Source: Myxococcales bacterium (GTDB lineage Bacteria > Myxococcota > UBA727 > GCA-2721815). From it: a DNA stretch of 64,000 nt. The notes under the pieces were generated by a model. The model worked only from the letters and a program-made list of their open reading frames with translations. It had not been told where the DNA came from and did no database searches. Where the stretch lies: positions 1 through 64,000 of the forward strand of contig PBLQ01000046.1 of NCBI GenBank assembly GCA_002721815.1. Reading direction: 5' to 3'. The position numbers and the translations under genes are program-made. Of this stretch, positions 1 through 64,000 are shown in pieces (position 1 is the stretch's first letter; every line of letters begins with the position of its first letter).

Positions 1-79
1 ACTCGCGCGATGTCACATTACATGTTTCATCAATAAACTTTTTAATCGAATCTGTTATTTGGTTTTCAAAGAGCAAACA

Positions 80-104
80 AAAACCCCTCCACAGCGGTGA
101 AGGG
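80..104 (-). terminator. weak intrinsic terminator candidate for the TPR gene
   Basis: Read on the minus strand, a six-base-pair stem (CCCTTC with GAGGGG, one G-T pair) and a nine-base loop are followed by a short T run. It lies about 100 bases beyond the stop of the TPR gene. The stem is short, so this is tentative. The remaining bases 1-208 hold no gene that I can see. Confidence 0.35.
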
Positions 105-208
105 ATCAGGTGATCGCTTTAACTAAAGCGACAAGGGCGGCTTATACTAAACCGAATCCTAAACCGTCAACTGGAAACTTGGGAAAATCACAGAAAAACT
201 GCGAATTT

Positions 209-1402
209 TTACGCTTGGACTAAAGAAGCCTTCAGCTCAGACGCTCGTTCCTTGATTTCTTCGGGGGTTTCCGCCCCAGAAGTGAGGTCATCACAAATCT
301 TTCGGGCGCGCTCAAGATCGTCTAACTCCGCGGAAGCTAAAGCCAAATTGAAAACAACCAACGGGTCGTTACCGGAAATCTCTACGGCTTTCTCAAAAGA
401 GCGCAAACCAGCCTCTTTTTGAGCGGGATCAGCGGAACTCAAATACAAGCGGCCCAAGTCATTGTGGGCCTCCCAGGAATTATCGGCCTTTTGAATCACC
501 TGCTGCAGCAGCTCCTCTGCTTCTTTTTGGGCTTCGGGCTCATCCGCCAAGGAGATCAAATTGGCCAACTCGTGGACCGCGTCCACATCATTGGGATCTA
601 AAGCAATGGTCTTGCGAAAAGCTTTTTCTGCTTCGGCATAGTTCTCTGCGGCCAGATTGGCAGCCCCATAATTGAACCAAACACCAGGGTTTTCTTGGTG
701 CGCTTCCAACATGGCCTCAAAAACCTTTGCTGCCTTCTCGGGCTGGCCTGCTTCAACAGCAGCGCGACCCAACAGCTCCACCAAGCCATCGCTCGGCGCG
801 ACTAATTGGACGGCTTGCTCTAAATTGTCCAGTGCTTCTTGGGCCTGGCCCATCTCAAGCAGCCAGCCACTGAGCACGTACCAGCCTTGCTCCAGTTTGG
901 GGTTCGCTTCAATGGATGCTTTAAGGGTATCAAAAGCTTCTTGCTCCCGGTTCAATGCTTCGAGCATGCTCGACTTGGCAAAGAGGTAATGTGCGTTGCT
1001 CGCGTCGATCTTGAGCGCCGAATCCAGGGCACTCAACGCCTCAGTAAAATTGTCTTTGCGAGCCTCGATGCGCGCCAAGTTAAACCAGGCTGCGTGGGCG
1101 TTGGCATCTTCTTTCACCACCGCTCGAATTAAGGTTTCTGCCTCATCGTGCTGGCCACCGTCGTAAAGATTGGCCGCCTTATAAATGCGCGCTTGGACGT
1201 GAGTTTGATCGATCATGAGCGCTTGCTCTAAATTGGTGAGTGCCTCATCAGCTTTACCCGACGCACCCAGTAAACGCGCATTCAAGACCAAAGCTTCGGC
1301 ATCTTTTGCATTTTCGCTGAGCAAGGCCTGAATGGCATTGGCGGCATCATCCATTTCAGCCCGACGCAACATGGTATCGATTTCTTCGTAACGAGATGTC
1401 AT
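209..1402 (-). CDS. tetratricopeptide repeat (TPR) protein, probably cytoplasmic
   Basis: Protein of 397 residues made almost entirely of about ten tandem 34-residue TPR units, with the usual W/L/G/Y-A-P spacing (for example WFNLARIEARKDNFTEALSA). TPRs form a helical scaffold for protein-protein contacts, and no enzyme domain is visible. There is no signal peptide or membrane segment, so a cytoplasmic place is likely. The reading frame is open 12 codons further upstream, but the ATG at 1402 is preceded by AGGAG at good spacing, so I start there. It is transcribed alone on the minus strand, and the next gene upstream (LysM) has its own intergenic gap. The partner cannot be told from the sequence. 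Confidence 0.85.
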   Translation of the reverse strand: MTSRYEEIDTMLRRAEMDDAANAIQALLSENAKDAEALVLNARLLGASGKADEALTNLEQALMIDQTHVQARIYKAANLYDGGQHDEAETLIRAVVKEDANAHAAWFNLARIEARKDNFTEALSALDSALKIDASNAHYLFAKSSMLEALNREQEAFDTLKASIEANPKLEQGWYVLSGWLLEMGQAQEALDNLEQAVQLVAPSDGLVELLGRAAVEAGQPEKAAKVFEAMLEAHQENPGVWFNYGAANLAAENYAEAEKAFRKTIALDPNDVDAVHELANLISLADEPEAQKEAEELLQQVIQKADNSWEAHNDLGRLYLSSADPAQKEAGLRSFEKAVEISGNDPLVVFNLALASAELDDLERARKICDDLTSGAETPEEIKERASELKASLVQA

Positions 1403-1514
1403 CTTCTTCTCCTCATGCCTTGCACAATTAAACCCCAAGGTCAGCCTGTCTTTGCATGGCCGTCACTTGGGGTCAATTCAAAATGTTTCGGGTTTTCCCA
1501 AACAGTTTCCTTGC

Positions 1515-2933
1515 TTAAAACCAGTAATTCCAGACGTCTTTCGCGTAAGACTTCACACTTGAAGCCGCACTGCTGGCCGCATTAGAAACTGCGCTGGCCG
1601 CCTTTGAAGCTTTATCGCCCACATAGGCGCCTGCATCATAAACCGCTTCTCCAACAGTCTCGGCAGCAGCCACCGCTTTTTTGCCAACGTACTTTGCACC
1701 GTCGTAAGCGGCTTCACCCGCCGCAACAGCGTAGCCTTTCGCAGCGTTGTAGGTTCCTTTAACGTCCACACTAAGGCCAATTTCGCCTTTGAGGCCTACG
1801 CCCAAGGCTGCCCCAAGCTTGGCCTTCATCACGATTTTGCCATCGTCCATGCCCGCTTTTACGGAAGCCTCGACACCCACGCCGTAAGAGACGCTACCTC
1901 CAGCGCTAACACTGCCGATGTTGTGGCTCTCGCCATCGATGCCTTTAACACCAAAGCTTTGTCGAACCTCACCAGATGCCTTGGCCACATAAGCCCCCAA
2001 ACCAACATTGGCACCCACAAAAGCGTCACCCTCTTTGAGGTTCAGCCCCGCTTCTACTTTGGCGCTGGCCTCGGCGCTTAAAACGTCCACTTCGCCCTTC
2101 ACGGCTGTTTGGGTGCTCACCCCGCCATAACCGTAGGACTTGCTTTCCAGTGCCCCTGTGGCGTTGAACGCGGCCACTTTCCCAGACACGCCTGCGTCCG
2201 CATGAATTTTGGGCCCGTCGGCATCAAACACCATCCCGGCGGAGGCACTGGCACCACCTTTGGCGTACAAACCGTCCACGGTCCCGTGGGCTTTCTGAAG
2301 CAAGTCATCTTCATCTTTCGCGCGGTAGGTGCCCTCGGTTCCAATGGCCGAGACGTCTCTGCTGCCCCCGGTTCGGAGTTTTGCATCGGCGGAGACACTC
2401 ACTTTATTGCTTTCATCCTTAAACTCTGCCTTGCGCGTGACGTCGCCAGTTTTGCGATCGGTGGTCTTTTCAAAAGACAGGCTGGCCGCGTGCGTGGATT
2501 TCTTCCAGGTCTTTTTGCCACTCGGTCTTGGCGTGAATGTGTTGGCGGCCAGTCTGGCGTTTTCCAGTTCTTTTTTGTCGGCCAGGGTGCCTTTAAGGTC
2601 TAAGTTGCCCGCTTGGGGGTTTTGACTGGCCACTTGGCCCAGGAGCTTCTTGCTCGCAGCGTCGCTTGATTGCTGGAGCTGGTCGGCTTGTGCCTTTTTC
2701 GGCAGGCTTAATTTTTGGCCAGGTTGCAGCCCTTCACGCTGCAAAAAATGCTTGTTCAAATCGGCGATTTCTGGCCATCGGGTAGGGTCTCCGAGCTCCC
2801 GTTTAGCGATTGCCCAAAGGGAATCCCCTTTTTTTACAAGTACTTGGTTATCACCCAGTTTGGGGTCTGGCCCCGCTGTATTTTGGGCCGAACTGATCGA
2901 TGTGGACTGTGAAGCGCCGTTGACTTTAACCAT
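1515..2933 (-). CDS. LysM-domain protein with long Gly/Ala-rich repetitive body
   Basis: Protein of 472 residues. Residues about 30-80 form one LysM domain (KKGDSLWAIAKRELGDPTRW, then the closing LQPGQKLSLP), a fold that binds N-acetylglucosamine polymers such as peptidoglycan. Residues about 230-400 are a Gly/Ala/Val/Ser-rich series of alternating polar and small hydrophobic residues that could form repeated beta strands. The last 70 residues are Ala-rich and amphipathic (repeats like YDGAKYVGKKAVAAAE) and end in WNYWF. There is no signal peptide, which is odd for a LysM protein and suggests a non-Sec route or an internal role. The frame extends 27 codons upstream, but the ATG at 2933 has TAGGAG in front. 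A sigma-54-like promoter lies at 2979-2994. Confidence 0.75.
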   Translation of the reverse strand: MVKVNGASQSTSISSAQNTAGPDPKLGDNQVLVKKGDSLWAIAKRELGDPTRWPEIADLNKHFLQREGLQPGQKLSLPKKAQADQLQQSSDAASKKLLGQVASQNPQAGNLDLKGTLADKKELENARLAANTFTPRPSGKKTWKKSTHAASLSFEKTTDRKTGDVTRKAEFKDESNKVSVSADAKLRTGGSRDVSAIGTEGTYRAKDEDDLLQKAHGTVDGLYAKGGASASAGMVFDADGPKIHADAGVSGKVAAFNATGALESKSYGYGGVSTQTAVKGEVDVLSAEASAKVEAGLNLKEGDAFVGANVGLGAYVAKASGEVRQSFGVKGIDGESHNIGSVSAGGSVSYGVGVEASVKAGMDDGKIVMKAKLGAALGVGLKGEIGLSVDVKGTYNAAKGYAVAAGEAAYDGAKYVGKKAVAAAETVGEAVYDAGAYVGDKASKAASAVSNAASSAASSVKSYAKDVWNYWF

Positions 2934-2978
2934 AGTGAGAACTCCTAAAACCGTTTGCCCATCAAGTATCGCTAGCCT

Positions 2979-2994
2979 TGCACAAAAGTTGCCC
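2979..2994 (-). promoter_or_regulatory. sigma-54-like promoter for the LysM gene
   Basis: The minus strand reads GGGCAACTTTTGTGCA. It keeps the GG and GC dinucleotides ten bases apart and most of the TGGCAC-N5-TTGCA consensus. Transcription would start near 2967, leaving a short leader carrying the ribosome binding site of the gene starting at 2933. A single match of this length can occur by chance. Confidence 0.35.
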
Positions 2995-3005
2995 CCAGAG
3001 CAAAG

Positions 3006-3019
3006 GTGATCCACATCAC
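3006..3019. promoter_or_regulatory. CRP/FNR-type palindrome GTGAT-N4-ATCAC
   Basis: A perfect inverted repeat, GTGATCCACATCAC, lies in the divergent gap between the LysM gene and the gene at 3137. It fits GTGA-N6-TCAC, the core of CRP-family operators. It sits just upstream of the sigma-54-like element. A second similar palindrome lies 85 bases away at 3091-3104. Confidence 0.45.
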
Positions 3020-3090
3020 AGCACGCTTGAGCACAACCCCTTCATTGTGGCACACTTCCGCCGAGCATTTGTTACATTTAAGAAGGCTGG

Positions 3091-3104
3091 TTGATTTAAA
3101 TCAG
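3091..3104. promoter_or_regulatory. FNR-type palindrome TTGAT-N4-ATCAG
   Basis: TTGATTTAAATCAG differs from the FNR/ANR consensus TTGAT-N4-ATCAA only in the last base, and its inner 12 bases are a perfect palindrome. It is 85 bases, close to eight helical turns, from the palindrome at 3006-3019. Either or both of the divergent genes could be controlled from it. Confidence 0.45.
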
Positions 3105-3136
3105 TTCGGTTCTGTTCGTTTTCTGAGAGTTCTAAA

Positions 3137-3898
3137 TTGCGGTTATTATTGGCTTTTCTGTTTTTTTCAGCCTTAGCGAGCACCTCTGCGGTTGCTGAGG
3201 ATCTGAATTTGGCCAAACAGGCTGAAGAAAAGGCCTTTGCCGCTGCGGATCAGGGTCTTTGGTGCGATGCCACCCTGCACTTCTTAAAAGCGCACCAAGA
3301 AGCCCCCGCGGCACAGTATATTTATAATGCTGCCATGGCGGCGGATTCCGCCGGTGATCGCCGATGGGCCTTACACCTGTTCGTCTTGATCTTGGGCACC
3401 TATCCAGACGATGAGCGCACAAAAACCATTTCGGAAAGAACCCAAATCATCAGCCAAGAGATCGCGAAAGAGGGACCGGGTAACCCCTGCGCCACCCGGG
3501 TGGCAGACAACACGCCCCAGACCCAAAAAGACGCCTTTTGGCTCGAAACAACCCCAATGCCACCAGCCCCTCCGGCACCTTCAGCACCCACCCCAATGGT
3601 ATTTGGCGACACCAACATTCGTTGGACCGTGGTGGCCACGGGCGGAACGCTGGCGCTGGGCGGAGCGACCATGACCGTTTTTGGTGCGTACCCTTACATT
3701 GAAGGTTTGGAACTATACCAACGCGTGCTCGACGATAACTCCTCCCAAAACCGGCAAGCTTACACCCTCGTACGGGAACGTTGGCAGTCTCTGGGACGCC
3801 CCGTAGCCATTGCGGGAGCTGCCGCATTCACCCTGGGCGGCATCGTCACTGCCTTTGGACTCAAGTGGGCCCTTGAAAAACCGGAGGGCTCAGAATGA
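3137..3898 (+). CDS. exported TPR-like membrane protein of unknown function
   Basis: Protein of 253 residues with a Sec signal peptide (hydrophobic core LLLAFLFFSALAS, cleavage likely after AVA). The mature part begins with a helical TPR-like segment, residues 22-115, with a pattern like EKAFAAADQGLWCDATLHFL. A Pro/Ala-rich linker follows, then two Gly/Ala-rich membrane segments near 155-180 and 215-240. The start is a TTG with only a weak GAGAG in front, chosen because it gives a clean signal peptide. The stop overlaps the start of the RCC1 gene by four bases (ATGA), so the two are translationally coupled. Proteins of this plan are common beside lipoprotein genes in myxobacteria, but I do not recognise a named family. 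Confidence 0.7.
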   Translation: MRLLLAFLFFSALASTSAVAEDLNLAKQAEEKAFAAADQGLWCDATLHFLKAHQEAPAAQYIYNAAMAADSAGDRRWALHLFVLILGTYPDDERTKTISERTQIISQEIAKEGPGNPCATRVADNTPQTQKDAFWLETTPMPPAPPAPSAPTPMVFGDTNIRWTVVATGGTLALGGATMTVFGAYPYIEGLELYQRVLDDNSSQNRQAYTLVRERWQSLGRPVAIAGAAAFTLGGIVTAFGLKWALEKPEGSE

Positions 3899-6690
3899 GA
3901 AGTTTTAGGCCGTCGGTTTGTTTTTTTTGGGGCAGCATTTTCAGCCTATTAATGGCTTGTGACCTCCCTGAGCTGCCACCAGAGCCCTTGGCCCAACCCG
4001 TTCTGACCGCCGAGCCAGAAACCATTCTGAGCGGCACCCCCGATGTACAAACCACCGAACGCAATGCTTCGTTTGAGTTTACCTGTGATTTGGGAGATGG
4101 ATGCCGGTTTGAATGCCGCATGGATGACCAAGCTTTTTTTGCCTGTGAATCTCCCACTGTTTTTGAAGGCTTGGCTTACGGGGAGCATCAATTTTTTGTG
4201 CGGGCCATCGATGAGCAAAATCGCACCGATACCACACCAGCCAGCTTTACATGGCTGATCACCAAAAATGGTGCCGGGAGCAATATCGACTCCTTAGAAG
4301 TGGTGCCACTCGAATTTAATCAAGTCACTGCCACCTTCAGCTGCGGCGTCACCAATTGCAGTTTCAAATGCCAACTGGATGATACGCCTAAATTCGATTG
4401 TGAATCCCCACTGGTTCTCGAGCGTGTGGCCACGGGCGCGCACCAACTTAAAGTACAAGCTTATGACCTCGACGATGTCGCTGTTCCAGATTCAGACGTC
4501 GCTGATTTTGAAATCGAAGATTTTTGGAAAACAGTTTCAACCAAATCGGCCCATACCTGCGCTTTAAGAACCGATGGAAAAATCTTTTGCTGGGGACTCA
4601 ATTTTTCTTACCAACTGGGACACGATGACCAAGAAGTCAATGCGCAACCGATTCCCATGGGCTCAGATAACGACTGGGACGCAGTCAAAACCGGAGCGAG
4701 GCACACTTGCGCCCTCAAAAACGATCGGAGTTTGTGGTGCTGGGGTGCCAACCACGATGGCAATTTGGCCACCGGTGAAGATGTCGAAACGCTCGAAAAA
4801 TGTGGAACAACCCAAGTTGCCAGCGAGGTCATCTGCAACCAAGCAACCCCGAGACAGATCGCGACCGACAAGACGTGGCTGACAATTTCAGTGGGCTGGC
4901 AACACACCTGTGCCATCGATGAAACACGAAACCTGTATTGCTGGGGGAAAAATGCGAATGGTCAAGCGGGCCATCCGAACCTGAAAAACCAAAGCGAACT
5001 GCACCTTGTCTCAGATCAACGGTGGCTCGCCATTGCCGCTGGCGTGAGCGGTACTTGTGGCATTCAAGAAGATCACTCTTTACACTGTTGGGGCCGTTGG
5101 CACCAAGACCATCAAAATGCAGCTCCCACTTTGGTCAGTGAAAACACGGACTGGGCCAGCATTGCCGCTGGAGGGGCGTACGACGTCAACTCTTTCTGCG
5201 CCATTAAAGAAGATGCAAGCTTGTGGTGTTTTGGCGATGATAATGATGGCATCCTTGGCCTTGGCGAAACCCCCACACAAACCCATTTGCCGCAACAGCT
5301 TGAGCAAATAGACAAAGCGATTTCCGTGAGCGTGGGCGCCTCCCATAGCTGCAGCGTCAGTGAAAACAATAAATTGTGGTGTTGGGGGCAAAACGATCAA
5401 GGTCAAATTGGTAATAACCTTGTACTTGGCTCATCGAGTCAATTAGAGCCTCAGTTGTTTAACGAAACTCAAAGCTGGCAAACCGTCACAGCGGGGCTCG
5501 CACATAATTGCGCGTTAACGGTTCAGGGTAAATTGTATTGTTGGGGGCGCAACCAATACGGGGCCACTGGCACCTCTTTGAGCGCTCAATTAATTATAGG
5601 CTGGGAGGCGCTGGACACCCAATCTTTGAGCTGGATCGATCTTGCGGCTGCGGGCGCTTCCGCCTGCGCCATTAAAGATGATAAATCCCTATGGTGCTGG
5701 GGCAAAAGTGGTGAGACCCCGCTGGGAAACACTTCTAATTTTCACTTACAACAACCTGCCCAGGTGGGCGTCTTTCAGTGGTTGTCCTTAAGTGCTGGTG
5801 AACGGCACGCCTGCGGCATTCAAGGCGATCGCTCTTTACATTGTTGGGGGCAAAACGATGCACATCAGGTGAGCTCCGACGATGTAAATAACGTCGTGGC
5901 TCCCACCTTGGTATCAGATGCGAGTTGGGAATCGGTATCCGTAGGGCAAAACCATGCCTGTGGCATTCACGATGATGGAGATATGTTCTGCTGGGGACTC
6001 AACTCCTTTGGACAGACCGGACAAACCCCTGGCGCCCCCACGAACCTCCCTCAAAAAGTTGGCCACGAATCCATTTTTTACCAAGTCAGTAGCGGCGCCA
6101 ACCACACCTGTGCGCTCGATGCCCAAAAATCTCTTTATTGTTGGGGCAAAAATGATGTGGGGCAACTGGGCGTGTCCACCAGCACCGTTGAACAAACACA
6201 CTTGCCGCAACAAGTCATCGCCGACAGCGTTACGGCTTTTCAAAAAGTGACGGTAGGCGACCATCACGCATGTGGCATCGATGAAGAAAAAGCATTGTGG
6301 TGTTGGGGTAAAAATGACCGAGGGCAATGTGGTGCCAACGCTGAGGAAAACAGCATGGTCAGCCCCATGCGGGTAGGTACCCTCAACTCTTGGCAACACG
6401 TGGCAGCCGGAAAACAAATCACCTGTGCCATTCGACAAGGTGGCTCTTTATTCTGCTGGGGTGCTGTGATTTTCCACAACGCATTACCCGACCTCATCGA
6501 TTACACCTCTGAGCCAACACTGATCGACAGCAGTTTATCCTACGCCACGGTAAGTGTGGGGGATGGCTTCATCATGGGCCTCGATGAAAACGGGAAACGA
6601 TACGGAAGAGGTCAAAATCACTATGGCCAACTGGGCAATGAACAGGCTTGGACTTTTGGTCCAGAAATGATCACCACCACCGAACCCTAG
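3895..6690 (+). CDS. RCC1-repeat (BNR-like) outer lipoprotein, about 14 repeats
   Basis: Protein of 931 residues with a lipoprotein signal (lipobox LMAC, Cys at 22). Residues about 55-205 hold two copies of a small beta domain with four spaced cysteines (FECRMDDQAFFACESP and FKCQLDDTPKFDCESP). After that come about fourteen RCC1 units, each with a pattern like HTCALKNDRSLWCWGANHDG. RCC1 units usually build seven-bladed beta propellers, so fourteen would make two propellers. Each unit keeps a Cys before and a Cys after the core strand, which suggests a disulfide per blade outside the cell. The start overlaps the preceding gene by ATGA. The last unit has lost its cysteines (RYGRGQNHYGQLG). It converges with thrC, with only nine bases between stop codons. 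Confidence 0.9.
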   Translation: MRSFRPSVCFFWGSIFSLLMACDLPELPPEPLAQPVLTAEPETILSGTPDVQTTERNASFEFTCDLGDGCRFECRMDDQAFFACESPTVFEGLAYGEHQFFVRAIDEQNRTDTTPASFTWLITKNGAGSNIDSLEVVPLEFNQVTATFSCGVTNCSFKCQLDDTPKFDCESPLVLERVATGAHQLKVQAYDLDDVAVPDSDVADFEIEDFWKTVSTKSAHTCALRTDGKIFCWGLNFSYQLGHDDQEVNAQPIPMGSDNDWDAVKTGARHTCALKNDRSLWCWGANHDGNLATGEDVETLEKCGTTQVASEVICNQATPRQIATDKTWLTISVGWQHTCAIDETRNLYCWGKNANGQAGHPNLKNQSELHLVSDQRWLAIAAGVSGTCGIQEDHSLHCWGRWHQDHQNAAPTLVSENTDWASIAAGGAYDVNSFCAIKEDASLWCFGDDNDGILGLGETPTQTHLPQQLEQIDKAISVSVGASHSCSVSENNKLWCWGQNDQGQIGNNLVLGSSSQLEPQLFNETQSWQTVTAGLAHNCALTVQGKLYCWGRNQYGATGTSLSAQLIIGWEALDTQSLSWIDLAAAGASACAIKDDKSLWCWGKSGETPLGNTSNFHLQQPAQVGVFQWLSLSAGERHACGIQGDRSLHCWGQNDAHQVSSDDVNNVVAPTLVSDASWESVSVGQNHACGIHDDGDMFCWGLNSFGQTGQTPGAPTNLPQKVGHESIFYQVSSGANHTCALDAQKSLYCWGKNDVGQLGVSTSTVEQTHLPQQVIADSVTAFQKVTVGDHHACGIDEEKALWCWGKNDRGQCGANAEENSMVSPMRVGTLNSWQHVAAGKQITCAIRQGGSLFCWGAVIFHNALPDLIDYTSEPTLIDSSLSYATVSVGDGFIMGLDENGKRYGRGQNHYGQLGNEQAWTFGPEMITTTEP

Positions 6691-6699
6691 TTGAGGCTC

Positions 6700-7992
6700 T
6701 CAAGACAACGCGCGGTCGAGGTCTTCTAGCTGGGGAGATAAAGCCGATACACGGGTTTCTTTACTTAAGATCTCTTGCAGGGCCGGCGGAATGGGCACTT
6801 CTTCGCCAATCAAAGGCTCTACAGTTTCGGGGAATTTGGCTGGGTGTGCCGTGGCCACGCAAATGCTGCCCGCTAGATTTTCACGCGCCAACACCTCAAA
6901 AGCGGTGGCAGTATGCGGACAGACCACCAAACCTTGCTCCGCTTTAACGCGCTGGATGCGGTCTCGAATTTCAGCATCGGAAACCGTAAAGGCCGACATG
7001 TCCTCCATCAGCTTTGGGATATCTCCAGACACCAGATGCAACAAACGCTCCATGTTACTGGGGTTTCCTACATCCATGGCATTGGCCAAGGTCGGAATGG
7101 ATGGCCGCGGCTCAAATGAAAGATTGTTAAAAGTATCAGTCACCACACCATTGGCATTGTTGGACATCACAATATCCGCGATGGGAAAGCCCATGCGTTT
7201 GGCCCAAAGCGCAGCGGTGGCATTACCTACATTTCCCGAGGGAATAATAAAGCGGGCGGGTTTTTGGGTTCGCTTGAAATAGGCTAAGGAAGCGTGGGCA
7301 TAGTAAATGGATTGGGGCAATAACCGACCGATGTTGATGCTATTCGCCGAGGTCAGTTGATATTTTTTGCTCATTTCCTCGCTGGCAAATGCAGCTTTCA
7401 CCAGCTTTTGGCAATCATCAAAGACACCGTCAACGGCGTAAGCACTCACGTTCCCATCAAAAGCGGTGAGTTGTTGGCGCTGTCGCGGTGCCACCCCGTT
7501 CTGGGGAAAAAGGACCGCAACGCGAATGCCAGGCTGGTGGTGAAAAGCAGAGGCCACCGCGCCCCCTGTGTCGCCAGAAGTAGCCACCAAAACCGTGAGG
7601 TCTTGTTGTTGCTCTTGTTCAGCATGCCAAGCCGCAAAACAATTGGCTAAAAATCGAGCACCGACATCTTTAAAGGCTGCCGTGGGTCCCCAATATAATT
7701 CTAAGAGGGCGTTTTCATTGTCATCCAGAAAATTGAGGGGCATATCAAAAGTAAAAGTTCGTTCACAAATCTGCGCCAATGAGGGAGCTAACACACTGCC
7801 TTCAAAAAACGGTTTGAAAACTTTTTGCGCAAAGGCCACATAATCATCGGGAAAAGAATCATCACCCTCAACGCCCCCAAAGCGCGGAAAAGCTTCAGGA
7901 ACAAAAAGGCCGCCATCTGGCGCCAGCCCCAAGCGCAAGGCCTCTTCTAAAGGATAAGTTTTGGTGGAATTACGGGTGGAGATATACTGCAA
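6700..7992 (-). CDS. thrC: threonine synthase
   Basis: Converts O-phosphohomoserine to threonine with pyridoxal phosphate, the last step of the pathway. The 430-residue protein has the N-terminal threonine synthase signature (DGGLFVPE), the PLP-binding lysine at position 108 in AAFKDVGARF, the SGDTGGAV loop and the phosphate-binding PSGNVGNATAA motif. Length fits the longer ThrC class found in Gram-negatives. The start is TTG at 7992 with GAGGAG six bases upstream, ten bases beyond the thrB stop. It is the last gene of thrA-thrB-thrC. No terminator is evident in the nine bases before the convergent RCC1 gene. Confidence 0.95.
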   Translation of the reverse strand: MQYISTRNSTKTYPLEEALRLGLAPDGGLFVPEAFPRFGGVEGDDSFPDDYVAFAQKVFKPFFEGSVLAPSLAQICERTFTFDMPLNFLDDNENALLELYWGPTAAFKDVGARFLANCFAAWHAEQEQQQDLTVLVATSGDTGGAVASAFHHQPGIRVAVLFPQNGVAPRQRQQLTAFDGNVSAYAVDGVFDDCQKLVKAAFASEEMSKKYQLTSANSINIGRLLPQSIYYAHASLAYFKRTQKPARFIIPSGNVGNATAALWAKRMGFPIADIVMSNNANGVVTDTFNNLSFEPRPSIPTLANAMDVGNPSNMERLLHLVSGDIPKLMEDMSAFTVSDAEIRDRIQRVKAEQGLVVCPHTATAFEVLARENLAGSICVATAHPAKFPETVEPLIGEEVPIPPALQEILSKETRVSALSPQLEDLDRALS

Positions 7993-8002
7993 CTTCTGCT
8001 CC

Positions 8003-8977
8003 TCAACTATCTAAAATATGTGCGCCTTGATGCGGTATTTCGCAGACCCAAACCTGAGAAGCGACCCCGTGAGCCTCATAGACTTCCTGCATGCGCTTAC
8101 CAGCCCGAGCCGCCGTTTGTTCATTCTCGCACAACGCAAAAATGGCTGGGCCTGCTCCGGAAATGGAAGCCCCCAAAACGCCGGGGCCGCTGGCACTGGC
8201 CTGAACCTCGTCAAAATGGGGGATGAGTGATTTTCGCTGTGGCTCGATCCATTCGTCGATAAAATGTTCCGCAATCAAATCGTAGTCACCCTCAGCGCAA
8301 CCTAAAATAAAAGCAGCCAAGCGTGCCTGTTGCTTAATAACCAAGTTTGTAGGCACACTTTCCGCCAGTAACGCACGGGCCTCTTCGGTTTTGATCCCCA
8401 CATCGGGCTTAATCACCGCCACACTTAACCCCGGCGGCAATGGAATGCGACCAATAGAAATGGGGTCTACGGAGAAAACCCCTACGAGTCCCCCATAAAG
8501 GGCAGGGGCAACATTGTCTGCATGCCGAGCACCACTGGCCACAGCTTCACCATCCAGCGCGTAGAGCAACAAGGTGTCTTCAGGCAAAGGATCTTTCAAC
8601 AATTCATTGAGGGCAACCACGGCCGCAACGGCGGACGCTGCCGCCCCGCCGAGTCCCGAGCCCAGGGGAATTCCTTTCTGGATTTCTACCGTCACATCTG
8701 CATGCAAGGACTCTCCTTCAAGAAAAGAAAGAATGGCCTTGCCGGCCGTATTGTTTGCGGCTTCCAAGGGCAGTTTTGCCCCGTCAGTCCCCTCAATACT
8801 TTTGATGATCACCTGATTGACCGTTTCGGACTGCGCAGGGGATAATGCCACTTTTACAACGTCACCCACATGAGCAAGTGTACCCCCAAGAACGTCAAAC
8901 CCCACCACCATATTACCAATGGTGGCCGGTGCAAACGCAGAAGCCGCCGCGCCTTTGAATGCATCGGACAAGGTCAT
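8003..8977 (-). CDS. thrB: homoserine kinase (GHMP family)
   Basis: Phosphorylates homoserine with ATP to give the substrate of ThrC. The 324-residue protein carries the GHMP ATP-binding motif GIPLGSGLGGAAASA at residues 102-116 and a C-terminal GASISGAGPAIFAL motif, both typical of ThrB. The start codon overlaps the stop of the fused aspartokinase/homoserine dehydrogenase gene by four bases (ATGA), so translation is coupled. Position and order match the pathway. Confidence 0.95.
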   Translation of the reverse strand: MTLSDAFKGAAASAFAPATIGNMVVGFDVLGGTLAHVGDVVKVALSPAQSETVNQVIIKSIEGTDGAKLPLEAANNTAGKAILSFLEGESLHADVTVEIQKGIPLGSGLGGAAASAVAAVVALNELLKDPLPEDTLLLYALDGEAVASGARHADNVAPALYGGLVGVFSVDPISIGRIPLPPGLSVAVIKPDVGIKTEEARALLAESVPTNLVIKQQARLAAFILGCAEGDYDLIAEHFIDEWIEPQRKSLIPHFDEVQASASGPGVLGASISGAGPAIFALCENEQTAARAGKRMQEVYEAHGVASQVWVCEIPHQGAHILDS

Positions 8978-11445
8978 GAACGCGCACCCAAATGCGCCGC
9001 CAAACGTAACAAGTCAGCAAAAACCCCACCGGCGGTGACTTGCGGGCCAGCACCGGGGCCCCGAATGACCAAGGGTTGATCACAATAGCGCTCCGTGGTG
9101 AAGGCGATCATGTTATCGCTGCCCGAAAGACCGTAGCAGGGATGGCTCATGTCGATAGACACCAGTTTAACTTCTGCCTGGCCTTTTTCGCTGATGCGAC
9201 CCAGGTAACATATTTTCTTATTTGCCTTTTGGGCCTCTTCTAATTTTTGTGCCATCGGTGCGTCCATGGCCGACAATTTGGACAAAAACTGCGCCACGTC
9301 ATCTTCAGCATCTAAACCCTCCGGCATGACCGCTTCCACGTCCACATCTTCAAGACTCAGTGGCAAACCCATTTCGCGAGCCAAAATGACCAATTTACGA
9401 GCCACATCCAAACCCATGAGATCATCCCGTGGGTGCGGCTCTGTGTAGCCGCGTTCTTTGGCCCCTTTGACCACTTCAGAAAAAGGCAAGCTCCCATCGT
9501 AAGTGTTGAACAGATACGACATGGTACCCGAAAGGATGCCCTCTGCATGCAACACCCGATCTCCCGTTCGGCGCAATTCACGCAAGGAAGAAATCACTGG
9601 GAGCCCTGCCCCCACCGTGGCTTCATAAAAATAATGGGTGTGCTTTTCTTTTTTGAGCGCCATTAATTTTTTGTGCTGCGCCAGATCTCCGGAGTTGGCT
9701 TTTTTGTTCGGTGTGATCACGTGGATGCCACGATTCAACCAGCCCTCGTAATGGCTCGCCACAAAATCACTGGCAGAACAGTCGATCATCACGGTGTGCG
9801 GCAGACCGTCGGCACAAATGGCTTCTGCAAACCGATTTAAGTCTACGGGCGTGCCTTCTTGCAGATCGGACTCCCAATGCTCCATGGAAATGCCAAGCTC
9901 ATCGTGAATCATGGTTTTTGAATTGGCGATGCCCAGTACGCGCAAATCAATTTTATAATCTTCGAGAAGCTTGTCTCGCTGGGCGCGCAACTGTTGTAGA
10001 AGCGTTTTACCAATAAGCCCCGGGCCCACAATGCCCACGGCCAACGTTTGATCCGAAAGATAAAAAGCAGCATGAACCGACTGAATGGCACGTGCCGTTT
10101 GCGCCTGGTCGATAACCGCAGTGATGTTTCGCTCCGAAGAGCCCTGCGCAATGGCGCGTACGTTAATGCCCGCCTGTCCCAGTGCTTTAAAAAATAAAGC
10201 CGCCACCCCGGTACGGGCTGCCATCACATCACCCACTGCGGCAATGATGGCACAGTTTTCCTGCACATCCACCGTTTGAATTTTGCCGTGGTTTAACTCG
10301 TATGTGAAAACCTGCTCTACCGCCGATTTCGCTCGTGCCGCTTGGCCCTCGGGCACGGCAAAGCAAATGGAGTGCTCCGAAGACGCCTGAGAGATCATCA
10401 CCACCGAAATGTTGGCCTCTCGAAGCCCACCGAACAAACGCGATGCGATACCAGGCACCCCGATCATGCCCGAGCCTTCCACATTGATGAGCGCCAAATT
10501 TTGAATGGAGGCCAATCCTTTCACCACCGCATTATCGTCGGGTTGGGCAGAGTGAATACAGGTTCCGGGCGCCTCGGGGTTTCCAGTATTTTTGATCCAA
10601 ATGGGAATGGAGCGCTCCACCATAGGCGCCATGGTGTTGGGATGAATTACCTTCGCGCCAAAATAAGCCAGCTCCATGGCCTCTTGATAAGACAACTGCT
10701 TTTGAATGATGGGTTGCACCACCAACCGAGGATCGGCGCTAAAGACACCGTCCACATCGGTCCAAATGGTGACATCATCAGCCTTGAGCAAAGCCGCAAA
10801 GATGGACGCGGAATAATCGGAACCATTTCGCTTCAAAGTGGTGGGGGCCCCTTTTTCATCAGATGCGATGTAACCGGTCACTACCCAAAGCTGGTGGGGG
10901 TGCTCTGATTGCCACCGCGCCAAGCGCGTCTCACTGGGCTCCCACAAAGGCACCGGGCCCACCTCTTGATGCGTAATGCTTAAGATTTCTCGGGCATCAC
11001 AAAAAGCAGCATCCGCACCCAAGACTTGCAAATAACATGAGAGCAATTTGGCGGACAGCAATTCGCCATAGCCGCTGATCAAATCAGATGACTCTTCAGA
11101 GAAATGCCGAGCCAATGAAACCGCTCGCAGTAAATCTTCTAAGTCTCGTGTTTGCTTCGTCAAAAAAGCCTCAAAACCATCTGCCTGCTCATTTTCTAGC
11201 AACGCGGCGGCCACTTCTTTGTGTCGTCGCTTCATGGCCAGTAACACTTCGAGGTAATGGTCATCGCCAGCCTCGGCAAGTTTGCCCATCTCAATCAAAC
11301 TGTCGGTCACACCACCCATGGCCGATACCACCACTGCCAAGGGCTGGTTGGCGGCTTCACGAACAATCTTCGCCACCCGCTGGAACATGCCTTCGTCTTT
11401 GAGGGAAGTTCCGCCAAACTTAAATACGCGCCAATTCTTGTCCAC
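8974..11445 (-). CDS. thrA: bifunctional aspartokinase / homoserine dehydrogenase
   Basis: The 823-residue protein joins the first and third steps of the aspartate pathway. The N-terminal aspartokinase starts with KFGGTSL (9-15) and has the WTDVDGVFSADPR segment near 228-240. Two ACT regulatory domains follow, at about 315-390 and 398-460. The homoserine dehydrogenase begins at about 468 with the NAD(P)-binding GIVGPGLIGK. ACT domains normally mediate feedback inhibition; threonine is the usual ligand of ThrA and none is known for MetL. Context with thrB and thrC favours ThrA. The start is GTG at 11445 with AGGAG upstream. The stop overlaps thrB. Confidence 0.93.
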   Translation of the reverse strand: MDKNWRVFKFGGTSLKDEGMFQRVAKIVREAANQPLAVVVSAMGGVTDSLIEMGKLAEAGDDHYLEVLLAMKRRHKEVAAALLENEQADGFEAFLTKQTRDLEDLLRAVSLARHFSEESSDLISGYGELLSAKLLSCYLQVLGADAAFCDAREILSITHQEVGPVPLWEPSETRLARWQSEHPHQLWVVTGYIASDEKGAPTTLKRNGSDYSASIFAALLKADDVTIWTDVDGVFSADPRLVVQPIIQKQLSYQEAMELAYFGAKVIHPNTMAPMVERSIPIWIKNTGNPEAPGTCIHSAQPDDNAVVKGLASIQNLALINVEGSGMIGVPGIASRLFGGLREANISVVMISQASSEHSICFAVPEGQAARAKSAVEQVFTYELNHGKIQTVDVQENCAIIAAVGDVMAARTGVAALFFKALGQAGINVRAIAQGSSERNITAVIDQAQTARAIQSVHAAFYLSDQTLAVGIVGPGLIGKTLLQQLRAQRDKLLEDYKIDLRVLGIANSKTMIHDELGISMEHWESDLQEGTPVDLNRFAEAICADGLPHTVMIDCSASDFVASHYEGWLNRGIHVITPNKKANSGDLAQHKKLMALKKEKHTHYFYEATVGAGLPVISSLRELRRTGDRVLHAEGILSGTMSYLFNTYDGSLPFSEVVKGAKERGYTEPHPRDDLMGLDVARKLVILAREMGLPLSLEDVDVEAVMPEGLDAEDDVAQFLSKLSAMDAPMAQKLEEAQKANKKICYLGRISEKGQAEVKLVSIDMSHPCYGLSGSDNMIAFTTERYCDQPLVIRGPGAGPQVTAGGVFADLLRLAAHLGARS

Positions 11446-11499
11446 GAGATTGCTCCTGTTGAACCATTCTTGTTAAAGGGGCGGGTGCATCAAATGCGT

Positions 11500-12177
11500 T
11501 CACCCGTTATTCGTTTTTTTTTGAGGTTCTTTTTTCTTCTTGGTTTTATTTTTCGAAGGGCCTGATGAAGGCTGTTTTTCTTTTTTCTTTTTGAGTTTTT
11601 TCAAATCTTGGGAAGCGTTGCTCTCCGGGGTTGACTCAACCGGAGTCGCCTCAGTGGGATCGACAGGAAGCAAAACTTCTTGGCCCTCTCTGTTTTCAGA
11701 AGGGCGCGCCACGGGCTGCGGAAGCGCCCAGTCGATCAACATGGGTGGCGCGAACAACAACAAGGTCCCCAGGCCAAAAACACCCAAACCGACCCGGCCG
11801 GCACTTCGCGCAGCCAGTCGTTCATCGGGTTTCGATTGAGGACTGGTTTGGCTTTCGTAGTTAACAATGGCGATACTGCCACCCCCCAGGGCCAACAAAC
11901 CGCCCACCGCGCCGGCGCCCAATGCTGCCAACACCAATCCGCCATGGGTGCCCGCCGGAAAAAGATTCATGGGAAACCCGCGCTGCTCGGTGTCCTTTTC
12001 GAAGTGTTCGGTAAGATTCTCGAATACCTCTGGGGTTTGCTCTGGTTCTTGGGGCTCAGCCGCATCAGCCTTGGGGGCCGTCTTGGACTGGGCCACGGCA
12101 CTGGATGCGGCAAGCGGCGCGAAAAGACAAAACAAGCCAAGTAAAAACACTGAAAATGAACGGCATCGCGAATTCAT
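11500..12177 (-). CDS. exported membrane protein with Lys-rich tail, unknown function
   Basis: Protein of 225 residues with a signal peptide (FSVFLLGLFCLFAPLAAS, cleavage near AVA). Two Gly/Ala-rich hydrophobic segments follow, near 80-105 and 130-155. The C-terminal 60 residues are highly charged, with runs such as LKKLKKKKEKQPSSGPSKNK. The basic tail could contact the membrane surface, nucleic acid or peptidoglycan, but that is inference. The frame is open 12 codons upstream to an ATG at 12213; I chose 12177 because it gives a normal signal peptide. Neither start has a clear ribosome binding site. It ends 54 bases before thrA on the same strand and may be co-transcribed. No family recognised. 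Confidence 0.6.
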   Translation of the reverse strand: MNSRCRSFSVFLLGLFCLFAPLAASSAVAQSKTAPKADAAEPQEPEQTPEVFENLTEHFEKDTEQRGFPMNLFPAGTHGGLVLAALGAGAVGGLLALGGGSIAIVNYESQTSPQSKPDERLAARSAGRVGLGVFGLGTLLLFAPPMLIDWALPQPVARPSENREGQEVLLPVDPTEATPVESTPESNASQDLKKLKKKKEKQPSSGPSKNKTKKKKEPQKKTNNG

Positions 12178-12281
12178 AAAACAGCCATAGCACAAGTTGG
12201 ATTCACAACACATTTTTTTAAAGCCATGAAAACCAGTATTTGGCCCTGAATTTTCAATCCAGCACGTCGAAAACGAACAAT

Positions 12282-13358
12282 TTAAAACAATTGGAAATCA
12301 ACCGGCGATTCCGGCGTAATTTTCACCGACCCCACGGGGGTGCTGGTGGCCCAAAAGTTGCGAATCTCGATGGAGCAATCACCGTCAACGTCCAGGTAGG
12401 GGTAGTAGGTACCCTCTTCTTCTAACAAGGTTTCGAGGGGGATGGCGGCCAGTAAATCCTGATCACGATAAATACGAATGGACGTGGTACCAGCGTGAAT
12501 CCGGTAGGTCCTCAACACGGTATCCATTTGGGCCAAATCAGTTATTTCGGGAGCCAGACTGTCTGACCGAGGGTACACCTCGAAAGACATGTCCCGGTCA
12601 GTGCCAACGTTAAAGCCAAGCATTGGCGGATCGAAGCTCTGGTTTTTGCCGCCTTTCAATCCCCAAAAAACATTCTCGCAAGAACTGCCGTTCACTCGGA
12701 GCTTAAATGAAACATCAAAGGGAAGCGTCAACCCTTCACTCAAAACCATCATTTGATTGTCAGCAACACGAATGGACGCGTTATCGGGAACCGGTGCGCC
12801 CGTTCCAAAACACAACCATGGGGCCACACAAGCCTCGCCCGCCCCGAAATTATAAAATGCATCAAAAACATCGATGGGGCTGATGGTCGCTTCCCCCTCG
12901 GCGTCACCCGATTTGCTCTCCATCCACACCAAGGGCGCCCGTGCACCAGAAGCCAAAGAGGCACTCAAGGGGACCCAAACCGCATAGCGATCATCGAAGG
13001 TATCTAAAAACACGGGAACCGTTTTCCAAGTATTTTCATCGGCGTGGTAATATGTGTATCGAGTGTCGCTGGGAACTTCGTCCAGCTTCAGGGTCATTCC
13101 TGACGCGCCCACCCAAAACACCAATGCACCCGCTTCGGGTAATTCGGATACGGTTTCGTTTTCAAGAACCAGTAAACGTCGACGCTCATAGGATTCATCA
13201 TTCCAAGGTGGCGGGGTGCAGTAGCCGGCAGTACATTGACGCCCCACACCACAATCTTTCTCGCTTTCACAAGAATTATAACCCGCCTCTTCAATAGAAG
13301 GAATGAAGAGGCAACCGCTCATTAAGACGAGGCTGAAAAATGCGCTTACAACCTTCAT
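12282..13358 (-). CDS. lipoprotein with two beta-rich domains (DUF2341-like and lectin-like)
   Basis: Protein of 358 residues with a lipobox (LMSGC, Cys near 16). A small Cys-rich segment follows (CESEKDCGVGRQCTAGYC), of the kind seen in myxobacterial surface proteins. Residues about 55-180 resemble DUF2341, a beta domain with a pattern like TFDDRYAVWVPL. The C-terminal half looks like a jelly-roll lectin or LamG-type fold. Both assignments are by eye. The ATG at 13358 has AGAGG upstream and overlaps the stop of the PEGA gene (ATGA), so it is the third gene of lgt-PEGA-lipoprotein. That Lgt is encoded in the same transcript fits its being a Lgt substrate. Confidence 0.65.
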   Translation of the reverse strand: MKVVSAFFSLVLMSGCLFIPSIEEAGYNSCESEKDCGVGRQCTAGYCTPPPWNDESYERRRLLVLENETVSELPEAGALVFWVGASGMTLKLDEVPSDTRYTYYHADENTWKTVPVFLDTFDDRYAVWVPLSASLASGARAPLVWMESKSGDAEGEATISPIDVFDAFYNFGAGEACVAPWLCFGTGAPVPDNASIRVADNQMMVLSEGLTLPFDVSFKLRVNGSSCENVFWGLKGGKNQSFDPPMLGFNVGTDRDMSFEVYPRSDSLAPEITDLAQMDTVLRTYRIHAGTTSIRIYRDQDLLAAIPLETLLEEEGTYYPYLDVDGDCSIEIRNFWATSTPVGSVKITPESPVDFQLF

Positions 13359-14335
13359 GGACTTTCCTCTTCCGGTGTAAAACCCCAATAGGCGCACCAT
13401 CCCGCAGCCATTGCCACCAAACCCAAGCCCGCATTGGCCACCCAAGCCGCCGTTTGCCCCTGGCGTACCAATTCTTCGTGAGTTTCGCCGAACAACATTT
13501 GGGCCTGCGCTCGTTTTTCAACCTCTGCACCGATCACCAAAGTACCAATCGCTGCCCCCAGCCACGTCAATGCCCCCGCTCCAGCCACACCGGCGCCGAT
13601 GAGAACTTCCGTACGCTCGGGGTTGAATTCGCCCAAACCTTGATTCATTTCATGCAGGGGATCGATGCGCCAATCCACGGCCACTTCTGTTTCTTTGCGG
13701 TGATCGATCGAAAAGTTTTTGGCGTAGGGCACATACCCATTGCGCTCCACCCGCAGACTGTGGGTGCCCGCCATCATCTGCTTGGTAAACACCTCCTTCA
13801 TCAAACCTTCGGAAAGCGGGGTTTCGTTGAGCCAAATCTGTGTGTCAGCGGTGAGGCCGGTCACCTTTAATGTTCCCTTGAGGGAGCGTGGTTTTAGCCA
13901 ACGTCGCACCAAAACCTCTACATCGTAATTCAAGAGATCGGCATCGTAGGTCCAAACCAGGTTATGATTTTTGAAACGCTTGCCGCCATTGACATCGAGG
14001 TAACGAAAGCTGATGCCGGCATGTCGCTCTTCATCCCGATCCGTCACTTTCACGTAAAACAAAGCAAAAACCCCTCGCTTTTTCAGCCAACGTTTTAAGC
14101 ATTTGGTTTTGCCTTTACACTTTTTGAGGCGTCGCACATCGCGCTTGGTGAGCACATGCTCAGAGACACCCTCAATGGTTTTGAGCTGCTGCCATACAAT
14201 GGGGTTGGCCATCTCCAAAGTGTTGCGGTGCTTGGGGGCGGTTGTCTCCAGCTCAAAATAGGCCACTTTTTGAGACTGGGCCCAGGTGGGCAAACTGAAA
14301 CACAAGCACAAGGCCCATAAAAACCCGCGTAACAT
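13355..14335 (-). CDS. exported PEGA-domain protein with membrane anchor
   Basis: Protein of 326 residues with a signal peptide (MLRGFLWALCLCFSLPTWA). Residues about 20-150 form an alpha/beta domain that may resemble TolB-like N-terminal domains of myxobacterial proteins (AYFELETTAPKHRNTLEMAN). Residues about 155-235 are a PEGA domain, recognised by GTLKVTGLTADTQIWLNETP and HSLRVERNGYVPY. Two hydrophobic segments near 255-280 and 300-320 probably span a membrane. PEGA domains are surface beta-sandwiches common in Myxococcota. The ATG at 14335 shares one base with the lgt stop (TGATG), so it is coupled to lgt. The longer in-frame extension upstream overlaps lgt and is not needed. Confidence 0.75.
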   Translation of the reverse strand: MLRGFLWALCLCFSLPTWAQSQKVAYFELETTAPKHRNTLEMANPIVWQQLKTIEGVSEHVLTKRDVRRLKKCKGKTKCLKRWLKKRGVFALFYVKVTDRDEERHAGISFRYLDVNGGKRFKNHNLVWTYDADLLNYDVEVLVRRWLKPRSLKGTLKVTGLTADTQIWLNETPLSEGLMKEVFTKQMMAGTHSLRVERNGYVPYAKNFSIDHRKETEVAVDWRIDPLHEMNQGLGEFNPERTEVLIGAGVAGAGALTWLGAAIGTLVIGAEVEKRAQAQMLFGETHEELVRQGQTAAWVANAGLGLVAMAAGWCAYWGFTPEEESP

Positions 14336-15156
14336 CACGACGCTTGCTCCTCTGAGCGAGGATAAAGTTTGGACCATTGGCGCCACAAAAACACGATCAA
14401 AGGCAAACTTAAGATTGAAACCCATTGCGAGGTGGAAATACCCACCAACCAGATACCTCGGTCGTCATCCGCCCGCAGCATTTCGGTTCCAAACCGCCAA
14501 AAAGCGTAGGAGCCCACCAGGGCCAAGAAGGCCTGACCCGAAAATTGCCGTTTTTGATACAGCACCACGATCAGCGCAAAGGCCACAAAGCCGTAAGCCG
14601 CATCGTACAATTGCACGGGATGCACCGTTCCCAAAGCCGCCAAATCGCCGGCCGGGTAAGTCACGCCCCAAGGCACTTCGGTGGAGATGCCGTAACAGCA
14701 ACCTGCCATAAAGCAGCCCACCCGACCAATGCCCATGCCGATGGCCAAAGCAGGTGCCGCGTAGTCTGCAAAAGCCACGGGCGTGGTGATCTCTCGACGA
14801 TAAATGAAAATCATGGTGGCAAAAGAGGACACCACCACACCACCGTAAAAAACATAACCCGGGGCAAACAAATCAGCCCAATGTAACGGATCGTCGGCCA
14901 GTAAATCCCACACGCCCGTGGCCACGCTGTCGTCTGAAAGCTTGTGACCCTCAGCCTCAAAAAGGGTGTGGAAAATTTTAGCACCGAACAAAGCGCTGAT
15001 CACCGCCACCAGAATAAAGTCGAAGGCATCACGCTTGTCTCGGCCATCCTGCAAGGCCAAACTGTAGGCCACCCACGCCGCCAACCCATAGGCCACCACA
15101 TTGGCCAAGCCATAACTGTCAATGGGCAGTTCAAAGATGTGGATAAATGGCAGCAA
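14335..15156 (-). CDS. lgt: prolipoprotein diacylglyceryl transferase
   Basis: Transfers diacylglycerol from phosphatidylglycerol to the lipobox cysteine of prolipoproteins in the inner membrane. The protein is 273 residues, mostly membrane segments. It carries the Lgt signature in a variant form, GIGRVGCFMAGCCYG, followed by HPVQLYDA. The classical form is GRIGNF; the Cys-rich variant is one I associate with delta-proteobacterial homologues. I chose the TTG at 15156 because AAGGAG stands five bases before it and the protein then starts with the usual LPFIHIFELPIDSYG segment; the frame is open a little further upstream. The window encodes well over a dozen lipoproteins, so this enzyme has many clients close by. 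Confidence 0.9.
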   Translation of the reverse strand: MLPFIHIFELPIDSYGLANVVAYGLAAWVAYSLALQDGRDKRDAFDFILVAVISALFGAKIFHTLFEAEGHKLSDDSVATGVWDLLADDPLHWADLFAPGYVFYGGVVVSSFATMIFIYRREITTPVAFADYAAPALAIGMGIGRVGCFMAGCCYGISTEVPWGVTYPAGDLAALGTVHPVQLYDAAYGFVAFALIVVLYQKRQFSGQAFLALVGSYAFWRFGTEMLRADDDRGIWLVGISTSQWVSILSLPLIVFLWRQWSKLYPRSEEQAS

Positions 15157-15368
15157 AGCGACTCCTTCAGCAGGGAAATACACAAAAACCACTAATTTTT
15201 CGATCCTTTTTTATCAAAATTGCAGTTTAAGGCGCTGAAGGGGCTTTTGCGCGGGGATCCCGGTTGTCCTCAAGGCATGCGGTGCTTACTGTCATGCGCG
15301 TTGGGCTGTGCGCCCGATTCTTTTTTAGGGTTTTCCAGGCATTTTCGCCGACTTATGAGGAGTAACAC

Positions 15369-15659
15369 ATGAAATTCACCCCCTTGAATGACCGCATTTT
15401 AGTCAAAAGAAGCGACTCGGAGCAAACCACCAAAAGTGGCATCATCATTCCCGATAACGCACAAGAAAAACCCATGCAGGGAATCGTTAAGGCCGTGGGG
15501 CCCGGAAAAAGTGCTGACGATGGCAGCTTGCGACCGCTTTTGGTTCAAGAAGGCAACACCGTTTTATTCCGTAAGTACGCAGGTACGGACGTGAAAATCG
15601 AAGGCGAAGAACACTTGATCATGCGCGAAGATGAAATCTTGGCCATTGTCGAAGAATAA
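15369..15659 (+). CDS. groES: co-chaperonin GroES
   Basis: The 96-residue lid of the GroEL folding chamber in the cytoplasm. The sequence has the GroES start (FTPLNDRILVKR), the mobile-loop region around EQTTKSGIIIPDNA and the C-terminal EDEILAIVEE. GAGGAG lies before the ATG. It is followed 26 bases later by groEL in the usual order. The 212-base gap upstream shows no CIRCE inverted repeat. A weak sigma-70-like pair, TTGTCC at 15264 and TACTGT at 15287 with 17 bases between, is possible but not convincing. Confidence 0.97.
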   Translation: MKFTPLNDRILVKRSDSEQTTKSGIIIPDNAQEKPMQGIVKAVGPGKSADDGSLRPLLVQEGNTVLFRKYAGTDVKIEGEEHLIMREDEILAIVEE

Positions 15660-15673
15660 TTTTTAAAATTTAG

Positions 15674-17329
<1,656 letters not shown>

Positions 17330-17359
17330 GCTTCTCACGCACCATCACTGGTTCGACCC

Positions 17360-17390
17360 AAAGCGCCTTTCTTGTGAAGGCGCTTTTTTT
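17360..17390 (+). terminator. intrinsic terminator of groES-groEL
   Basis: AAGCGCCTT and AAGGCGCTT form a perfect nine-base-pair stem around a seven-base loop, directly followed by five T. It lies about 30 bases after the groEL stop and before the ribosome binding site of the next gene. Confidence 0.88.
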
Positions 17391-17418
17391 GTGTCAAAAT
17401 ACGGCCCGAGAGGACCAC

Positions 17419-17856
17419 ATGCGTTATCTATTTTTGACTTTATCGTTGCTGATGTTTTTGGGCGGGTGCGCCCCGCAGCAGCTCTATCAACGCCGCGACC
17501 TCCAAGAAGCCCTGCTGAAGCACCACCAGAATTTTCGCTGGGGGAGAATTACCCAAGCCTCCACCCTGGTACAACCGAAGTTACAACAGGATTTTGTACA
17601 AAGCTGGATGGAACGCTTCCATGAGCTGGAGCTTCACAACGTTGAAGTCTTGGGAATGGCCGAGCAATCGGGCGGCGATGTGGTGGAAGTTTCGGTGCGC
17701 TTGCAATGGATCAACCATCAAACCATGAACGTCAAAAGCCGTTTACTTACCGAGATATGGGTTCGAACACCCGACGGCTGGCAATTGGCCGCCCCAATTT
17801 TCCCTCGAGATTTATTCGCACAGCCACAACGGGAAATAGGTTTAAGCGGAACTTGA
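17419..17856 (+). CDS. small lipoprotein, NTF2-like fold possible
   Basis: Protein of 145 residues with a clear lipoprotein signal (LLMFLGGC, Cys at 17). The mature part mixes one long helix (QEALLKHHQNFRWGRITQAS) and several strands, ending with EIWVRTPDGWQLAAP. This helix-then-sheet pattern resembles the NTF2/SnoaL fold of small periplasmic lipoproteins, but no specific family is recognised. The ATG at 17419 has GAGAGGA in front; the frame is open 15 codons upstream but that would overlap the groEL terminator. Its 3' end overlaps the convergent pssA gene by 15 bases. Confidence 0.75.
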   Translation: MRYLFLTLSLLMFLGGCAPQQLYQRRDLQEALLKHHQNFRWGRITQASTLVQPKLQQDFVQSWMERFHELELHNVEVLGMAEQSGGDVVEVSVRLQWINHQTMNVKSRLLTEIWVRTPDGWQLAAPIFPRDLFAQPQREIGLSGT

Positions 17857-18687
17857 GGGTCCGTTGGGGGCGTCCTCTAGATTGGGTGTCGTGCCGCCAA
17901 AAACCATATCTGACTCGGAAGGCTTGGAGCGAATGACCCAAGTGGTGAGAATGCCCCACAAAATATAACCGGACATGAACACCAACAAACTCACCGAGGC
18001 CCGGGTCCACCAGCCCACCAAAACAATGCAGGAAAGCAGCGCGGTCAACATGGCCAATGAGGCGGGCTCGGGCTTAAAATCTTTGAAGGTTCGGTAGCGC
18101 ACATTGCTCACCATCAAAAAGCTCAAAAAGAGCAGTTCAGCGATAACCCACTGCCGCTCTGTCACCGGTAACGTGCCCACTTCTTTATAGTGAACGATAA
18201 TGGTGGTGACCAACACCCCTGCGGCCAACGGCACAGGCAAGCCGATGAAAAATCTGCTGTCGGCGCCTTGGGAGGAAAGCACGTTAAACCTGGCCAATCG
18301 AATGATGCCGCATCCTGCGAACACGAAAACAATAATGAGGCCCCAAAGATCCAAAGGCCAAAGCGCCCATTTGTAAATCAAAATGGCGGGGGCCACCCCA
18401 AAACTCACCGCGTCTGCGAGGGAGTCCATTTGCACCCCAAATTCACTTTGGGTTTTGGTCATCCGCGCCACCCGGCCGTCGAAGGAGTCAAGAAAGCCCG
18501 CGACAAAAATAGCCAAGGCGGCCTGATAAAGATCGGAGTAGGCATCGCTGGTGACACACTGAGCAATGGCATACAAACCACACAGCACAGAGCCCAAAGT
18601 GAATGCATTGGGCAAAATGAAGAGGACTTTTTGGAGATTAAAAACCCTTTTGCGGCGCCGTTTATTTTTTCGGGAAAACGCGCTCAT
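17842..18687 (-). CDS. pssA: CDP-diacylglycerol-serine O-phosphatidyltransferase
   Basis: Makes phosphatidylserine, the precursor of phosphatidylethanolamine, in the inner membrane. The 281-residue protein has about eight hydrophobic segments and the CDP-alcohol phosphotransferase signature D-x2-D-G-x2-A-R-x8-G-x3-D-x3-D in full, starting at DSFDGRVAR. The basic N-terminus (RKNKRRRKR) and the LPNAFTLGSVLCGLYAI segment are typical of the membrane-bound PssA class. The ATG at 18687 has GAGGAAG upstream and overlaps the stop of the Cys-rich gene at 18684 (ATGA). A pgsA-type product is possible for this superfamily, but PssA fits better. Confidence 0.88.
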   Translation of the reverse strand: MSAFSRKNKRRRKRVFNLQKVLFILPNAFTLGSVLCGLYAIAQCVTSDAYSDLYQAALAIFVAGFLDSFDGRVARMTKTQSEFGVQMDSLADAVSFGVAPAILIYKWALWPLDLWGLIIVFVFAGCGIIRLARFNVLSSQGADSRFFIGLPVPLAAGVLVTTIIVHYKEVGTLPVTERQWVIAELLFLSFLMVSNVRYRTFKDFKPEPASLAMLTALLSCIVLVGWWTRASVSLLVFMSGYILWGILTTWVIRSKPSESDMVFGGTTPNLEDAPNGPSSSA

Positions 18688-19034
18688 GAGCCATCTTCCT
18701 CTTCCAGCTCTTCGGTGTCCGGCACCGTATCTCGCGTCATGCCGCAAGCCGCCCAATCGTTATTCTCAATGGCCGCACAAGTGCAGGTCTCTAAAGCGGT
18801 CGCGCACATTTCAGTATCGGCCAGTGATTCCTCGCGTTGTGAGCGCTGCAACTCTCGCTCTTGGCGACAAGCCAATTTACCGTTTGCCGTTGGCTCGCAG
18901 TCACAAATAGAATTGGTCAATTGCACGCAAGGATCACAAGCGGAGCCCATGATCACCCCAAGGCCACAGGTGAACACCAAGAGGGTGACCCAATGAAGCT
19001 TTGTCGCCGGCGCTGTGGGTGCGTTCGAAGTCAT
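18684..19034 (-). CDS. small Cys-rich exported or lipid-anchored protein
   Basis: Protein of 116 residues with one hydrophobic segment (WVTLLVFTCGLGVIMGSAC) that ends in a lipobox-like GSAC. The mature part has about nine cysteines (DPCVQLTNSICDCEP, CATALETCTCAAI) and an acidic tail. The pattern suggests a disulfide-stabilised periplasmic or surface protein. TAGGAATTAA precedes the ATG at 19034. The stop overlaps the pssA start, so the two are coupled, but no functional link to lipid synthesis is evident. No family recognised. Confidence 0.65.
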   Translation of the reverse strand: MTSNAPTAPATKLHWVTLLVFTCGLGVIMGSACDPCVQLTNSICDCEPTANGKLACRQERELQRSQREESLADTEMCATALETCTCAAIENNDWAACGMTRDTVPDTEELEEEDGS

Positions 19035-19102
19035 TTAATTCCTATCGTTTTCCTGCTCGACAAGCCCAGAAAAAATGAGCATGATTCGGAAGGCGTTTTA
19101 TC

Positions 19103-20275
19103 ATGCACTTCAACAAAACAAACCATTTTTACCTTCAGCACGCCCTGGGCATTCATCTGTGTCCCTTGCACCGGCCACAATTCGCATTTTTTGAGGGTGA
19201 AAACAACAAAGATGTGTTTGAAAACAACACCTTAGCTTCTGGTCCGGACATGCAGGACGGGCTGGTGAGCTGGCTGGCGCACCTTGGGAAAAGCCTGGAT
19301 TGGATGCTGCCACCCGCCCAGCGCGATCACCCGCTGCTTCACCGCATCCGCGAAGGGCACGCCCAAAGACGCCGATTTGCTCGCCGCTTGGCCCAAAGCC
19401 CTCTGGCCCCCGAAAGCACATGGCGGCTGGCCCATACGCTGCAAAACCATTTCCACACCACCGAGCGTTGGGCCATTTTGGATGACGATCACCACCTGGC
19501 TTGGACCCTTCGCCAAAATCATGTTGAAGCCCATGGCTTTGTGGTGGAGACCTCGCGAGAACAAGCGAAGGATGACGGGCTAAGCAACCATGAAAGCCAC
19601 ACCTTCTGGGGCCAAAACTGGCTGGCCGGTTTTCATCAAAATAATGAAACCTATCCGGGCGTGGTGGTGGATACACTGCACGTAGACAACATGCTTCATT
19701 TCGCTTTGCTGCGCGCCCAAGAAATATTGGAACCCAATGGCATCTGTGGCGTCATTTTACATCCGTGGCAGCGCGACTTCCTGGAATCATTGGCCCCTTT
19801 ACTCAATTTCGAATTGATACAATCCCAAAACGAATCGATTCTGCGCTATGGTCCCCATTTTGTGCCGCACGAAATATTATGGGATGTGCATTTTTACCGC
19901 GCCAAGTCCTCCGGCAGCTCTTTGGATCCCCAAAAAACATACAGCCGCAAAGCAGCCAAAAACTTAGAGCCCTCTTCTCATCTGGTGGGAGCGGGAGTTC
20001 TGGATCAATTGGTGCCCAGTGGCAACCCGCCACTGGAGAAAGCCCTCAAGCTTCTACAAAAAGGGGGCAAGATTAAGGTCCTCAATCAAGAGACCCTCGA
20101 CGACAATACCTTTTGGGCCCTGCCCAACGGAGGGCACATGGCCTTGCACCACGCCGCGCCATTCCAACGTTTGCAGGTTGATTTTTCGCCCTGGCGCCCG
20201 CGTCTGCTCACGCAATTCACCACCGCCATGCTCACGTATTTTGAGCGACGCTCACCCTATATGGAGCTCCCATGA
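19103..20275 (+). CDS. Rossmann-like protein with a possible degenerate AdoMet decarboxylase-like C-terminus
   Basis: Protein of 390 residues. Residues about 125-270 look like a Rossmann methyltransferase or aminopropyltransferase core: AILDDDHHLAWTL gives the acidic loop, and YPGVVVDTLHVDN with LEPNGICGVILHPWQRDF give the later strands. The region resembles branched-polyamine synthases (BpsA) by eye only. Residues about 300-385 follow the layout of AdoMet decarboxylase: HLVGAGVLDQL, then a helix, then GGKIKVL, then GGHMALHHAAPF and LQVDF, compared with the family's ESH-x3-H and VD motifs. The serine needed to form the pyruvoyl group is replaced by glycine, so decarboxylation is unlikely. GAAGG precedes the start. 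The stop overlaps the HAD gene (ATGA). Confidence 0.5.
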   Translation: MHFNKTNHFYLQHALGIHLCPLHRPQFAFFEGENNKDVFENNTLASGPDMQDGLVSWLAHLGKSLDWMLPPAQRDHPLLHRIREGHAQRRRFARRLAQSPLAPESTWRLAHTLQNHFHTTERWAILDDDHHLAWTLRQNHVEAHGFVVETSREQAKDDGLSNHESHTFWGQNWLAGFHQNNETYPGVVVDTLHVDNMLHFALLRAQEILEPNGICGVILHPWQRDFLESLAPLLNFELIQSQNESILRYGPHFVPHEILWDVHFYRAKSSGSSLDPQKTYSRKAAKNLEPSSHLVGAGVLDQLVPSGNPPLEKALKLLQKGGKIKVLNQETLDDNTFWALPNGGHMALHHAAPFQRLQVDFSPWRPRLLTQFTTAMLTYFERRSPYMELP

Positions 20276-21096
20276 CCGCGCAGCCCCAAAGCATTTCACA
20301 ATTGACCCACGCGCAAGTGGCCCCGATCACCCATTTGCTTTTTGACTTTGACGATACGGTCACTTGGGCGGGCCAACTGCCCCAAGAAGCAGCCAACGCG
20401 CTTTATCGCGCCTATGACGCAGGCTTTCAACTCATGGCCGTAACGGGCCGTCCTGCAGCTTGGGCCGAAATGCTGATGCGCCTTTTCCCCTTTGAAGCCG
20501 CCGTAGCGGAAACCGGGGCCATTTGTTTTTACCGAGAAACCCTGCCTGGAAAAGTGTCTGTGCTCCACAGCATCGATGATCCCAAACAGCGCGAAACCCA
20601 AACACAGCAACGTTTGGCCATCGCCCATGCCATCATGGCCGATCTCCCTGAGGCCCGGTTGGCCCTGGATAACATGGGGCGCATTTATGACTCCGCTTTC
20701 GATCTGGTAGAGGATGGTCCAGCCGTCAGTGAAGCCACCCAAAAACTCATTCACCAAAAACTCGACGCCGAAGGTCTTTTTTGGGCCCAAAGCTCCGTTC
20801 ACATCAATTTCTTCTGGCAGGCTTTTAATAAGACCGCCATGGTCAAACGCTACTTTGAAGAAATCGGGGGCCAACCTTGGCCCCAATGGGTTTCACGCTT
20901 CATCTATTTTGGTGACAGCACCAATGATGGGCCGCTCTTTCGGGCAGTTCCCCTCGGAATTGGAGTGGCCAACATCGCCAACTATCTGCCATTGCTACAA
21001 AAAGATGGGTCGGCCCCCTCACACATCACCGCCAAACCAGGGGGTCACGGCTTTGCTGAGGCCATCGATCATTTAGTCCACTTAAAAAACATGTAA
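20272..21096 (+). CDS. HAD-superfamily phosphatase (Cof/MPGP-like)
   Basis: Protein of 274 residues with the HAD motifs in order: motif I FDFDDTVTWAG near residue 25, motif II AVTGRPAAW near 59, and motif IV FGDSTNDGPLF near 223. The cap between II and IV is of the Cof or mannosyl-3-phosphoglycerate phosphatase kind, so a sugar phosphate or similar small phosphate ester is the likely substrate. The start overlaps the preceding enzyme gene (ATGA), so the two probably act together, but the pathway cannot be named. Cytoplasmic. Confidence 0.8.
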   Translation: MTAQPQSISQLTHAQVAPITHLLFDFDDTVTWAGQLPQEAANALYRAYDAGFQLMAVTGRPAAWAEMLMRLFPFEAAVAETGAICFYRETLPGKVSVLHSIDDPKQRETQTQQRLAIAHAIMADLPEARLALDNMGRIYDSAFDLVEDGPAVSEATQKLIHQKLDAEGLFWAQSSVHINFFWQAFNKTAMVKRYFEEIGGQPWPQWVSRFIYFGDSTNDGPLFRAVPLGIGVANIANYLPLLQKDGSAPSHITAKPGGHGFAEAIDHLVHLKNM

Positions 21097-21151
21097 AATT
21101 AAGGTTTTAGACACTTGAATTTCCTCCCCCGCATGACCTAAGGTGAACGCC

Positions 21152-22468
21152 ATGTCTGGCAATCTCATTTTCAACAAATACGAAATCGTCAAACGCTTGG
21201 CCATGGGCGGCATGGGCGAAGTGTTTGTGGCCCGACAAACCGGCATTGCAGGCTTCGATCGGTTGGTGATTCTTAAAAACCTGCTGCCCGACTTGGCAAA
21301 ACAAGACGAACTGGTGAATCAATTCCTGGACGAAGCCCGTGTGGCCGCTACTCTAAATCACCCCAATATTGTTTCGATTTTGGAAGTGGGCGAGTGGGAA
21401 GGTGTTTATTACCTGGCCATGGAATACATCAAAGGTGCCGATCTGGTTCAACTGCAAATCGATGCCTACAAAAAAGGCAAAAAGATTCCCATTTCGGTGG
21501 CCGGCCAAATTATTGCAGACTCTGCCAACGGTCTTGACCACGCCCACCACGCATCCAACATGTCTGGTGACGCACTCAACATCGTGCACCGGGACATTTC
21601 ACCCCACAACATTATGATTCGCACCGACGGGGTGGCCAAAGTTGTGGATTTTGGCATTGCTAAAGCCGCCGGTCGTCTCACGCGAACCGCCACTGGCATG
21701 ATCAAAGGCAAGCTGCACTACATGTCCCCCGAGCAAATCCAGGGGCAGGCCATTACTGGCGCCACCGATCAGTTCGCACTGGGTGTGGTTCTTTGGGAGA
21801 TGCTCGCCCGCAAACGACTGTTCAAAGAAAAAAGCGATATTCGCACCTATGAACGCATCGTTGCCTGCGATATCCCCGCCCTCTCCAGCATCAACAGTGA
21901 AATACCGCCCGAATTCGAAAAAATCGTGATGCGCATGCTCGCCAAAGACCCCGCCGAGCGCTACCCACGCATTGGCGAAGCCGCCTCCGAGCTCAACCGC
22001 TTCGTCCACCTGTACGACCAAAAAGCAGGCAACCAACAGGTGGCTGATTTCCTCCAAAACGTGTTCGAAAGCGAACTGGAAGATCGTGCCAAAGCCTTTT
22101 TGTCCGACGCGGGCAAGTTCATGAAGACGCCGTCTCAGGGAACATCATCATTCAAAATGTCAAACCGTTCTGCGACGGGAGGGCCGGCCACTGCGGGAAG
22201 CAGCGGAAGCCAAAATTACAGTAAAAACGAACAAAGCAAATCCCAAACCATGCGTCGTCCCGCACCGGCCCGGCAAACCAGCTCGGCCACGTTGGTGCTG
22301 GCGGGCGCATTGGGCGCCACCATCTTTCTGGCCTTATTGATCGGCGTTGGCTTTTTCTTCTATCAAATGGGGCAGGGTGAAAACGCTGCAGCCCCAAATC
22401 CCCCGGCGGCGCCTTCGGTGGTAGAAACCGTTGATGCCCCCAGCGATCCTGCCACCAACAAGCCGTAG
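21152..22468 (+). CDS. membrane-anchored Ser/Thr protein kinase
   Basis: Protein of 438 residues. The Hanks-type kinase domain spans about 10-285: glycine loop LAMGGMGEVFVARQ, ATP-anchoring Lys42 in VILKNLL, catalytic HRDISPHN, DFGIAK and the activation-segment SPEQ. A Ser/Gln/Thr-rich linker follows, then one membrane segment (LVLAGALGATIFLALLIGVG) and a short Pro/Ala tail outside. This is the common PknB-like layout, without a visible external sensor domain. AAGGTG precedes the ATG at 21152; a GTG three codons upstream is less well placed. HRDIS in place of HRDLK is frequent among myxobacterial kinases. It may be co-transcribed with the HTTM gene 12 bases downstream. Confidence 0.92.
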   Translation: MSGNLIFNKYEIVKRLAMGGMGEVFVARQTGIAGFDRLVILKNLLPDLAKQDELVNQFLDEARVAATLNHPNIVSILEVGEWEGVYYLAMEYIKGADLVQLQIDAYKKGKKIPISVAGQIIADSANGLDHAHHASNMSGDALNIVHRDISPHNIMIRTDGVAKVVDFGIAKAAGRLTRTATGMIKGKLHYMSPEQIQGQAITGATDQFALGVVLWEMLARKRLFKEKSDIRTYERIVACDIPALSSINSEIPPEFEKIVMRMLAKDPAERYPRIGEAASELNRFVHLYDQKAGNQQVADFLQNVFESELEDRAKAFLSDAGKFMKTPSQGTSSFKMSNRSATGGPATAGSSGSQNYSKNEQSKSQTMRRPAPARQTSSATLVLAGALGATIFLALLIGVGFFFYQMGQGENAAAPNPPAAPSVVETVDAPSDPATNKP

Positions 22469-22480
22469 ATTCATCACAGC

Positions 22481-23944
22481 ATGGTACGCACCTTTGACTT
22501 AAGATCTTTTGCTGTCTTTCGTATGGGATTGGGAATCTTAATCATTCTCGATCTTTTCACCCGGTCCACCTTTTTGGTGCAGCACTACACCGACCAGGGA
22601 CTGCTCCCCCGCTATGCCCTTTTACAAAAATTTTGGCGACCTGCTTATTGGTCGTTGCATGTGATCAATGGCGAAGCGTGGTTTCAACTGCTGCTCTTTG
22701 GCATCATTGCGGCAGTGGCTTTTTGCGTGATCATTGGGTACCGCACGCGGCTTTGTATTGTTTTGTCCTGGCTGCTTGCCATTTCACTGCAAAATCGCAT
22801 CGGAATTATTTTGTCCGGTGGTGACATGTTGCTGCGTTCATTGCTGCTTTTTGCCATCTTTTTGCCTTTGAGCGCTAAATGGAGTGTGGATCGCCTTCAA
22901 AGTAACGCCCCCGAAAGCCCCTTCCAGGTGAAAAGTTGGGGCGGTATCTGTTTGATGCTCCAGCTGGCCTTTGTGTACCTCTTTGTCATTTACATACGTC
23001 GAGGAGGGCCCCACTGGTGGGACGGTACTGCGCTCTATTATGCGTTTTCGATCGATCAAATGACCACGGCTCTGGGCCTGTGGATGAAATCTCAGACCGA
23101 ATTGCTCTCGATCATGACACACGTGACCCTCTACGTGGAGCTCCTGTGTCCAATTCTCATCTTCTCCCCCTTGTTCACCTCCAAAATCCGCATGGCCACC
23201 ATCGCCATCATGTGTGCCATGCACCTGAGCATTCCTCTCTTCATGCACATCGGTCACTTTCCGCTCATCTCATGTGTGGGCTGGCTCTTTTTGTTGCCCA
23301 GTGGTTTCTGGGAGCATCCCTTCATTCAAAAACAGACCCAAAGAATGGGTGGTTTTGTTATTCAAAGAGCTTGGTTCCAATGGGTTATGAAACTGCCCGG
23401 CGCCAAAGGCTCGTTCTTTCCCTCTCATGGCTTACAGATGGTAGGGGTGATGGCCATCATCTATATTTTTGCCTGGAACATGCGGTCAGTGAAGGCGCCC
23501 TTTTTTCATTTGCCAAAACAAATGAATGACATTGGGCGTGCGCTCAGACTTGAGCAACATTGGAACCTCTTTGCCCCTTATCCTGTAAAAAATGATGGAT
23601 GGTTCGTGATGGTGGGGCAATTAAAATCTAAAAAAGAGATCAACCTTTGGGATCCAGAAAAACCCGTCACCTTCGACAAACCAGCCAAAGTATCCGACAT
23701 GTACAAAGGGCACCGACAACAAAAGTATATGATGAACATGTGGACCAAAAACTTCAAAAAATACCGGCTCTATTTTGGGAAATACACCTGTCGAAAATGG
23801 AACCGCGTGGATAAGAACCCCGACAAACTCGAAACGTTCCAACTTTACTACATGCAAGAGCGAACACTTCCCGTGGGTGAAAAAGAACCCGAAAAGTTAA
23901 CCGTCTGGAAACACAGTTGCTTTAAAAAAGATCCTGGCGACTAG
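22481..23944 (+). CDS. HTTM-family membrane protein
   Basis: Protein of 487 residues with about eight hydrophobic segments, starting with the HTTM pattern FDLRSFAVFRMGLGILIILD. HTTM (horizontally transferred transmembrane) proteins are relatives of vitamin-K-dependent gamma-carboxylase and are widespread in bacteria with unknown substrates. The region LYYAFSIDQMTTALG and a long soluble C-terminal part with LEQHWNLFAPYP are typical of this family. The first codon used is ATG 12 bases after the kinase stop, without a strong ribosome binding site. The stop overlaps the convergent oxygenase gene by four bases. Confidence 0.8.
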   Translation: MVRTFDLRSFAVFRMGLGILIILDLFTRSTFLVQHYTDQGLLPRYALLQKFWRPAYWSLHVINGEAWFQLLLFGIIAAVAFCVIIGYRTRLCIVLSWLLAISLQNRIGIILSGGDMLLRSLLLFAIFLPLSAKWSVDRLQSNAPESPFQVKSWGGICLMLQLAFVYLFVIYIRRGGPHWWDGTALYYAFSIDQMTTALGLWMKSQTELLSIMTHVTLYVELLCPILIFSPLFTSKIRMATIAIMCAMHLSIPLFMHIGHFPLISCVGWLFLLPSGFWEHPFIQKQTQRMGGFVIQRAWFQWVMKLPGAKGSFFPSHGLQMVGVMAIIYIFAWNMRSVKAPFFHLPKQMNDIGRALRLEQHWNLFAPYPVKNDGWFVMVGQLKSKKEINLWDPEKPVTFDKPAKVSDMYKGHRQQKYMMNMWTKNFKKYRLYFGKYTCRKWNRVDKNPDKLETFQLYYMQERTLPVGEKEPEKLTVWKHSCFKKDPGD

Positions 23945-24894
23945 CTTTTCTTCAGGCCGATTTCCTCTAAACGTTGTTCGAGAAATTCGCGGGCGCTCAG
24001 CGAATTAAATTTTGCCTCACCGCCCGTCGCCGCCACAGATTTGCTCAAAGGTGTGAGATCCACTTCGGGCCGTGGGTGCACAAAAAAGGGCATGGAAAAA
24101 CGCTGATCCCGACTGTTGTCTGGGTTGGTCACCCGATGGGTGGTACTTCGAATGCGACCATTGGTGACGTGCTGTAACATGTCCCCAGAATCCACAACGA
24201 ACTGGCCCTTCAGCGCATGAATGGGTCGCCAAATGCCATCCCGCTGTAACAACTCCAAACCTGGCGCCGTGGACTCACACAAAATGGTGATCAGGTTGAC
24301 GTCTTCGTGCGCCGATGCACGCACACTGGCGGGATCGGCATCATCCGGAACCGGCGGATAATGAATGGTTCGAAGAATGGTATCGCCTTCGACAATCATG
24401 TCAGCAAAAAGGTTTTCTGGTTCACCCAAATACAGCGCCAAAGCCCGCAATAAGGATTGGGCGCAGTGCTCTAAAGACCGAAATAAAGTTAAAAGAACGG
24501 CTTTAAACTCAGCGATTTCCGAAGGCCAAATGTTCGTGCCATAGACGCCGAGCAGAGGGTGGCCGGCGGGTAACTCTTGGCCCACGTGCCAAAACTCTTT
24601 GAGGTCTGGGGCGGCATGGTCTTTGGCGTGTTCTGTTGCAAAAGCAGTATAGCCACGCTGGCCCATCCCATTCGGATCGATGTATTGTGATTTGGCGGCC
24701 TCATCGAGACGAAAGAAATCGGCCACAATATCGTAACTGCGCAAAATTAACGCCTCATCCACTTGGTGGTTTTCCAGCGCGAAAAAGCCCAGGTCAGACA
24801 ACGCGTCGCCCAAGGTTTGAATAAAATTGTCTCTTTGGGCCGGGGTGCCTCCAGTAAAATCGCCAAGATCCACCACGGGTATGCTTTGTTCCAT
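23941..24894 (-). CDS. 2-oxoglutarate/Fe(II) oxygenase, isopenicillin N synthase family
   Basis: Protein of 317 residues. The N-terminal DIOX_N part has IPVVDLGDF and GFFALENHQV. The jelly-roll part has the iron ligands in SAHEDVNLI (His and Asp) and RSTTHRV (second His), and the 2-oxoglutarate-binding R-x-S in RFSMPFF. These are the residues expected of an active enzyme. The family hydroxylates or desaturates small molecules in the cytoplasm; the substrate is unknown. I start at the ATG at 24894, which begins right before the conserved MEQSIPVVDL; a GTG four codons upstream is possible. It is a single gene, divergent from the AI-2E permease gene. Confidence 0.88.
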   Translation of the reverse strand: MEQSIPVVDLGDFTGGTPAQRDNFIQTLGDALSDLGFFALENHQVDEALILRSYDIVADFFRLDEAAKSQYIDPNGMGQRGYTAFATEHAKDHAAPDLKEFWHVGQELPAGHPLLGVYGTNIWPSEIAEFKAVLLTLFRSLEHCAQSLLRALALYLGEPENLFADMIVEGDTILRTIHYPPVPDDADPASVRASAHEDVNLITILCESTAPGLELLQRDGIWRPIHALKGQFVVDSGDMLQHVTNGRIRSTTHRVTNPDNSRDQRFSMPFFVHPRPEVDLTPLSKSVAATGGEAKFNSLSAREFLEQRLEEIGLKKS

Positions 24895-25022
24895 GATTTC
24901 CACCAAACCTGCTGATATTACGTGATCTTACACGGGCGGTGCCGCTCTCGCCAAATTTTAGCGCCCAATGGGCCAGAGTGATAGCCTTCGACACAGTCGC
25001 TCCACGTTGTTCAGGGACCCCG

Positions 25023-26114
25023 ATGTCGAAATCCAAGTTCGTTATCCGTTTGTTTTTATTTATTTTTGTGCTGATTTTGGCCCTGATGGGACATCTGTTT
25101 TGGGTCTTTTTCCATGCCATTGTTTGGTCTTTGATCCTGGTCTCGCTCTTTTGGGGGGTCAACGAAACCTTGGTGCGTAAACTCAATGGACGAAAAAACG
25201 CTGCAGCCTTATTAACCCTGGGGTTGATCTTGGTCCTCGTCTTTTGGCCCGGCACTTATTTCGGAGCCATCCTTTCTCAAGAAGCTTACTTATTTTACCA
25301 GCGCACCACCGAAAATACCGATGTGGTGTCCACTGTCATGAGTTTTATTAAAGGCGACAACTTCTTTGCCTCCCGCATCCGGCAAATGGCCAATCTCACC
25401 GGCTTTGAAATTACCTCTTCAAAACTGACCGAACTCTATACGGGTGTGGGGCAAAGCGTCGGCCTGTTTTTGTACGAGCGCCTGAGCACTTTGTTTTCTA
25501 ATTTAATGATGGTGATTTTCCAATTCAGTATGGTCTTGGTCATCGCCTTCGGTTTCTTTGTGAAGGGCAGTGAGCTCAAAAACTACCTGATGGATCTTTC
25601 TCCGCTGCCCCGCGAAGAGGAAGAGCGTCTCATCAACCGCTTTCAAGAAACCACCGTAGCGATTTTTATGAGCAACGGTCTGGGCTCATTGCTCCAAGGT
25701 TTCTTTGGTGGGCTGGGCTTTTATCTCTTCGGTGTGGGACCGGGCATCCTGTGGGGCGCGGTCATCACGGTGTTGGCTTTACTGCCAGTGGCGGGGGCAT
25801 CAGTGGTCTTTGTGCCCATCGCAGGGTACTGGCTCATTCATGGTAAGGTGGGGCTGGCCCTGGGCTATTTGGCTTACAATGTGGCCTATGTGCTTATTTT
25901 GGAATACTGGCTCAAGCCCAAACTGATCGGCAATCGTGCATCGGTGGACACCACGCTTGTGTTTATCTGTGTGGTCGCGGGCATGAGCCTTTATGGCATC
26001 ATGGGGCTTTTTTACGGGCCTCTGATCATCGCCATGTTCATCACGGTGGCCAACATCTATAAAGATTCCTACCGCGATCAACTCATGTCACCGGCCGAAA
26101 GTAAGGCTTCATGA
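25023..26114 (+). CDS. AI-2E family transporter
   Basis: Protein of 363 residues with about seven membrane segments and the AI-2E (PF01594) layout: paired N-terminal helices, a soluble region near 95-150, then FFVKGSELKNYLMDLSPLP, GVGPGILWGAVITVLALLPV, and the conserved end YGIMGLFYGPLIIAMFIT. Members export small solutes or ions, and only some have been linked to autoinducer-2. The ATG at 25023 has AGGGA upstream; the frame is open 28 codons further up but that part is not conserved-looking. The stop overlaps the next gene (ATGA). Confidence 0.88.
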   Translation: MSKSKFVIRLFLFIFVLILALMGHLFWVFFHAIVWSLILVSLFWGVNETLVRKLNGRKNAAALLTLGLILVLVFWPGTYFGAILSQEAYLFYQRTTENTDVVSTVMSFIKGDNFFASRIRQMANLTGFEITSSKLTELYTGVGQSVGLFLYERLSTLFSNLMMVIFQFSMVLVIAFGFFVKGSELKNYLMDLSPLPREEEERLINRFQETTVAIFMSNGLGSLLQGFFGGLGFYLFGVGPGILWGAVITVLALLPVAGASVVFVPIAGYWLIHGKVGLALGYLAYNVAYVLILEYWLKPKLIGNRASVDTTLVFICVVAGMSLYGIMGLFYGPLIIAMFITVANIYKDSYRDQLMSPAESKAS

Positions 26115-26917
26115 ACCAAGCCTGTCTCGCCATTTACTTTTTGTTTTTCGCCTGCGCCTGTGCCTCATCCTCCTCCAAACCGGATGTGACCAGGCTTAAT
26201 GATGACCAGGTCCAATGTGCAGAAGGTCACCAACTTCGGGGCGAGGGCCCGCCGGTCGATAACGAACAATGGTGTCGAGATGAAAAGGGTGTAAACCAAG
26301 GCCCTTGGGTGTTATGGCACGCCAACGGCAAAGTGGCCGCCCGAGGCAATTTTCGTGGCGGGCTTTTTCAGGGCGCACTGCAAATCTACGACGCATCCGG
26401 CCAACTCAGCCAAGAATACAAAATGCTTAACGGCAAAATGCATGGCGCCTTCACGATCCATTGGCCCCACGGTCCCATGAGCTTGATGGGCGAGTTTTTT
26501 CGAAACCAAAAGAAAGGGCCGTTCATTTATTACGACTTCGTGGGCAACGAACGAAAACGGGTGGGCTCCCCCAGCACCGATCCGGAAGAAAACAATGAAC
26601 CCGATAAAGAGGGCGACATTGATTTGGTCCGCCTGAAGGCCAGCCTCCAAGCCGCCAACGTCTCCTTTGAGCAATGCTACGAAACCATCCTTCGACAAGA
26701 TCGCACCATTCGGGGTGAGGCGCAGCTGGTGTTTTGGATTGATACGCAGGGCTTTGTAGATAAAATTCGTTATGAAGACCGCAAAATCGACAGTCTGCCG
26801 CTCCTATTTTGCATTGAGAACGCGCTGAGCCGAACCCGTTTTCCCAAAGCCCAAATCGCACCCGTCACCATTGCCATCCCCCTGAGGTTTAATCCCAGCG
26901 CCAATTTTGATTCTTAA
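26111..26917 (+). CDS. lipoprotein with MORN-like repeats and AgmX/PglI C-terminal domain
   Basis: Protein of 268 residues with a short lipoprotein signal (FLFFACACA). Residues about 55-140 hold three MORN-variant units, with patterns like GPWVLWHANGKVAARGNF and GAFTIHWPHGPMSLMGEF. Residues about 180-262 match the AgmX/PglI-type domain: CYETILRQDRTIRGEAQLVF, then FCIENALSRTRFP and IPLRF. Proteins with this C-terminal domain are common in Myxococcota, and AgmX and PglI are connected with gliding motility. The start overlaps the permease gene by four bases, so the pair is translationally coupled. The molecular role is unknown. Confidence 0.75.
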   Translation: MNQACLAIYFLFFACACASSSSKPDVTRLNDDQVQCAEGHQLRGEGPPVDNEQWCRDEKGVNQGPWVLWHANGKVAARGNFRGGLFQGALQIYDASGQLSQEYKMLNGKMHGAFTIHWPHGPMSLMGEFFRNQKKGPFIYYDFVGNERKRVGSPSTDPEENNEPDKEGDIDLVRLKASLQAANVSFEQCYETILRQDRTIRGEAQLVFWIDTQGFVDKIRYEDRKIDSLPLLFCIENALSRTRFPKAQIAPVTIAIPLRFNPSANFDS

Positions 26918-26976
26918 AGGATTTGCCCACAAAGAAGGTTCGCGGTAACTTTTGCTCACCAACCGAAGAGGTCTTC

Positions 26977-27795
26977 ATGCCTACCATTATCATTCATGAA
27001 CTTCACAAACAGCCCCGTGCGCAGAGCTTCGCTCAAAACAAAATCGTCATTGGCCGTGAAGATGGATGTGACATTGTGCTCACCCACACCTCGGTTTCTC
27101 GGCAGCATGCGCAAATCTTTTTGGCCAGTGATCACAACTACTACGTACAAATGATCTCCCAGAAAAACCCGATTCTGGCCAATGGCAAAATCATTTCTGA
27201 ACACACCAGCCTCAAAGAAGGGGACGAGCTGCAATTCGGGCCTTATCTGATCTACTTCTCCAAAGAAGACAAAGCGATGCCCAAATACATGCAACAAAAA
27301 ACGCATCTGTACGAGGCTGAATGCAGGGGTTGTGGCTGGCAAGGCACCTTAAGCGAACACACGCGAAACCCAATATGTCCGCGCTGTGGTCTCAGTGAGT
27401 TCAATAAAGTAGAGGATATGTTTTCCAACCCCATGGCCAACGAACGAACCAGCACCTTAGATGCTGCAGCGCTGGCCCGGCTTCACCAAAGCACCAAAGC
27501 CGCTAAAACAGCGCGCATCGAACGGGTGGTGGCGATCCCAGGGAAGCCCTCCAAAATCAACCTCACCGAATCCACGGTGGTGGTCATCGGTGGCAGCGAT
27601 AGTGATTTGCCTTTCAAGGGGCTTCGCATAGGCGGTACCGCAACGATCTCCTGGAGCGGCACCAACTTTATCGTCCAAAGCGAAGGCTTTATGCCCAAGC
27701 TCAAAATCAATGGGAATGTGCGGGAAAAAGCAACCCTCAAAAATGGGGATGTGCTTCAAATGGGTGGCACGGAGTTCAAATTCCTGATTGGCTAG
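26977..27795 (+). CDS. FHA-domain protein with zinc ribbon and second FHA-like domain
   Basis: Protein of 272 residues. Residues about 10-95 are an FHA domain with the phosphothreonine-binding residues in IGREDGCDI and SVSRQHAQI, and the later NGKIIS. A zinc ribbon follows at about 112-135 (CRGCGWQG, then CPRCG). The C-terminal 75 residues are again beta-rich and FHA-like: LRIGGTATISWSG, KLKINGNVREKATLKNGDVL and FKFLIG, but without the Arg-Ser-His triad. The first FHA could bind phosphorylated targets of the kinases in this window. AAGAGG precedes the ATG at 26977. Cytoplasmic. Confidence 0.85.
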   Translation: MPTIIIHELHKQPRAQSFAQNKIVIGREDGCDIVLTHTSVSRQHAQIFLASDHNYYVQMISQKNPILANGKIISEHTSLKEGDELQFGPYLIYFSKEDKAMPKYMQQKTHLYEAECRGCGWQGTLSEHTRNPICPRCGLSEFNKVEDMFSNPMANERTSTLDAAALARLHQSTKAAKTARIERVVAIPGKPSKINLTESTVVVIGGSDSDLPFKGLRIGGTATISWSGTNFIVQSEGFMPKLKINGNVREKATLKNGDVLQMGGTEFKFLIG

Positions 27796-27859
27796 GCGCC
27801 AGCGCCATAGGTCGTTGGGCCGAGTGCAATTGAGGTCAAAAGACCCTACAATCCCAAAC

Positions 27860-28984
27860 ATGAAAACAATCTCACCCCCCCCCTTTGTTATCCTTCCCAT
27901 TCTTTGCCTCGTTTGGGGCTGCGGCGCTGATCAAGGCCTTGTTTTGGAGGCCCGTCAATCACAAAGCCAACAGGCCATCATCAACGGCGAACTGTGTGAT
28001 GAAAGCAGCTTTTCCAGCGCGGTGGCCTTGATCACCGATGCAGAAATTCAAGTTCCATGGTTTGGGGATCAAACCATTCGCCAAGCCACGTGTACCGGAA
28101 CGCTGATCGCACCCGACGTGGTTTTAACCGCCGCTCACTGCCTAGACCCCACCCTCGCTACTTTTGGTTTTGGCGAAGTGCAGTCCTTGGCCTTTTACGT
28201 ATCCCCACAAGCCGACCTCACCAGCATGGAAACCGAAAACGCGGTCATTCCAGAATCTGCTCAAATCGCATCCGATTGGGTGGCCCACCCCGAGTTCGAC
28301 ATCGACGGCCTCCAGTCCGCAGGTGGTCCCATTAACCTCAAAGACGTGGCTTTGGTTTTCTTGGACGAGCCCATGGACATTGAACCCGCCATTGTCATCA
28401 CCAAAGAAGAAGCCGAACAACTCACAGTCGAAAAAGAAGTCTCCATCGTGGGCTGGGGCATGCAAACAGCTGAAGGGGGCAGTCCATGGGAAGCGCCGCC
28501 AGCGGGCACCACCGGTAAAAAAGTTTGTGCCGAATCGTTTATTAACGAGGTGGGAAGTCACGAATTTCAGGTGGGTGCCGATGCCTCTACCTCCCGTAAA
28601 TGTCATGGCGATTCTGGGGGCCCATCCTATATGACGGTCACCACAGACAGCCCAAAGAAACGTCGCGTGGTGGGCATTACTTCCCACGCTTACGATGAAA
28701 GCGACTGTGAAAAAGGTGGGATTGATACACGCGTAGACGTGTGGCTTGACTGGATTGAAGCTGAAATGATCGCCGCATGCGATTCTGGGGCCCGCACCCA
28801 GTGCGACACACCGGGCATCCTTCCTCCCCCTCCCCCCGAAAAGGACATCAACCTCGACGCACAAAGTGACCAAGCTCCCGAAGAACTTGGGTGCGGCTGC
28901 TCTCAAAGCCAACGATCATCTCGTGAAGGACTGGCTGCATGGGCATTGATCTTATTCGGGTTGTGGCGCGTGAGACGCTCTTAG
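27860..28984 (+). CDS. secreted trypsin-like serine protease with MYXO-CTERM-like tail
   Basis: Protein of 374 residues. The S1 protease domain has the full triad: His93 in LTAAHC, Asp162 in KDVALVF and Ser252 in CHGDSGGP. The zymogen-type start IINGEL is near residue 35. The N-terminus is a signal with a lipobox-like end (CLVWGC). The C-terminus reads GCGCSQSQ, then a hydrophobic stretch LAAWALILFGL, then RVRRS, which is the MYXO-CTERM plan of Cys, membrane segment and basic end, a cell-surface sorting signal in myxobacteria. The start has no clear ribosome binding site; TACAAT stands seven bases before the ATG. The longer in-frame extension into the FHA gene is unlikely. Confidence 0.85.
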   Translation: MKTISPPPFVILPILCLVWGCGADQGLVLEARQSQSQQAIINGELCDESSFSSAVALITDAEIQVPWFGDQTIRQATCTGTLIAPDVVLTAAHCLDPTLATFGFGEVQSLAFYVSPQADLTSMETENAVIPESAQIASDWVAHPEFDIDGLQSAGGPINLKDVALVFLDEPMDIEPAIVITKEEAEQLTVEKEVSIVGWGMQTAEGGSPWEAPPAGTTGKKVCAESFINEVGSHEFQVGADASTSRKCHGDSGGPSYMTVTTDSPKKRRVVGITSHAYDESDCEKGGIDTRVDVWLDWIEAEMIAACDSGARTQCDTPGILPPPPPEKDINLDAQSDQAPEELGCGCSQSQRSSREGLAAWALILFGLWRVRRS

Positions 28985-29091
28985 ATCGGGCGGTATCATT
29001 GAGCAGGAACGCTTAACCTCCGTCCTGCCTCGAACGGGCCAAGCTGGGTGCATGAAGCCTTCGCTGGCTCTTTAGCAAATATGACAGTGCT

Positions 29092-29136
29092 TAAAAACAA
29101 AAACAGCCCTCGATCCATAGCGAAACGGGGCTGTTT
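29092..29136 (-). terminator. intrinsic terminator of the Cys-rich lipoprotein gene
   Basis: On the minus strand AAACAGCCC and GGGCTGTTT form a perfect nine-base-pair stem, followed by a T-rich tail with nine T in eleven bases. It lies 30 bases past the stop at 29167. The rest of the gap 28985-29090 shows nothing recognisable. Confidence 0.75.
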
Positions 29137-29166
29137 GAAGCGCAATAGGTGGTTCTATCGTAAGCT

Positions 29167-30813
29167 CTACTGGTTCGGTGCGCACCTGGAACCATGAGCG
29201 CAAGGCGGCTCATCGCAGCCGATATCATCATCGGGAATCTCTTCACAGAAACTGTCATCGCCTGGGCAATCAGAATCCTCGGCACAGAAGATCGAACAAG
29301 TATAGTTATCTTCGAAATCCTCGTCTTCTCCCAGAGTGCTGGCGATGCCCCAACCAGAGCAAATGGCGCCCTCGGCACACTGTACCCAGTTACCGCCACC
29401 ACCAGGACCACCGCCACCGCCCTCACGACGACCGCATTGCTTGTTTTCTAAGAATTCAGTGTGCGCCGCACAACTGATTTCACCGTAGGGCTCAACCTCT
29501 TCGTCATCATCGGGAACATCTCCACCATTGGTGTAAGGGACACACTGAGCACCAATCAGATCGTCCACACTCTCTTTTTGGCGACACGCGTATCCGTTGG
29601 GGCAATCATCGTTGGTGAGGCTACAGGCCTTGGCACAGAACTGCTCACCGCCCCACCAGCCACCGCCGAAGCTCAGACACAGATTGTCCTCACCGCAATC
29701 ACGACTGTCTCTGCATTCCTCGCACAGGCCCAAGGGCTCATCGATTTCGCAGTAATAATCCACACAAGAATAGCCATTTTGACAGTCGCCATTCTCCACA
29801 CAGTCCACACAAAGGTTGTCATCGTTACAGATTTGATCGCCCCAGCAACCGCCATTCCAACATCCGGCGCGACAAACCCCGGGTGTCACTGACGTGTCGC
29901 AAGTGGGGGTCCACCCGCCACAATCATCATCGTTCCGGCAACCGGCCACACACTCGGTCTCAATGCACAGCTTACCTTCACCGCATTCTTCATCGGAGTC
30001 GCATGAAAAACGACAGACATCGTCTTCGCAGGTCTCGTTTTCAGGGCAGCGGCTGTCGTCATCATTGCAACCAGGTGTGCATTGGTTCTCATAGCAGAAG
30101 GTAGAGAGGGGGCAGTCGGAGTCTTCGATGCAACCTTCAATGCAGGTTCCGTCTAAGCACAGTAAATCGCTGGGGCAATCACGATCAGTCCGGCAGCCTT
30201 CCACACAATCATTGTTCTCGCAAATGTTGCCTAATTCGCACTGCTCGTCTTCCAGGCAGTCGACACAAGTGTCTGTGGCGGCATCGCAGTACTGTCCATT
30301 TTCACAGGCGTTGGGGTTGTCTGCACAGCTAAAACGACAATCGTTATTCACACACAGCTCGTCGTCTTCGCAGTGGTCTGCATTCACGCAGATAACACAC
30401 GCACCGGTGGGGCCCAAATCGGGATCGCAGTGAAGCCCATCGTCACAATCATCATCGGAGTCGCACCCCTCTTCGGTTTGGCAAATGCCTCCAATACATC
30501 GTTCGCCGGGCTCACAATCTTCGTTTCGCTGACATTCGGGCTCTGGGTCACCATCGGTGTTACCATCGGCGTTACCGTCGGCGTTACCGTCGGCGTTACC
30601 ATCGGCATTACCGTCGGAGTTGCCATCGGACGACCCATCCATGCTTCCCCCATCAGCATCCATGGCCATGCCACCATCCATATCATTAGACTGACTGCTT
30701 CGACCGCCGCGATCTTCGCCTTCAATGGACGAACGAGGCTTCAGTAAAGCACCACAAGCGCAAAGCGCCGTAATCATAAATAAAAGACATGCATTGGAAA
30801 AAAGACGACCCAT
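29167..30813 (-). CDS. large Cys-rich surface lipoprotein with Asp-Gly-Asn spacer
   Basis: Protein of 548 residues with a lipobox (ALCAC, Cys20). An acidic spacer follows, then DGN/DGNA repeats at about 65-90, encoded by a 12-base tandem repeat. The rest consists of about fifteen short Cys motifs of the kind C-x5-C-x5-C-x3-C (for example CRTDRDCPSDLLCLDGTC), which are probably disulfide knots. The Asp-rich spacer could bind calcium. The C-terminal 100 residues have fewer cysteines and a Gly-rich loop (GRREGGGGGPGGGGN). AGGGAG precedes the ATG. It is divergent from the FAD/PKS operon. The Cys motif is shorter than the DUF4215 repeats of the array at 44 kb, but the style is similar. Confidence 0.8.
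   Translation of the reverse strand: MGRLFSNACLLFMITALCACGALLKPRSSIEGEDRGGRSSQSNDMDGGMAMDADGGSMDGSSDGNSDGNADGNADGNADGNADGNTDGDPEPECQRNEDCEPGERCIGGICQTEEGCDSDDDCDDGLHCDPDLGPTGACVICVNADHCEDDELCVNNDCRFSCADNPNACENGQYCDAATDTCVDCLEDEQCELGNICENNDCVEGCRTDRDCPSDLLCLDGTCIEGCIEDSDCPLSTFCYENQCTPGCNDDDSRCPENETCEDDVCRFSCDSDEECGEGKLCIETECVAGCRNDDDCGGWTPTCDTSVTPGVCRAGCWNGGCWGDQICNDDNLCVDCVENGDCQNGYSCVDYYCEIDEPLGLCEECRDSRDCGEDNLCLSFGGGWWGGEQFCAKACSLTNDDCPNGYACRQKESVDDLIGAQCVPYTNGGDVPDDDEEVEPYGEISCAAHTEFLENKQCGRREGGGGGPGGGGNWVQCAEGAICSGWGIASTLGEDEDFEDNYTCSIFCAEDSDCPGDDSFCEEIPDDDIGCDEPPCAHGSRCAPNQ
30549..30630. repeat. 12-base tandem repeat coding for Asp-Gly-Asn units
   Basis: About seven copies of a unit like ACCATCGGCGTT (plus strand) run head to tail with a few substitutions. 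They encode the DGNADGN spacer of the minus-strand lipoprotein, and the 12-base period keeps the frame. Copy number could change by slippage without breaking the gene. Confidence 0.85.
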
Positions 30814-30830
30814 GAAAAGCTCCCTGGCTG

Positions 30831-30858
30831 TTGAAAGAAAACCTGGCGGATGTATAAC
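30831..30858 (+). promoter_or_regulatory. sigma-70-like promoter of the FAD/PKS/methyltransferase operon
   Basis: TTGAAA at 30831 and TATAAC at 30853 are separated by 16 bases. This lies in the 96-base divergent gap, about 50 bases before the first start codon, and faces the operon. Confidence 0.5.
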
Positions 30859-30909
30859 ACATCTGCGGAACCAAAACCCTGGTTTTTCGTTCTAAGGAAA
30901 AGGCGCGCA

Positions 30910-32148
30910 ATGGGCTATGGGGCAACAGACCGATCGGTGTTAATCGTTGGAGGCGGCATGGCCGGTTCCGCCACCGCGCTCAATTTGGCCAAACGCGGTA
31001 TCAAATCGCAAGTGCTTGATAAATATGACTTCCCCAGAGACAAAATCTGTGGTGAGGGGTTGCTTCCGCAAGGGGTTGAGCGTTTGCAGAATCTCTTGGG
31101 GCATGCCGCGCTGTCCCAAATTGAGTCGCATCCTTTTGAGGGGATCCATTACCGTTTTGGCCCACATGAAGCCCAAGGCCTCTTTCACCAAGAATCGGGA
31201 CTGGGGCTGCGCCGCAATGCCATCGATCATTTACTCTACCAAGAGACCGTCAACAGCCCCCATATTGAGAGGCAGCGCGCCCAAATCCAAAAAATAGAAC
31301 GTCGAGATGGCACCTTCGTGGCCACCGCAAAATGCGGTACCACTTTTACCGCCCCCATATTGGTTGCCGCGGATGGTCTCAACAGCAGCTGCCGGCGGAT
31401 CCTTCGCCTGGATCAACCTTTACCCAAACGAAAACGCTACGCATTGAGGCGCCACTATCAACTCGCCCACAGCCGCCAAATGCCTTCTGCCGTTGAGGTC
31501 TCCGCTTGTGACGGTTTTGAGTCTTACGTGACACCCGTAGGGCCACAAACCATCGGAGTTGCATTTCTACTGGAAGAACGCTGTATGAAAAATGGGCCGA
31601 AAGACCTCGACGAACGATGGCGTTCCATTCTCTCCCAGTCCCACCCCAGCCTTCAGCAGAAGCTTCAAAATGCGCAAGCTTTAGAATCCGCACAGGCCTG
31701 CGGGCCACTTCACCGACGGGCAAAAAAAGTTTACGAAGACGGGGCCTTTCTCGTGGGGGATGCCGCCGGTTTTGTGGACGCAATTACCGGCGAGGGCATG
31801 AGTTTGGCCCTGCACGGCGCAGAATTGATTGCTGACTCTGTCCATCACCACTACGCACTGGGGCACCCCTTAAATAAAAGCGGACAAGTTTACGCTCGTG
31901 CGTGGAAAAAGCATTTTCAGAATTATGCGGCCCTCACCCACGGGCTGCTCTGGTTAATCCAGGACAAGAAGAAATTAGCCAATGCACTTGTGCGCTTGCA
32001 ACGAAAACCCTCTTTGTTCACAAGCCTGCTGGATATGAACCAGGGACGCGGGGCCCTGCTGTCCCTTAACACACTAAAATTTATAGAGCTTTTGATTCCA
32101 ACACGGACGTCCTTGCCAAAAACCACCACATCCCTAACGTCTCCCTAA
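30910..32148 (+). CDS. FAD-dependent oxidoreductase, geranylgeranyl reductase-like
   Basis: Protein of 412 residues. The N-terminal FAD-binding motif is VLIVGGGMAGSATALNLAKRG. The segment FPRDKICGEGLLPQG is characteristic of the geranylgeranyl reductase group. The second FAD motif FLVGDAAGFVDAITGEG is near residue 285. The group reduces or hydroxylates isoprenoid and polyketide-type compounds. Here it is the first gene of an operon with a type III polyketide synthase and an ICMT-type methyltransferase, so it most likely modifies the polyketide product. AAGGAAAAGG precedes the ATG at 30910; the upstream frame extension passes the promoter and is not used. Confidence 0.85.
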   Translation: MGYGATDRSVLIVGGGMAGSATALNLAKRGIKSQVLDKYDFPRDKICGEGLLPQGVERLQNLLGHAALSQIESHPFEGIHYRFGPHEAQGLFHQESGLGLRRNAIDHLLYQETVNSPHIERQRAQIQKIERRDGTFVATAKCGTTFTAPILVAADGLNSSCRRILRLDQPLPKRKRYALRRHYQLAHSRQMPSAVEVSACDGFESYVTPVGPQTIGVAFLLEERCMKNGPKDLDERWRSILSQSHPSLQQKLQNAQALESAQACGPLHRRAKKVYEDGAFLVGDAAGFVDAITGEGMSLALHGAELIADSVHHHYALGHPLNKSGQVYARAWKKHFQNYAALTHGLLWLIQDKKKLANALVRLQRKPSLFTSLLDMNQGRGALLSLNTLKFIELLIPTRTSLPKTTTSLTSP

Positions 32149-32171
32149 ATCTTTATGCATAGGAATGTGTC

Positions 32172-33233
32172 ATGGCAATTGCGTGTCTCCCCGCCCTGGA
32201 AGTCCCCGAATACCGTTTTGATGAAGACTCATTAGAACAAACGGCAAAGCTCTTTTTAGGGGAAACCTTTCCCCGGCTCCAAACCATTTTGCGCATGATT
32301 AAGAATGCTGGCGTCAAGCAGCGTTTCTTGGTCCAACCCATCGAAGAAACCCTGAAGCCTGATGGGATTAAGCATCGCAATGATCTCTTCATTAAAACGG
32401 TGAAACGACTCGGTGAAAAAGCGGCCCAGCAAGCACTGGACAATGCCAACTTGAGACCCGAAGACATCGACTACATCATCACCACGTCATGCACCGGTTT
32501 CATGATTCCTTCTTTGGATGCATATCTGATTCCTAAAATGGGTTTTAGGCGCGACACGAAACGATTGCCCATTACCGAACTGGGATGCGCCGCCGGCGCG
32601 GTGGCGTTATCGCGCGCTCGGGAATTCTGCGAGGTTCATCCAGGCAAACACGTGCTCATCGTCGCCGCCGAGCTCTGCTCTCTGACCTTTCAACCCCAAG
32701 ATCTTTCCATGCAAGCCCTGGTGAGTGGCCTTATTTTTGGCGATGGCGTGGCGGCCTGTGTGGTGCGAGGTGACGAAGAAGAAAGCGGCATGCGATTGGA
32801 AAAAAACGCGTCCCACCTCTTCGATGACTCCTGGAATTACATGGGGTTTGACCTGAAAGACACCGGTTTTCATATCATCCTCGATCGCGGGATCCCCGGA
32901 GCAGTGGACAAGCAGATCGCCCCCGTGCTGAAAAATTTCGTCAACCAATGCAACATGGACACCAATGACTTGGGCTTCTATTGTATCCACCCCGGCGGAC
33001 GTCGCGTCATCGATGAAATTAAAAACACCTTCGAACTAGAAGAAGACGATGTGGCCGCAAGCCGCGCCTGTCTGTCCGAAGTAGGCAATCTGAGCAGCGC
33101 CAGTGTTTTGGTGGTGCTTAAAAACCTCTTCGAACGCTTTCGCCCCGAAGCCAACAGCCGCGGCTTGTTGGCCGCTTTTGGACCAGGCTTTTCCGCCGAA
33201 ATGAGCGTCGGAACCTGGCACGAAAAATCATGA
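32172..33233 (+). CDS. type III polyketide synthase (chalcone/stilbene synthase family)
   Basis: Protein of 353 residues. The catalytic triad of the family can be placed: Cys139 in TELGCAAGA, His273 in YCIHPGGRR and Asn306 in VGNLSSASV. The end GPGFSAEM corresponds to the conserved GFGPG region. Type III PKSs condense a starter acyl-CoA with malonyl-CoA; bacterial relatives next to methyltransferases make alkylpyrones or alkylresorcinols, often membrane lipids. AGGAATG precedes the ATG, 23 bases after the FAD gene. The stop overlaps the methyltransferase start (ATGATG region). The chain length cannot be read from the sequence. Confidence 0.93.
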   Translation: MAIACLPALEVPEYRFDEDSLEQTAKLFLGETFPRLQTILRMIKNAGVKQRFLVQPIEETLKPDGIKHRNDLFIKTVKRLGEKAAQQALDNANLRPEDIDYIITTSCTGFMIPSLDAYLIPKMGFRRDTKRLPITELGCAAGAVALSRAREFCEVHPGKHVLIVAAELCSLTFQPQDLSMQALVSGLIFGDGVAACVVRGDEEESGMRLEKNASHLFDDSWNYMGFDLKDTGFHIILDRGIPGAVDKQIAPVLKNFVNQCNMDTNDLGFYCIHPGGRRVIDEIKNTFELEEDDVAASRACLSEVGNLSSASVLVVLKNLFERFRPEANSRGLLAAFGPGFSAEMSVGTWHEKS

Positions 33234-33811
33234 TGATGCTTGGGGAATCACCTTGGTTTTTGATTCTCATGGCCTTAGTGGCCTTGGCGCGCGTGGCAGA
33301 ACTTATTTACGCAAAAGCCCTGGGCAAGAAAGCGGCATCTCGAGGTGAAAAGCCTCAAAGAGAACGTAACTTCATCGCCATGGTGGCGCTGCACACCTCC
33401 TTCTTTGTGGGAATTGCCGCAGAAAAAATACTCCTGGCGGCGGCCCCGCCCCAATGGCTGTTGGTTTTGTGTGTCCTCGTCTTGGTCTTCGCTTTTGGTC
33501 TTCGCTTTTGGACCCTCAAAACGCTGTCGGGCTCGTGGCATGTCCGTATTGTTAAGCCCGCGACCATTGTAACGCACGGCCCTTACGCATTTATACGTCA
33601 CCCCAACTATTTGGTGGTCATTTTAGAAATCGTGGCGCTGCCCATGCTGGGCGGCTGTTACATTAGCGCTCTTATGTTCACGTTATGGAATGCCGCGGTA
33701 TTGGCCGCTCGAATCCCCCAGGAAGAAGCCATGCTCTTCCAGGTGAACGGGTACCGACAAGCCTTCAAAGACAAGGGTCGCTTTTTTCCGAAACTGTTAC
33801 GGAAAAGTTGA
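33230..33811 (+). CDS. isoprenylcysteine carboxyl methyltransferase (ICMT)-family membrane methyltransferase
   Basis: Protein of 193 residues with four to five membrane segments. The C-terminal AdoMet-binding region has the ICMT signature HGPYAFIRHPNYLVVILE and the later EEAMLFQVNGYRQAF. Members next to type III PKS genes (for example BpsB of Bacillus) methylate the polyketide; methylation of the product of the adjacent PKS is the most likely role. The start overlaps the PKS stop by four bases. The 3' end overlaps the convergent small gene by 15 bases. Confidence 0.88.
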   Translation: MMMLGESPWFLILMALVALARVAELIYAKALGKKAASRGEKPQRERNFIAMVALHTSFFVGIAAEKILLAAAPPQWLLVLCVLVLVFAFGLRFWTLKTLSGSWHVRIVKPATIVTHGPYAFIRHPNYLVVILEIVALPMLGGCYISALMFTLWNAAVLAARIPQEEAMLFQVNGYRQAFKDKGRFFPKLLRKS

Positions 33812-34180
33812 ACCTGGTGCGGGCGCAGCCCCCGGCATGCCCAATCCCGATCCAGGGTTCATGTTGGTCCCTGGCGAAGGCGGCTGAGGCCTTGCTTGGC
33901 TCAAGGTTCTTGGGCGCTTAAAGCAAACATATTCCTGCGGCGCACCTTCGTGATGTGAAAACAGCCATCCTTGCTTGGCGTGTTTATTGAGATGAGAACT
34001 GAGCACTGGTTCCGGTCGCCAACCTTGATAGTCGTTTTTGAAACAGGCATATTCCCATTGGGTGAGGCGTTGCTGCACCATGCGCTTTTGAGCATGCGCT
34101 TGTGGCAAAATGCTTTGCGACAAAAATGCACCAGCAACAAAGGTTAAGCCTAAAGATAAGCCGATCCAAAACCCCTTCAT
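33797..34180 (-). CDS. small exported protein with paired Cys strands and Pro-rich tail
   Basis: Protein of 127 residues. An N-terminal signal or anchor (FWIGLSLGLTFVAGAFLS) is followed by a small domain with two mirrored segments, QWEYACFKND and EYVCFKRP, on either side of QGWLFSHH. This resembles the DUF4177 type of small beta domain, but only loosely. The last 35 residues are Pro/Gly-rich. GGAGG stands before the ATG. A hairpin (stem around TAAGG and CGC) directly upstream of the ribosome binding site at 34196-34218 could affect translation. Function unknown. Confidence 0.6.
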   Translation of the reverse strand: MKGFWIGLSLGLTFVAGAFLSQSILPQAHAQKRMVQQRLTQWEYACFKNDYQGWRPEPVLSSHLNKHAKQGWLFSHHEGAPQEYVCFKRPRTLSQARPQPPSPGTNMNPGSGLGMPGAAPAPGSTFP

Positions 34181-34302
34181 ACAATCCTCCTGCCCTAAGG
34201 CGCTCTAATGCGCCCTTACGGTATGTTTATATCCTACCCCTGTCCATTTTTCGGCCACCCGGACCCTATGAACTTGCAGGTTAAACGACAGCTGTGGTGG
34301 AT

Positions 34303-35277
34303 TTATTTCACGACTGCATCGCGACGGCTGATCCAGGATTTTTCTCTTAAGTTGTTGATATAACTTCGGAAAAGTCTTTCCATTTCGCGGTTCGTGAGCT
34401 CTTGCCGCAAGACGGGGGCCACTTTCTCGTAAGACTCTTTTTCCATGGGCAGCTTATCGGCCACCCAAATCAAATGCATGCCAAACGGTGTGCGCACCGG
34501 ACCCGTCACCGTTTTGACCTCTGCCGCATACGCAGCCTTCTCAAAGGCGGGTACCATTTGTCCAGGCCCAAAAAAGCCCAAATCGCCCCCCTGAGGTGCA
34601 GAGGGCCCTTCGCTGTATTGTTTGGCCATGGCATCAAAAGCGGCGCCAGCAGCCAGCTCGGCCAACACTTTTTGCACTTTATCATTGGCTCGATTTTCTT
34701 CTTCGGCAGAAGCCCCCGGTTCGAGTTTGAAAAGAATGTGACTGGCTCTCAGCTTATAGACGCCTTCAGTCATGCGCGTTCGCTCACGATACAGCGCCCG
34801 CACGTCTTCGTCTGGAATTTGAACTTCATTTTTCACCTTGCTTTGCACCAATCGCATTTTGATCAGCTGATCTTTAATCTGCTGCCGATATTGCTTCATG
34901 GTAATACCTTGCATTTCCAAGGCCTGTTGAAACTGTGCAGGATTCATTTGGTTTTGGGCCCCCATACGCTTCACCACGCCGTCGACTTCTGCCTCGGAGA
35001 CATCGATCTTGAGCCGCTTCACCTCTTGCGCCACCAAACGATCGTCGATCAATGATGACAAAGCCAAGGCCTCTTTTTCCTCGAGGGACATTTGCGAAGC
35101 ATTCGGTGACTGCTCCATGCGCGCCACGCGCTTTTTCACATCGGAGAGCAACACCACCTCATTGCCAACATGGGCCACAATGCCTTCAATAATCTCACCA
35201 GCACTGGCGGTAGGAACGGGCGCCCACAAAGCAACTGCTGCGACAACTGCAAAACACCTTGAGGGGTTAATGAACAT
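34303..35277 (-). CDS. SurA-like periplasmic peptidyl-prolyl isomerase
   Basis: Protein of 324 residues with a signal peptide (FAVVAAVALWAPVPTASA). The N-terminal SurA-type helical domain starts with GIVAHVGNEVVLLSDV, a hallmark of SurA. One parvulin domain lies at about 185-285 (RASHILFKLEP, GGDLGFFGPGQMVPAFE, PFGMHLIWV). E. coli SurA has two parvulin domains; this one has one. It would fold outer-membrane or exported proteins in the periplasm. The ATG at 35277 has GGAAGAG upstream and overlaps the end of the preceding isomerase gene by 11 bases. It is the last of three parvulin genes in a row. Confidence 0.88.
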   Translation of the reverse strand: MFINPSRCFAVVAAVALWAPVPTASAGEIIEGIVAHVGNEVVLLSDVKKRVARMEQSPNASQMSLEEKEALALSSLIDDRLVAQEVKRLKIDVSEAEVDGVVKRMGAQNQMNPAQFQQALEMQGITMKQYRQQIKDQLIKMRLVQSKVKNEVQIPDEDVRALYRERTRMTEGVYKLRASHILFKLEPGASAEEENRANDKVQKVLAELAAGAAFDAMAKQYSEGPSAPQGGDLGFFGPGQMVPAFEKAAYAAEVKTVTGPVRTPFGMHLIWVADKLPMEKESYEKVAPVLRQELTNREMERLFRSYINNLREKSWISRRDAVVK

Positions 35278-36271
35278 GATTCTCTTCCACGCTGGGGTCA
35301 GTATTTTCATCAGGCACAAATACCACCTGAGCATTTAATTCCAACAACCGTTTTTTAAGGTTTTCCGCATTAATTTGGACCCCCTGCCGCTCGTGTAGGC
35401 GGGCCTTCTGGGCGGCCACCAAGTCTTCTTCTTGGGCTTGTCGCAAAATATTACCGATCAGCTCTTTTTTCTCCTCAAAAGAGGATGGCTCACCTTGCCG
35501 ACGCTCGAGCAGCTTAAAAAGATGGTAACCATATTCTGAACCAATAACTTTTGAGACTTCGTTTTTCTTCAGCCCGAAGCACACATCAAACACTTCGGGC
35601 ATGGTGCCTTTAGAAAACCATTCCAAAACGCCGCCTTTATCAGCCTCTGGAGACTTGCTGAAACGCCTGGCCGCCACCTCAAAAGGCAGAGCGCTTCTTC
35701 CCACCAGTTGCTGTCGAACATAGTCGGCCTCTTCTTGGGTATCCAACAATAAATGCAGGGCACGTATCTCTTCCTTGTTCATTTGGGGTACCATTTTGTC
35801 CTGGTAATAGGTCCGCATTTGTTTTTCGGACACAGGGGGCAACTTCTCTTTTTGCGCTTGCAGGTAATGCTTGATGAGTAACCGTTTCTCCAGTTGCTTG
35901 CGAAATGCTGGCAAGGTCCATTTTTCTTGGTTCAAAAGCTGAACAAAGTTGAGGCGCTTGAACTCTGCCGCACTCTTTCGGGCCGCTCGGTTCACTTCTT
36001 CAATGGAGATGGTTAAGCCCGATGCCAAAGCTTCTTGAACCAAAGCCGTTTCTTCGCCGAAATTTTTTGCTAGCCCTGTGGCCACCTTGAGCTGGGCGTC
36101 CACATCCTTGAGCTCAAAAACCTCGCGCTGCGCCCAATACAGCACCAAGGATGCTTCTGGCACTGTTTCTCCATCCACTTTCAAAATCCAGGAACGGGCC
36201 TTTTTTTGAACAGGATCCTGAGGACACGCCAAAGGGATCGTCAACGTTAAGAGCAGCACCAAGCGCTTCAT
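35267..36271 (-). CDS. parvulin-type peptidyl-prolyl isomerase lipoprotein (second of three)
   Basis: Protein of 334 residues with a lipoprotein signal (LLLTLTIPLAC, Cys16). The N-terminal helical chaperone-like part contains LNQEKWTLPAFRKQLEKRLL. The parvulin domain at about 165-265 has RALHLLLDTQEEADYV, GGVLEWFSKGTMPEVF and YGYHLFKLLE. The plan resembles PrsA or a SurA relative attached to a membrane. The ATG at 36271 directly abuts the stop of the first parvulin gene at 36272, so the operon is tight. The C-terminal acidic tail is unusual. Confidence 0.82.
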   Translation of the reverse strand: MKRLVLLLTLTIPLACPQDPVQKKARSWILKVDGETVPEASLVLYWAQREVFELKDVDAQLKVATGLAKNFGEETALVQEALASGLTISIEEVNRAARKSAAEFKRLNFVQLLNQEKWTLPAFRKQLEKRLLIKHYLQAQKEKLPPVSEKQMRTYYQDKMVPQMNKEEIRALHLLLDTQEEADYVRQQLVGRSALPFEVAARRFSKSPEADKGGVLEWFSKGTMPEVFDVCFGLKKNEVSKVIGSEYGYHLFKLLERRQGEPSSFEEKKELIGNILRQAQEEDLVAAQKARLHERQGVQINAENLKKRLLELNAQVVFVPDENTDPSVEENHVH

Positions 36272-37291
36272 TTATTGGTGTGCTCCGCCCACGGGTGGGT
36301 GACGCCCGGGCAAGTGGCCGTGAGGATCTTTCGCAGCCGATCCCACATCAAAACGCAGCTCTTTCTTGCGCTCTTGGTTGAGGGTCACGCCAATGTCTTT
36401 TTTAATGGCTTCGATGTAAGCCTCAAATGCCACTTTGCGTTTTTGTCGGTAGACCCGGTTTTTCACTTGGGCACGAACCTCGCTAAGTTCACGATTGGTG
36501 GGCTCTCGAACGCCCAACTTTTTAAAAATATGATAACCCGTGCGGCTCTCGACCACGTCGGAAACCCCGTTCACCTCCGCAATGTCCCACGCCGCCTTGG
36601 CTGCTTTTTCCCCGTAGAGGCTCACAAGTTCGTCCCGGGAACGATAGCGCAAATCACCACCGGTGCTTTGCGTGTCTTTGTCTTGTGAATGCTTGCGAAC
36701 CAGTTCGCGAAAATGGGAGCGAGACGCCGATTTTTGTGGGGCGTTGGCTTGAGGCAAAACCTCGCGGGCGCGCGCCAAGCTGGCTTTTTTATCGTCACCG
36801 AATTCGAAGAAAATATGTGCCAATCTCGACATGGCTGGCTTTTTATAATCTTTCACATTCTCCTGATAAAACTTTTCAATCTCGGGCACCGTTACATCGG
36901 CCAATTTCACTTGGTTATCGAAGACATCGCGGGTGAGTTTTTGTACGATTAGTTTTTTAGCGGCATCCATGACCTCTGTGTCTTTGTCATAACCCAATGC
37001 AATGCCTTTTTCCGCCAAAAGGGCATAGCGGATTTGTCCGGTGATGAATTTATCTAAAGCTGCTGGATCTTTTTCGTACTGCGCACGAACGTAAGGACTT
37101 TGTTTGTTGATGAGTTTTTGAATCTGGGAAACCGTAATGCGCGTATTCCCCACCCGAGCCAACACAGAGCTGTCTTTTTGAGGCTCGGCATCGAACTGAA
37201 ATACTTTTACTTTTCCAGTGGCGCCATCTCCCAGAGGCCGGGGACAGGCAGAAATCAAAAAGAGTAAAGAGAACAAGCCAAAGTACTTCAC
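36272..37291 (-). CDS. parvulin-type peptidyl-prolyl isomerase lipoprotein (first of three)
   Basis: Protein of 339 residues. The GTG at 37291 is preceded by GGAGGG and gives a lipoprotein signal (LFSLLFLISAC). The N-terminal part begins with LARVGNTRITVSQIQKLI, like SurA and PrsA. A parvulin-like domain at about 165-270 has RLAHIFFEFGDDKKAS, GGDLRYRSRDELV and TGYHIFKKLG. The C-terminal HGHLPGRHPPVGGAH is His/Gly/Pro-rich and might bind metal. The gene heads the three-isomerase operon. Upstream coding frame to 37447 overlaps the YkgJ-like gene and is not used. Confidence 0.82.
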   Translation of the reverse strand: MKYFGLFSLLFLISACPRPLGDGATGKVKVFQFDAEPQKDSSVLARVGNTRITVSQIQKLINKQSPYVRAQYEKDPAALDKFITGQIRYALLAEKGIALGYDKDTEVMDAAKKLIVQKLTRDVFDNQVKLADVTVPEIEKFYQENVKDYKKPAMSRLAHIFFEFGDDKKASLARAREVLPQANAPQKSASRSHFRELVRKHSQDKDTQSTGGDLRYRSRDELVSLYGEKAAKAAWDIAEVNGVSDVVESRTGYHIFKKLGVREPTNRELSEVRAQVKNRVYRQKRKVAFEAYIEAIKKDIGVTLNQERKKELRFDVGSAAKDPHGHLPGRHPPVGGAHQ

Positions 37292-37340
37292 AGGACCCTC
37301 CGCAATGAAAGGCCACCGATAGCGTGACCATCGCGGATGA

Positions 37341-37919
37341 TCAACCGCCTTCGCCAGGGGGGCCCGCAGGTGTGCCGGTAGCGATCTCGGCCATGGGCAC
37401 ACGCTCATTTGGGTTGGCGATACCCTGATCTGCACAAAAGCGGGCATTCACCACCCAAAGTAACTGATAAACCTTGGCCACGTCCAATACATCGGCCGCT
37501 TGCGGTATTTTCCCTGAATCAAAATTCAACGAACATGTGACCGTGTCTTCGCCCAAGACCCTCAGCGCACCTGGCCTGCGCGATGTCTCACTATCGGTCA
37601 TTTTCATCGGCAAGCCGTGGGTTCGACACACCAAAGGCCGGTGCGCATAAACGTCACACAGGCCTTGGGCATTCAAACAAGAGCAATGTGACTCAGAAAG
37701 CCGCTCTACCGAGCCAACTTGGGCCTTACCATCCTGCAAAGACGCCTGAATAAATGCCGCCTCTACGGGCAGGAGTGTTAACCCTGCTGTGCAGCACTGC
37801 GCACATCCGGGCTCACAGTTGATTTCGCTTTCAAATTTTCGCCACAGCGGTGTCGTGAAAGCCTCCACTTTGGCCAAAACCGCCCGGTACTCTTGAAATG
37901 CAGCATCTGAATTTTTCAT
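37341..37919 (-). CDS. YkgJ-family cysteine cluster protein
   Basis: Protein of 192 residues with the Cys cluster typical of this zinc- or iron-binding family: CEPGCAQCCTAG near 35-46, then CSCLNAQGLCDVYAHRPLVCRTHG near 97-120. The family is widespread with uncertain function; a metal or Fe-S cluster is likely. No signal peptide, so cytoplasmic. The ATG at 37919 has only a weak GGTG upstream. It lies 49 bases before the first parvulin gene and is probably part of the same transcript. The Pro/Gly-rich C-terminus (TGTPAGPPGEGG) is not conserved in the family as I know it. Confidence 0.82.
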   Translation of the reverse strand: MKNSDAAFQEYRAVLAKVEAFTTPLWRKFESEINCEPGCAQCCTAGLTLLPVEAAFIQASLQDGKAQVGSVERLSESHCSCLNAQGLCDVYAHRPLVCRTHGLPMKMTDSETSRRPGALRVLGEDTVTCSLNFDSGKIPQAADVLDVAKVYQLLWVVNARFCADQGIANPNERVPMAEIATGTPAGPPGEGG

Positions 37920-37979
37920 GTGAAACACCAATTTGGTTATTTCGCTTCGAATAAGATAAAACAAGGTTTGGAGGTCAAT

Positions 37980-38645
37980 CTGAAGTTCTTAACCGTCCAG
38001 TGCCCGCATTGCCTTCAATTGGTCAAAATTGCCGATGGCCAAACCACTGGCACCCAAGTGAGATGGGACTGTCCCCAATGCGAAACCGTCATCTCGCTGC
38101 CCTGCACCCCCTCACACTTGCCACAACCCGCATCACCCCCAATCCAAGAAGCGCCTTTGACCAGCGCTGTCCCGTCTTCGACAATGCCACAAACTCAACC
38201 AGAACAAACTTCACCGTCCAAAAATCTTCCGGTCGGTTTGGCACAGGCCCTCGAAGTCATTGCCTCAGAATCCGCCGCAGGGCGAAGCATGAAAAACGCA
38301 TTTGTTCGGCTGTATGAAAATACATGGCGCGAAACAGATGCCCATCAAAAATTTTTACAGATTGCCAATCAGCAAAATGCTTTGGCGCTGGCAGGCAAGC
38401 TTTATGGCGCAGTCCTGCAGTCACTGCCCGAAGACGAGATGGCCATGGCCGGCCGTGAAAAAGTCCTGCAGCTGGGCATGGCTCAATTGGGGCACCTCCG
38501 TGCCGCCGCCCCCATCCGTTCCCGCTCCTTCACTCCCAAGAAATGGCTGATTATTGGCGGATTGATCTTCGTTCTTCTTGTGTTTTCAATGCTTTTCGTG
38601 GCTGTTCAAAGCCTTTTCTCGGGAGGGCCAACATCGCTCAATTAG
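37980..38645 (+). CDS. zinc-ribbon protein with C-terminal membrane anchor
   Basis: Protein of about 221 residues. The N-terminus is a zinc ribbon (VQCPHCLQLVKIAD, then WDCPQCETVISL), like the MJ0042 type found at the start of many myxobacterial proteins. A Pro/Thr/Ser linker, a helical region (LYENTWRETDAHQKFLQIAN) and a C-terminal membrane segment (WLIIGGLIFVLLVFSMLFV) follow. The start is uncertain: a CTG at 37980 has GGAGG six bases upstream, while a GTG at 37920 in the same frame has no ribosome binding site and would overlap the divergent gene. Function unknown; it sits just before the cyclic-nucleotide and kinase genes. Confidence 0.65.
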   Translation: MKFLTVQCPHCLQLVKIADGQTTGTQVRWDCPQCETVISLPCTPSHLPQPASPPIQEAPLTSAVPSSTMPQTQPEQTSPSKNLPVGLAQALEVIASESAAGRSMKNAFVRLYENTWRETDAHQKFLQIANQQNALALAGKLYGAVLQSLPEDEMAMAGREKVLQLGMAQLGHLRAAAPIRSRSFTPKKWLIIGGLIFVLLVFSMLFVAVQSLFSGGPTSLN

Positions 38646-38646
38646 A

Positions 38647-38676
38647 TTGCACACCTCGATAAAATGGGGATAAAAT
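38647..38676 (+). promoter_or_regulatory. sigma-70-like promoter before the first cyclic-nucleotide-binding gene
   Basis: TTGCAC at 38647 and TAAAAT at 38671 are 18 bases apart. A start near 38683 would leave a leader of about 12 bases that still contains the GGGAG ribosome binding site. Confidence 0.4.
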
Positions 38677-38694
38677 AAACGAAGGCAGGGAGCC

Positions 38695-39525
38695 ATGGCC
38701 GCAAAAACAAGAACATTTGAAAAAGGTGAAGAGATCTTCAGTGAAGGCCAATGGGCTGAAATCGCCTACGTGGTCAAAAGCGGACGGGTGGAGATCTTTC
38801 TGGAACGTTCCGGGCGTAAAACCACCTTGGGAACCATGGGACCCGGTTCTTGTTTTGGAGAAATGGCGCCCATCTTAGGCGGCCGACGCTCCGCCAGTGC
38901 CCGAGCCATGCAACCCACTTTGTGTATCGAAGTAGATGCCCAAGTGCTGCAGCGTATGGTGGAGCAAAGCGATGCCATGATGCGTGCCATCGTGTTGTCG
39001 CTGGTGGAGCGCGTCAAAAGGCTCAACAAACATGCCGGTTACGAAATCAGATATGACAACGCCATCCTCACCTGTGCCCAAGGTCTGGTTCTGCTCTCTG
39101 ATTCACTTCCTAAGGACGTCGAAGAAGAAGCCAGCCCAGAAACCCGTATTATCATGCACGATGCTGTTCTGAGTTTGAGTAAAATTTCAGGACGCAACCG
39201 GGGACGCATTAACGATTTGCTCAAACACATGGCCGAACTCCACCTCCTTCGCATTGTGGGAACTGGCCCCACCGCCGATTTGGTCTTCAACCGTGATAAA
39301 ATTTTAGAACATGCTAATGGGCTGGCCAAAGTGATGGACGAGGAAAAAATCAACAAGCGAATGGCAGCGCTTGACACCCTCGACCTCAATGAACTTTCAG
39401 AAATGTTAAATAAAGATCCCGCAACCGTGTGGCAACAATTGCAAGGACACCCCAACCTCCCGGAACTGTTGCGCTTTCAATTTCGTGAAACCGTGGATTG
39501 GCTGGGGGTTCAATCAGATTCCTAA
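38695..39525 (+). CDS. cyclic-nucleotide-binding regulator-like protein, copy 1
   Basis: Protein of 276 residues. Residues about 5-120 are a cNMP-binding domain with the phosphate-binding cassette CFGEMAPILGGRRSASA, keeping the Glu and Arg that contact cAMP or cGMP. A connecting helix follows (LSLVERVKRLNKH). Residues about 160-200 (LSKISGRNRGRINDLLKHMA) could be a degenerate winged helix, but it is not the classical Crp HTH. The last 70 residues are helical (DLNELSEMLNKDPATVW). GGGAG precedes the ATG. The next gene is a paralogue of the same length, so the pair arose by duplication. Cytoplasmic. Confidence 0.85.
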   Translation: MAAKTRTFEKGEEIFSEGQWAEIAYVVKSGRVEIFLERSGRKTTLGTMGPGSCFGEMAPILGGRRSASARAMQPTLCIEVDAQVLQRMVEQSDAMMRAIVLSLVERVKRLNKHAGYEIRYDNAILTCAQGLVLLSDSLPKDVEEEASPETRIIMHDAVLSLSKISGRNRGRINDLLKHMAELHLLRIVGTGPTADLVFNRDKILEHANGLAKVMDEEKINKRMAALDTLDLNELSEMLNKDPATVWQQLQGHPNLPELLRFQFRETVDWLGVQSDS

Positions 39526-39619
39526 TGCACCAATGACCTTAAATTCAGTGCATTTTCTTGATTCTAGGGTGGTTTTTCGGGGAGAATCACCGCTATAAGG
39601 ACGACAAAGGCGGCAGTTC

Positions 39620-40447
39620 ATGGAAAAAAGCGTCTCGCAACATTTCGATAAAGGTGAAGTGGTCTTCTCCGAAGGCCAAAAAGGAAACACCTTTTACATC
39701 ATCAAGTCCGGTCGGGTTGAAATCAGTCTGGAGCAAAACGGTCGAAAAATGGTGCTGGGCACCTTGGGGGCCGGCTCTTGCTTTGGTGAGATGGCTGCCC
39801 TCACAGGGGAGCGACGGGCCGCCACGGCCACTGCCATTTCCTCCACTTTAGCGGTGGAAGTGAATGCAGACTACATCACGCGTTGGGGCGAAGTCCAAGA
39901 TCCCCTTTTACGCACTGTGCTCGAATCACTTTCCGAACGCGTTCGGCATCTCAACCAAGAAAAGCGCGAATCCTCTAACGACAACAATCTCATCATCAGT
40001 GTTTCCACCATGCTGCAAATTATGGGCAAGACCCTGGGCTCTGCCGACAGCGATGAAATCTCGGTTTCACTTTATGAAACCGTTTCCCGCGTGAGTCGCG
40101 TGACCGGTCGTTCTCGACCGCTCATCGATGAAGTGGTCAAGAGCATGGCTGAGCTCGGCCTCATACGTATCATGGGAGATGGCTTCGATCGACAATTGGC
40201 TTTTTCCAATGCCAACATCGAGCGGCACACCAAAGGGCTCACCAAAATCCTGGGCAAGTCCCTCGACCCCAGAGATTTAAACACGCTCGACATTGTAACG
40301 CTGGACATGCTCGCGTTTCATTTACAGGCAGACCCCGACGAAGTTTACGACATTCTCAGTCAGGCCGAAGGGTTCTCAGACTTGATCTGCTACAAACTAC
40401 AGTCCAGCATTGAGGCCTTCACGGCGCTCACCGAAGAAAATGAGTAG
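39620..40447 (+). CDS. cyclic-nucleotide-binding regulator-like protein, copy 2
   Basis: Protein of 275 residues, a paralogue of the preceding gene along its whole length. The cNMP domain has FDKGEVVFSEGQKGNTFYI and the phosphate-binding cassette CFGEMAALTGERRAATATA. The middle segment VTGRSRPLIDEVVKSMAELG matches the possible winged helix of copy 1, and the end DLNTLDIVTLDMLAFHLQAD matches its C-terminal helices. The two may work as a heterodimer or respond to different nucleotides. AAAGGCGG stands before the ATG. The kinase-ATPase gene follows 43 bases later on the same strand, which suggests one signalling unit. Confidence 0.85.
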   Translation: MEKSVSQHFDKGEVVFSEGQKGNTFYIIKSGRVEISLEQNGRKMVLGTLGAGSCFGEMAALTGERRAATATAISSTLAVEVNADYITRWGEVQDPLLRTVLESLSERVRHLNQEKRESSNDNNLIISVSTMLQIMGKTLGSADSDEISVSLYETVSRVSRVTGRSRPLIDEVVKSMAELGLIRIMGDGFDRQLAFSNANIERHTKGLTKILGKSLDPRDLNTLDIVTLDMLAFHLQADPDEVYDILSQAEGFSDLICYKLQSSIEAFTALTEENE

Positions 40448-40490
40448 GTAGCTTCGTGGCTCAAAAGCAGGTGTTGATGGGGACTCGCTT

Positions 40491-43400
40491 GTGACACAAA
40501 ATATCGAATTAGGGCCTTTCACGCTGCAAAAGCCCTTACAGAGCGGGGGCATGGGGCAGGTTTGGCAAGCCCTCCATCGCGATCAGAACATCCCTGTGGC
40601 CATTAAGTTTCTCGCAGACCGCAAAGTAGCGGTGGACTCGCGTCTTGAAATGCGTCTCCTCGAAGAGATTCATACCATCGCACGTTTGAGTCATCCCCAC
40701 ATTATCATGGTTCTGGATTACGGCTTTGTTCCAGAAAATGCCGATCCTAAGTTTTTACCGCCCAACAGCCCGTGGTTGGCCATGGAGCTTTGCTCGGGTG
40801 GACACTTGCTCGAAAGTCCGGCCACCACTTGGTCAGAGGCCCGGCAAATTTTCTCAGAGACGTTGCGGGCACTCGCCTACATTCATGCCCGAGGCATTCT
40901 ACATCGGGACCTCAAGCCAGCGAACATTCTCCTGGCCAACAAAACCGATTTGCGGCCCGGGGTGAAATTGGCCGATTTTGGCTTGGCCATGGACATTAAG
41001 AACCAGTTCGAAGAGAAACATACCTTTGGCACCCCGCATTACATGGCCCCCGAACAAACCCACAGCAACAAACGCATCTTCCAACCTGCCACCGATCTCT
41101 ACGCCTTAGGCTGCTTGGCTTGGGTGGTGCTCACGGGCAAACCCCCCTTTGCCGCTTTTGGCAAAAAACCCAAAGACATTCTCAATGCCCAGCGGCACAT
41201 CAACCCGCCCCAACTCATGGCGCGTTATCCAGTGCCCGAAAGCTTAGAGGGCTGGCTCCTGAAACTCTTGCGAAAAGAGCCACAAAACCGTTTTCAAACC
41301 GCCGCTGAAGCCTTCCGTGCCCTGCCTTCAGAACATGAACCACTCGAAGCAGTTGGCGAAGGTAGGTTGTTTCCATTTTTAACCCCACCCACTTCAAGCG
41401 AAGAAACCGCACCGGTCACCGATTTGATCACCCAAGCCTATCCCGAAAACGCTTCTGCGGATTACACGGTGGAGGGTTCGGTTGAAATTTTACCTGTAAC
41501 CAAAGAGCAAAAGCCCGTGGCCTGGCGAGACCCCCATTACCATCGCCCCGCACCCAAGCTGCTGGGGGCGGGTCTCAGTTTGATGAACCTTCGTGAAGTG
41601 GTCTTCGTGGGTCACGAGGAAGAAAAAGATCAACTCTGGCGTTACTTGATGGATGTCATTGCTGACCCCAAACCCAGCGGGGTACTCATCGCTGGCGCTC
41701 CAGGCATTGGAAAGATGGCGGTGGCCCATTGGTGGGCAGTGCGCGCACACGAGGTCGGGGTGGGCGAGTACCTGCACATTCGCTCCACTGATTCAGACGA
41801 TCCTTATGTGGCCATCAGCAAAGCCCTGGCCAAACATCTTCGCTCTGATGGACTCCAAGGTGACGATCTACAAGACCATCTATCGAGAACGTTTTTTGAA
41901 GGGCAAATCTTGAGTCGTTCCGAACGAGAGGGCCTCCAACGCTACCTCGACCAACCAGAAGAACTCGAAAAAGAAAAACACCGTCTTCGGTTGACCGCAT
42001 TGGCCCTCACCACCTTTTCAAACAACCGGCCTTTATTTCTCCTCTTCGACAACAACTGGGATGTTCCCGCTTGTATGGACACCATTCAAAGAATCAATGA
42101 GACCACCTTTTTGGGGCCCACCCCATTAATTTGGGTTTTGGTGCCCGAGAAATACGATTCACAGCCCCCGGCTGATTGGCTCACCTTCACCCTCCAGCCA
42201 CTTTCTAAAAACGAGATGATTTCCTTGCTGGATACCTACTTGCCGCTGCACCCCGTGCTCCAAGAGAAAATGGTGAACCTCTGCGCGGGCAAACCCTTTT
42301 TACTGAAACAATACCTGCAACAATTGGTGAGCGAAGAGGCACTCCAGCCCACCGGGCAGGGCTTTGATCTCAAGAACCCAGATCACTTCTCCTCCGAAGG
42401 GCCTCAAGAAAACCTGTGGCAAAACCGCATCACACACCTGCAAACCCATGCGCCACAGCAATACCAAGCCTTGGAAATTGCGGGGTTGCTGGGCGACCCC
42501 TTGGTCCCCACTTTATGGCAGAAAATTTGTAACGAACTGAACATCGGTTTTGCTCATGAAACGGCCCCCAGCTTGGTACGGCAAGGGTTATTGTTGTTAA
42601 CCGATGACGAGGATTTAACCCTCGCCCACCCGCTCCTTAAACAGGCCATTATTACACAAGCCAAACAAGAGCATCGATACCGAACATTGCACGCAGCATG
42701 TGCACAAGTGCTGGAGACCGCCTTGGGGTCTAGCCCAAAGGAACAAGATCAAATCCTAGGGCACTGGATGCAAGCCGAAGCCTGGGACGAAGCCCTTTCT
42801 TGCCTAGACCGGTTGATCGAAAAGCGCTTTGCCCACTCCAAAATTTCTGCGTTGCCCCCGCTGCTCCGTCAGCGAAAATTTCTCATCGACCAGCTGAACA
42901 TCCCCATGGAAACCATTCGTTACGCCAAAACGCTTACCTACCAATTAGAGCTGGCACGCATCCAGGAAAACAGTACGGAGCTGGCCAAGCTAGCAAAAAC
43001 CGTCCTACCCAAAGTACGAAAAGGACCATGGCGTGAAATTGCGTTTCATGTGTTTTCGACCTTGGGCCTTTACCGTGCGCAAAAGCACGCCTTAAAAAAA
43101 GCGGTGACCTACTACGAGGAAGCGCTGCGCTTATGCCCTGATGACGAGATCACCAAAGGACTCATGACGTACCACTTGGCCGATGTGGCCTATGAGCGTG
43201 GCGATTTGGAATTCGCCGAAAAAAGCTACAAGTTGTCTGAGCCGCTTCTTGGAAAACATGGATGGACCAAGCGACAAGGTGACGCCAATTATCGTTTGGG
43301 AGATCTGGCTTGGCTGTCAGGGGCGGGAGAAACCGCAGAACAATACTGGCAGACGGCACTGGGGCTTTACCGTCAAGAGAACAACCTGCGAGGGGAAAGC

Positions 43401-43886
43401 CTGATTCATAATTCCAGGGGTGAACTAGAGCGGCGATCCGGCAATTTCGCTAAAGCTGAAGGCCACTACCTCAAAGCCATTGAGTTGCTTCAATCCATGA
43501 ATGCTTCTTTCAATATCAATCTGTATAAAATCAATTTGGGCTTGGTCCTTTTTGGGCAACAAAAGTTCGACAAGGCCATCCAGCACTCTGAAGAAGCGGG
43601 CTATTTTTTTCGCACCTACGATCGGATTTATTTGGCCACCATTTGCAAGTTGACCGTCTTGTTGTGCCAGGCCGCGCTGTCCCCCCAAAAGCCGCAAACC
43701 GCCACCATTCAAAAGGTTTTGGAGTGGTTCCCAGAAAACAAAGCCATCGACAAAGATCTTTTGTGGCTGTGCGGTTTGGCCAAAGACTTCTTTCAAAGGG
43801 AAAGCCTGGGCGCGCTGCAAAGCATCCTGGAGTCTTTTTGCAATCAATATCAAGACCTTGCATCCCCTCCGATCATCCCTCAGTAG
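40491..43886 (+). CDS. Ser/Thr protein kinase fused to ATPase and TPR domains
   Basis: Protein of 1131 residues. The kinase domain spans about 8-275: SGGMGQVWQAL, Lys39 in VAIKFL, HRDLKPANI, ADFGLAM and APEQ. A linker follows, then an AAA/STAND-type ATPase beginning near 385 with the P-loop IAGAPGIGKMAV at about 400 and a Walker B-like LFLLFDNN near 515. The C-terminal 350 residues hold TPR units (YYEEALRLCPDDE, YRLGDLAWLSGAGETAEQYW). The plan is that of PknK-like large signalling kinases, where ATPase and TPR parts act as a switch. No membrane segment. The start is GTG with GGGGA upstream. It ends 135 bases before the lipoprotein array. Confidence 0.9.
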   Translation: MTQNIELGPFTLQKPLQSGGMGQVWQALHRDQNIPVAIKFLADRKVAVDSRLEMRLLEEIHTIARLSHPHIIMVLDYGFVPENADPKFLPPNSPWLAMELCSGGHLLESPATTWSEARQIFSETLRALAYIHARGILHRDLKPANILLANKTDLRPGVKLADFGLAMDIKNQFEEKHTFGTPHYMAPEQTHSNKRIFQPATDLYALGCLAWVVLTGKPPFAAFGKKPKDILNAQRHINPPQLMARYPVPESLEGWLLKLLRKEPQNRFQTAAEAFRALPSEHEPLEAVGEGRLFPFLTPPTSSEETAPVTDLITQAYPENASADYTVEGSVEILPVTKEQKPVAWRDPHYHRPAPKLLGAGLSLMNLREVVFVGHEEEKDQLWRYLMDVIADPKPSGVLIAGAPGIGKMAVAHWWAVRAHEVGVGEYLHIRSTDSDDPYVAISKALAKHLRSDGLQGDDLQDHLSRTFFEGQILSRSEREGLQRYLDQPEELEKEKHRLRLTALALTTFSNNRPLFLLFDNNWDVPACMDTIQRINETTFLGPTPLIWVLVPEKYDSQPPADWLTFTLQPLSKNEMISLLDTYLPLHPVLQEKMVNLCAGKPFLLKQYLQQLVSEEALQPTGQGFDLKNPDHFSSEGPQENLWQNRITHLQTHAPQQYQALEIAGLLGDPLVPTLWQKICNELNIGFAHETAPSLVRQGLLLLTDDEDLTLAHPLLKQAIITQAKQEHRYRTLHAACAQVLETALGSSPKEQDQILGHWMQAEAWDEALSCLDRLIEKRFAHSKISALPPLLRQRKFLIDQLNIPMETIRYAKTLTYQLELARIQENSTELAKLAKTVLPKVRKGPWREIAFHVFSTLGLYRAQKHALKKAVTYYEEALRLCPDDEITKGLMTYHLADVAYERGDLEFAEKSYKLSEPLLGKHGWTKRQGDANYRLGDLAWLSGAGETAEQYWQTALGLYRQENNLRGESLIHNSRGELERRSGNFAKAEGHYLKAIELLQSMNASFNINLYKINLGLVLFGQQKFDKAIQHSEEAGYFFRTYDRIYLATICKLTVLLCQAALSPQKPQTATIQKVLEWFPENKAIDKDLLWLCGLAKDFFQRESLGALQSILESFCNQYQDLASPPIIPQ

Positions 43887-44021
43887 TGCTAAAGCCGCGT
43901 TCTCAAACGCCATGCAGTGGCCTTTTGCGTTATAAATATGACCACAACGGGCGTGCTTTTACGTGAGATCAGAGCTATGATCTCGAGGAATCGCGCATCA
44001 ATACCAATGGGATAAGACTCG

Positions 44022-46379
44022 GTGAAACCACTTTTGCATCTTTGGGGCTTGGTAACTTTTCTCCTTTTACTCTCGTGTGCCGAAGAGCCCGTGACCCGTT
44101 TCATGGGTCCTCAGCTGCTGGCCAACAGTCCGGTGCACTTCGGAGATGGCCCTAAGGGCGTGCGGCAAAGCGGTCGGCTCATCATCACCAACGGTGGTGA
44201 TTCCCCGCTTAAGATTGAAGACTTCAAGGTCACACCCGACGACGGGGTTTTCCAAGTGGGTATCTCAGAGCTGCCGTTGGAAGTCAGCGGACGACGCTCA
44301 AAAGAAATTTCGGTCCTGTTCACCCCTCCCAGCATTGGTTCTTTCCGCGCCGAACTTGCTTTTGATTCCAACCACGATGGCGATACACTTTCCCCCATTG
44401 TTCTTTTGGGCAACGGTGTTTCGAATCAGGTATGTTTGCCTTGCAGCCCGCCTCCAGAGCCCGAGTGTCACTTGGACCAAACCTCTTCCATTGCTTTTGT
44501 CCCCAACCAGGGCACCGACTGTGAGAGCGACAACGGGGTTTGCTCCTACAATCAGGTGGAAACCCTTTGTGCGCCCCTGCTGTGCGATCTGGAAACCGGG
44601 CTGTGTCCCGGCTCTTTACCCCCACCGCCCCCTGCCGTTTGTGGCGATGGCACCCTCCAAGAAGGTGAGGAATGCGATGACGGCAACACCGAAAATGGTG
44701 ATGGCTGCGACAACAACTGCACCACCGAAGATGGGTGGGATTGTACCGCCCCCCCCTGTGAGCCCATATGCGGCGATGGCATCATCGCGGGCGATGAAGA
44801 ATGCGATGACGGCAACACTGAAAGTGGTGATGGCTGCGGCAATAATTGCACCACCGAAGACGGATGGGACTGCACGAATCCGCCTTGTGAGCCTATCTGT
44901 GGCGATGGCATCATCACGGGCAATGAGGCTTGTGATGATGGAAACACCACCAATGGCGATGGTTGTTCCGAATCCTGCTCCACCGAAATTGGTTGGGATT
45001 GTAGCGCTGGTGAATGTGAAGCGGTTTGTGGCGATGGCCAAACCCTGGGCGATGAAGAATGCGATGACGGGAACACAAGCATTGAAACATGCGATTATGG
45101 GGCCGCCGCTTGCACAGTCTGCGGCACCGATTGCACCTTCGTTGCCGGCCTGACCCAATCGTGCGGCGATGGTACGCAACAGGCCAACGAGGCATGCGAC
45201 GATGGGATTGCCCAGGACGGTGGTGTGGGCAACAGCAACACCACACCCGATGCTTGCCGAGAAGACTGCACCCTTCCTATTTGTGGTGACAATGTCCAAG
45301 ACAGCCAAGAACAGTGTGATGATGGCAACACCGACATCGAAGCCTGTGATTACGGTGAAAGCGATTGCACCGTTTGTGGCAGCCTTTGCACCCTCGTACC
45401 AGGGGTCACTCAGTCCTGTGGGGACGGGACCTTACAAGGCGCTGAAGAATGCGACGATGGGGTTGCCCATGATGGCGGTGTGGGCAACAGCAACACCGCT
45501 CCCGATGCCTGTCGTGAAAATTGTACGCAGGCATACTGTGGCGATGGCATCCAAGACACCAACGAAGCGTGCGATCCCGGCAGCTCCGTTGATCTTTATT
45601 GTGCATACGGAGAGCCGAGCTGTTCCGTCTGCAATGAAAACTGTGAACAAGTGGATGGCTGGGCTCAGTTTTGTGGCGATGGCATGATGCACGAAAACGA
45701 AGACTGTGATGATGGCACAGACCCCAACAGCGGCAACAGTGATGAAAGAGCAGATGCTTGTCGAACAACCTGCGTCGAGGCCAGCTGCGGCGATGGGTGG
45801 GTGGACTCCGGCGAACAGTGTGACGATGGCAACAACGACCTGGGCGATGGTTGTGATACCGCTTGCTTGGTTGAAGATGACTGGGATTGCTTTGGCTCTC
45901 CGTCCGTTTGCGTCCCCCTCACTCCCGACGCGCCTGGTGAAACCTGCGAAACAGCAGCAGCCATTTTAGCCAGTTCTGGCTCCTTGACTGGTTTTTACGG
46001 AGAAGAAAATAATTATGAGCCAGGGGATTTGGGCGACGGAACCAGCTGTACAGGTTACTACAATAACGATGGCCCAGAGGTGCTGTACAGCATCACCATG
46101 AGCTCCGGTCAAAACCTGTACGTTGAAGCCAGCTCCACCAACAATGAACACGATATTTCAATCTACCTGTTGGACGGATGCCCGCCCGATGGCAACGCCT
46201 GTGTGATTGGAACCGATGTCTACTTTACCGGGGTGAGCACAACGCCCGAGTCCTTCAACTATTCCTGGTCTTCCAACACTGAGACCGAACGCACGTTCTA
46301 TTTGGTGATCGATGCTTATTGCATGGACTCGTGTCCTACATCCTCCGACACGTTTGAACTCTACTGGGATCTTCAATAG
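44022..46379 (+). CDS. array lipoprotein A: ASH-type Ig domain plus ten DUF4215 repeats
   Basis: Protein of 785 residues, first of seven paralogues. The lipobox is LLLLSC. Residues about 28-130 are an Ig-like domain of the ASH/choice-of-anchor-D type (SPVHFGDGPKGVRQSGRL, IITNGGDSPL, SNHDGDTLSPIVLLGNG). Next comes the fixed linker CLPCSPPPEPECHLD and DCESDNGVCSY, ending in ETGLCPG. Ten DUF4215/'Myxococcus cysteine-rich' repeats follow (for example CGDGIIAGDEECDDGNTESG), and residues about 635-785 form a beta-sandwich like the PPC domain (TFYLVIDAYCMDSC). It is predicted to be exposed and disulfide-rich. Start is GTG with a weak ribosome binding site. A 255-base duplication lies inside. Confidence 0.9.
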   Translation: MKPLLHLWGLVTFLLLLSCAEEPVTRFMGPQLLANSPVHFGDGPKGVRQSGRLIITNGGDSPLKIEDFKVTPDDGVFQVGISELPLEVSGRRSKEISVLFTPPSIGSFRAELAFDSNHDGDTLSPIVLLGNGVSNQVCLPCSPPPEPECHLDQTSSIAFVPNQGTDCESDNGVCSYNQVETLCAPLLCDLETGLCPGSLPPPPPAVCGDGTLQEGEECDDGNTENGDGCDNNCTTEDGWDCTAPPCEPICGDGIIAGDEECDDGNTESGDGCGNNCTTEDGWDCTNPPCEPICGDGIITGNEACDDGNTTNGDGCSESCSTEIGWDCSAGECEAVCGDGQTLGDEECDDGNTSIETCDYGAAACTVCGTDCTFVAGLTQSCGDGTQQANEACDDGIAQDGGVGNSNTTPDACREDCTLPICGDNVQDSQEQCDDGNTDIEACDYGESDCTVCGSLCTLVPGVTQSCGDGTLQGAEECDDGVAHDGGVGNSNTAPDACRENCTQAYCGDGIQDTNEACDPGSSVDLYCAYGEPSCSVCNENCEQVDGWAQFCGDGMMHENEDCDDGTDPNSGNSDERADACRTTCVEASCGDGWVDSGEQCDDGNNDLGDGCDTACLVEDDWDCFGSPSVCVPLTPDAPGETCETAAAILASSGSLTGFYGEENNYEPGDLGDGTSCTGYYNNDGPEVLYSITMSSGQNLYVEASSTNNEHDISIYLLDGCPPDGNACVIGTDVYFTGVSTTPESFNYSWSSNTETERTFYLVIDAYCMDSCPTSSDTFELYWDLQ
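45060..45569 (+). repeat. 255-base tandem duplication inside lipoprotein A
   Basis: Bases 45060-45314 and 45315-45569 encode the same pair of Cys-rich repeats (CDYG..CTVCG..C and the following CGDGT..DACRE.C). The period of 255 bases (85 residues) holds across the unit with many synonymous differences. The block was duplicated in frame and has since diverged. Confidence 0.8.
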
Positions 46380-46394
46380 TCCACCGTTCTAGCC

Positions 46395-46425
46395 CCTGAT
46401 TTGGGCGATCGCACATCAGGTTTTT
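46395..46425 (+). terminator. intrinsic terminator after lipoprotein A
   Basis: CCTGAT and ATCAGG form a six-base-pair stem around a 14-base loop that contains the palindrome GCGATCGC, followed by five T. It lies 15 bases after the stop of gene A and before an extended -10 element (TGGTATAAT at 46487) of gene B. Confidence 0.55.
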
Positions 46426-46524
46426 CGGTAACTTGTCGATGTATTCCATGAACACCCCTAATTCCGGAGATAAACCCCCGATTGAATGGTATAATTTAGG
46501 TGCGTTTGTTAAGAGATATTAATC

Positions 46525-48741
46525 ATGCCCCTCACCACCACCAAAAGCCTAGTTGTCGTCGCGTGCTGCCTCCTATTTGCGGGCTGCCAAGAGGACACCA
46601 TTAAGCCGCTGGCCGCGCCCATTTTATTGGTTAATAGCCCACTTCACTTTGGGGATGTTGCGGTGGGCTCCAGTCAGACTGGCAAGCTGGTGGTCACCAA
46701 TGGCGGTGATGCCCCACTCACCATCGATACCGTGCGCTTAGAACCGTTTAACGGTATTTTCCAGGTGGGCATGAAAAGCGAAACCCTCACCATTAACGGT
46801 CGTCGCTCGGTGGAACTGGTGATCATTTTCACGCCGCTCACCGAGGGACCTCAAAGGGCAGAGCTCACCTTTGAATCGAACCATCAAGGAGACGCGCTGA
46901 GCCCGGTGGTACTTCTTGGCAACGGTATTTCCGACGTGGTGTGCCTTCCCTGCTCTCCCCCGCCTGCCTCGGAGTGCCACACCACCGGCGATGTGTCCAT
47001 AAGTTACGTCGAAACGGCCTCCACCAGCTGCGAGAGTGAAAGTGGCGCTTGCGCTTATCAAGCAGTGGAGACCCCATGCAGCTGGGGTCCTTGTGAACCC
47101 GAAACCGGACTGTGTCCAGAAGAACCCGAGCCCGAGCCTGACCCGGTGTGTGGAGACGGGGAAGTCACCGGGGCCGAAGAATGCGATGATGGCAACACCG
47201 AAACAGAGATCTGCGCTTATGGCGAAGGGGCTTGTGAGATCTGTGATGCCCTTTGCGCCCTCGTTCCGGGGCAGATTCAGTTTTGTGGGGACAATGCAAT
47301 TCAAGAAGATGAGGAAGAATGCGACAACGGCACTGATAACAACAGCGACACCCTACCGGATGCATGCCGCTCCAACTGCTTTCTGCCCCACTGCGGCGAT
47401 TCGGTGATCGACACCGATGAAACGTGCGATGATGGCAACGCCTTCGACGGAGACGGTTGTGATTCTGACTGCCTCCAAGAAGACGGGTGGGATTGCCTTG
47501 AAGGGCCCTGTGAGCCCATTTGCGGTGACGGAGAAGTGGTGGGCGACGAAGCCTGTGATGATGGAAACACCACAACAGAGTACTGCCCATATGGCGCGAC
47601 CTATTGTGTGGTTTGCGGCAGCGACTGCCAGTTCGAACCGGGCCTCTTGCAATCCTGCGGCGACGGCATTGTGCAAGAAGGGGAGACTTGCGATGATGGC
47701 GATAACAATAATGACTATGCCCCCAATGCCTGTCGCTCCAATTGCCAAGTGGCGGGGTGCGGGGACGGTATCATTGACACGGGAGAAGCCTGTGACGATC
47801 AAAATATTGAAGATGAGGACGGCTGCTCTTCCGCTTGCATCGTCGAAGCTGGCTGGCTCTGTGTGGGCCAACCCTCCCAGTGCGAATCCATATGTGGCGA
47901 TGCCATCGTGGTGGGCGATGAAGCCTGTGATGACGGAAATAATGAGATCGACCTATGCCCCTACAGCGTGATGAGCTGCGTGGTCTGCGATAACAATTGT
48001 CAAGAAACGGGTGGGTTGCTCCAATACTGTGGAGATGGTGTGTTTCAAGAAGATCACGAAGAATGTGATGAAGGCGTTGAGGGTCTCCAAGACGACAATC
48101 CGTTCAGCTTCAACAGCGACACTGAAAAAAATGCGTGTCGCGGCAATTGCTTGAAACCATTTTGCGGCGATGGGGTCATTGATACCGGCGAACTGTGCGA
48201 TGACCGAAACGGAATGAACGGAGATGGGTGCTCCGAGCTTTGCGTGGTGGAACCAGGCTGGGAATGCGTGGATGAGCCCTCCATTTGTGACCGAGTCCAA
48301 GTGGGGGCCCCTGGCGAAATCTGCACGGAGGCCGAACCAATTCTCACCCCCACCGGTACCACCACAGCGACCTTTGGCTACCAAAACAACTTTAACCTCG
48401 GACCCTTAAACTTTTGCACCGAGTGGGCTTCAGACGGCTATGAGGTATTTTATTCGGTGGAGCTACAGCCCAACCAAGAATTCAAGGCGAAAGTCTTAAC
48501 CGGCCCCAATTTTGACCCTTCCATCTACATTCTGGACAGCTGTCTGCCCAATGCCAGATGCATGGTGGGTGCTGATGAAAATTATCCAGCGCCTGGGTTT
48601 CCGCCCTCTGAAACCCTGTCCTTTACCTGGTATGGCACTTACACCCAAACCTTTTATCTGGTGATAGATGCGTACTGCATGGGTGAATTTCAGTGCCCAA
48701 ATCAAGGGGACAATTTTACCCTGAGCTGGACAATTGAGTAG
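46525..48741 (+). CDS. array lipoprotein B: ASH-type Ig domain plus nine DUF4215 repeats
   Basis: Protein of 738 residues, paralogue of A over its full length. Lipobox LLFAGC. Ig-like domain at about 30-135 (NSPLHFGDVAVGSSQTGKL, VVTNGGDAPL). Linker CLPCSPPPASECHTTG and CESESGACAY, ending in ETGLCPEE. Nine Cys-rich repeats, alternating a DGDGC form with a CAYG/CPYG form, then a C-terminal beta-sandwich (VFYSVELQPNQEFKAKV, TFYLVIDAYCMGEF). The ATG at 46525 has AAGAGA upstream and an extended -10 TGGTATAAT 30 bases upstream, so it probably has its own promoter. Confidence 0.9.
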   Translation: MPLTTTKSLVVVACCLLFAGCQEDTIKPLAAPILLVNSPLHFGDVAVGSSQTGKLVVTNGGDAPLTIDTVRLEPFNGIFQVGMKSETLTINGRRSVELVIIFTPLTEGPQRAELTFESNHQGDALSPVVLLGNGISDVVCLPCSPPPASECHTTGDVSISYVETASTSCESESGACAYQAVETPCSWGPCEPETGLCPEEPEPEPDPVCGDGEVTGAEECDDGNTETEICAYGEGACEICDALCALVPGQIQFCGDNAIQEDEEECDNGTDNNSDTLPDACRSNCFLPHCGDSVIDTDETCDDGNAFDGDGCDSDCLQEDGWDCLEGPCEPICGDGEVVGDEACDDGNTTTEYCPYGATYCVVCGSDCQFEPGLLQSCGDGIVQEGETCDDGDNNNDYAPNACRSNCQVAGCGDGIIDTGEACDDQNIEDEDGCSSACIVEAGWLCVGQPSQCESICGDAIVVGDEACDDGNNEIDLCPYSVMSCVVCDNNCQETGGLLQYCGDGVFQEDHEECDEGVEGLQDDNPFSFNSDTEKNACRGNCLKPFCGDGVIDTGELCDDRNGMNGDGCSELCVVEPGWECVDEPSICDRVQVGAPGEICTEAEPILTPTGTTTATFGYQNNFNLGPLNFCTEWASDGYEVFYSVELQPNQEFKAKVLTGPNFDPSIYILDSCLPNARCMVGADENYPAPGFPPSETLSFTWYGTYTQTFYLVIDAYCMGEFQCPNQGDNFTLSWTIE

Positions 48742-48802
48742 TCGCTAATTTTAATGTTTATGCTACCCTTCCCCTGTCCATAATCCTTTTGGGGGTTGTT
48801 CG

Positions 48803-51800
48803 GTGTCCCATCTATTTCGACCGTTTGGCTTATTTTTCCTTCTCCTTTTTATTGCCGGTTGTCCCGAAGAAAGCGTGACTTCCTTTGCGCCTCCGCAACT
48901 GCTGGTGAACAGTCCGCTCCATTTCGGAGACAGTCCCAAGGAAGTACGGCAGCGCGGCCGGCTCGTGATCACCAATGGAGGCGATGCGCAGCTGAGCATT
49001 ACTGATTTTAAACTTGAGCCAGACGATGGCATCTTTCATGTTTCGCTCCAAGAGTTGCCGCTCAACATTAATGGGCGCCGCTCGAAGGATCTCATTTTAT
49101 CTTTCCGGCCCAAAGAAGAAAAAAGCTACCGAGCCGAATTGAGTTTTGCGTCCAATCACGAGGGTGATGCTTTGGACCCGGTGGTGCTCATCGGAGAAGG
49201 CACCTCCAACATCTTATGCCTTCCCTGCACCCCGGCGCCTGAGCCCGAATGTCATTTTGATGGCGAATCCTCTTTAGTGTATGTCCCTGCCACCTCGACC
49301 AATTGTGAATCCTCCAACAACCAATGCTCTTACATCGTCATTGAAATTCCTTGCGGCAATGCCCCATGTGACGAACTCACCGGACTTTGTCCTGACACCG
49401 AGATCCCTACTTTTGATGCAGGCCCCCCGGCACCGGCATCTGTTTGTGGCGATGGTGAACTAGAAGGCGACGAAGAATGCGATGACGGTAACACCGATGA
49501 TGGTGATGGGTGCTCTGCCACTTGCACTGTAGAAGATGGCTGGGACTGCACCGAGGAGCCCTGTGAAGAAATCTGTGGGGATGGTGAAATCGTGGGCGAA
49601 GAGACCTGCGACGATGGCAACACCACCACAGAAACCGAATGTTCTTATGGCACCCCCACCTGTACCCGTTGCAATGCCACTTGCTCTGAAATTTTAAATC
49701 TAACGGGCCGTCTGTGTGGCGATGGCGTCAACGATCCTGAAGAAATTTGTGACGATGGCAACACCGTTACCGAAACAGAATGTCCCTATGGAACCCCCGC
49801 CTGCGCCCATTGTAACGCCACTTGCTCTGAGATCCTTAGCTTGGCTGGCAGCACCTGCGGCGATGGCGTCAACGATCCTGAAGAGTTCTGCGATGACGGC
49901 CTATTTTCTGCCACCTGCGATACAGACTGCACGTTGGCGGAATGCGGCGATGGCTTAACCAACCCTGCGGCCAATGAAGACTGCGATGACAGCGGCGTTT
50001 CTGCCAGTTGTGATGCCGATTGCTCCTCCGCCATTTGTGGCGATGGTACGCTGAACGCATTGGCCAACGAGTTCTGCGACGATGCCAACACCACCCCCGG
50101 TGATGGCTGCTCCGACACTTGTACCGTTGAAGACGGCTGGGTTTGTACTGGAGAGGGCTGTGAAACCATTTGTGGGGATGACATTGTTGCTGGCGACGAA
50201 CAGTGTGACAATTCCGGTGATCCGAAATGCGCCGACTGCACCTGTCCCACTGGCTACAGTCTGAACACCCTAGATGGTCTTTGCAATTATTGCGGAGATA
50301 ACCGGCAAACAGATGCCGAGGGCTGCGACGATGCCAACACCGCCCCTGGTGATGGCTGTTCTGCCACTTGTACCGTAGAAGATGGCTGGGATTGTACCGG
50401 GGAGGGCTGTGAAACCATTTGCGGCGATGGCAACATCATTGCGGGTGAAGAGACCTGCGACGATGATGGCACTTACGCTTTCGGCACCGAACTTATTTGT
50501 GATTATGGTGAAACTTGTCAATTTTGTCATTCTGAAACTTGCACCATCGAAAACGGGGCAACTTCCGGCGAATGTGGAGACGGTGACATCAACGGCGACG
50601 AAGAATGTGACAACGGCGCTAACGACGGTTCTTACGGAACGTGCAATCCAGATTGCACCAACGCGCCCCAATGTGGCGACAATACCATCGACAGTGCCTA
50701 CGGCGAAACCTGTGATGGAACAGCGAACGGCATCCCTAATTGCCGTGAAGACTGCTCTTTTTGCGGGGATAACATCCCAGACAGCAGCGAGCAGTGTGAT
50801 GATGGGAATAACAGCGAAGACGATTCCTGCACCAACGACTGTCTCAACATCAGCTGTGGGGACAACCAAATTACGGGCAACGAAAATTGCGAAATGGCAA
50901 GCAGCATTGCCGATGGCGTACCCTTTGTTTCGGACTACGAATGCCCCCACGAAGCATCTGGGCCAAACCAATGCCTTTATTGCGATTCGGACACTTGTAA
51001 AACCACAGCGGCCTCAGGCCCTTATTGCGGAGACACCGAGGTCAATGGACCAGAGGGTTGCGATAATGATGGCACCTACACTTGGGCCCTTTCGCTCACC
51101 TGTGACTACGGTGACACCGCCTGTAGTTACTGCAAAAGTGACAGCTGCACCATCTCAAGCGGCTCCTTTGTGGGCGCCTGCGGAAACAACATTATCGAAA
51201 ATGGTTCGGACGGGAGCGGCACCAGCTTCAATGAAGAATGCGACAATTCAGACGATGCGCAGTGCACACAATGTGCCTGCCCTGATGTCCCGCTCGATTA
51301 CACGCGAAACAGCGACACCGATCTGTGCCATTTCTGCGGAGACGGCCTGATCAGCGACACCGAGAAATGCGACACGGATGGCGATGACAATTGTAGTTAC
51401 TGCACCGCATGCGGTGTCGACCTCCTAGGCGATGAGTACCCCATGAATGCCAGCGTGTGTGGCTTTTGTGGGGACGGCGTAACCAACGGCGGCGAAGAAT
51501 GCGATGATGGCGAGGGCAGCAACACGGGTCTGTACAGCGGCTGCAATAGCGATTGTTCGCTGGCCGGCTTTTGTGGTGATGATTTGATCGATGATGCCGA
51601 AGGCGAAACCTGTGACGGGACAGCAGCAGGTATCACTGACTGCAGAAACGATTGCTCTTACTGCGGCGATGGAGAAATCGATGCTGAACACGGGGAAGAA
51701 TGCGATGACGGTAATGATGATGATACCGATGGTTGCTACACCAACTGTACAATCATCAAAGGTGATCACTGCGGTGATGGCGAGTCCAATGAAGACATCG

Positions 51801-54265
51801 TCTTTGATGGCAGTGATTTTCTCGTCATGAACTCGGACTCTGGCCTAACATGGTCCGCCCCGTTCACCATTGAAGGCTGGATTTACCCCACTGCAGGCTC
51901 ACGAGGTATTTGGGCCGGCGGAGACCTCAGCAATGGTTTTGGTTTACATTTAGAAGGCTCAAACGCCATTGAAGTTGAGAAATGCGCTAGCACTTGCCAA
52001 AGTGAAACGTCCGAAAGTGTGGCTTCGCTCCTCAACCGATGGAGCTATTTTGCTCTGGTCGCAACCGGATCCTCTTCCACTTCTGTTTCCCTCAAGCTTT
52101 ATCTGGAAGACCACGCCAATGAGCCGAGTATTTTAACCGTCAGCCCAAGCTCAGGGGATGGGTATATGAATCCTATTTTCACGCAATCTGTTTCGATTGA
52201 TGAAAATGATGTTACAGAAGCAAGATTGGCACTGGGGCGAAAACGCGACAATAGCTCTAAGTCCTTTCAGGGCAGTATGGACAACATTCGTTACTGGGGA
52301 AGAGCGCTCAGCTCAGAAGAAATCGCTGAAAGTTTTGTGGGCTCCCTTCCTCTTACCGATCCGGTTACTGGCAACACTGCCGCTGGACTGGAAGCATCGT
52401 ACACAATGGAAGCATCAGGCAACCTCATCCTTAACGATGTAGAAGCCGATGACCTGTATGACAACACCCACATTACGCTCCCATCCCATGTCACATCAGG
52501 CAATGCCGAAATCTGCGACGACGGCAACAACATCACTGAAACCGAGTGCGAATACAACACCCAAAGCTGCGTCCACTGCAATGCCGACTGTACGGAAGTG
52601 CTCAACCTCGAAGGGCCTTATTGCGGAGACAACACCGTGGACGACACGCATGGCGAGGTGTGTGACGATGGCAACGCCGAAACGGAAACGGAGTGTAGCA
52701 ATTATGGAGACATCACTTGTGTGGTTTGCTCCGAAGATTGTTTGACCGAAATCACCTTGGATGGTCAGTATTGTGGTGATGGTATCCCCCAGCCTGCAAA
52801 TGGCGAAGCCTGCGACGATGGTGACAATGATGACAGCAATGGCTGCAGCAACGCCTGCACTGTTAATGTCACCGATGTGTGTGGCGATGGGTATTTGGAC
52901 TATACGCTGGATCTCGACGGATACACCGACTACGTACAGCTGCCGTCGAACCAGGGCCTTGGCTGGACATCTTCTTTTACCATCGAAGGCTGGATATTCC
53001 CCGAACGCTCCACTGGGACAAGCGGTATTTGGAGTTATGGGGATACCAATGGCGGGTTCTCTTTAAGCACCACCAACTCTAATAAGCAGTTACGGGTGGA
53101 CTACTGCTACCCGGATAACGCTACCACCACCTGCATCTATTTTCATTCGGACGAGCTGAACGAAAGTCCAACCGATACCTGGGTCTACTTTGCTGCAACC
53201 TTGGATCCTGCCGAAAACCCCGACCGGTATTACCTGCGACTTTATTGGGATGACACGCTCAACCCTGACTTGCTCGAAACCGGGGAAAGCCCAACCGGTA
53301 CCGAGCTCTGGGCCAGCGATGGCACAGACGAGCACCCGGCCGATGGGTACCAAAATGCCAACTTCAGCCATGTCTTTGATTCCGATCCGACCCTGGGTGA
53401 AGGTTGGACCGGGGTTTATGCCTGGAACGGCATGATGGACAACATCCGGATTTGGTCACACGCATTAAGCCCCTTAGAACTTTTCGCAGCCAAAACTGGA
53501 AGTCTCGCCAACACCACTGGGCTTTTAGCGGAGTACGGCATGAGCGATACGGGCTTTGTCATGGTAAACGATTTGGGCGATAGCAATAAAGACGGGCTCT
53601 TGATGGGCGATGCCACCTGGAGCACCGTTGAGGCCTGCGATGATGGTAACACCACCGATGGCGATGGCTGTTCATCCACCTGCACGGTTGAAGATGGCTG
53701 GAACTGCTCCGGAGCCCCATCCAGCTGCGGGTTCGCAACCCTTACCGAGGGCGGTGAAAGCTGCGTGGATGCGCCCCCGCTCTTATACGTGCCTGGCAGC
53801 ACTATTTTTACCGCCCCTCAATACCAGGTCACCGCTGACTACGGTTACACAGACAACTATGCCGGTTACAAATCATCTTTATCCGGGTGTATGAGCGAAG
53901 AAGGGAATATTGCTCCGCAAGAGGGGGAAGAGGTCGTCTTCAAGATTACACTGCCTCGTGCCCATAAATTATACGCGGAGCTCCAAACCGGAAATGACAT
54001 CAGTGGGACACTTTATATTTTCGAAAATTGTGAAGGCAGCTTTTCCGAGCCTGACCATATTAAATGTGTTGACGAGCACAACTATGTCACTGAAAACAAC
54101 GGGTCCTATGAAGAGATTGAATACGCTCATTATAACGAAGGCTCGCGTACATTTTACTTGGGTGTGGACGCTTGGTGTATGGAATCATGGAACCCAAGCA
54201 GCTGCCCAATCAATGCCAGCAAAGACTTTACTTTGATTTATTATGTCGTGGACTACAGTAATTAG
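48803..54265 (+). CDS. array lipoprotein C: giant DUF4215 protein with two LamG-like domains
   Basis: Protein of 1820 residues, the largest in the array. Lipobox LLFIAGC. Ig-like domain (NSPLHFGDSPKEVRQRGRL) and linker CLPCTPAPEPECHFDG, CESSNNQCSY. Some twenty or more Cys-rich repeats of varied length follow, including many with TCDYG/C.YC elements. Two lectin-like LamG domains lie at about 1000-1220 and 1365-1600; both start with a pattern like SFTIEGWIFP and contain MDNIRIWSHALS or MDNIRYWGRALS. The end is a PPC-like sandwich. LamG domains bind sugars or proteins at cell surfaces. GTG start with GGGGG upstream. Gene D follows after 22 bases, so C and D are probably one transcript. Confidence 0.9.
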   Translation: MSHLFRPFGLFFLLLFIAGCPEESVTSFAPPQLLVNSPLHFGDSPKEVRQRGRLVITNGGDAQLSITDFKLEPDDGIFHVSLQELPLNINGRRSKDLILSFRPKEEKSYRAELSFASNHEGDALDPVVLIGEGTSNILCLPCTPAPEPECHFDGESSLVYVPATSTNCESSNNQCSYIVIEIPCGNAPCDELTGLCPDTEIPTFDAGPPAPASVCGDGELEGDEECDDGNTDDGDGCSATCTVEDGWDCTEEPCEEICGDGEIVGEETCDDGNTTTETECSYGTPTCTRCNATCSEILNLTGRLCGDGVNDPEEICDDGNTVTETECPYGTPACAHCNATCSEILSLAGSTCGDGVNDPEEFCDDGLFSATCDTDCTLAECGDGLTNPAANEDCDDSGVSASCDADCSSAICGDGTLNALANEFCDDANTTPGDGCSDTCTVEDGWVCTGEGCETICGDDIVAGDEQCDNSGDPKCADCTCPTGYSLNTLDGLCNYCGDNRQTDAEGCDDANTAPGDGCSATCTVEDGWDCTGEGCETICGDGNIIAGEETCDDDGTYAFGTELICDYGETCQFCHSETCTIENGATSGECGDGDINGDEECDNGANDGSYGTCNPDCTNAPQCGDNTIDSAYGETCDGTANGIPNCREDCSFCGDNIPDSSEQCDDGNNSEDDSCTNDCLNISCGDNQITGNENCEMASSIADGVPFVSDYECPHEASGPNQCLYCDSDTCKTTAASGPYCGDTEVNGPEGCDNDGTYTWALSLTCDYGDTACSYCKSDSCTISSGSFVGACGNNIIENGSDGSGTSFNEECDNSDDAQCTQCACPDVPLDYTRNSDTDLCHFCGDGLISDTEKCDTDGDDNCSYCTACGVDLLGDEYPMNASVCGFCGDGVTNGGEECDDGEGSNTGLYSGCNSDCSLAGFCGDDLIDDAEGETCDGTAAGITDCRNDCSYCGDGEIDAEHGEECDDGNDDDTDGCYTNCTIIKGDHCGDGESNEDIVFDGSDFLVMNSDSGLTWSAPFTIEGWIYPTAGSRGIWAGGDLSNGFGLHLEGSNAIEVEKCASTCQSETSESVASLLNRWSYFALVATGSSSTSVSLKLYLEDHANEPSILTVSPSSGDGYMNPIFTQSVSIDENDVTEARLALGRKRDNSSKSFQGSMDNIRYWGRALSSEEIAESFVGSLPLTDPVTGNTAAGLEASYTMEASGNLILNDVEADDLYDNTHITLPSHVTSGNAEICDDGNNITETECEYNTQSCVHCNADCTEVLNLEGPYCGDNTVDDTHGEVCDDGNAETETECSNYGDITCVVCSEDCLTEITLDGQYCGDGIPQPANGEACDDGDNDDSNGCSNACTVNVTDVCGDGYLDYTLDLDGYTDYVQLPSNQGLGWTSSFTIEGWIFPERSTGTSGIWSYGDTNGGFSLSTTNSNKQLRVDYCYPDNATTTCIYFHSDELNESPTDTWVYFAATLDPAENPDRYYLRLYWDDTLNPDLLETGESPTGTELWASDGTDEHPADGYQNANFSHVFDSDPTLGEGWTGVYAWNGMMDNIRIWSHALSPLELFAAKTGSLANTTGLLAEYGMSDTGFVMVNDLGDSNKDGLLMGDATWSTVEACDDGNTTDGDGCSSTCTVEDGWNCSGAPSSCGFATLTEGGESCVDAPPLLYVPGSTIFTAPQYQVTADYGYTDNYAGYKSSLSGCMSEEGNIAPQEGEEVVFKITLPRAHKLYAELQTGNDISGTLYIFENCEGSFSEPDHIKCVDEHNYVTENNGSYEEIEYAHYNEGSRTFYLGVDAWCMESWNPSSCPINASKDFTLIYYVVDYSN
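49607..49888 (+). repeat. 141-base tandem duplication inside lipoprotein C
   Basis: Two copies, 49607-49747 and 49748-49888, encode CDDGNT..TETEC.YGTP.C..CNATCSEIL and CGDGVNDPEE. The 47-residue period is exact, and the segment GGCGATGGCGTCAACGATCC recurs at 49718 and 49859 without change. Confidence 0.85.
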
Positions 54266-54287
54266 GCTTTAAGCGGAAAGGACGAGA

Positions 54288-56627
54288 ATGCCGAACTTAA
54301 AACCATGTTTTGTCGGTTTCGCAAGTTTTGCAATCTGTGCTGGGCTCCTACTGGTTTCCTGTGAGCCCGAGCCGGCCACTCTCGAACCCGCGTTTTTAGA
54401 GGTCGTGCGCCCTTTTCAGATGGGACCAAGCCCCCAAGGCATCAGCAAACGCAAAACGTTTACTTTTAAAAATGGGGGCGGGGAACGACTCACCATCAGC
54501 GACTTTGACATCTCGCCCAACAACGGTGTGTTTCACCTCAACATGCCCAGCTTGCCCCTCGTTATTGGCGGGGACAACGCCACTGACCTCGAAGTGACCT
54601 TTCGGCCCAACGGCGAAACAGAATTCTCCGCCGAGCTCACCATCGATTACAATCACGGTGAAACCCCACCCGCCCCCATTCCCCTCCAAGGGACTGGCAC
54701 GACCAACCTCGTATGCTTGCCCTGCACCCCGCCGCCCGAATCCGAATGTGCCCTCGGGGGGGAAGTCTTTATCTATTACGAGGCCACTGACGCTACCGAT
54801 TGCGAGAGCGAAGATGGCATCTGCTCATATCTCATCTTTGAAGAAAGCTGTCAGGACTCGCCCTGCGATGCCCAAATGGGTCACTGCAGAGAGAATACGC
54901 CCGCAGATTCCGGCGCACCGCCCTCACGCGCTGACTCTGGCAATCACCTAGAATTAAACGATTCAGGGAGATGGGCCGATCACGGGGACTCGGGGCATAA
55001 CCCGGTACGACGCGACGCTGGTTCATTCACATTCTTAGCCGATTCCGGAAGCCATTTTATGGCCCGTGATGCTGGCGATCATGCGTTCGCGGATTCTGGA
55101 ATTGATGCCTCGTGTACTGACATCAGCTGCCCAGAAAACACGCAGTGCCAAGCCGGTGTATGTGAATGCCTGGATGGCTACACGCGTTTCGACGCTGGCG
55201 CGCAATGTGCTGAGAACTGCGTTGTAGCGGGATGTGACGATAATAACTTATGCACCACCGACCAATGCAACGCTTCGGGCACCTGCACGCATAGCAACAC
55301 CCTTTGTAATACCCCACCCAGCCCACAATGCTACGAAACCACGGGCAGCTGTAATCCCACTGACGGACTCTGCGACTATAACACGTTAGACGGTGCCTGT
55401 GACGATGGCGACCTGTGTACCCTCAACGATCAGTGCCTGGATGGCGATTGCTTCTCCGGCACCCTAAAGACCTGCAACAACCCGCCCAACCCCCAATGCC
55501 AAGAAGCGCTGGGCGATTGCAATTCGGCCACTGGCGCTTGCAGTTACGCGCCTGTTCTCGGCGACTGTGAAGATGGTGATTTTTGCAGCCTCGACGATCA
55601 GTGTAACGACGGTATTTGTGCATCTGGTGCCCTCAAAGTCTGCAACAACCCGCCCAACCCCCAATGCCAAGAAGCGTTGGGCGATTGCGATCCAGCCACT
55701 GGTAACTGCGATTATCTTCCTAAAGCTGGGGGGTGCGAAGACGGCGATCTGTGCACCCTCAACGATCAATGTAACGCTGGTGCATGTGTGGCCGGGGCCA
55801 ACAAACTTTGTAACAATCCACCAGCAGACGCCCAATGCCACAATCCCATTGGCATTTGTAACCCTGTCAATGGCGTGTGTACATACATGCAGATCAATGG
55901 CGCCTGTAACGACAACGACCCCTGCACCATCAACGATCAATGTAACAATGGTGTCTGTGCCGGCATGCCCATGCCCTGCAACGATTCCGCCACGGTGTGC
56001 AAAAGCAACGATGGCACCTGCATCGATGGGACCTGTGTCTACCCGAATATCGATGGCGTCACTTGCGATGATTTAGATCCGTGTACCCAAACAGATACGT
56101 GCCAAGGCGGGGCCTGCATTGGGGCGAACCCCATTGTTTGCGACGAACACGATGGCGATGGTTGTTACGCGCAAGGCGAATGTGTGGATGGCGCTTGCGA
56201 GTACCCCATCAACGAAGGCAAAGATTGCAACGATGGAAACGCATGTCTCTTAAATGACAAATGCCAGGCGGATGGTAGCTGTAAAGGCGACGCCCCTGTT
56301 ACCTGTAGCGGGGTCCCCGAACCAGAGAACCCCTGCCGAGAGGTCCGAAGTACCTGCGATCCCATAGAAGGCTGCTACCAAAACAAGCCCGCAGCCTCCG
56401 ACAACTGCTGTGATGGTCTGGGCGGCTATCAAGGCGGTCAGGGCGGTGATACACCCTGCTTCTATGGCTGTGAGCGATACGATGAGGAATCTGGTACTTG
56501 GCAAGCACTTTACGAATGCTGCTGCACGCCCAGCGGCGAATGCGTTGATCCGTCCGGGCAGGCTCCGGATGGGACCTCAAACTATGAAGTTTGCGGCTTT
56601 GGCGGCTACGGCGGTTACGGCGATTAA
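54288..56627 (+). CDS. array lipoprotein D: ASH-type Ig domain, Asp-Ala/Ser-Gly hinge and Cys-rich repeats
   Basis: Protein of 779 residues. Lipobox LLLVSC. The Ig-like domain is of the second subtype (VRPFQMGPSPQGISKRKTF, FKNGGGERL). Linker CLPCTPPPESECALGG, CESEDGICSY. A hinge at about 205-270 repeats DSG/DAG motifs. One EGF-like segment follows (CECLDGYTRFDAGAQC). Then several copies of a 56-residue Cys-rich unit (CNNPPNPQCQEALGDC, CEDGDLCTLNDQCNAGAC), different from DUF4215. The C-terminus has a CCDGLGG to CCCTPSGEC segment and ends in GFGGYGGYGD. GGACGAGA precedes the ATG, 22 bases after gene C. Confidence 0.88.
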   Translation: MPNLKPCFVGFASFAICAGLLLVSCEPEPATLEPAFLEVVRPFQMGPSPQGISKRKTFTFKNGGGERLTISDFDISPNNGVFHLNMPSLPLVIGGDNATDLEVTFRPNGETEFSAELTIDYNHGETPPAPIPLQGTGTTNLVCLPCTPPPESECALGGEVFIYYEATDATDCESEDGICSYLIFEESCQDSPCDAQMGHCRENTPADSGAPPSRADSGNHLELNDSGRWADHGDSGHNPVRRDAGSFTFLADSGSHFMARDAGDHAFADSGIDASCTDISCPENTQCQAGVCECLDGYTRFDAGAQCAENCVVAGCDDNNLCTTDQCNASGTCTHSNTLCNTPPSPQCYETTGSCNPTDGLCDYNTLDGACDDGDLCTLNDQCLDGDCFSGTLKTCNNPPNPQCQEALGDCNSATGACSYAPVLGDCEDGDFCSLDDQCNDGICASGALKVCNNPPNPQCQEALGDCDPATGNCDYLPKAGGCEDGDLCTLNDQCNAGACVAGANKLCNNPPADAQCHNPIGICNPVNGVCTYMQINGACNDNDPCTINDQCNNGVCAGMPMPCNDSATVCKSNDGTCIDGTCVYPNIDGVTCDDLDPCTQTDTCQGGACIGANPIVCDEHDGDGCYAQGECVDGACEYPINEGKDCNDGNACLLNDKCQADGSCKGDAPVTCSGVPEPENPCREVRSTCDPIEGCYQNKPAASDNCCDGLGGYQGGQGGDTPCFYGCERYDEESGTWQALYECCCTPSGECVDPSGQAPDGTSNYEVCGFGGYGGYGD
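55473..55808 (+). repeat. 168-base tandem repeat inside lipoprotein D
   Basis: Copies 55473-55640 and 55641-55808 begin with the identical stretch TGCAACAACCCGCCCAACCC and stay nearly identical over about 50 bases. A more diverged third copy starts at 55809. The period is 56 codons and the frame is kept. Confidence 0.88.
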
Positions 56628-56681
56628 ATTTAAGTCAATGACCAAACAACTCCCCTGTACGACTTTAAGGCCGTGCGTTGC

Positions 56682-56709
56682 TTGCCCCTTATGGCGTCTG
56701 GGCTATACT
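56682..56709 (+). promoter_or_regulatory. promoter candidate of lipoprotein E
   Basis: TTGCCC at 56682 and TATACT at 56704 are 16 bases apart. Transcription would start near 56716, which is itself an ATG opening a nine-codon frame that overlaps the start of gene E. Confidence 0.4.
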
Positions 56710-56715
56710 GCCACC

Positions 56716-56745
56716 ATGAACCTCGTGAGTTTTAAGTCGTTATGA
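56716..56745 (+). other. short upstream reading frame overlapping the start of lipoprotein E
   Basis: An ATG at 56716 opens nine codons that end in a TGA sharing two bases with the ATG of gene E (ATGA at 56742). It begins at the expected transcription start of the promoter at 56682-56709, so it could be translated as a leaderless leader peptide coupled to gene E, which has no clear ribosome binding site of its own. It could also be chance. Confidence 0.3.
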
Positions 56746-58748
56746 ATTTCAAACTCTATTTGACAGGCTTTGGGCTAACCTTCACCGCCATCACCCTGGC
56801 AGGCTGTTCGGCCTGTGAACCCAAGCCTGTGACCCTAGAGTCACCATTTCTAGAAGTCATTCGGCCCTTTGACATGGGACCAAGCCCCAAAGGCATCAGC
56901 GTACGTAAATCCTTTACCTTTAAAAACGGTGGGGGAACGCGACTCATCATTGATGACTTCTCTTTTCAGCCCGATGAAAACGTATTCTATCTTGGCATCT
57001 CCGAATTGCCTCTGACAATTGCCATCGGGGCATCGGTGGATCTTCCTGTCACCTTTCGGCCTGCAGCAGAAACGGCTTACAGCTCTGACCTCAATATCGA
57101 TTTCAACCACGGGGACGATACGCCCACGCCAATCCCGGTGAAAGGAAAAGGCATTTCCAATATCCTTTGTTTGCCTTGTAGCCCCCCACCTGAGCCTGAA
57201 TGTGGGCTCGATGGTGAAGTATCCGTGTACTACGAGACCACCAACGCCACCGACTGCGAAAGCGAAGAAGGCATTTGCACCTACATGATTTTAGAAATGC
57301 CCTGCGATAATGGGCTTTGCAATGAAGCCACCGGCCTGTGCCCCAGCTCTGACAACCCCGCTGCGGATGCAGGAACCGCCCCATCGCAGCCCACCGACGC
57401 TGGACAAGCCGTTGTCTTGGTGCCAGACGCCGGAGCCTCGCCACCGAGCGCAACCGACGCTGGGCAAGCCGTTGTCTTGGTACAAGACGCCGGAGCCTCG
57501 CCACCGAGCCCCACCGACGCTGGACAAGCCGCTGTCTTGGTGCCAGACGCCGGAGCCTCACCACCGAGCCCAACCGACGCTGGCACCCCATTCATCGATT
57601 CAGGTGTTTCTGTCTTGGACAATGATAATGACGGCATTCCCAATGATGACGATGAATACCCCGAACATCATAACGGCGATCTTCAATTCATCATTGATCT
57701 CATTGACAACAGTGAGGTGTTTCGGGCCCCGCTCGAATTGGGCGGCGAACAAATTTGGGAAAATGGTCGTTTGGTTCATGCGGACTTTCGGCTCTGTAAT
57801 CTCAAAGGCCCCATCCCTGAATCCATCCAAAACGCCACCCAGCTGCGCTACCTCAACCTCGCCATGAACAATCTCTCGGGGGAAATCCCGGTACAAATTG
57901 GTGCGGCGCCTCTCTTGGAAACCCTCTATTTGAGCATGAACGCCTTCAGCGGAGCACTGCCTGCAGAACTCTATACGCTCACCAATTTGGTGGACTTAGA
58001 CCTGGGTTACAACCACAACTTGGGTGGGTCTATTTCTGAAGCCATTGGCAACCTGGTACTCCTTCAATCATTGGGCCTGGGCCACGCGCAATTCACCGGG
58101 ACACTGCCCGACACCCTGCTCAACCTGGCCGATTTAAGCTATCTCGATGTATCTTATAATCGGCTATCGGGAGAGCCTTTCGAGGTGCTCAACCTGCTCT
58201 CTCAGCCCACATATCTGCTGTTTGAACGTAACGAATTCACCGGCCAGCTTCCCTTGAGCTTGTGTGAATCGCCCGATCTCGTCATGTCTTTTCAAAACAA
58301 TTATTTTTGTGGACCTTATCCTGACTGCGTTATCGCCAACAGCGCATTGGGAGACCAAAACACCTCAGGCTGTCCGTGTGACGAGGCAGAGGGGGTTTGC
58401 CTGCAAGGACAAGAGTGCGGGATTTTCAGCGCTGGGTGCGATCGTCTGTCGGTCTGCCCGCTCATTCACAGCGGCGTCTGTGAATGTCTCGATGGCTACA
58501 ACACGTTTGATGGCGGTGCCGAGTGCGATTTGGTTCCCTGCCCCGCCAACGCCGCCGGTGCCCCCTTATGTGTGTGTGCCAATGATGATGATTATTATGG
58601 GGGTCTGTATTTTGACCCAGAAACACGCCAATGGACAGAGGAATGCCAATACGATCCGTGCGCCATGGTCTTGTGTCCCAATGGAACCACCTGCATTCCC
58701 CTGCCCAAGGGCCAAGACGGCGGAACTGCACGATATCGCTGCGAATAA
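56742..58748 (+). CDS. array lipoprotein E: ASH-type Ig domain, 20-residue hinge repeats and leucine-rich repeats
   Basis: Protein of 668 residues. Lipobox ITLAGC. Ig-like domain of the second subtype (IRPFDMGPSPKGISVRKSF). Linker CLPCSPPPEPECGLDG, CESEEGICTY. A hinge at about 215-285 is built from 20-residue repeats (TDAGQAVVLVPDAGASPPS). An Asp-rich segment (DNDNDGIPNDDDEYPEHH) like a thrombospondin type 3 calcium site comes next, then about seven leucine-rich repeats (LRYLNLAMNNLSGEIPVQIG), closed by a Cys cap (YFCGPYPDC to GDQNTSGC). The C-terminal 110 residues are EGF-like (GVCECLDGYNTFDGGAEC). Start ATG without a clear ribosome binding site. Confidence 0.9.
   Translation: MNFKLYLTGFGLTFTAITLAGCSACEPKPVTLESPFLEVIRPFDMGPSPKGISVRKSFTFKNGGGTRLIIDDFSFQPDENVFYLGISELPLTIAIGASVDLPVTFRPAAETAYSSDLNIDFNHGDDTPTPIPVKGKGISNILCLPCSPPPEPECGLDGEVSVYYETTNATDCESEEGICTYMILEMPCDNGLCNEATGLCPSSDNPAADAGTAPSQPTDAGQAVVLVPDAGASPPSATDAGQAVVLVQDAGASPPSPTDAGQAAVLVPDAGASPPSPTDAGTPFIDSGVSVLDNDNDGIPNDDDEYPEHHNGDLQFIIDLIDNSEVFRAPLELGGEQIWENGRLVHADFRLCNLKGPIPESIQNATQLRYLNLAMNNLSGEIPVQIGAAPLLETLYLSMNAFSGALPAELYTLTNLVDLDLGYNHNLGGSISEAIGNLVLLQSLGLGHAQFTGTLPDTLLNLADLSYLDVSYNRLSGEPFEVLNLLSQPTYLLFERNEFTGQLPLSLCESPDLVMSFQNNYFCGPYPDCVIANSALGDQNTSGCPCDEAEGVCLQGQECGIFSAGCDRLSVCPLIHSGVCECLDGYNTFDGGAECDLVPCPANAAGAPLCVCANDDDYYGGLYFDPETRQWTEECQYDPCAMVLCPNGTTCIPLPKGQDGGTARYRCE
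57392..57583 (+). repeat. 60-base tandem repeat in the hinge of lipoprotein E
   Basis: Just over three copies of an exactly 60-base unit, beginning CCGACGCTGGACAAGCCG, differ at only a few positions per copy. They encode the hinge TDAGQAVVLVPDAGASPPS. The high identity points to recent duplication, and length variation between strains is likely. Confidence 0.93.
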
Positions 58749-58808
58749 GCCCCTCTACAGTCCGTCCTTTTTTCGTTTGCATATTTCGCCAAACCCCCCA
58801 AACACGGC

Positions 58809-58814
58809 TATAAT
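58809..58814 (+). promoter_or_regulatory. -10 element next to the start codon of lipoprotein F
   Basis: A perfect TATAAT lies with its last base eight positions before the A of the ATG at 58822. With the usual 6-8 base distance transcription would begin at or next to the start codon, giving a leaderless mRNA. No good -35 element is present. Confidence 0.4.
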
Positions 58815-58821
58815 CTAAAGC

Positions 58822-61800
58822 ATGACTCCAAATAAAGCGTCCCTTCAAATAATTGTGTCCTTATCGCTGCTTGCCCTTTTGGCATCTTGCGATCCTCCCG
58901 CGCCAGCCAAGGCAGGCGGCCCGGTATTGGAAATTGATTCCCCTCTCAAACTGGGCGAAAGCCCCAACGGCATCAGTGTCCGGGAAACCTTCACCTTTTC
59001 GAATACGGGTGACTCCCAGCTCAGAATCTCTGATTTCTCACTCAAGCCCGACCAGGGCGTGTTCCAAGTGGGCATCAACGAATTGCCGCTCGAAATTCCC
59101 AGAGGTGCGTCAGTGGATGTAGAAGTCACCTTTCGCCCCAATGATGAAGCTGATTTTGAATCAGAACTCATTTTAGACTTTAATGTGGGTGATGTTGAAC
59201 CGGCGCCTATTTTTATCCGAGGTGCAGGGATATCAAATTTGGTCTGCCTGTCCTGTGAGCCTCCTCCTGCTCCCGAGTGCCGACTCGACGGGGATACTTC
59301 CGTCTTTTTTACCTCAACCTCTTCAACGGACTGTGAAAGTGAAGATGGAATTTGTGCCTATTTGATGTTCGAAGAAACCTGTCTGTTTGGCCCCTGTGAT
59401 GAAGCCACCAAAGAATGCCCCTTACCAGCGGGCTGGGATGCTGGGCAACCCGTCGTGGACGCAGGCCAAATCCAAGTGGATGCTGGTCAGCCCTGGGTAG
59501 ATGCGGGCTGGGTCGATCCATATCTCATGGGCGACGAAGATAACGATGGCATCCCCAACGGTGAAGACGAATACCCCGATCATCACAACGATGATTTACA
59601 ATTCATTATCGACCTGATCACCCAAAGTGGCTTGACCGTGGACCCGCTCGATCTTGGCGAGCAAACCTGGGAAAACAACCGGCTCGTAAAGGCCGATTTC
59701 AGAGAAACGAGTCTCAGCGGACCTATTCCGAATTCCGTAGAGAACCCTACGCAATTGCGAATTCTTGATTTGGCGCAAAACGCGTTGTCGGGCACCATCC
59801 CAACTCAAATCGGCACGCTGACAAATGTTGAAGAGCTCTATTTGTCCTTCAACCAACTCGAAGGCAACTTGCCGTCAGAGCTTTTCAACTTGAGTTCGTT
59901 GGTGACAATCGACCTGGGGCGCAACGACAATCTGGGCGGAACACTACCGGAAGCCATTGCCGGATGGAGCAACATCGAGGTCTTTCTCTTTGGCAATGCA
60001 AGCCTTGATGGCCCTCTTCCAGATGCCTTGGGCGGGCTAGCCCAACTCCGAACACTGGTGCTTACAGACAACGAGCTCTCCGGCCCCCTTCCTCAAAGCG
60101 TGCTCGATCTCCCCGATCTAACCATTCTGTCCTTAGACCGAAACCAATTCAGCGGCACACTGCCCGCCAGTGTCTGCGTGGGTGATCGGGCTGATATCGC
60201 CTATTCATTCGAATTAAATGCCTTCTGTCCTGACTTCCCTTCATGCTTAACCAACGCCCAAGTGGGCGACCAAGACACCTCGCTTTGCACCTGTGCCCCA
60301 GGGTTTGAGATTGTCGACCTGGCCTGCAATGCGATTTTATGTGAAGAGGACGAATACGTTTCAAACCACACTTGCGAAACCTGCACCGAAGGACTGAACA
60401 ACCCCGCAGGCGATGATGCGTCGGGGAATGACACCGCTTGCGGCGATTTCGATGCTGACGACGATGGCATTCCAGATTCAGAGGATGATACGCCCAATCA
60501 CAACAACAACGATTTGCAGTTCATCATCGATCTCATTGAGCAAAGCGGGCTCACCGTGGCGCCTTTGGATTTGGGCGATCAGAGCTGGGAAAATGGGCGA
60601 TTGACGAACGCGACCTTTGACGGCGAAAGTCTGGTTGGGACCATTCCCCTCTCGATCCAAAACCCCACCCAGCTGAGGGTTTTGAATTTATACGCCAACG
60701 GGCTTACCGGGGCCATTCCCCCTGAAATTGGCAACCTTTTGCTCCTCGAAACCCTTAACCTCAGCGGCAATTCCTTCTCGGGGGGGCTCCCTGACACCAT
60801 GGGCAATCTCACCGGTTTGCAGACCATCGACCTGGTCAGCAACGAATTCACCGGCAGTATCCCCTCCTGGATTCAAAACGCCGCCGGACTCAAAATTTTG
60901 AAAACGACCAACAATGGGTTCACCGGTGCCATCCCCCCTGAAATTAGCACTCTTTTGCTCCTGGAAAATCTTGAAATGGGAAGTAATGAGCTGTCTGGAG
61001 AAATACCCGACACCCTAAGCAACCTCACCAATTTGCAGGTTTTAAACCTCGCTAGCAATTTATTAACCGGCACCATCCCTGAGGGGCTGGGCGCTTTGGA
61101 AAGTCTTTTGGAGCTTCATTTAGGGGGCAACGCCCTCACCGGTGGCATCCCTGAAGAACTGGGCAGTCTCACCAATTTAGAAACGTTGTGGTTGGGGGGA
61201 AACCAACTGAGCGGCGCCATTCCCCTTGAGCTCGCACAACTGGGTAACCTCCAAAATTTGTGGCTTCAAGACAACCAGCTCACCGGGCTAATTCCCGTAG
61301 AATTGGGCAATCTTCTTTCTCTAAAAAGGTTGTACCTAGATGAGAACCAGCTGGAAGGGCCCATCCCGCCAGAGCTAGAAAACCTGACCCAATTGGAGGC
61401 CTTATCCCTTTGGAGCAATCAACTGGTGGGCAGTATTCCAACGACCCTGGGCGCTTTGAGTGAATTGCGTGTTTTGCTGCTTTCAAAAAACAATTTAGAA
61501 GGCGCCATTCCCACCGAGTTGGGCAATCTTACCGAAGTGTGGTCTCTCAACTTAAGTGACAACAACTTAAGCGGCAGCATTCCCGCCACGCTGGGAAATC
61601 TTGTCAACTTAGATTCTTTAGACTTAAGCGAAAACTCTCTCACTGGCAGCATTCCATCGGCACTGGGTAACTGTACCAGCCTCAAGTCGCTTAAAGTGAA
61701 CAACAACTTTCTCGAAGGCGCCATCCCAGCGGTCCTGTGTGATTTAACTGAAATCTACCACATTAACGTTACCGACAATTCGTTCTGCCCTGCTTACCCC

Positions 61801-63099
61801 GCATGCCTTATCGGCGATATTGGCACCCAAGACACCACTGCTTGCACCTGCGATCTGGGTTACGAAATCTCAGGGCTGGAATGCGTTGCCATACAATGCG
61901 GGGAAGATGAGTATGTCGCCAACCATGTCTGTGAAGACTGTCCGGCAGGCAGCACCAATGCCGCAGGCGATGATGCGTCGACCGGTGACACCATCTGCGA
62001 CGCCACCTTGTGTGGTACCGATCAATACGTGCTCAGCAATGTCTGTCAAAACTGCCCGGCCGGCACCACCAATCTGGCCGGCGATAATGCGTCGACCGGT
62101 GACACCATCTGTGACCCCACCTTATGTGCTGAGGATGAATACGTCTTCAACCACATTTGCACGCCCTGTGGGGGCACCGATACCAATGCAGCGGGCGATG
62201 ACGCATCCGGGCCCAATACCGATTGCGACACAAATGTCTGTGCCGGAATTATCTGTGGCGAAAATGCAATATGCAACCCTGACAATGCCGCAGTTGGGCA
62301 AATCCTCAATAACACTGCCGACAATCTCTGTGAGTGTCTTTCCGGCTACCAAGACAATGATGAAAACGGCGACTGCGTTCTTGTTTGCGATGACACTGAT
62401 TTAGATGATGTCTGTAATGATATTGACAATTGCCTTTTGGTCCCCAACTCCAATCAAGCAAACTACGATGGGGATGCGTTTGGAGATGCTTGCGACAGCA
62501 CAACCTTCCAAAACGATGAGGATCTCGCTTTTCTCAACGATTTTGCTGGAAACTGTGGCTTGGCCGATATTTCCGAAATCCATAATGCATCCTTTAACAA
62601 CAATGGGCGATTGTACGATTTAATCCATGAAAATGCAGGACTCACCTGCGAAATACCCGAATCACTTGGAAACGCCACAGAGCTTTGGCGCATCAGCTTA
62701 AATGGTAACAATTTATTTGGAGACATACCTGACTCCATTGGAAATCTCGTCAATTTAGAAGTTTTATGGTTGGGCGATAATAATCTTTCGGGCCCGGCCC
62801 CCAGCAGTATGTGGAATTTAACGGCGATGACAAACTTAATTTTGAGAAACAACAGTTTAAGCGGTTCAATCCCCTCTACGGTCGAAAATATGTCTGATTT
62901 AGCAATCCTTTGGATTAACGGTAATGAATTCGAGGGTGAGCTACCGGCTGAGATTTGTAATTTAACGAATTTGAGCAATGTCATCCTTCAGTACAACAAG
63001 TTTTGCCCAACCTACCCATCATGCTTAACAAGCAATCAAATTGGCGACCAAAACACCACCAATTGCTCCAGCAATGGACCTGGGGACAGCATCCCTTAA
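58822..63099 (+). CDS. array lipoprotein F: ASH-type Ig domain with three leucine-rich-repeat blocks
   Basis: Protein of 1425 residues. Lipobox LLASC. The Ig-like domain is intermediate between the subtypes (IDSPLKLGESPNGISVRETF). Linker CLSCEPPPAPECRLDG, CESEDGICAY, then a DAG hinge. Two Asp-rich calcium-type segments (DNDGIPNGEDEYPDHH and DDDGIPDSEDDTPNHN) each precede a leucine-rich block, of about seven and about fifteen units (LTNLETLWLGGNQLSGAIPL). A TNFR/EGF-like zone with four units (CEDCPAGSTNAAGDDAS) and a third LRR block close the protein. Each block has the same Cys cap (FCPAYPACLIG). TATAAT ends eight bases before the ATG and no ribosome binding site is seen. Confidence 0.92.
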   Translation: MTPNKASLQIIVSLSLLALLASCDPPAPAKAGGPVLEIDSPLKLGESPNGISVRETFTFSNTGDSQLRISDFSLKPDQGVFQVGINELPLEIPRGASVDVEVTFRPNDEADFESELILDFNVGDVEPAPIFIRGAGISNLVCLSCEPPPAPECRLDGDTSVFFTSTSSTDCESEDGICAYLMFEETCLFGPCDEATKECPLPAGWDAGQPVVDAGQIQVDAGQPWVDAGWVDPYLMGDEDNDGIPNGEDEYPDHHNDDLQFIIDLITQSGLTVDPLDLGEQTWENNRLVKADFRETSLSGPIPNSVENPTQLRILDLAQNALSGTIPTQIGTLTNVEELYLSFNQLEGNLPSELFNLSSLVTIDLGRNDNLGGTLPEAIAGWSNIEVFLFGNASLDGPLPDALGGLAQLRTLVLTDNELSGPLPQSVLDLPDLTILSLDRNQFSGTLPASVCVGDRADIAYSFELNAFCPDFPSCLTNAQVGDQDTSLCTCAPGFEIVDLACNAILCEEDEYVSNHTCETCTEGLNNPAGDDASGNDTACGDFDADDDGIPDSEDDTPNHNNNDLQFIIDLIEQSGLTVAPLDLGDQSWENGRLTNATFDGESLVGTIPLSIQNPTQLRVLNLYANGLTGAIPPEIGNLLLLETLNLSGNSFSGGLPDTMGNLTGLQTIDLVSNEFTGSIPSWIQNAAGLKILKTTNNGFTGAIPPEISTLLLLENLEMGSNELSGEIPDTLSNLTNLQVLNLASNLLTGTIPEGLGALESLLELHLGGNALTGGIPEELGSLTNLETLWLGGNQLSGAIPLELAQLGNLQNLWLQDNQLTGLIPVELGNLLSLKRLYLDENQLEGPIPPELENLTQLEALSLWSNQLVGSIPTTLGALSELRVLLLSKNNLEGAIPTELGNLTEVWSLNLSDNNLSGSIPATLGNLVNLDSLDLSENSLTGSIPSALGNCTSLKSLKVNNNFLEGAIPAVLCDLTEIYHINVTDNSFCPAYPACLIGDIGTQDTTACTCDLGYEISGLECVAIQCGEDEYVANHVCEDCPAGSTNAAGDDASTGDTICDATLCGTDQYVLSNVCQNCPAGTTNLAGDNASTGDTICDPTLCAEDEYVFNHICTPCGGTDTNAAGDDASGPNTDCDTNVCAGIICGENAICNPDNAAVGQILNNTADNLCECLSGYQDNDENGDCVLVCDDTDLDDVCNDIDNCLLVPNSNQANYDGDAFGDACDSTTFQNDEDLAFLNDFAGNCGLADISEIHNASFNNNGRLYDLIHENAGLTCEIPESLGNATELWRISLNGNNLFGDIPDSIGNLVNLEVLWLGDNNLSGPAPSSMWNLTAMTNLILRNNSLSGSIPSTVENMSDLAILWINGNEFEGELPAEICNLTNLSNVILQYNKFCPTYPSCLTSNQIGDQNTTNCSSNGPGDSIP
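61975..62202 (+). repeat. 114-base tandem repeat of a Cys-rich unit in lipoprotein F
   Basis: Two adjacent copies with a period of 114 bases (38 residues) share the stretch GCGTCGACCGGTGACACCAT without change. They encode the unit C..DEYV..H.C..C..G..N.AGD.AS, of which more diverged copies stand on either side and once more near 60,340. Confidence 0.85.
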
Positions 63100-63184
63100 G
63101 TTCGCGGCCGCACACGCCTCTGAGGCGCTTGCCTTTTCAAAAAGGCTTGGCATGGTTTCCCGGATTTCCACCAAGGAGGCCGCC

Positions 63185-64000
63185 TTGAAGCCAGCACCTT
63201 ACATTTCTCTGCTTGTCCTGGCGCTTGCCTTATTCGCTGGATGCGAAGAAGAACCCATCAATCGAATTGTCCCGCCGCAACTCTTGGTGAACAGCCCCCT
63301 CAACTTTGGCAATAGCCCAATCGGCGTGCCGCAACGTGGACGTTTGGTTTTGGGGAACGCTGGTCAGGCCCGGTTGGAAATCAGTGAAATAATCTTGGAT
63401 CCTGATGACAGCATCTTTGAGGTGGGTGCCGCAGAGATGCCACTCCTGGTCACGGGCAGTGGTGGCAACGAACTCATTCTCGTTTTCACGCCCACTGAGG
63501 CCAAAGAATACCGAACCACACTCACCTTTGTCGCCAACCAGCCAGACAACCCCGCCACAACAGTGGTGCTCATGGGTGAAGGCGAATCCAACATCATCTG
63601 CCACCCCTGCAATGAAGCCCCCGAATCCCAATGTCACGAAACCGAGGAGGGCATGCTGATCTATTTGCCCACCACCGACACCGATTGTGAAAACGAAAAC
63701 GGATTTTGCGCTTATGAAATGATTTATGTCCCCTGTGACAATGGCCCGTGTGACCCCGAAACAGGATTATGTCCCGACACCCCTGTTCCCACTCGGGATG
63801 CGGGTGTACCCCCAGAGCCACAGGCCCCGTTCGATGCCGGTACCCAAACCATTGCCCAAGATGCCGGACAACCGGTGAGTGTTTCCGTTGACGCTGGGCA
63901 AAGCGTGATGATCATCGATGCGGGCATGCCTGCTTGGGACGCCGGACAACCCCCCATCGCCATCGATGCGGGCCCGATCTCGCCCGGCGGGGCCACTTGC
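63185..64000 (+). CDS. array lipoprotein G: ASH-type Ig domain and DAG hinge, cut by the window end
   Basis: The frame is open from a TTG at 63185 to the last base (272 codons, no stop). AAGGAGG stands five bases before the TTG. The lipobox is LALFAGC. The Ig-like domain is of the first subtype (NSPLNFGNSPIGVPQRGRL, VLGNAGQARL), as in A, B and C. The linker is CHPCNEAPESQCHETE and CENENGFCAY, ending in ETGLCPD. A hinge of DAG motifs follows (AQDAGQPVSVSVDAGQ), like those of E and F. The displayed module lies beyond the window. This combination of an A-type domain with an E/F-type hinge suggests module exchange within the array. Confidence 0.88.
   Translation, partial: MKPAPYISLLVLALALFAGCEEEPINRIVPPQLLVNSPLNFGNSPIGVPQRGRLVLGNAGQARLEISEIILDPDDSIFEVGAAEMPLLVTGSGGNELILVFTPTEAKEYRTTLTFVANQPDNPATTVVLMGEGESNIICHPCNEAPESQCHETEEGMLIYLPTTDTDCENENGFCAYEMIYVPCDNGPCDPETGLCPDTPVPTRDAGVPPEPQAPFDAGTQTIAQDAGQPVSVSVDAGQSVMIIDAGMPAWDAGQPPIAIDAGPISPGGATC

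What the first reader, a model, noticed from the sequence alone, without database searches (positions are those of the whole stretch)
30910..33811. Three-gene type III polyketide pathway with reductase and membrane methyltransferase
A geranylgeranyl reductase-like FAD enzyme, a type III PKS with intact Cys-His-Asn triad and an ICMT-type methyltransferase are closely spaced (the last two overlap) behind a good promoter (TTGAAA-16-TATAAC). Type III PKS plus ICMT pairs make methylated alkylpyrones in Bacillus. The added FAD enzyme suggests hydroxylation, reduction or quinone formation.
Basis: partly seen in the sequence, partly recalled or inferred. Interest (0 to 1): 0.5.

Follow-up and report, generated by a model that had tools for sequence, protein, structure and literature searches.

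The report
Myxococcal lipid-quinone gene set
Three neighbouring genes in a myxobacterium-like bacterium look like a variant of a known enzyme set that builds a fatty ring compound, adds a methyl group and oxidises it to a quinone; it is mostly familiar, but its core enzyme comes from an unusual branch of the family.

Summary
FAD enzyme (30910-32148), type III PKS with C139-H273-N306 (32172-33233) and ICMT-type methyltransferase (33230-33811) form one short + strand unit between minus-strand ORFs. The set is of a known kind: PKS + methyltransferase + FAD oxygenase operons (srs/pkq in actinobacteria, hid in cyanobacteria, a planctomycete operon) for methylated alkylresorcinols and alkylbenzoquinones (polyketide quinones). 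The partners are widespread: of 80 named PKS loci, 70 carry the ICMT and 51 the FAD gene within 6 kb. Among 194 other Myxococcota genomes, 109 of 124 with the PKS also hold the FAD gene, against 4 of 70 without. So the FAD enzyme most likely serves the PKS pathway, as an oxygenase rather than a geranylgeranyl reductase. Unusual: the PKS is not in the branch of Streptomyces/mycobacterial operon PKSs but in a strongly supported clade with tetrahydroxynaphthalene synthase (THNS); it keeps THNS Cys106 but has Phe226 where all six THNS-side rows have the starter-selecting Tyr224. The FAD gene comes first, not last. Most likely product: a methylated, long-chain alkyl-benzoquinone or hydroquinone; untested. 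New variant of a known kind; modest interest.

The parts
30831..30858 (+). promoter-like site TTGAAA-16-TATAAC, 51 nt before the first start codon
   Evidence: direct reading; 10 of 12 matches, one of 7 such + strand sites in the window; not proof of function
30894..30903 (+). ribosome-binding-site-like AAGGAAAAGG before the FAD gene
   Evidence: direct reading
30910..32148 (+). FAD-dependent oxygenase-like enzyme (SrsC/PkqC position in the pathway), 412 aa
   Evidence: PF01494 61 bits; TIGR02032 126.5 bits, below cut-off 158.8; G14/G16/G19, K45, C47-G48-E49-G50, D155-G156, G283-D284 invariant in 25 aligned rows; AlphaFold2 mean pLDDT 89.9
32161..32164 (+). ribosome-binding-site-like AGGA before the PKS gene
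   Evidence: direct reading
32172..33233 (+). type III polyketide synthase, 353 aa, triad C139-H273-N306, Cys107 (= THNS Cys106), Phe226 (= THNS Tyr224 / CHS Gly256)
   Evidence: Pfam; nearest solved structure THNS 1u0m 316 bits, also first by fold, 43% identity; residues; tree
33230..33811 (+). ICMT-type membrane methyltransferase (SrsB/PkqB position in the pathway), 193 aa, start overlaps PKS stop by 4 bp
   Evidence: PF04140 71 bits; H124-P-N-Y127, E133, R161, E165 invariant in 16 aligned rows; three separate hydrophobic stretches by a simple window scan

Best explanation
A three-gene operon for a membrane lipid of the polyketide-quinone type. The PKS takes a fatty acyl starter (probably long chain, as CoA or ACP ester), extends it with (methyl)malonyl-CoA and cyclises the chain to an alkylresorcinol (alkylpyrone as a side or alternative product). 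The ICMT-type membrane enzyme methylates the hydrophobic product, most likely at a ring hydroxyl. The FAD enzyme then hydroxylates the ring, giving a hydroquinone in redox balance with a methoxy-alkyl-benzoquinone. The product would sit in the membrane as a supplementary electron carrier or protective phenolic lipid. Shown here: the genes, catalytic residues, linkage and co-occurrence. Inferred from characterised operons of the same make-up: the chemical steps and the product. Not shown: expression, product, chain length.
For: Linkage: of 80 named PKS loci, ICMT within 6 kb in 70 (69 within 300 bp, same strand), FAD gene in 51 (48 of them at 300 bits or more), both in 48. Co-occurrence in Myxococcota: both genes 109, PKS only 15, FAD only 4, neither 66 of 194 genomes; Fisher 7e-32, not corrected for relatedness; 93 of the 109 pairs within 10 kb, median 2.6 kb among these 93. 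Protein distances of PKS, FAD and ICMT go together over 55 sets (r 0.90-0.92, 0 of 2000 permutations as high; also expected from shared descent). The same three partners stand together in Streptomyces (L075, L077, L094) and mycobacteria (L069, L117, L124); papers report for such operons alkylresorcinol, then methylation and hydroxylation to benzoquinones (PMC9927152, PMC5916927, passages). Phe226 is bulky and aromatic at the column where most other ICMT-linked PKSs have Trp and THNS has Tyr224. Two Corallococcus loci and two proteobacterial ones hold an AMP-binding enzyme between ICMT and FAD genes, which fits fatty-acid starters.
Against: The PKS is outside the branch that holds the Streptomyces and mycobacterial operon PKSs and PKS11, so inferring its product by homology is weak. 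In the four genomes closest by PKS (G010, G008, G003, G025) the FAD gene is on another contig, in G010 and G003 among housekeeping-type genes. Several Acidobacteria loci (L053-L055, L062) have ICMT but no FAD gene within 6 kb although the contig goes on. 15 of 124 Myxococcota genomes with the PKS have no FAD match; one search scored at most 9 candidates per genome in larger genomes, so some may be missed. In the planctomycete study the role of the FAD gene stayed open and the methyltransferase probably methylated carbon (PMC10896814, passages; those proteins were not compared here). The genome has no close copy of the AMP-binding partner. Type III PKS clusters of Myxococcia are described as alkylpyrone clusters (PMC12766979, passages).
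Confidence: 0.62

Rival explanations
1. Methylated alkylpyrone pathway (Bacillus BpsA/BpsB-like or Myxococcus alkylpyrone-like) in which the FAD enzyme oxidises or reduces the side chain or ring.
For: 22 of 80 loci have ICMT but no FAD gene within 6 kb, some cut by contig ends; Brevibacillus L105 is one of them with 8 kb on each side; the Myxococcia cluster is annotated as alkylpyrone (PMC12766979, passages).
Against: The FAD gene keeps company with the PKS across the phylum and in quinone-making operons; an aromatic residue at the ArsB Trp281-like column favours resorcinol by the account in PMC6274091 (my mapping of that column to Phe226 is inferred). PKS11, a pyrone-type PKS by its PDB title, lies in the branch where Trp is usual, so the rule is not clean.
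Confidence: 0.2
2. Tetrahydroxynaphthalene-type pathway: the PKS makes THN (or an acyl relative), the ICMT methylates it and the FAD enzyme oxidises it to a flaviolin-like naphthoquinone.
For: Best solved relative by sequence and fold is THNS; 13-row clade with THNS at 100/99 support; THNS Cys106, Cys138 and Cys168 are kept, and Ser at the Cys184 column is shared with three Streptomyces rows of the THNS side.
Against: Tyr224, which selects the malonyl starter in RppA (PMC6274091, passages), is Phe in the window and in all 6 ICMT-linked relatives of the clade but Tyr in 6 of 6 THNS-side rows; Ala305 is Ser in the window, Ala in 4 of 4 Streptomyces-type THNS rows, but Ser also in the two marine THNS-side rows. 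None of the 5 THNS-side genomic loci (L051, L071, L136, L137, L138) shows an ICMT match or a FAD match above 39 bits.
Confidence: 0.12
3. The FAD gene is a true geranylgeranyl (isoprenoid) reductase that only happens to lie next to the PKS-ICMT pair.
For: Closest NCBIfam model is the GG-reductase family; in four close relatives it is unlinked.
Against: Score below that family's cut-off, as for four PKS-linked FAD enzymes from Streptomyces, Mycobacterium, Corallococcus and an acidobacterium; presence follows the PKS (109 of 124 against 4 of 70); in the quick FAD tree it groups (SH-aLRT 89, not starred) mostly with FAD proteins of genomes holding related PKSs.
Confidence: 0.06

Closest known systems
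srsABC of Streptomyces griseus and pkqABC of Mycobacterium smegmatis (phenolic lipids / polyketide quinones)
   Same: type III PKS, methyltransferase and FAD oxygenase as neighbouring genes; FAD and ICMT proteins of Streptomyces and mycobacterial loci align with shared motifs
   Different: PKS from another branch (Streptomyces and mycobacterial loci stand in for SrsA and PkqA, which were not themselves in the tree), Phe instead of the usual Trp at the THNS-224 column, FAD gene first instead of last
hidABC (hierridin) of picocyanobacteria and the planctomycete alkylresorcinol operon (PMC8086630, PMC10896814, passages)
   Same: three-gene methyltransferase, oxidoreductase, type III PKS operon for alkylresorcinol products
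   Different: order MT-FAD-PKS or PKS-MT-FAD; direct sequence comparison with HidA/B/C was not made here
Myxococcia 'alkylpyrone' cluster (BGC0001831 type)
   Same: Corallococcus loci L081, L083, L084 have PKS, ICMT and the FAD gene
   Different: PKS of the other branch and an extra AMP-binding enzyme between ICMT and FAD genes in L081 and L083. That these loci are the BGC0001831 cluster is inferred from the genus list in PMC12766979
1,3,6,8-tetrahydroxynaphthalene synthase (RppA/THNS)
   Same: closest solved PKS (1u0m), same clade, Cys106 kept
   Different: Tyr224 to Phe, Cys171 to Thr, Ala305 to Ser; ICMT and FAD partners, whereas the THNS-side locus L136 has an aromatic prenyltransferase, cupin, aminotransferase and class I methyltransferase nearby
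Bacillus BpsA-BpsB alkylpyrone pair (recalled; cited in PMC5916927)
   Same: type III PKS followed by a methyltransferase; the Brevibacillus locus L105 has PKS + ICMT
   Different: no FAD enzyme within 6 kb in L105; its PKS lies in another branch

Membership tests
type III polyketide synthase | Cys-His-Asn triad and chalcone/stilbene synthase domains above cut-off | tested here: met
   C139, H273, N306; PF00195 84.4 and PF02797 71.5 bits, cut-off 27 each
srs/pkq three-gene operon | PKS, methyltransferase and FAD oxygenase genes side by side on one strand | tested here: met
   gap 23 bp and 4-bp overlap; FAD and ICMT families as in Streptomyces and mycobacterial loci
srs/pkq three-gene operon | PKS belongs to the branch of the Streptomyces/mycobacterial operon PKSs | tested here: not met
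   window PKS in a 13-row clade with THNS at 100/99, apart from the 13-row branch (100/100) with L075, L069, L106 and PKS11 (62 rows at SH-aLRT 100). SrsA and PkqA themselves were not in the tree
srs/pkq three-gene operon | Trp at the ArsB-281 column | tested here: inconclusive
   window has Phe226 at the THNS Tyr224/CHS Gly256 column; Trp in 11 of 11 rows of two Myxococcota groups and in 52 of the 61 rows outside the named groups, Phe in the other 9. That this column is ArsB 281 is inferred; ArsB was not aligned
srs/pkq three-gene operon | alkylresorcinol, methyl ether and alkylquinone products | not testable with these tools
   needs expression and mass spectrometry
THNS (RppA) | Tyr224 that selects malonyl-CoA as starter | tested here: not met
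   Phe226 in the window; Tyr in 6 of 6 THNS-side rows (role of Tyr224 from PMC6274091, passages)
geranylgeranyl reductase family (TIGR02032) | score above curated cut-off | tested here: not met
   126.5 bits against 158.8
flavin-dependent halogenase | GWxWxIP motif (motif recalled, not from a call) | tested here: not met
   the column block reads GFESYVTP in the window and E-x-Y-V-T-P in most PKS-linked relatives shown, although halogenases are among the nearest folds
ICMT-type membrane methyltransferase | PF04140 above cut-off and conserved HPNY...E...R..E residues (role of the residues recalled) | tested here: met
   71.4 bits, cut-off 24; invariant in 16 of 16 rows
hidABC operon | sequence kinship of the three proteins with HidA, HidB, HidC | not tested
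   Hid sequences were not fetched

The most novel reading that the evidence does not exclude
The window and its Myxococcota relatives represent a separate kind of polyketide-quinone operon driven by a PKS of the THNS lineage, making a ring system that neither srs/pkq nor THNS enzymes make (for example an acyl-primed longer polyketide folded into an alkylated naphthalene-type quinone). THNS itself would then have arisen from such a lipid-quinone operon by losing the ICMT and FAD partners and changing Phe to Tyr at one pocket position. With the other 31 rows as outgroup the tree places L037 outside a 12-row set (97/93) that holds the window and THNS, so THNS is nested in the ICMT-linked set; the alternative is not rejected (AU p 0.279).
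Probability: 0.15. Interest if true: 0.6.

Novelty: new variant of a known kind. Interest (0 to 1): 0.32.

Why it matters
Polyketide quinones are reported as alternative electron carriers in actinobacteria (PMC9927152, passages). The phylum-wide co-occurrence shown here suggests that a similar capacity is common in Myxococcota, where a conserved type III PKS cluster is called an alkylpyrone cluster and is the one of five conserved clusters whose metabolite has no characterised ecological role (PMC12766979, passages). The THNS-side PKS with ICMT and FAD partners also offers a test of how malonyl-primed THNS and acyl-primed lipid-making enzymes are related: one pocket residue (Phe/Tyr) and two partner genes separate the sets.

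Tried and rejected
Viral contigs were scanned with the PKS: 3 stretches matched a pattern, none encodes a relative. Reading the flanking genes as pathway members was rejected: upstream is a Cys-rich protein with no Pfam or NCBIfam match, downstream a small protein with none and three peptidyl-prolyl isomerase-like proteins. A first, greedy ORF caller mis-called genes in GC-rich loci and was replaced by HMM searches of six-frame ORFs. Halogenase was considered for the FAD enzyme, because halogenases are the best matches by sequence in the PDB and among the best by fold, and was rejected on the missing motif (recalled). The fold ranking does not decide function: Bmp2 is first (Z 42.7, rmsd 2.6, 375 aligned) and the GG-reductase-like 3oz2 is also listed (rank 48, Z 34.7, rmsd 3.4, 374 aligned). 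Respiratory context: one UbiE/MenG-type methyltransferase above cut-off in the genome, no PF02621 (futalosine-pathway) match; this neither supports nor refutes a respiratory role.

Papers: searches; type III polyketide synthase + isoprenylcysteine + geranylgeranyl reductase gave 0 papers, the first two alone 6 (listing only). I make no claim that the THNS-side variant is absent from print beyond these searches. Passages only were seen of PMC12766979, PMC9927152, PMC5916927, PMC8086630 and PMC6274091; of PMC10896814 passages and section 13. Hug 2019, Anand 2015, Funabashi 2008, Nakano 2009/2012 and the ArsB/ArsC structure paper were not read; what I say of them comes from passages in the papers above or is recalled.

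Rows dropped: in the PKS tree, L036, L038 (same genomes as L050, L057) and L135; one search used 44 of those 102 rows; in the FAD tree, L038 and pieces under 250 aa, seven loci (duplicates, broken or ambiguous ORFs) and FAD pieces of 250 aa or less, while four genomes were joined from two contigs as pairs of protein rows. Contig ends cut some loci, so absences there are uncertain. The phylum sample contains the 38 genomes, so the two are not independent.
Full report
What is there. The three genes are real and compact: FAD enzyme 30910-32148, type III PKS 32172-33233, ICMT-type methyltransferase 33230-33811, all on the + strand with a 23-bp gap and a 4-bp overlap. The ORFs on both sides run the other way, so this looks like a three-gene unit. 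The promoter-like site TTGAAA-16-TATAAC is at 30831-30858; sites that good (10 of 12, spacing 16-18) occur 7 times on the + strand of the 64 kb. The families are PF01494, PF00195/PF02797 and PF04140, above their cut-offs. The genome (4.6 Mb, 74 contigs) has a single PF00195 match. Two relatives of the same order are named records, L050 and L057, with the contig lengths of G003:C14 and G004:C6; their origin is given as Myxococcota.

Partners travel together. A scan of named bacterial genomes with a PKS alignment returned 80 loci. Of these 80, 70 have an ICMT gene within 6 kb (69 within 300 bp on the same strand), 51 a FAD gene of this family, and 48 both; in 50 of the 51 the best-scoring FAD gene is downstream on the same strand, in one downstream on the other strand. 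In the window the FAD gene comes first; five actinobacterial loci (L066, L072, L078, L096, L101) have a second, much weaker FAD match upstream of the PKS besides the downstream one. Across 194 other Myxococcota genomes, PKS (E <= 1e-50) and FAD (E <= 1e-30) are both present in 109, PKS only in 15, FAD only in 4, neither in 66. Of the 109 pairs, 96 lie on one contig and 93 within 10 kb, with a median of 2.6 kb among those 93. The 38 nearest-relative genomes, part of the same set, gave 12, 1, 1 and 24 for PKS-ICMT against FAD. These tests do not correct for relatedness. Against full linkage: in the four genomes whose PKS is closest to the window's (G010, G008, G003, G025) the FAD gene is on another contig; in G010 it lies between a radical-SAM gene and a gene with DNA polymerase beta-type domains, in G003 a radical-SAM gene and adenylosuccinate synthetase are near. 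In the quick FAD tree the window's protein still groups with those unlinked copies and with FAD proteins of several loci holding related PKSs (13 rows, SH-aLRT 89, not starred; two rows, L116 and G020's L134, come from genomes with other PKS types).

What the FAD enzyme is. Its best NCBIfam model is the geranylgeranyl reductase family, but at 126.5 bits against a cut-off of 158.8; four PKS-linked FAD enzymes, trimmed to the matched region, from Streptomyces, Mycobacterium, Corallococcus and an acidobacterium behave the same (114, 112, 131 and 122 bits). Aligned relatives share GxGxxG, KxCGEG, RR, DG, E-x-Y-x-x-P and GD motifs, all present in the window except that the RR pair reads R101-R102 within LGLRRN. 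The AlphaFold2 model (mean pLDDT 89.9) is nearest to flavin halogenases and aromatic hydroxylases, with the GG-reductase-like 3oz2 lower in the same list. The fold alone does not decide function; the linkage to the PKS does most of the work. In the srs and pkq operons the third enzyme is described as a hydroxylase or oxidoreductase on the way to the benzoquinone (PMC9927152 and PMC5916927, passages).

What the PKS is. By sequence (1u0m 316 bits, PKS11 202 bits) and by fold (model mean pLDDT 94.5; 1u0m first with 43% identity) the nearest solved enzyme is THNS. In the careful tree of 44 rows, a 13-row clade at 100/99 holds the window, six ICMT-linked Myxococcota PKSs and six THNS-side enzymes; the branch of Streptomyces and mycobacterial operon PKSs, PKS11 and Corallococcus is a different one at 100/100 (the same split appears in the 102-row quick tree). 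The THNS-side set lies inside the ICMT-linked set in the best tree (12 rows, 97/93), but holding the seven ICMT-linked rows together is not rejected (AU p 0.279). At the THNS Tyr224 column the six THNS-side rows have Tyr, the seven ICMT-linked rows of the clade Phe, 17 of 17 rows of the two next groups (mostly Acidobacteria) Phe, 11 of 11 rows of two Myxococcota groups of the other branch Trp, and the remaining 61 rows Trp in 52 and Phe in 9. A review states that Tyr224 lets RppA choose malonyl-CoA as starter and that Trp281 of ArsB favours resorcinol over pyrone formation (PMC6274091, passages). That ArsB 281 is this column is my inference. Together these make an acyl-primed enzyme likelier than a true THNS, and leave resorcinol against pyrone open.

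Mechanism. I infer: acyl starter, a few extensions and ring closure by the PKS; methylation in the membrane by the ICMT-type enzyme; ring hydroxylation by the FAD enzyme, giving a hydroquinone/quinone lipid. Steps shown: gene content, catalytic residues, linkage. Steps taken from characterised operons: product type and order. Cautions: the planctomycete study saw a singly methylated alkylresorcinol, probably on carbon, when methyltransferase and FAD genes were co-expressed, and left the FAD step open (PMC10896814, passages). Myxococcia clusters of this kind are described as alkylpyrone clusters conserved in the phylum (PMC12766979, passages); the two Corallococcus loci checked carry an AMP-binding enzyme between ICMT and FAD genes that has no close match in the window's genome (best E 1e-13, 30% identity).

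Verdict. It is a variant of a known kind of operon: familiar partners, a PKS from the THNS-side branch, and the FAD gene in first place, which the best-scoring FAD gene is not in any of the 51 named loci that have one. Interest is modest; the evolutionary reading about THNS is the part worth testing.

Noticed in passing
window 29167-30813 (-): Cys-rich secreted-looking protein (548 aa) with a DGN-rich tandem tract after the N-terminus and many Cys-rich modules; no Pfam or NCBIfam match. It is divergent to the operon and shares its upstream region.
   Followed up: partly
window 34303-37447 (-): Three adjacent SurA/PrsA-type peptidyl-prolyl isomerase-like proteins in a row, each below the cut-offs of the models listed.
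   Followed up: no
window 27788-28984 (+): Serine-protease-like secreted protein whose C-terminus (CGCS...WALILFGLWRVRRS) resembles a MYXO-CTERM sorting signal (recalled, not tested).
   Followed up: no
genomes G012, G009, G005, G014 (same order as the window): Genomes of 0.3-1.3 Mb in the same order as the 4.6 Mb window genome, with stated completeness of 73-99%: possible strong genome reduction in this myxococcal order, or incomplete bins.
   Followed up: no
L066, L072, L078, L096, L101 upstream of the PKS: A second, divergent FAD protein (150-168 bits) lies upstream of the PKS in Nocardioides/Janibacter loci, in addition to the usual downstream one.
   Followed up: no
L071 and L138: Pseudoalteromonas and a Photobacterium damselae conjugative plasmid carry type III PKSs that branch with THNS (Tyr224 kept) without an ICMT or FAD match.
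   Followed up: partly
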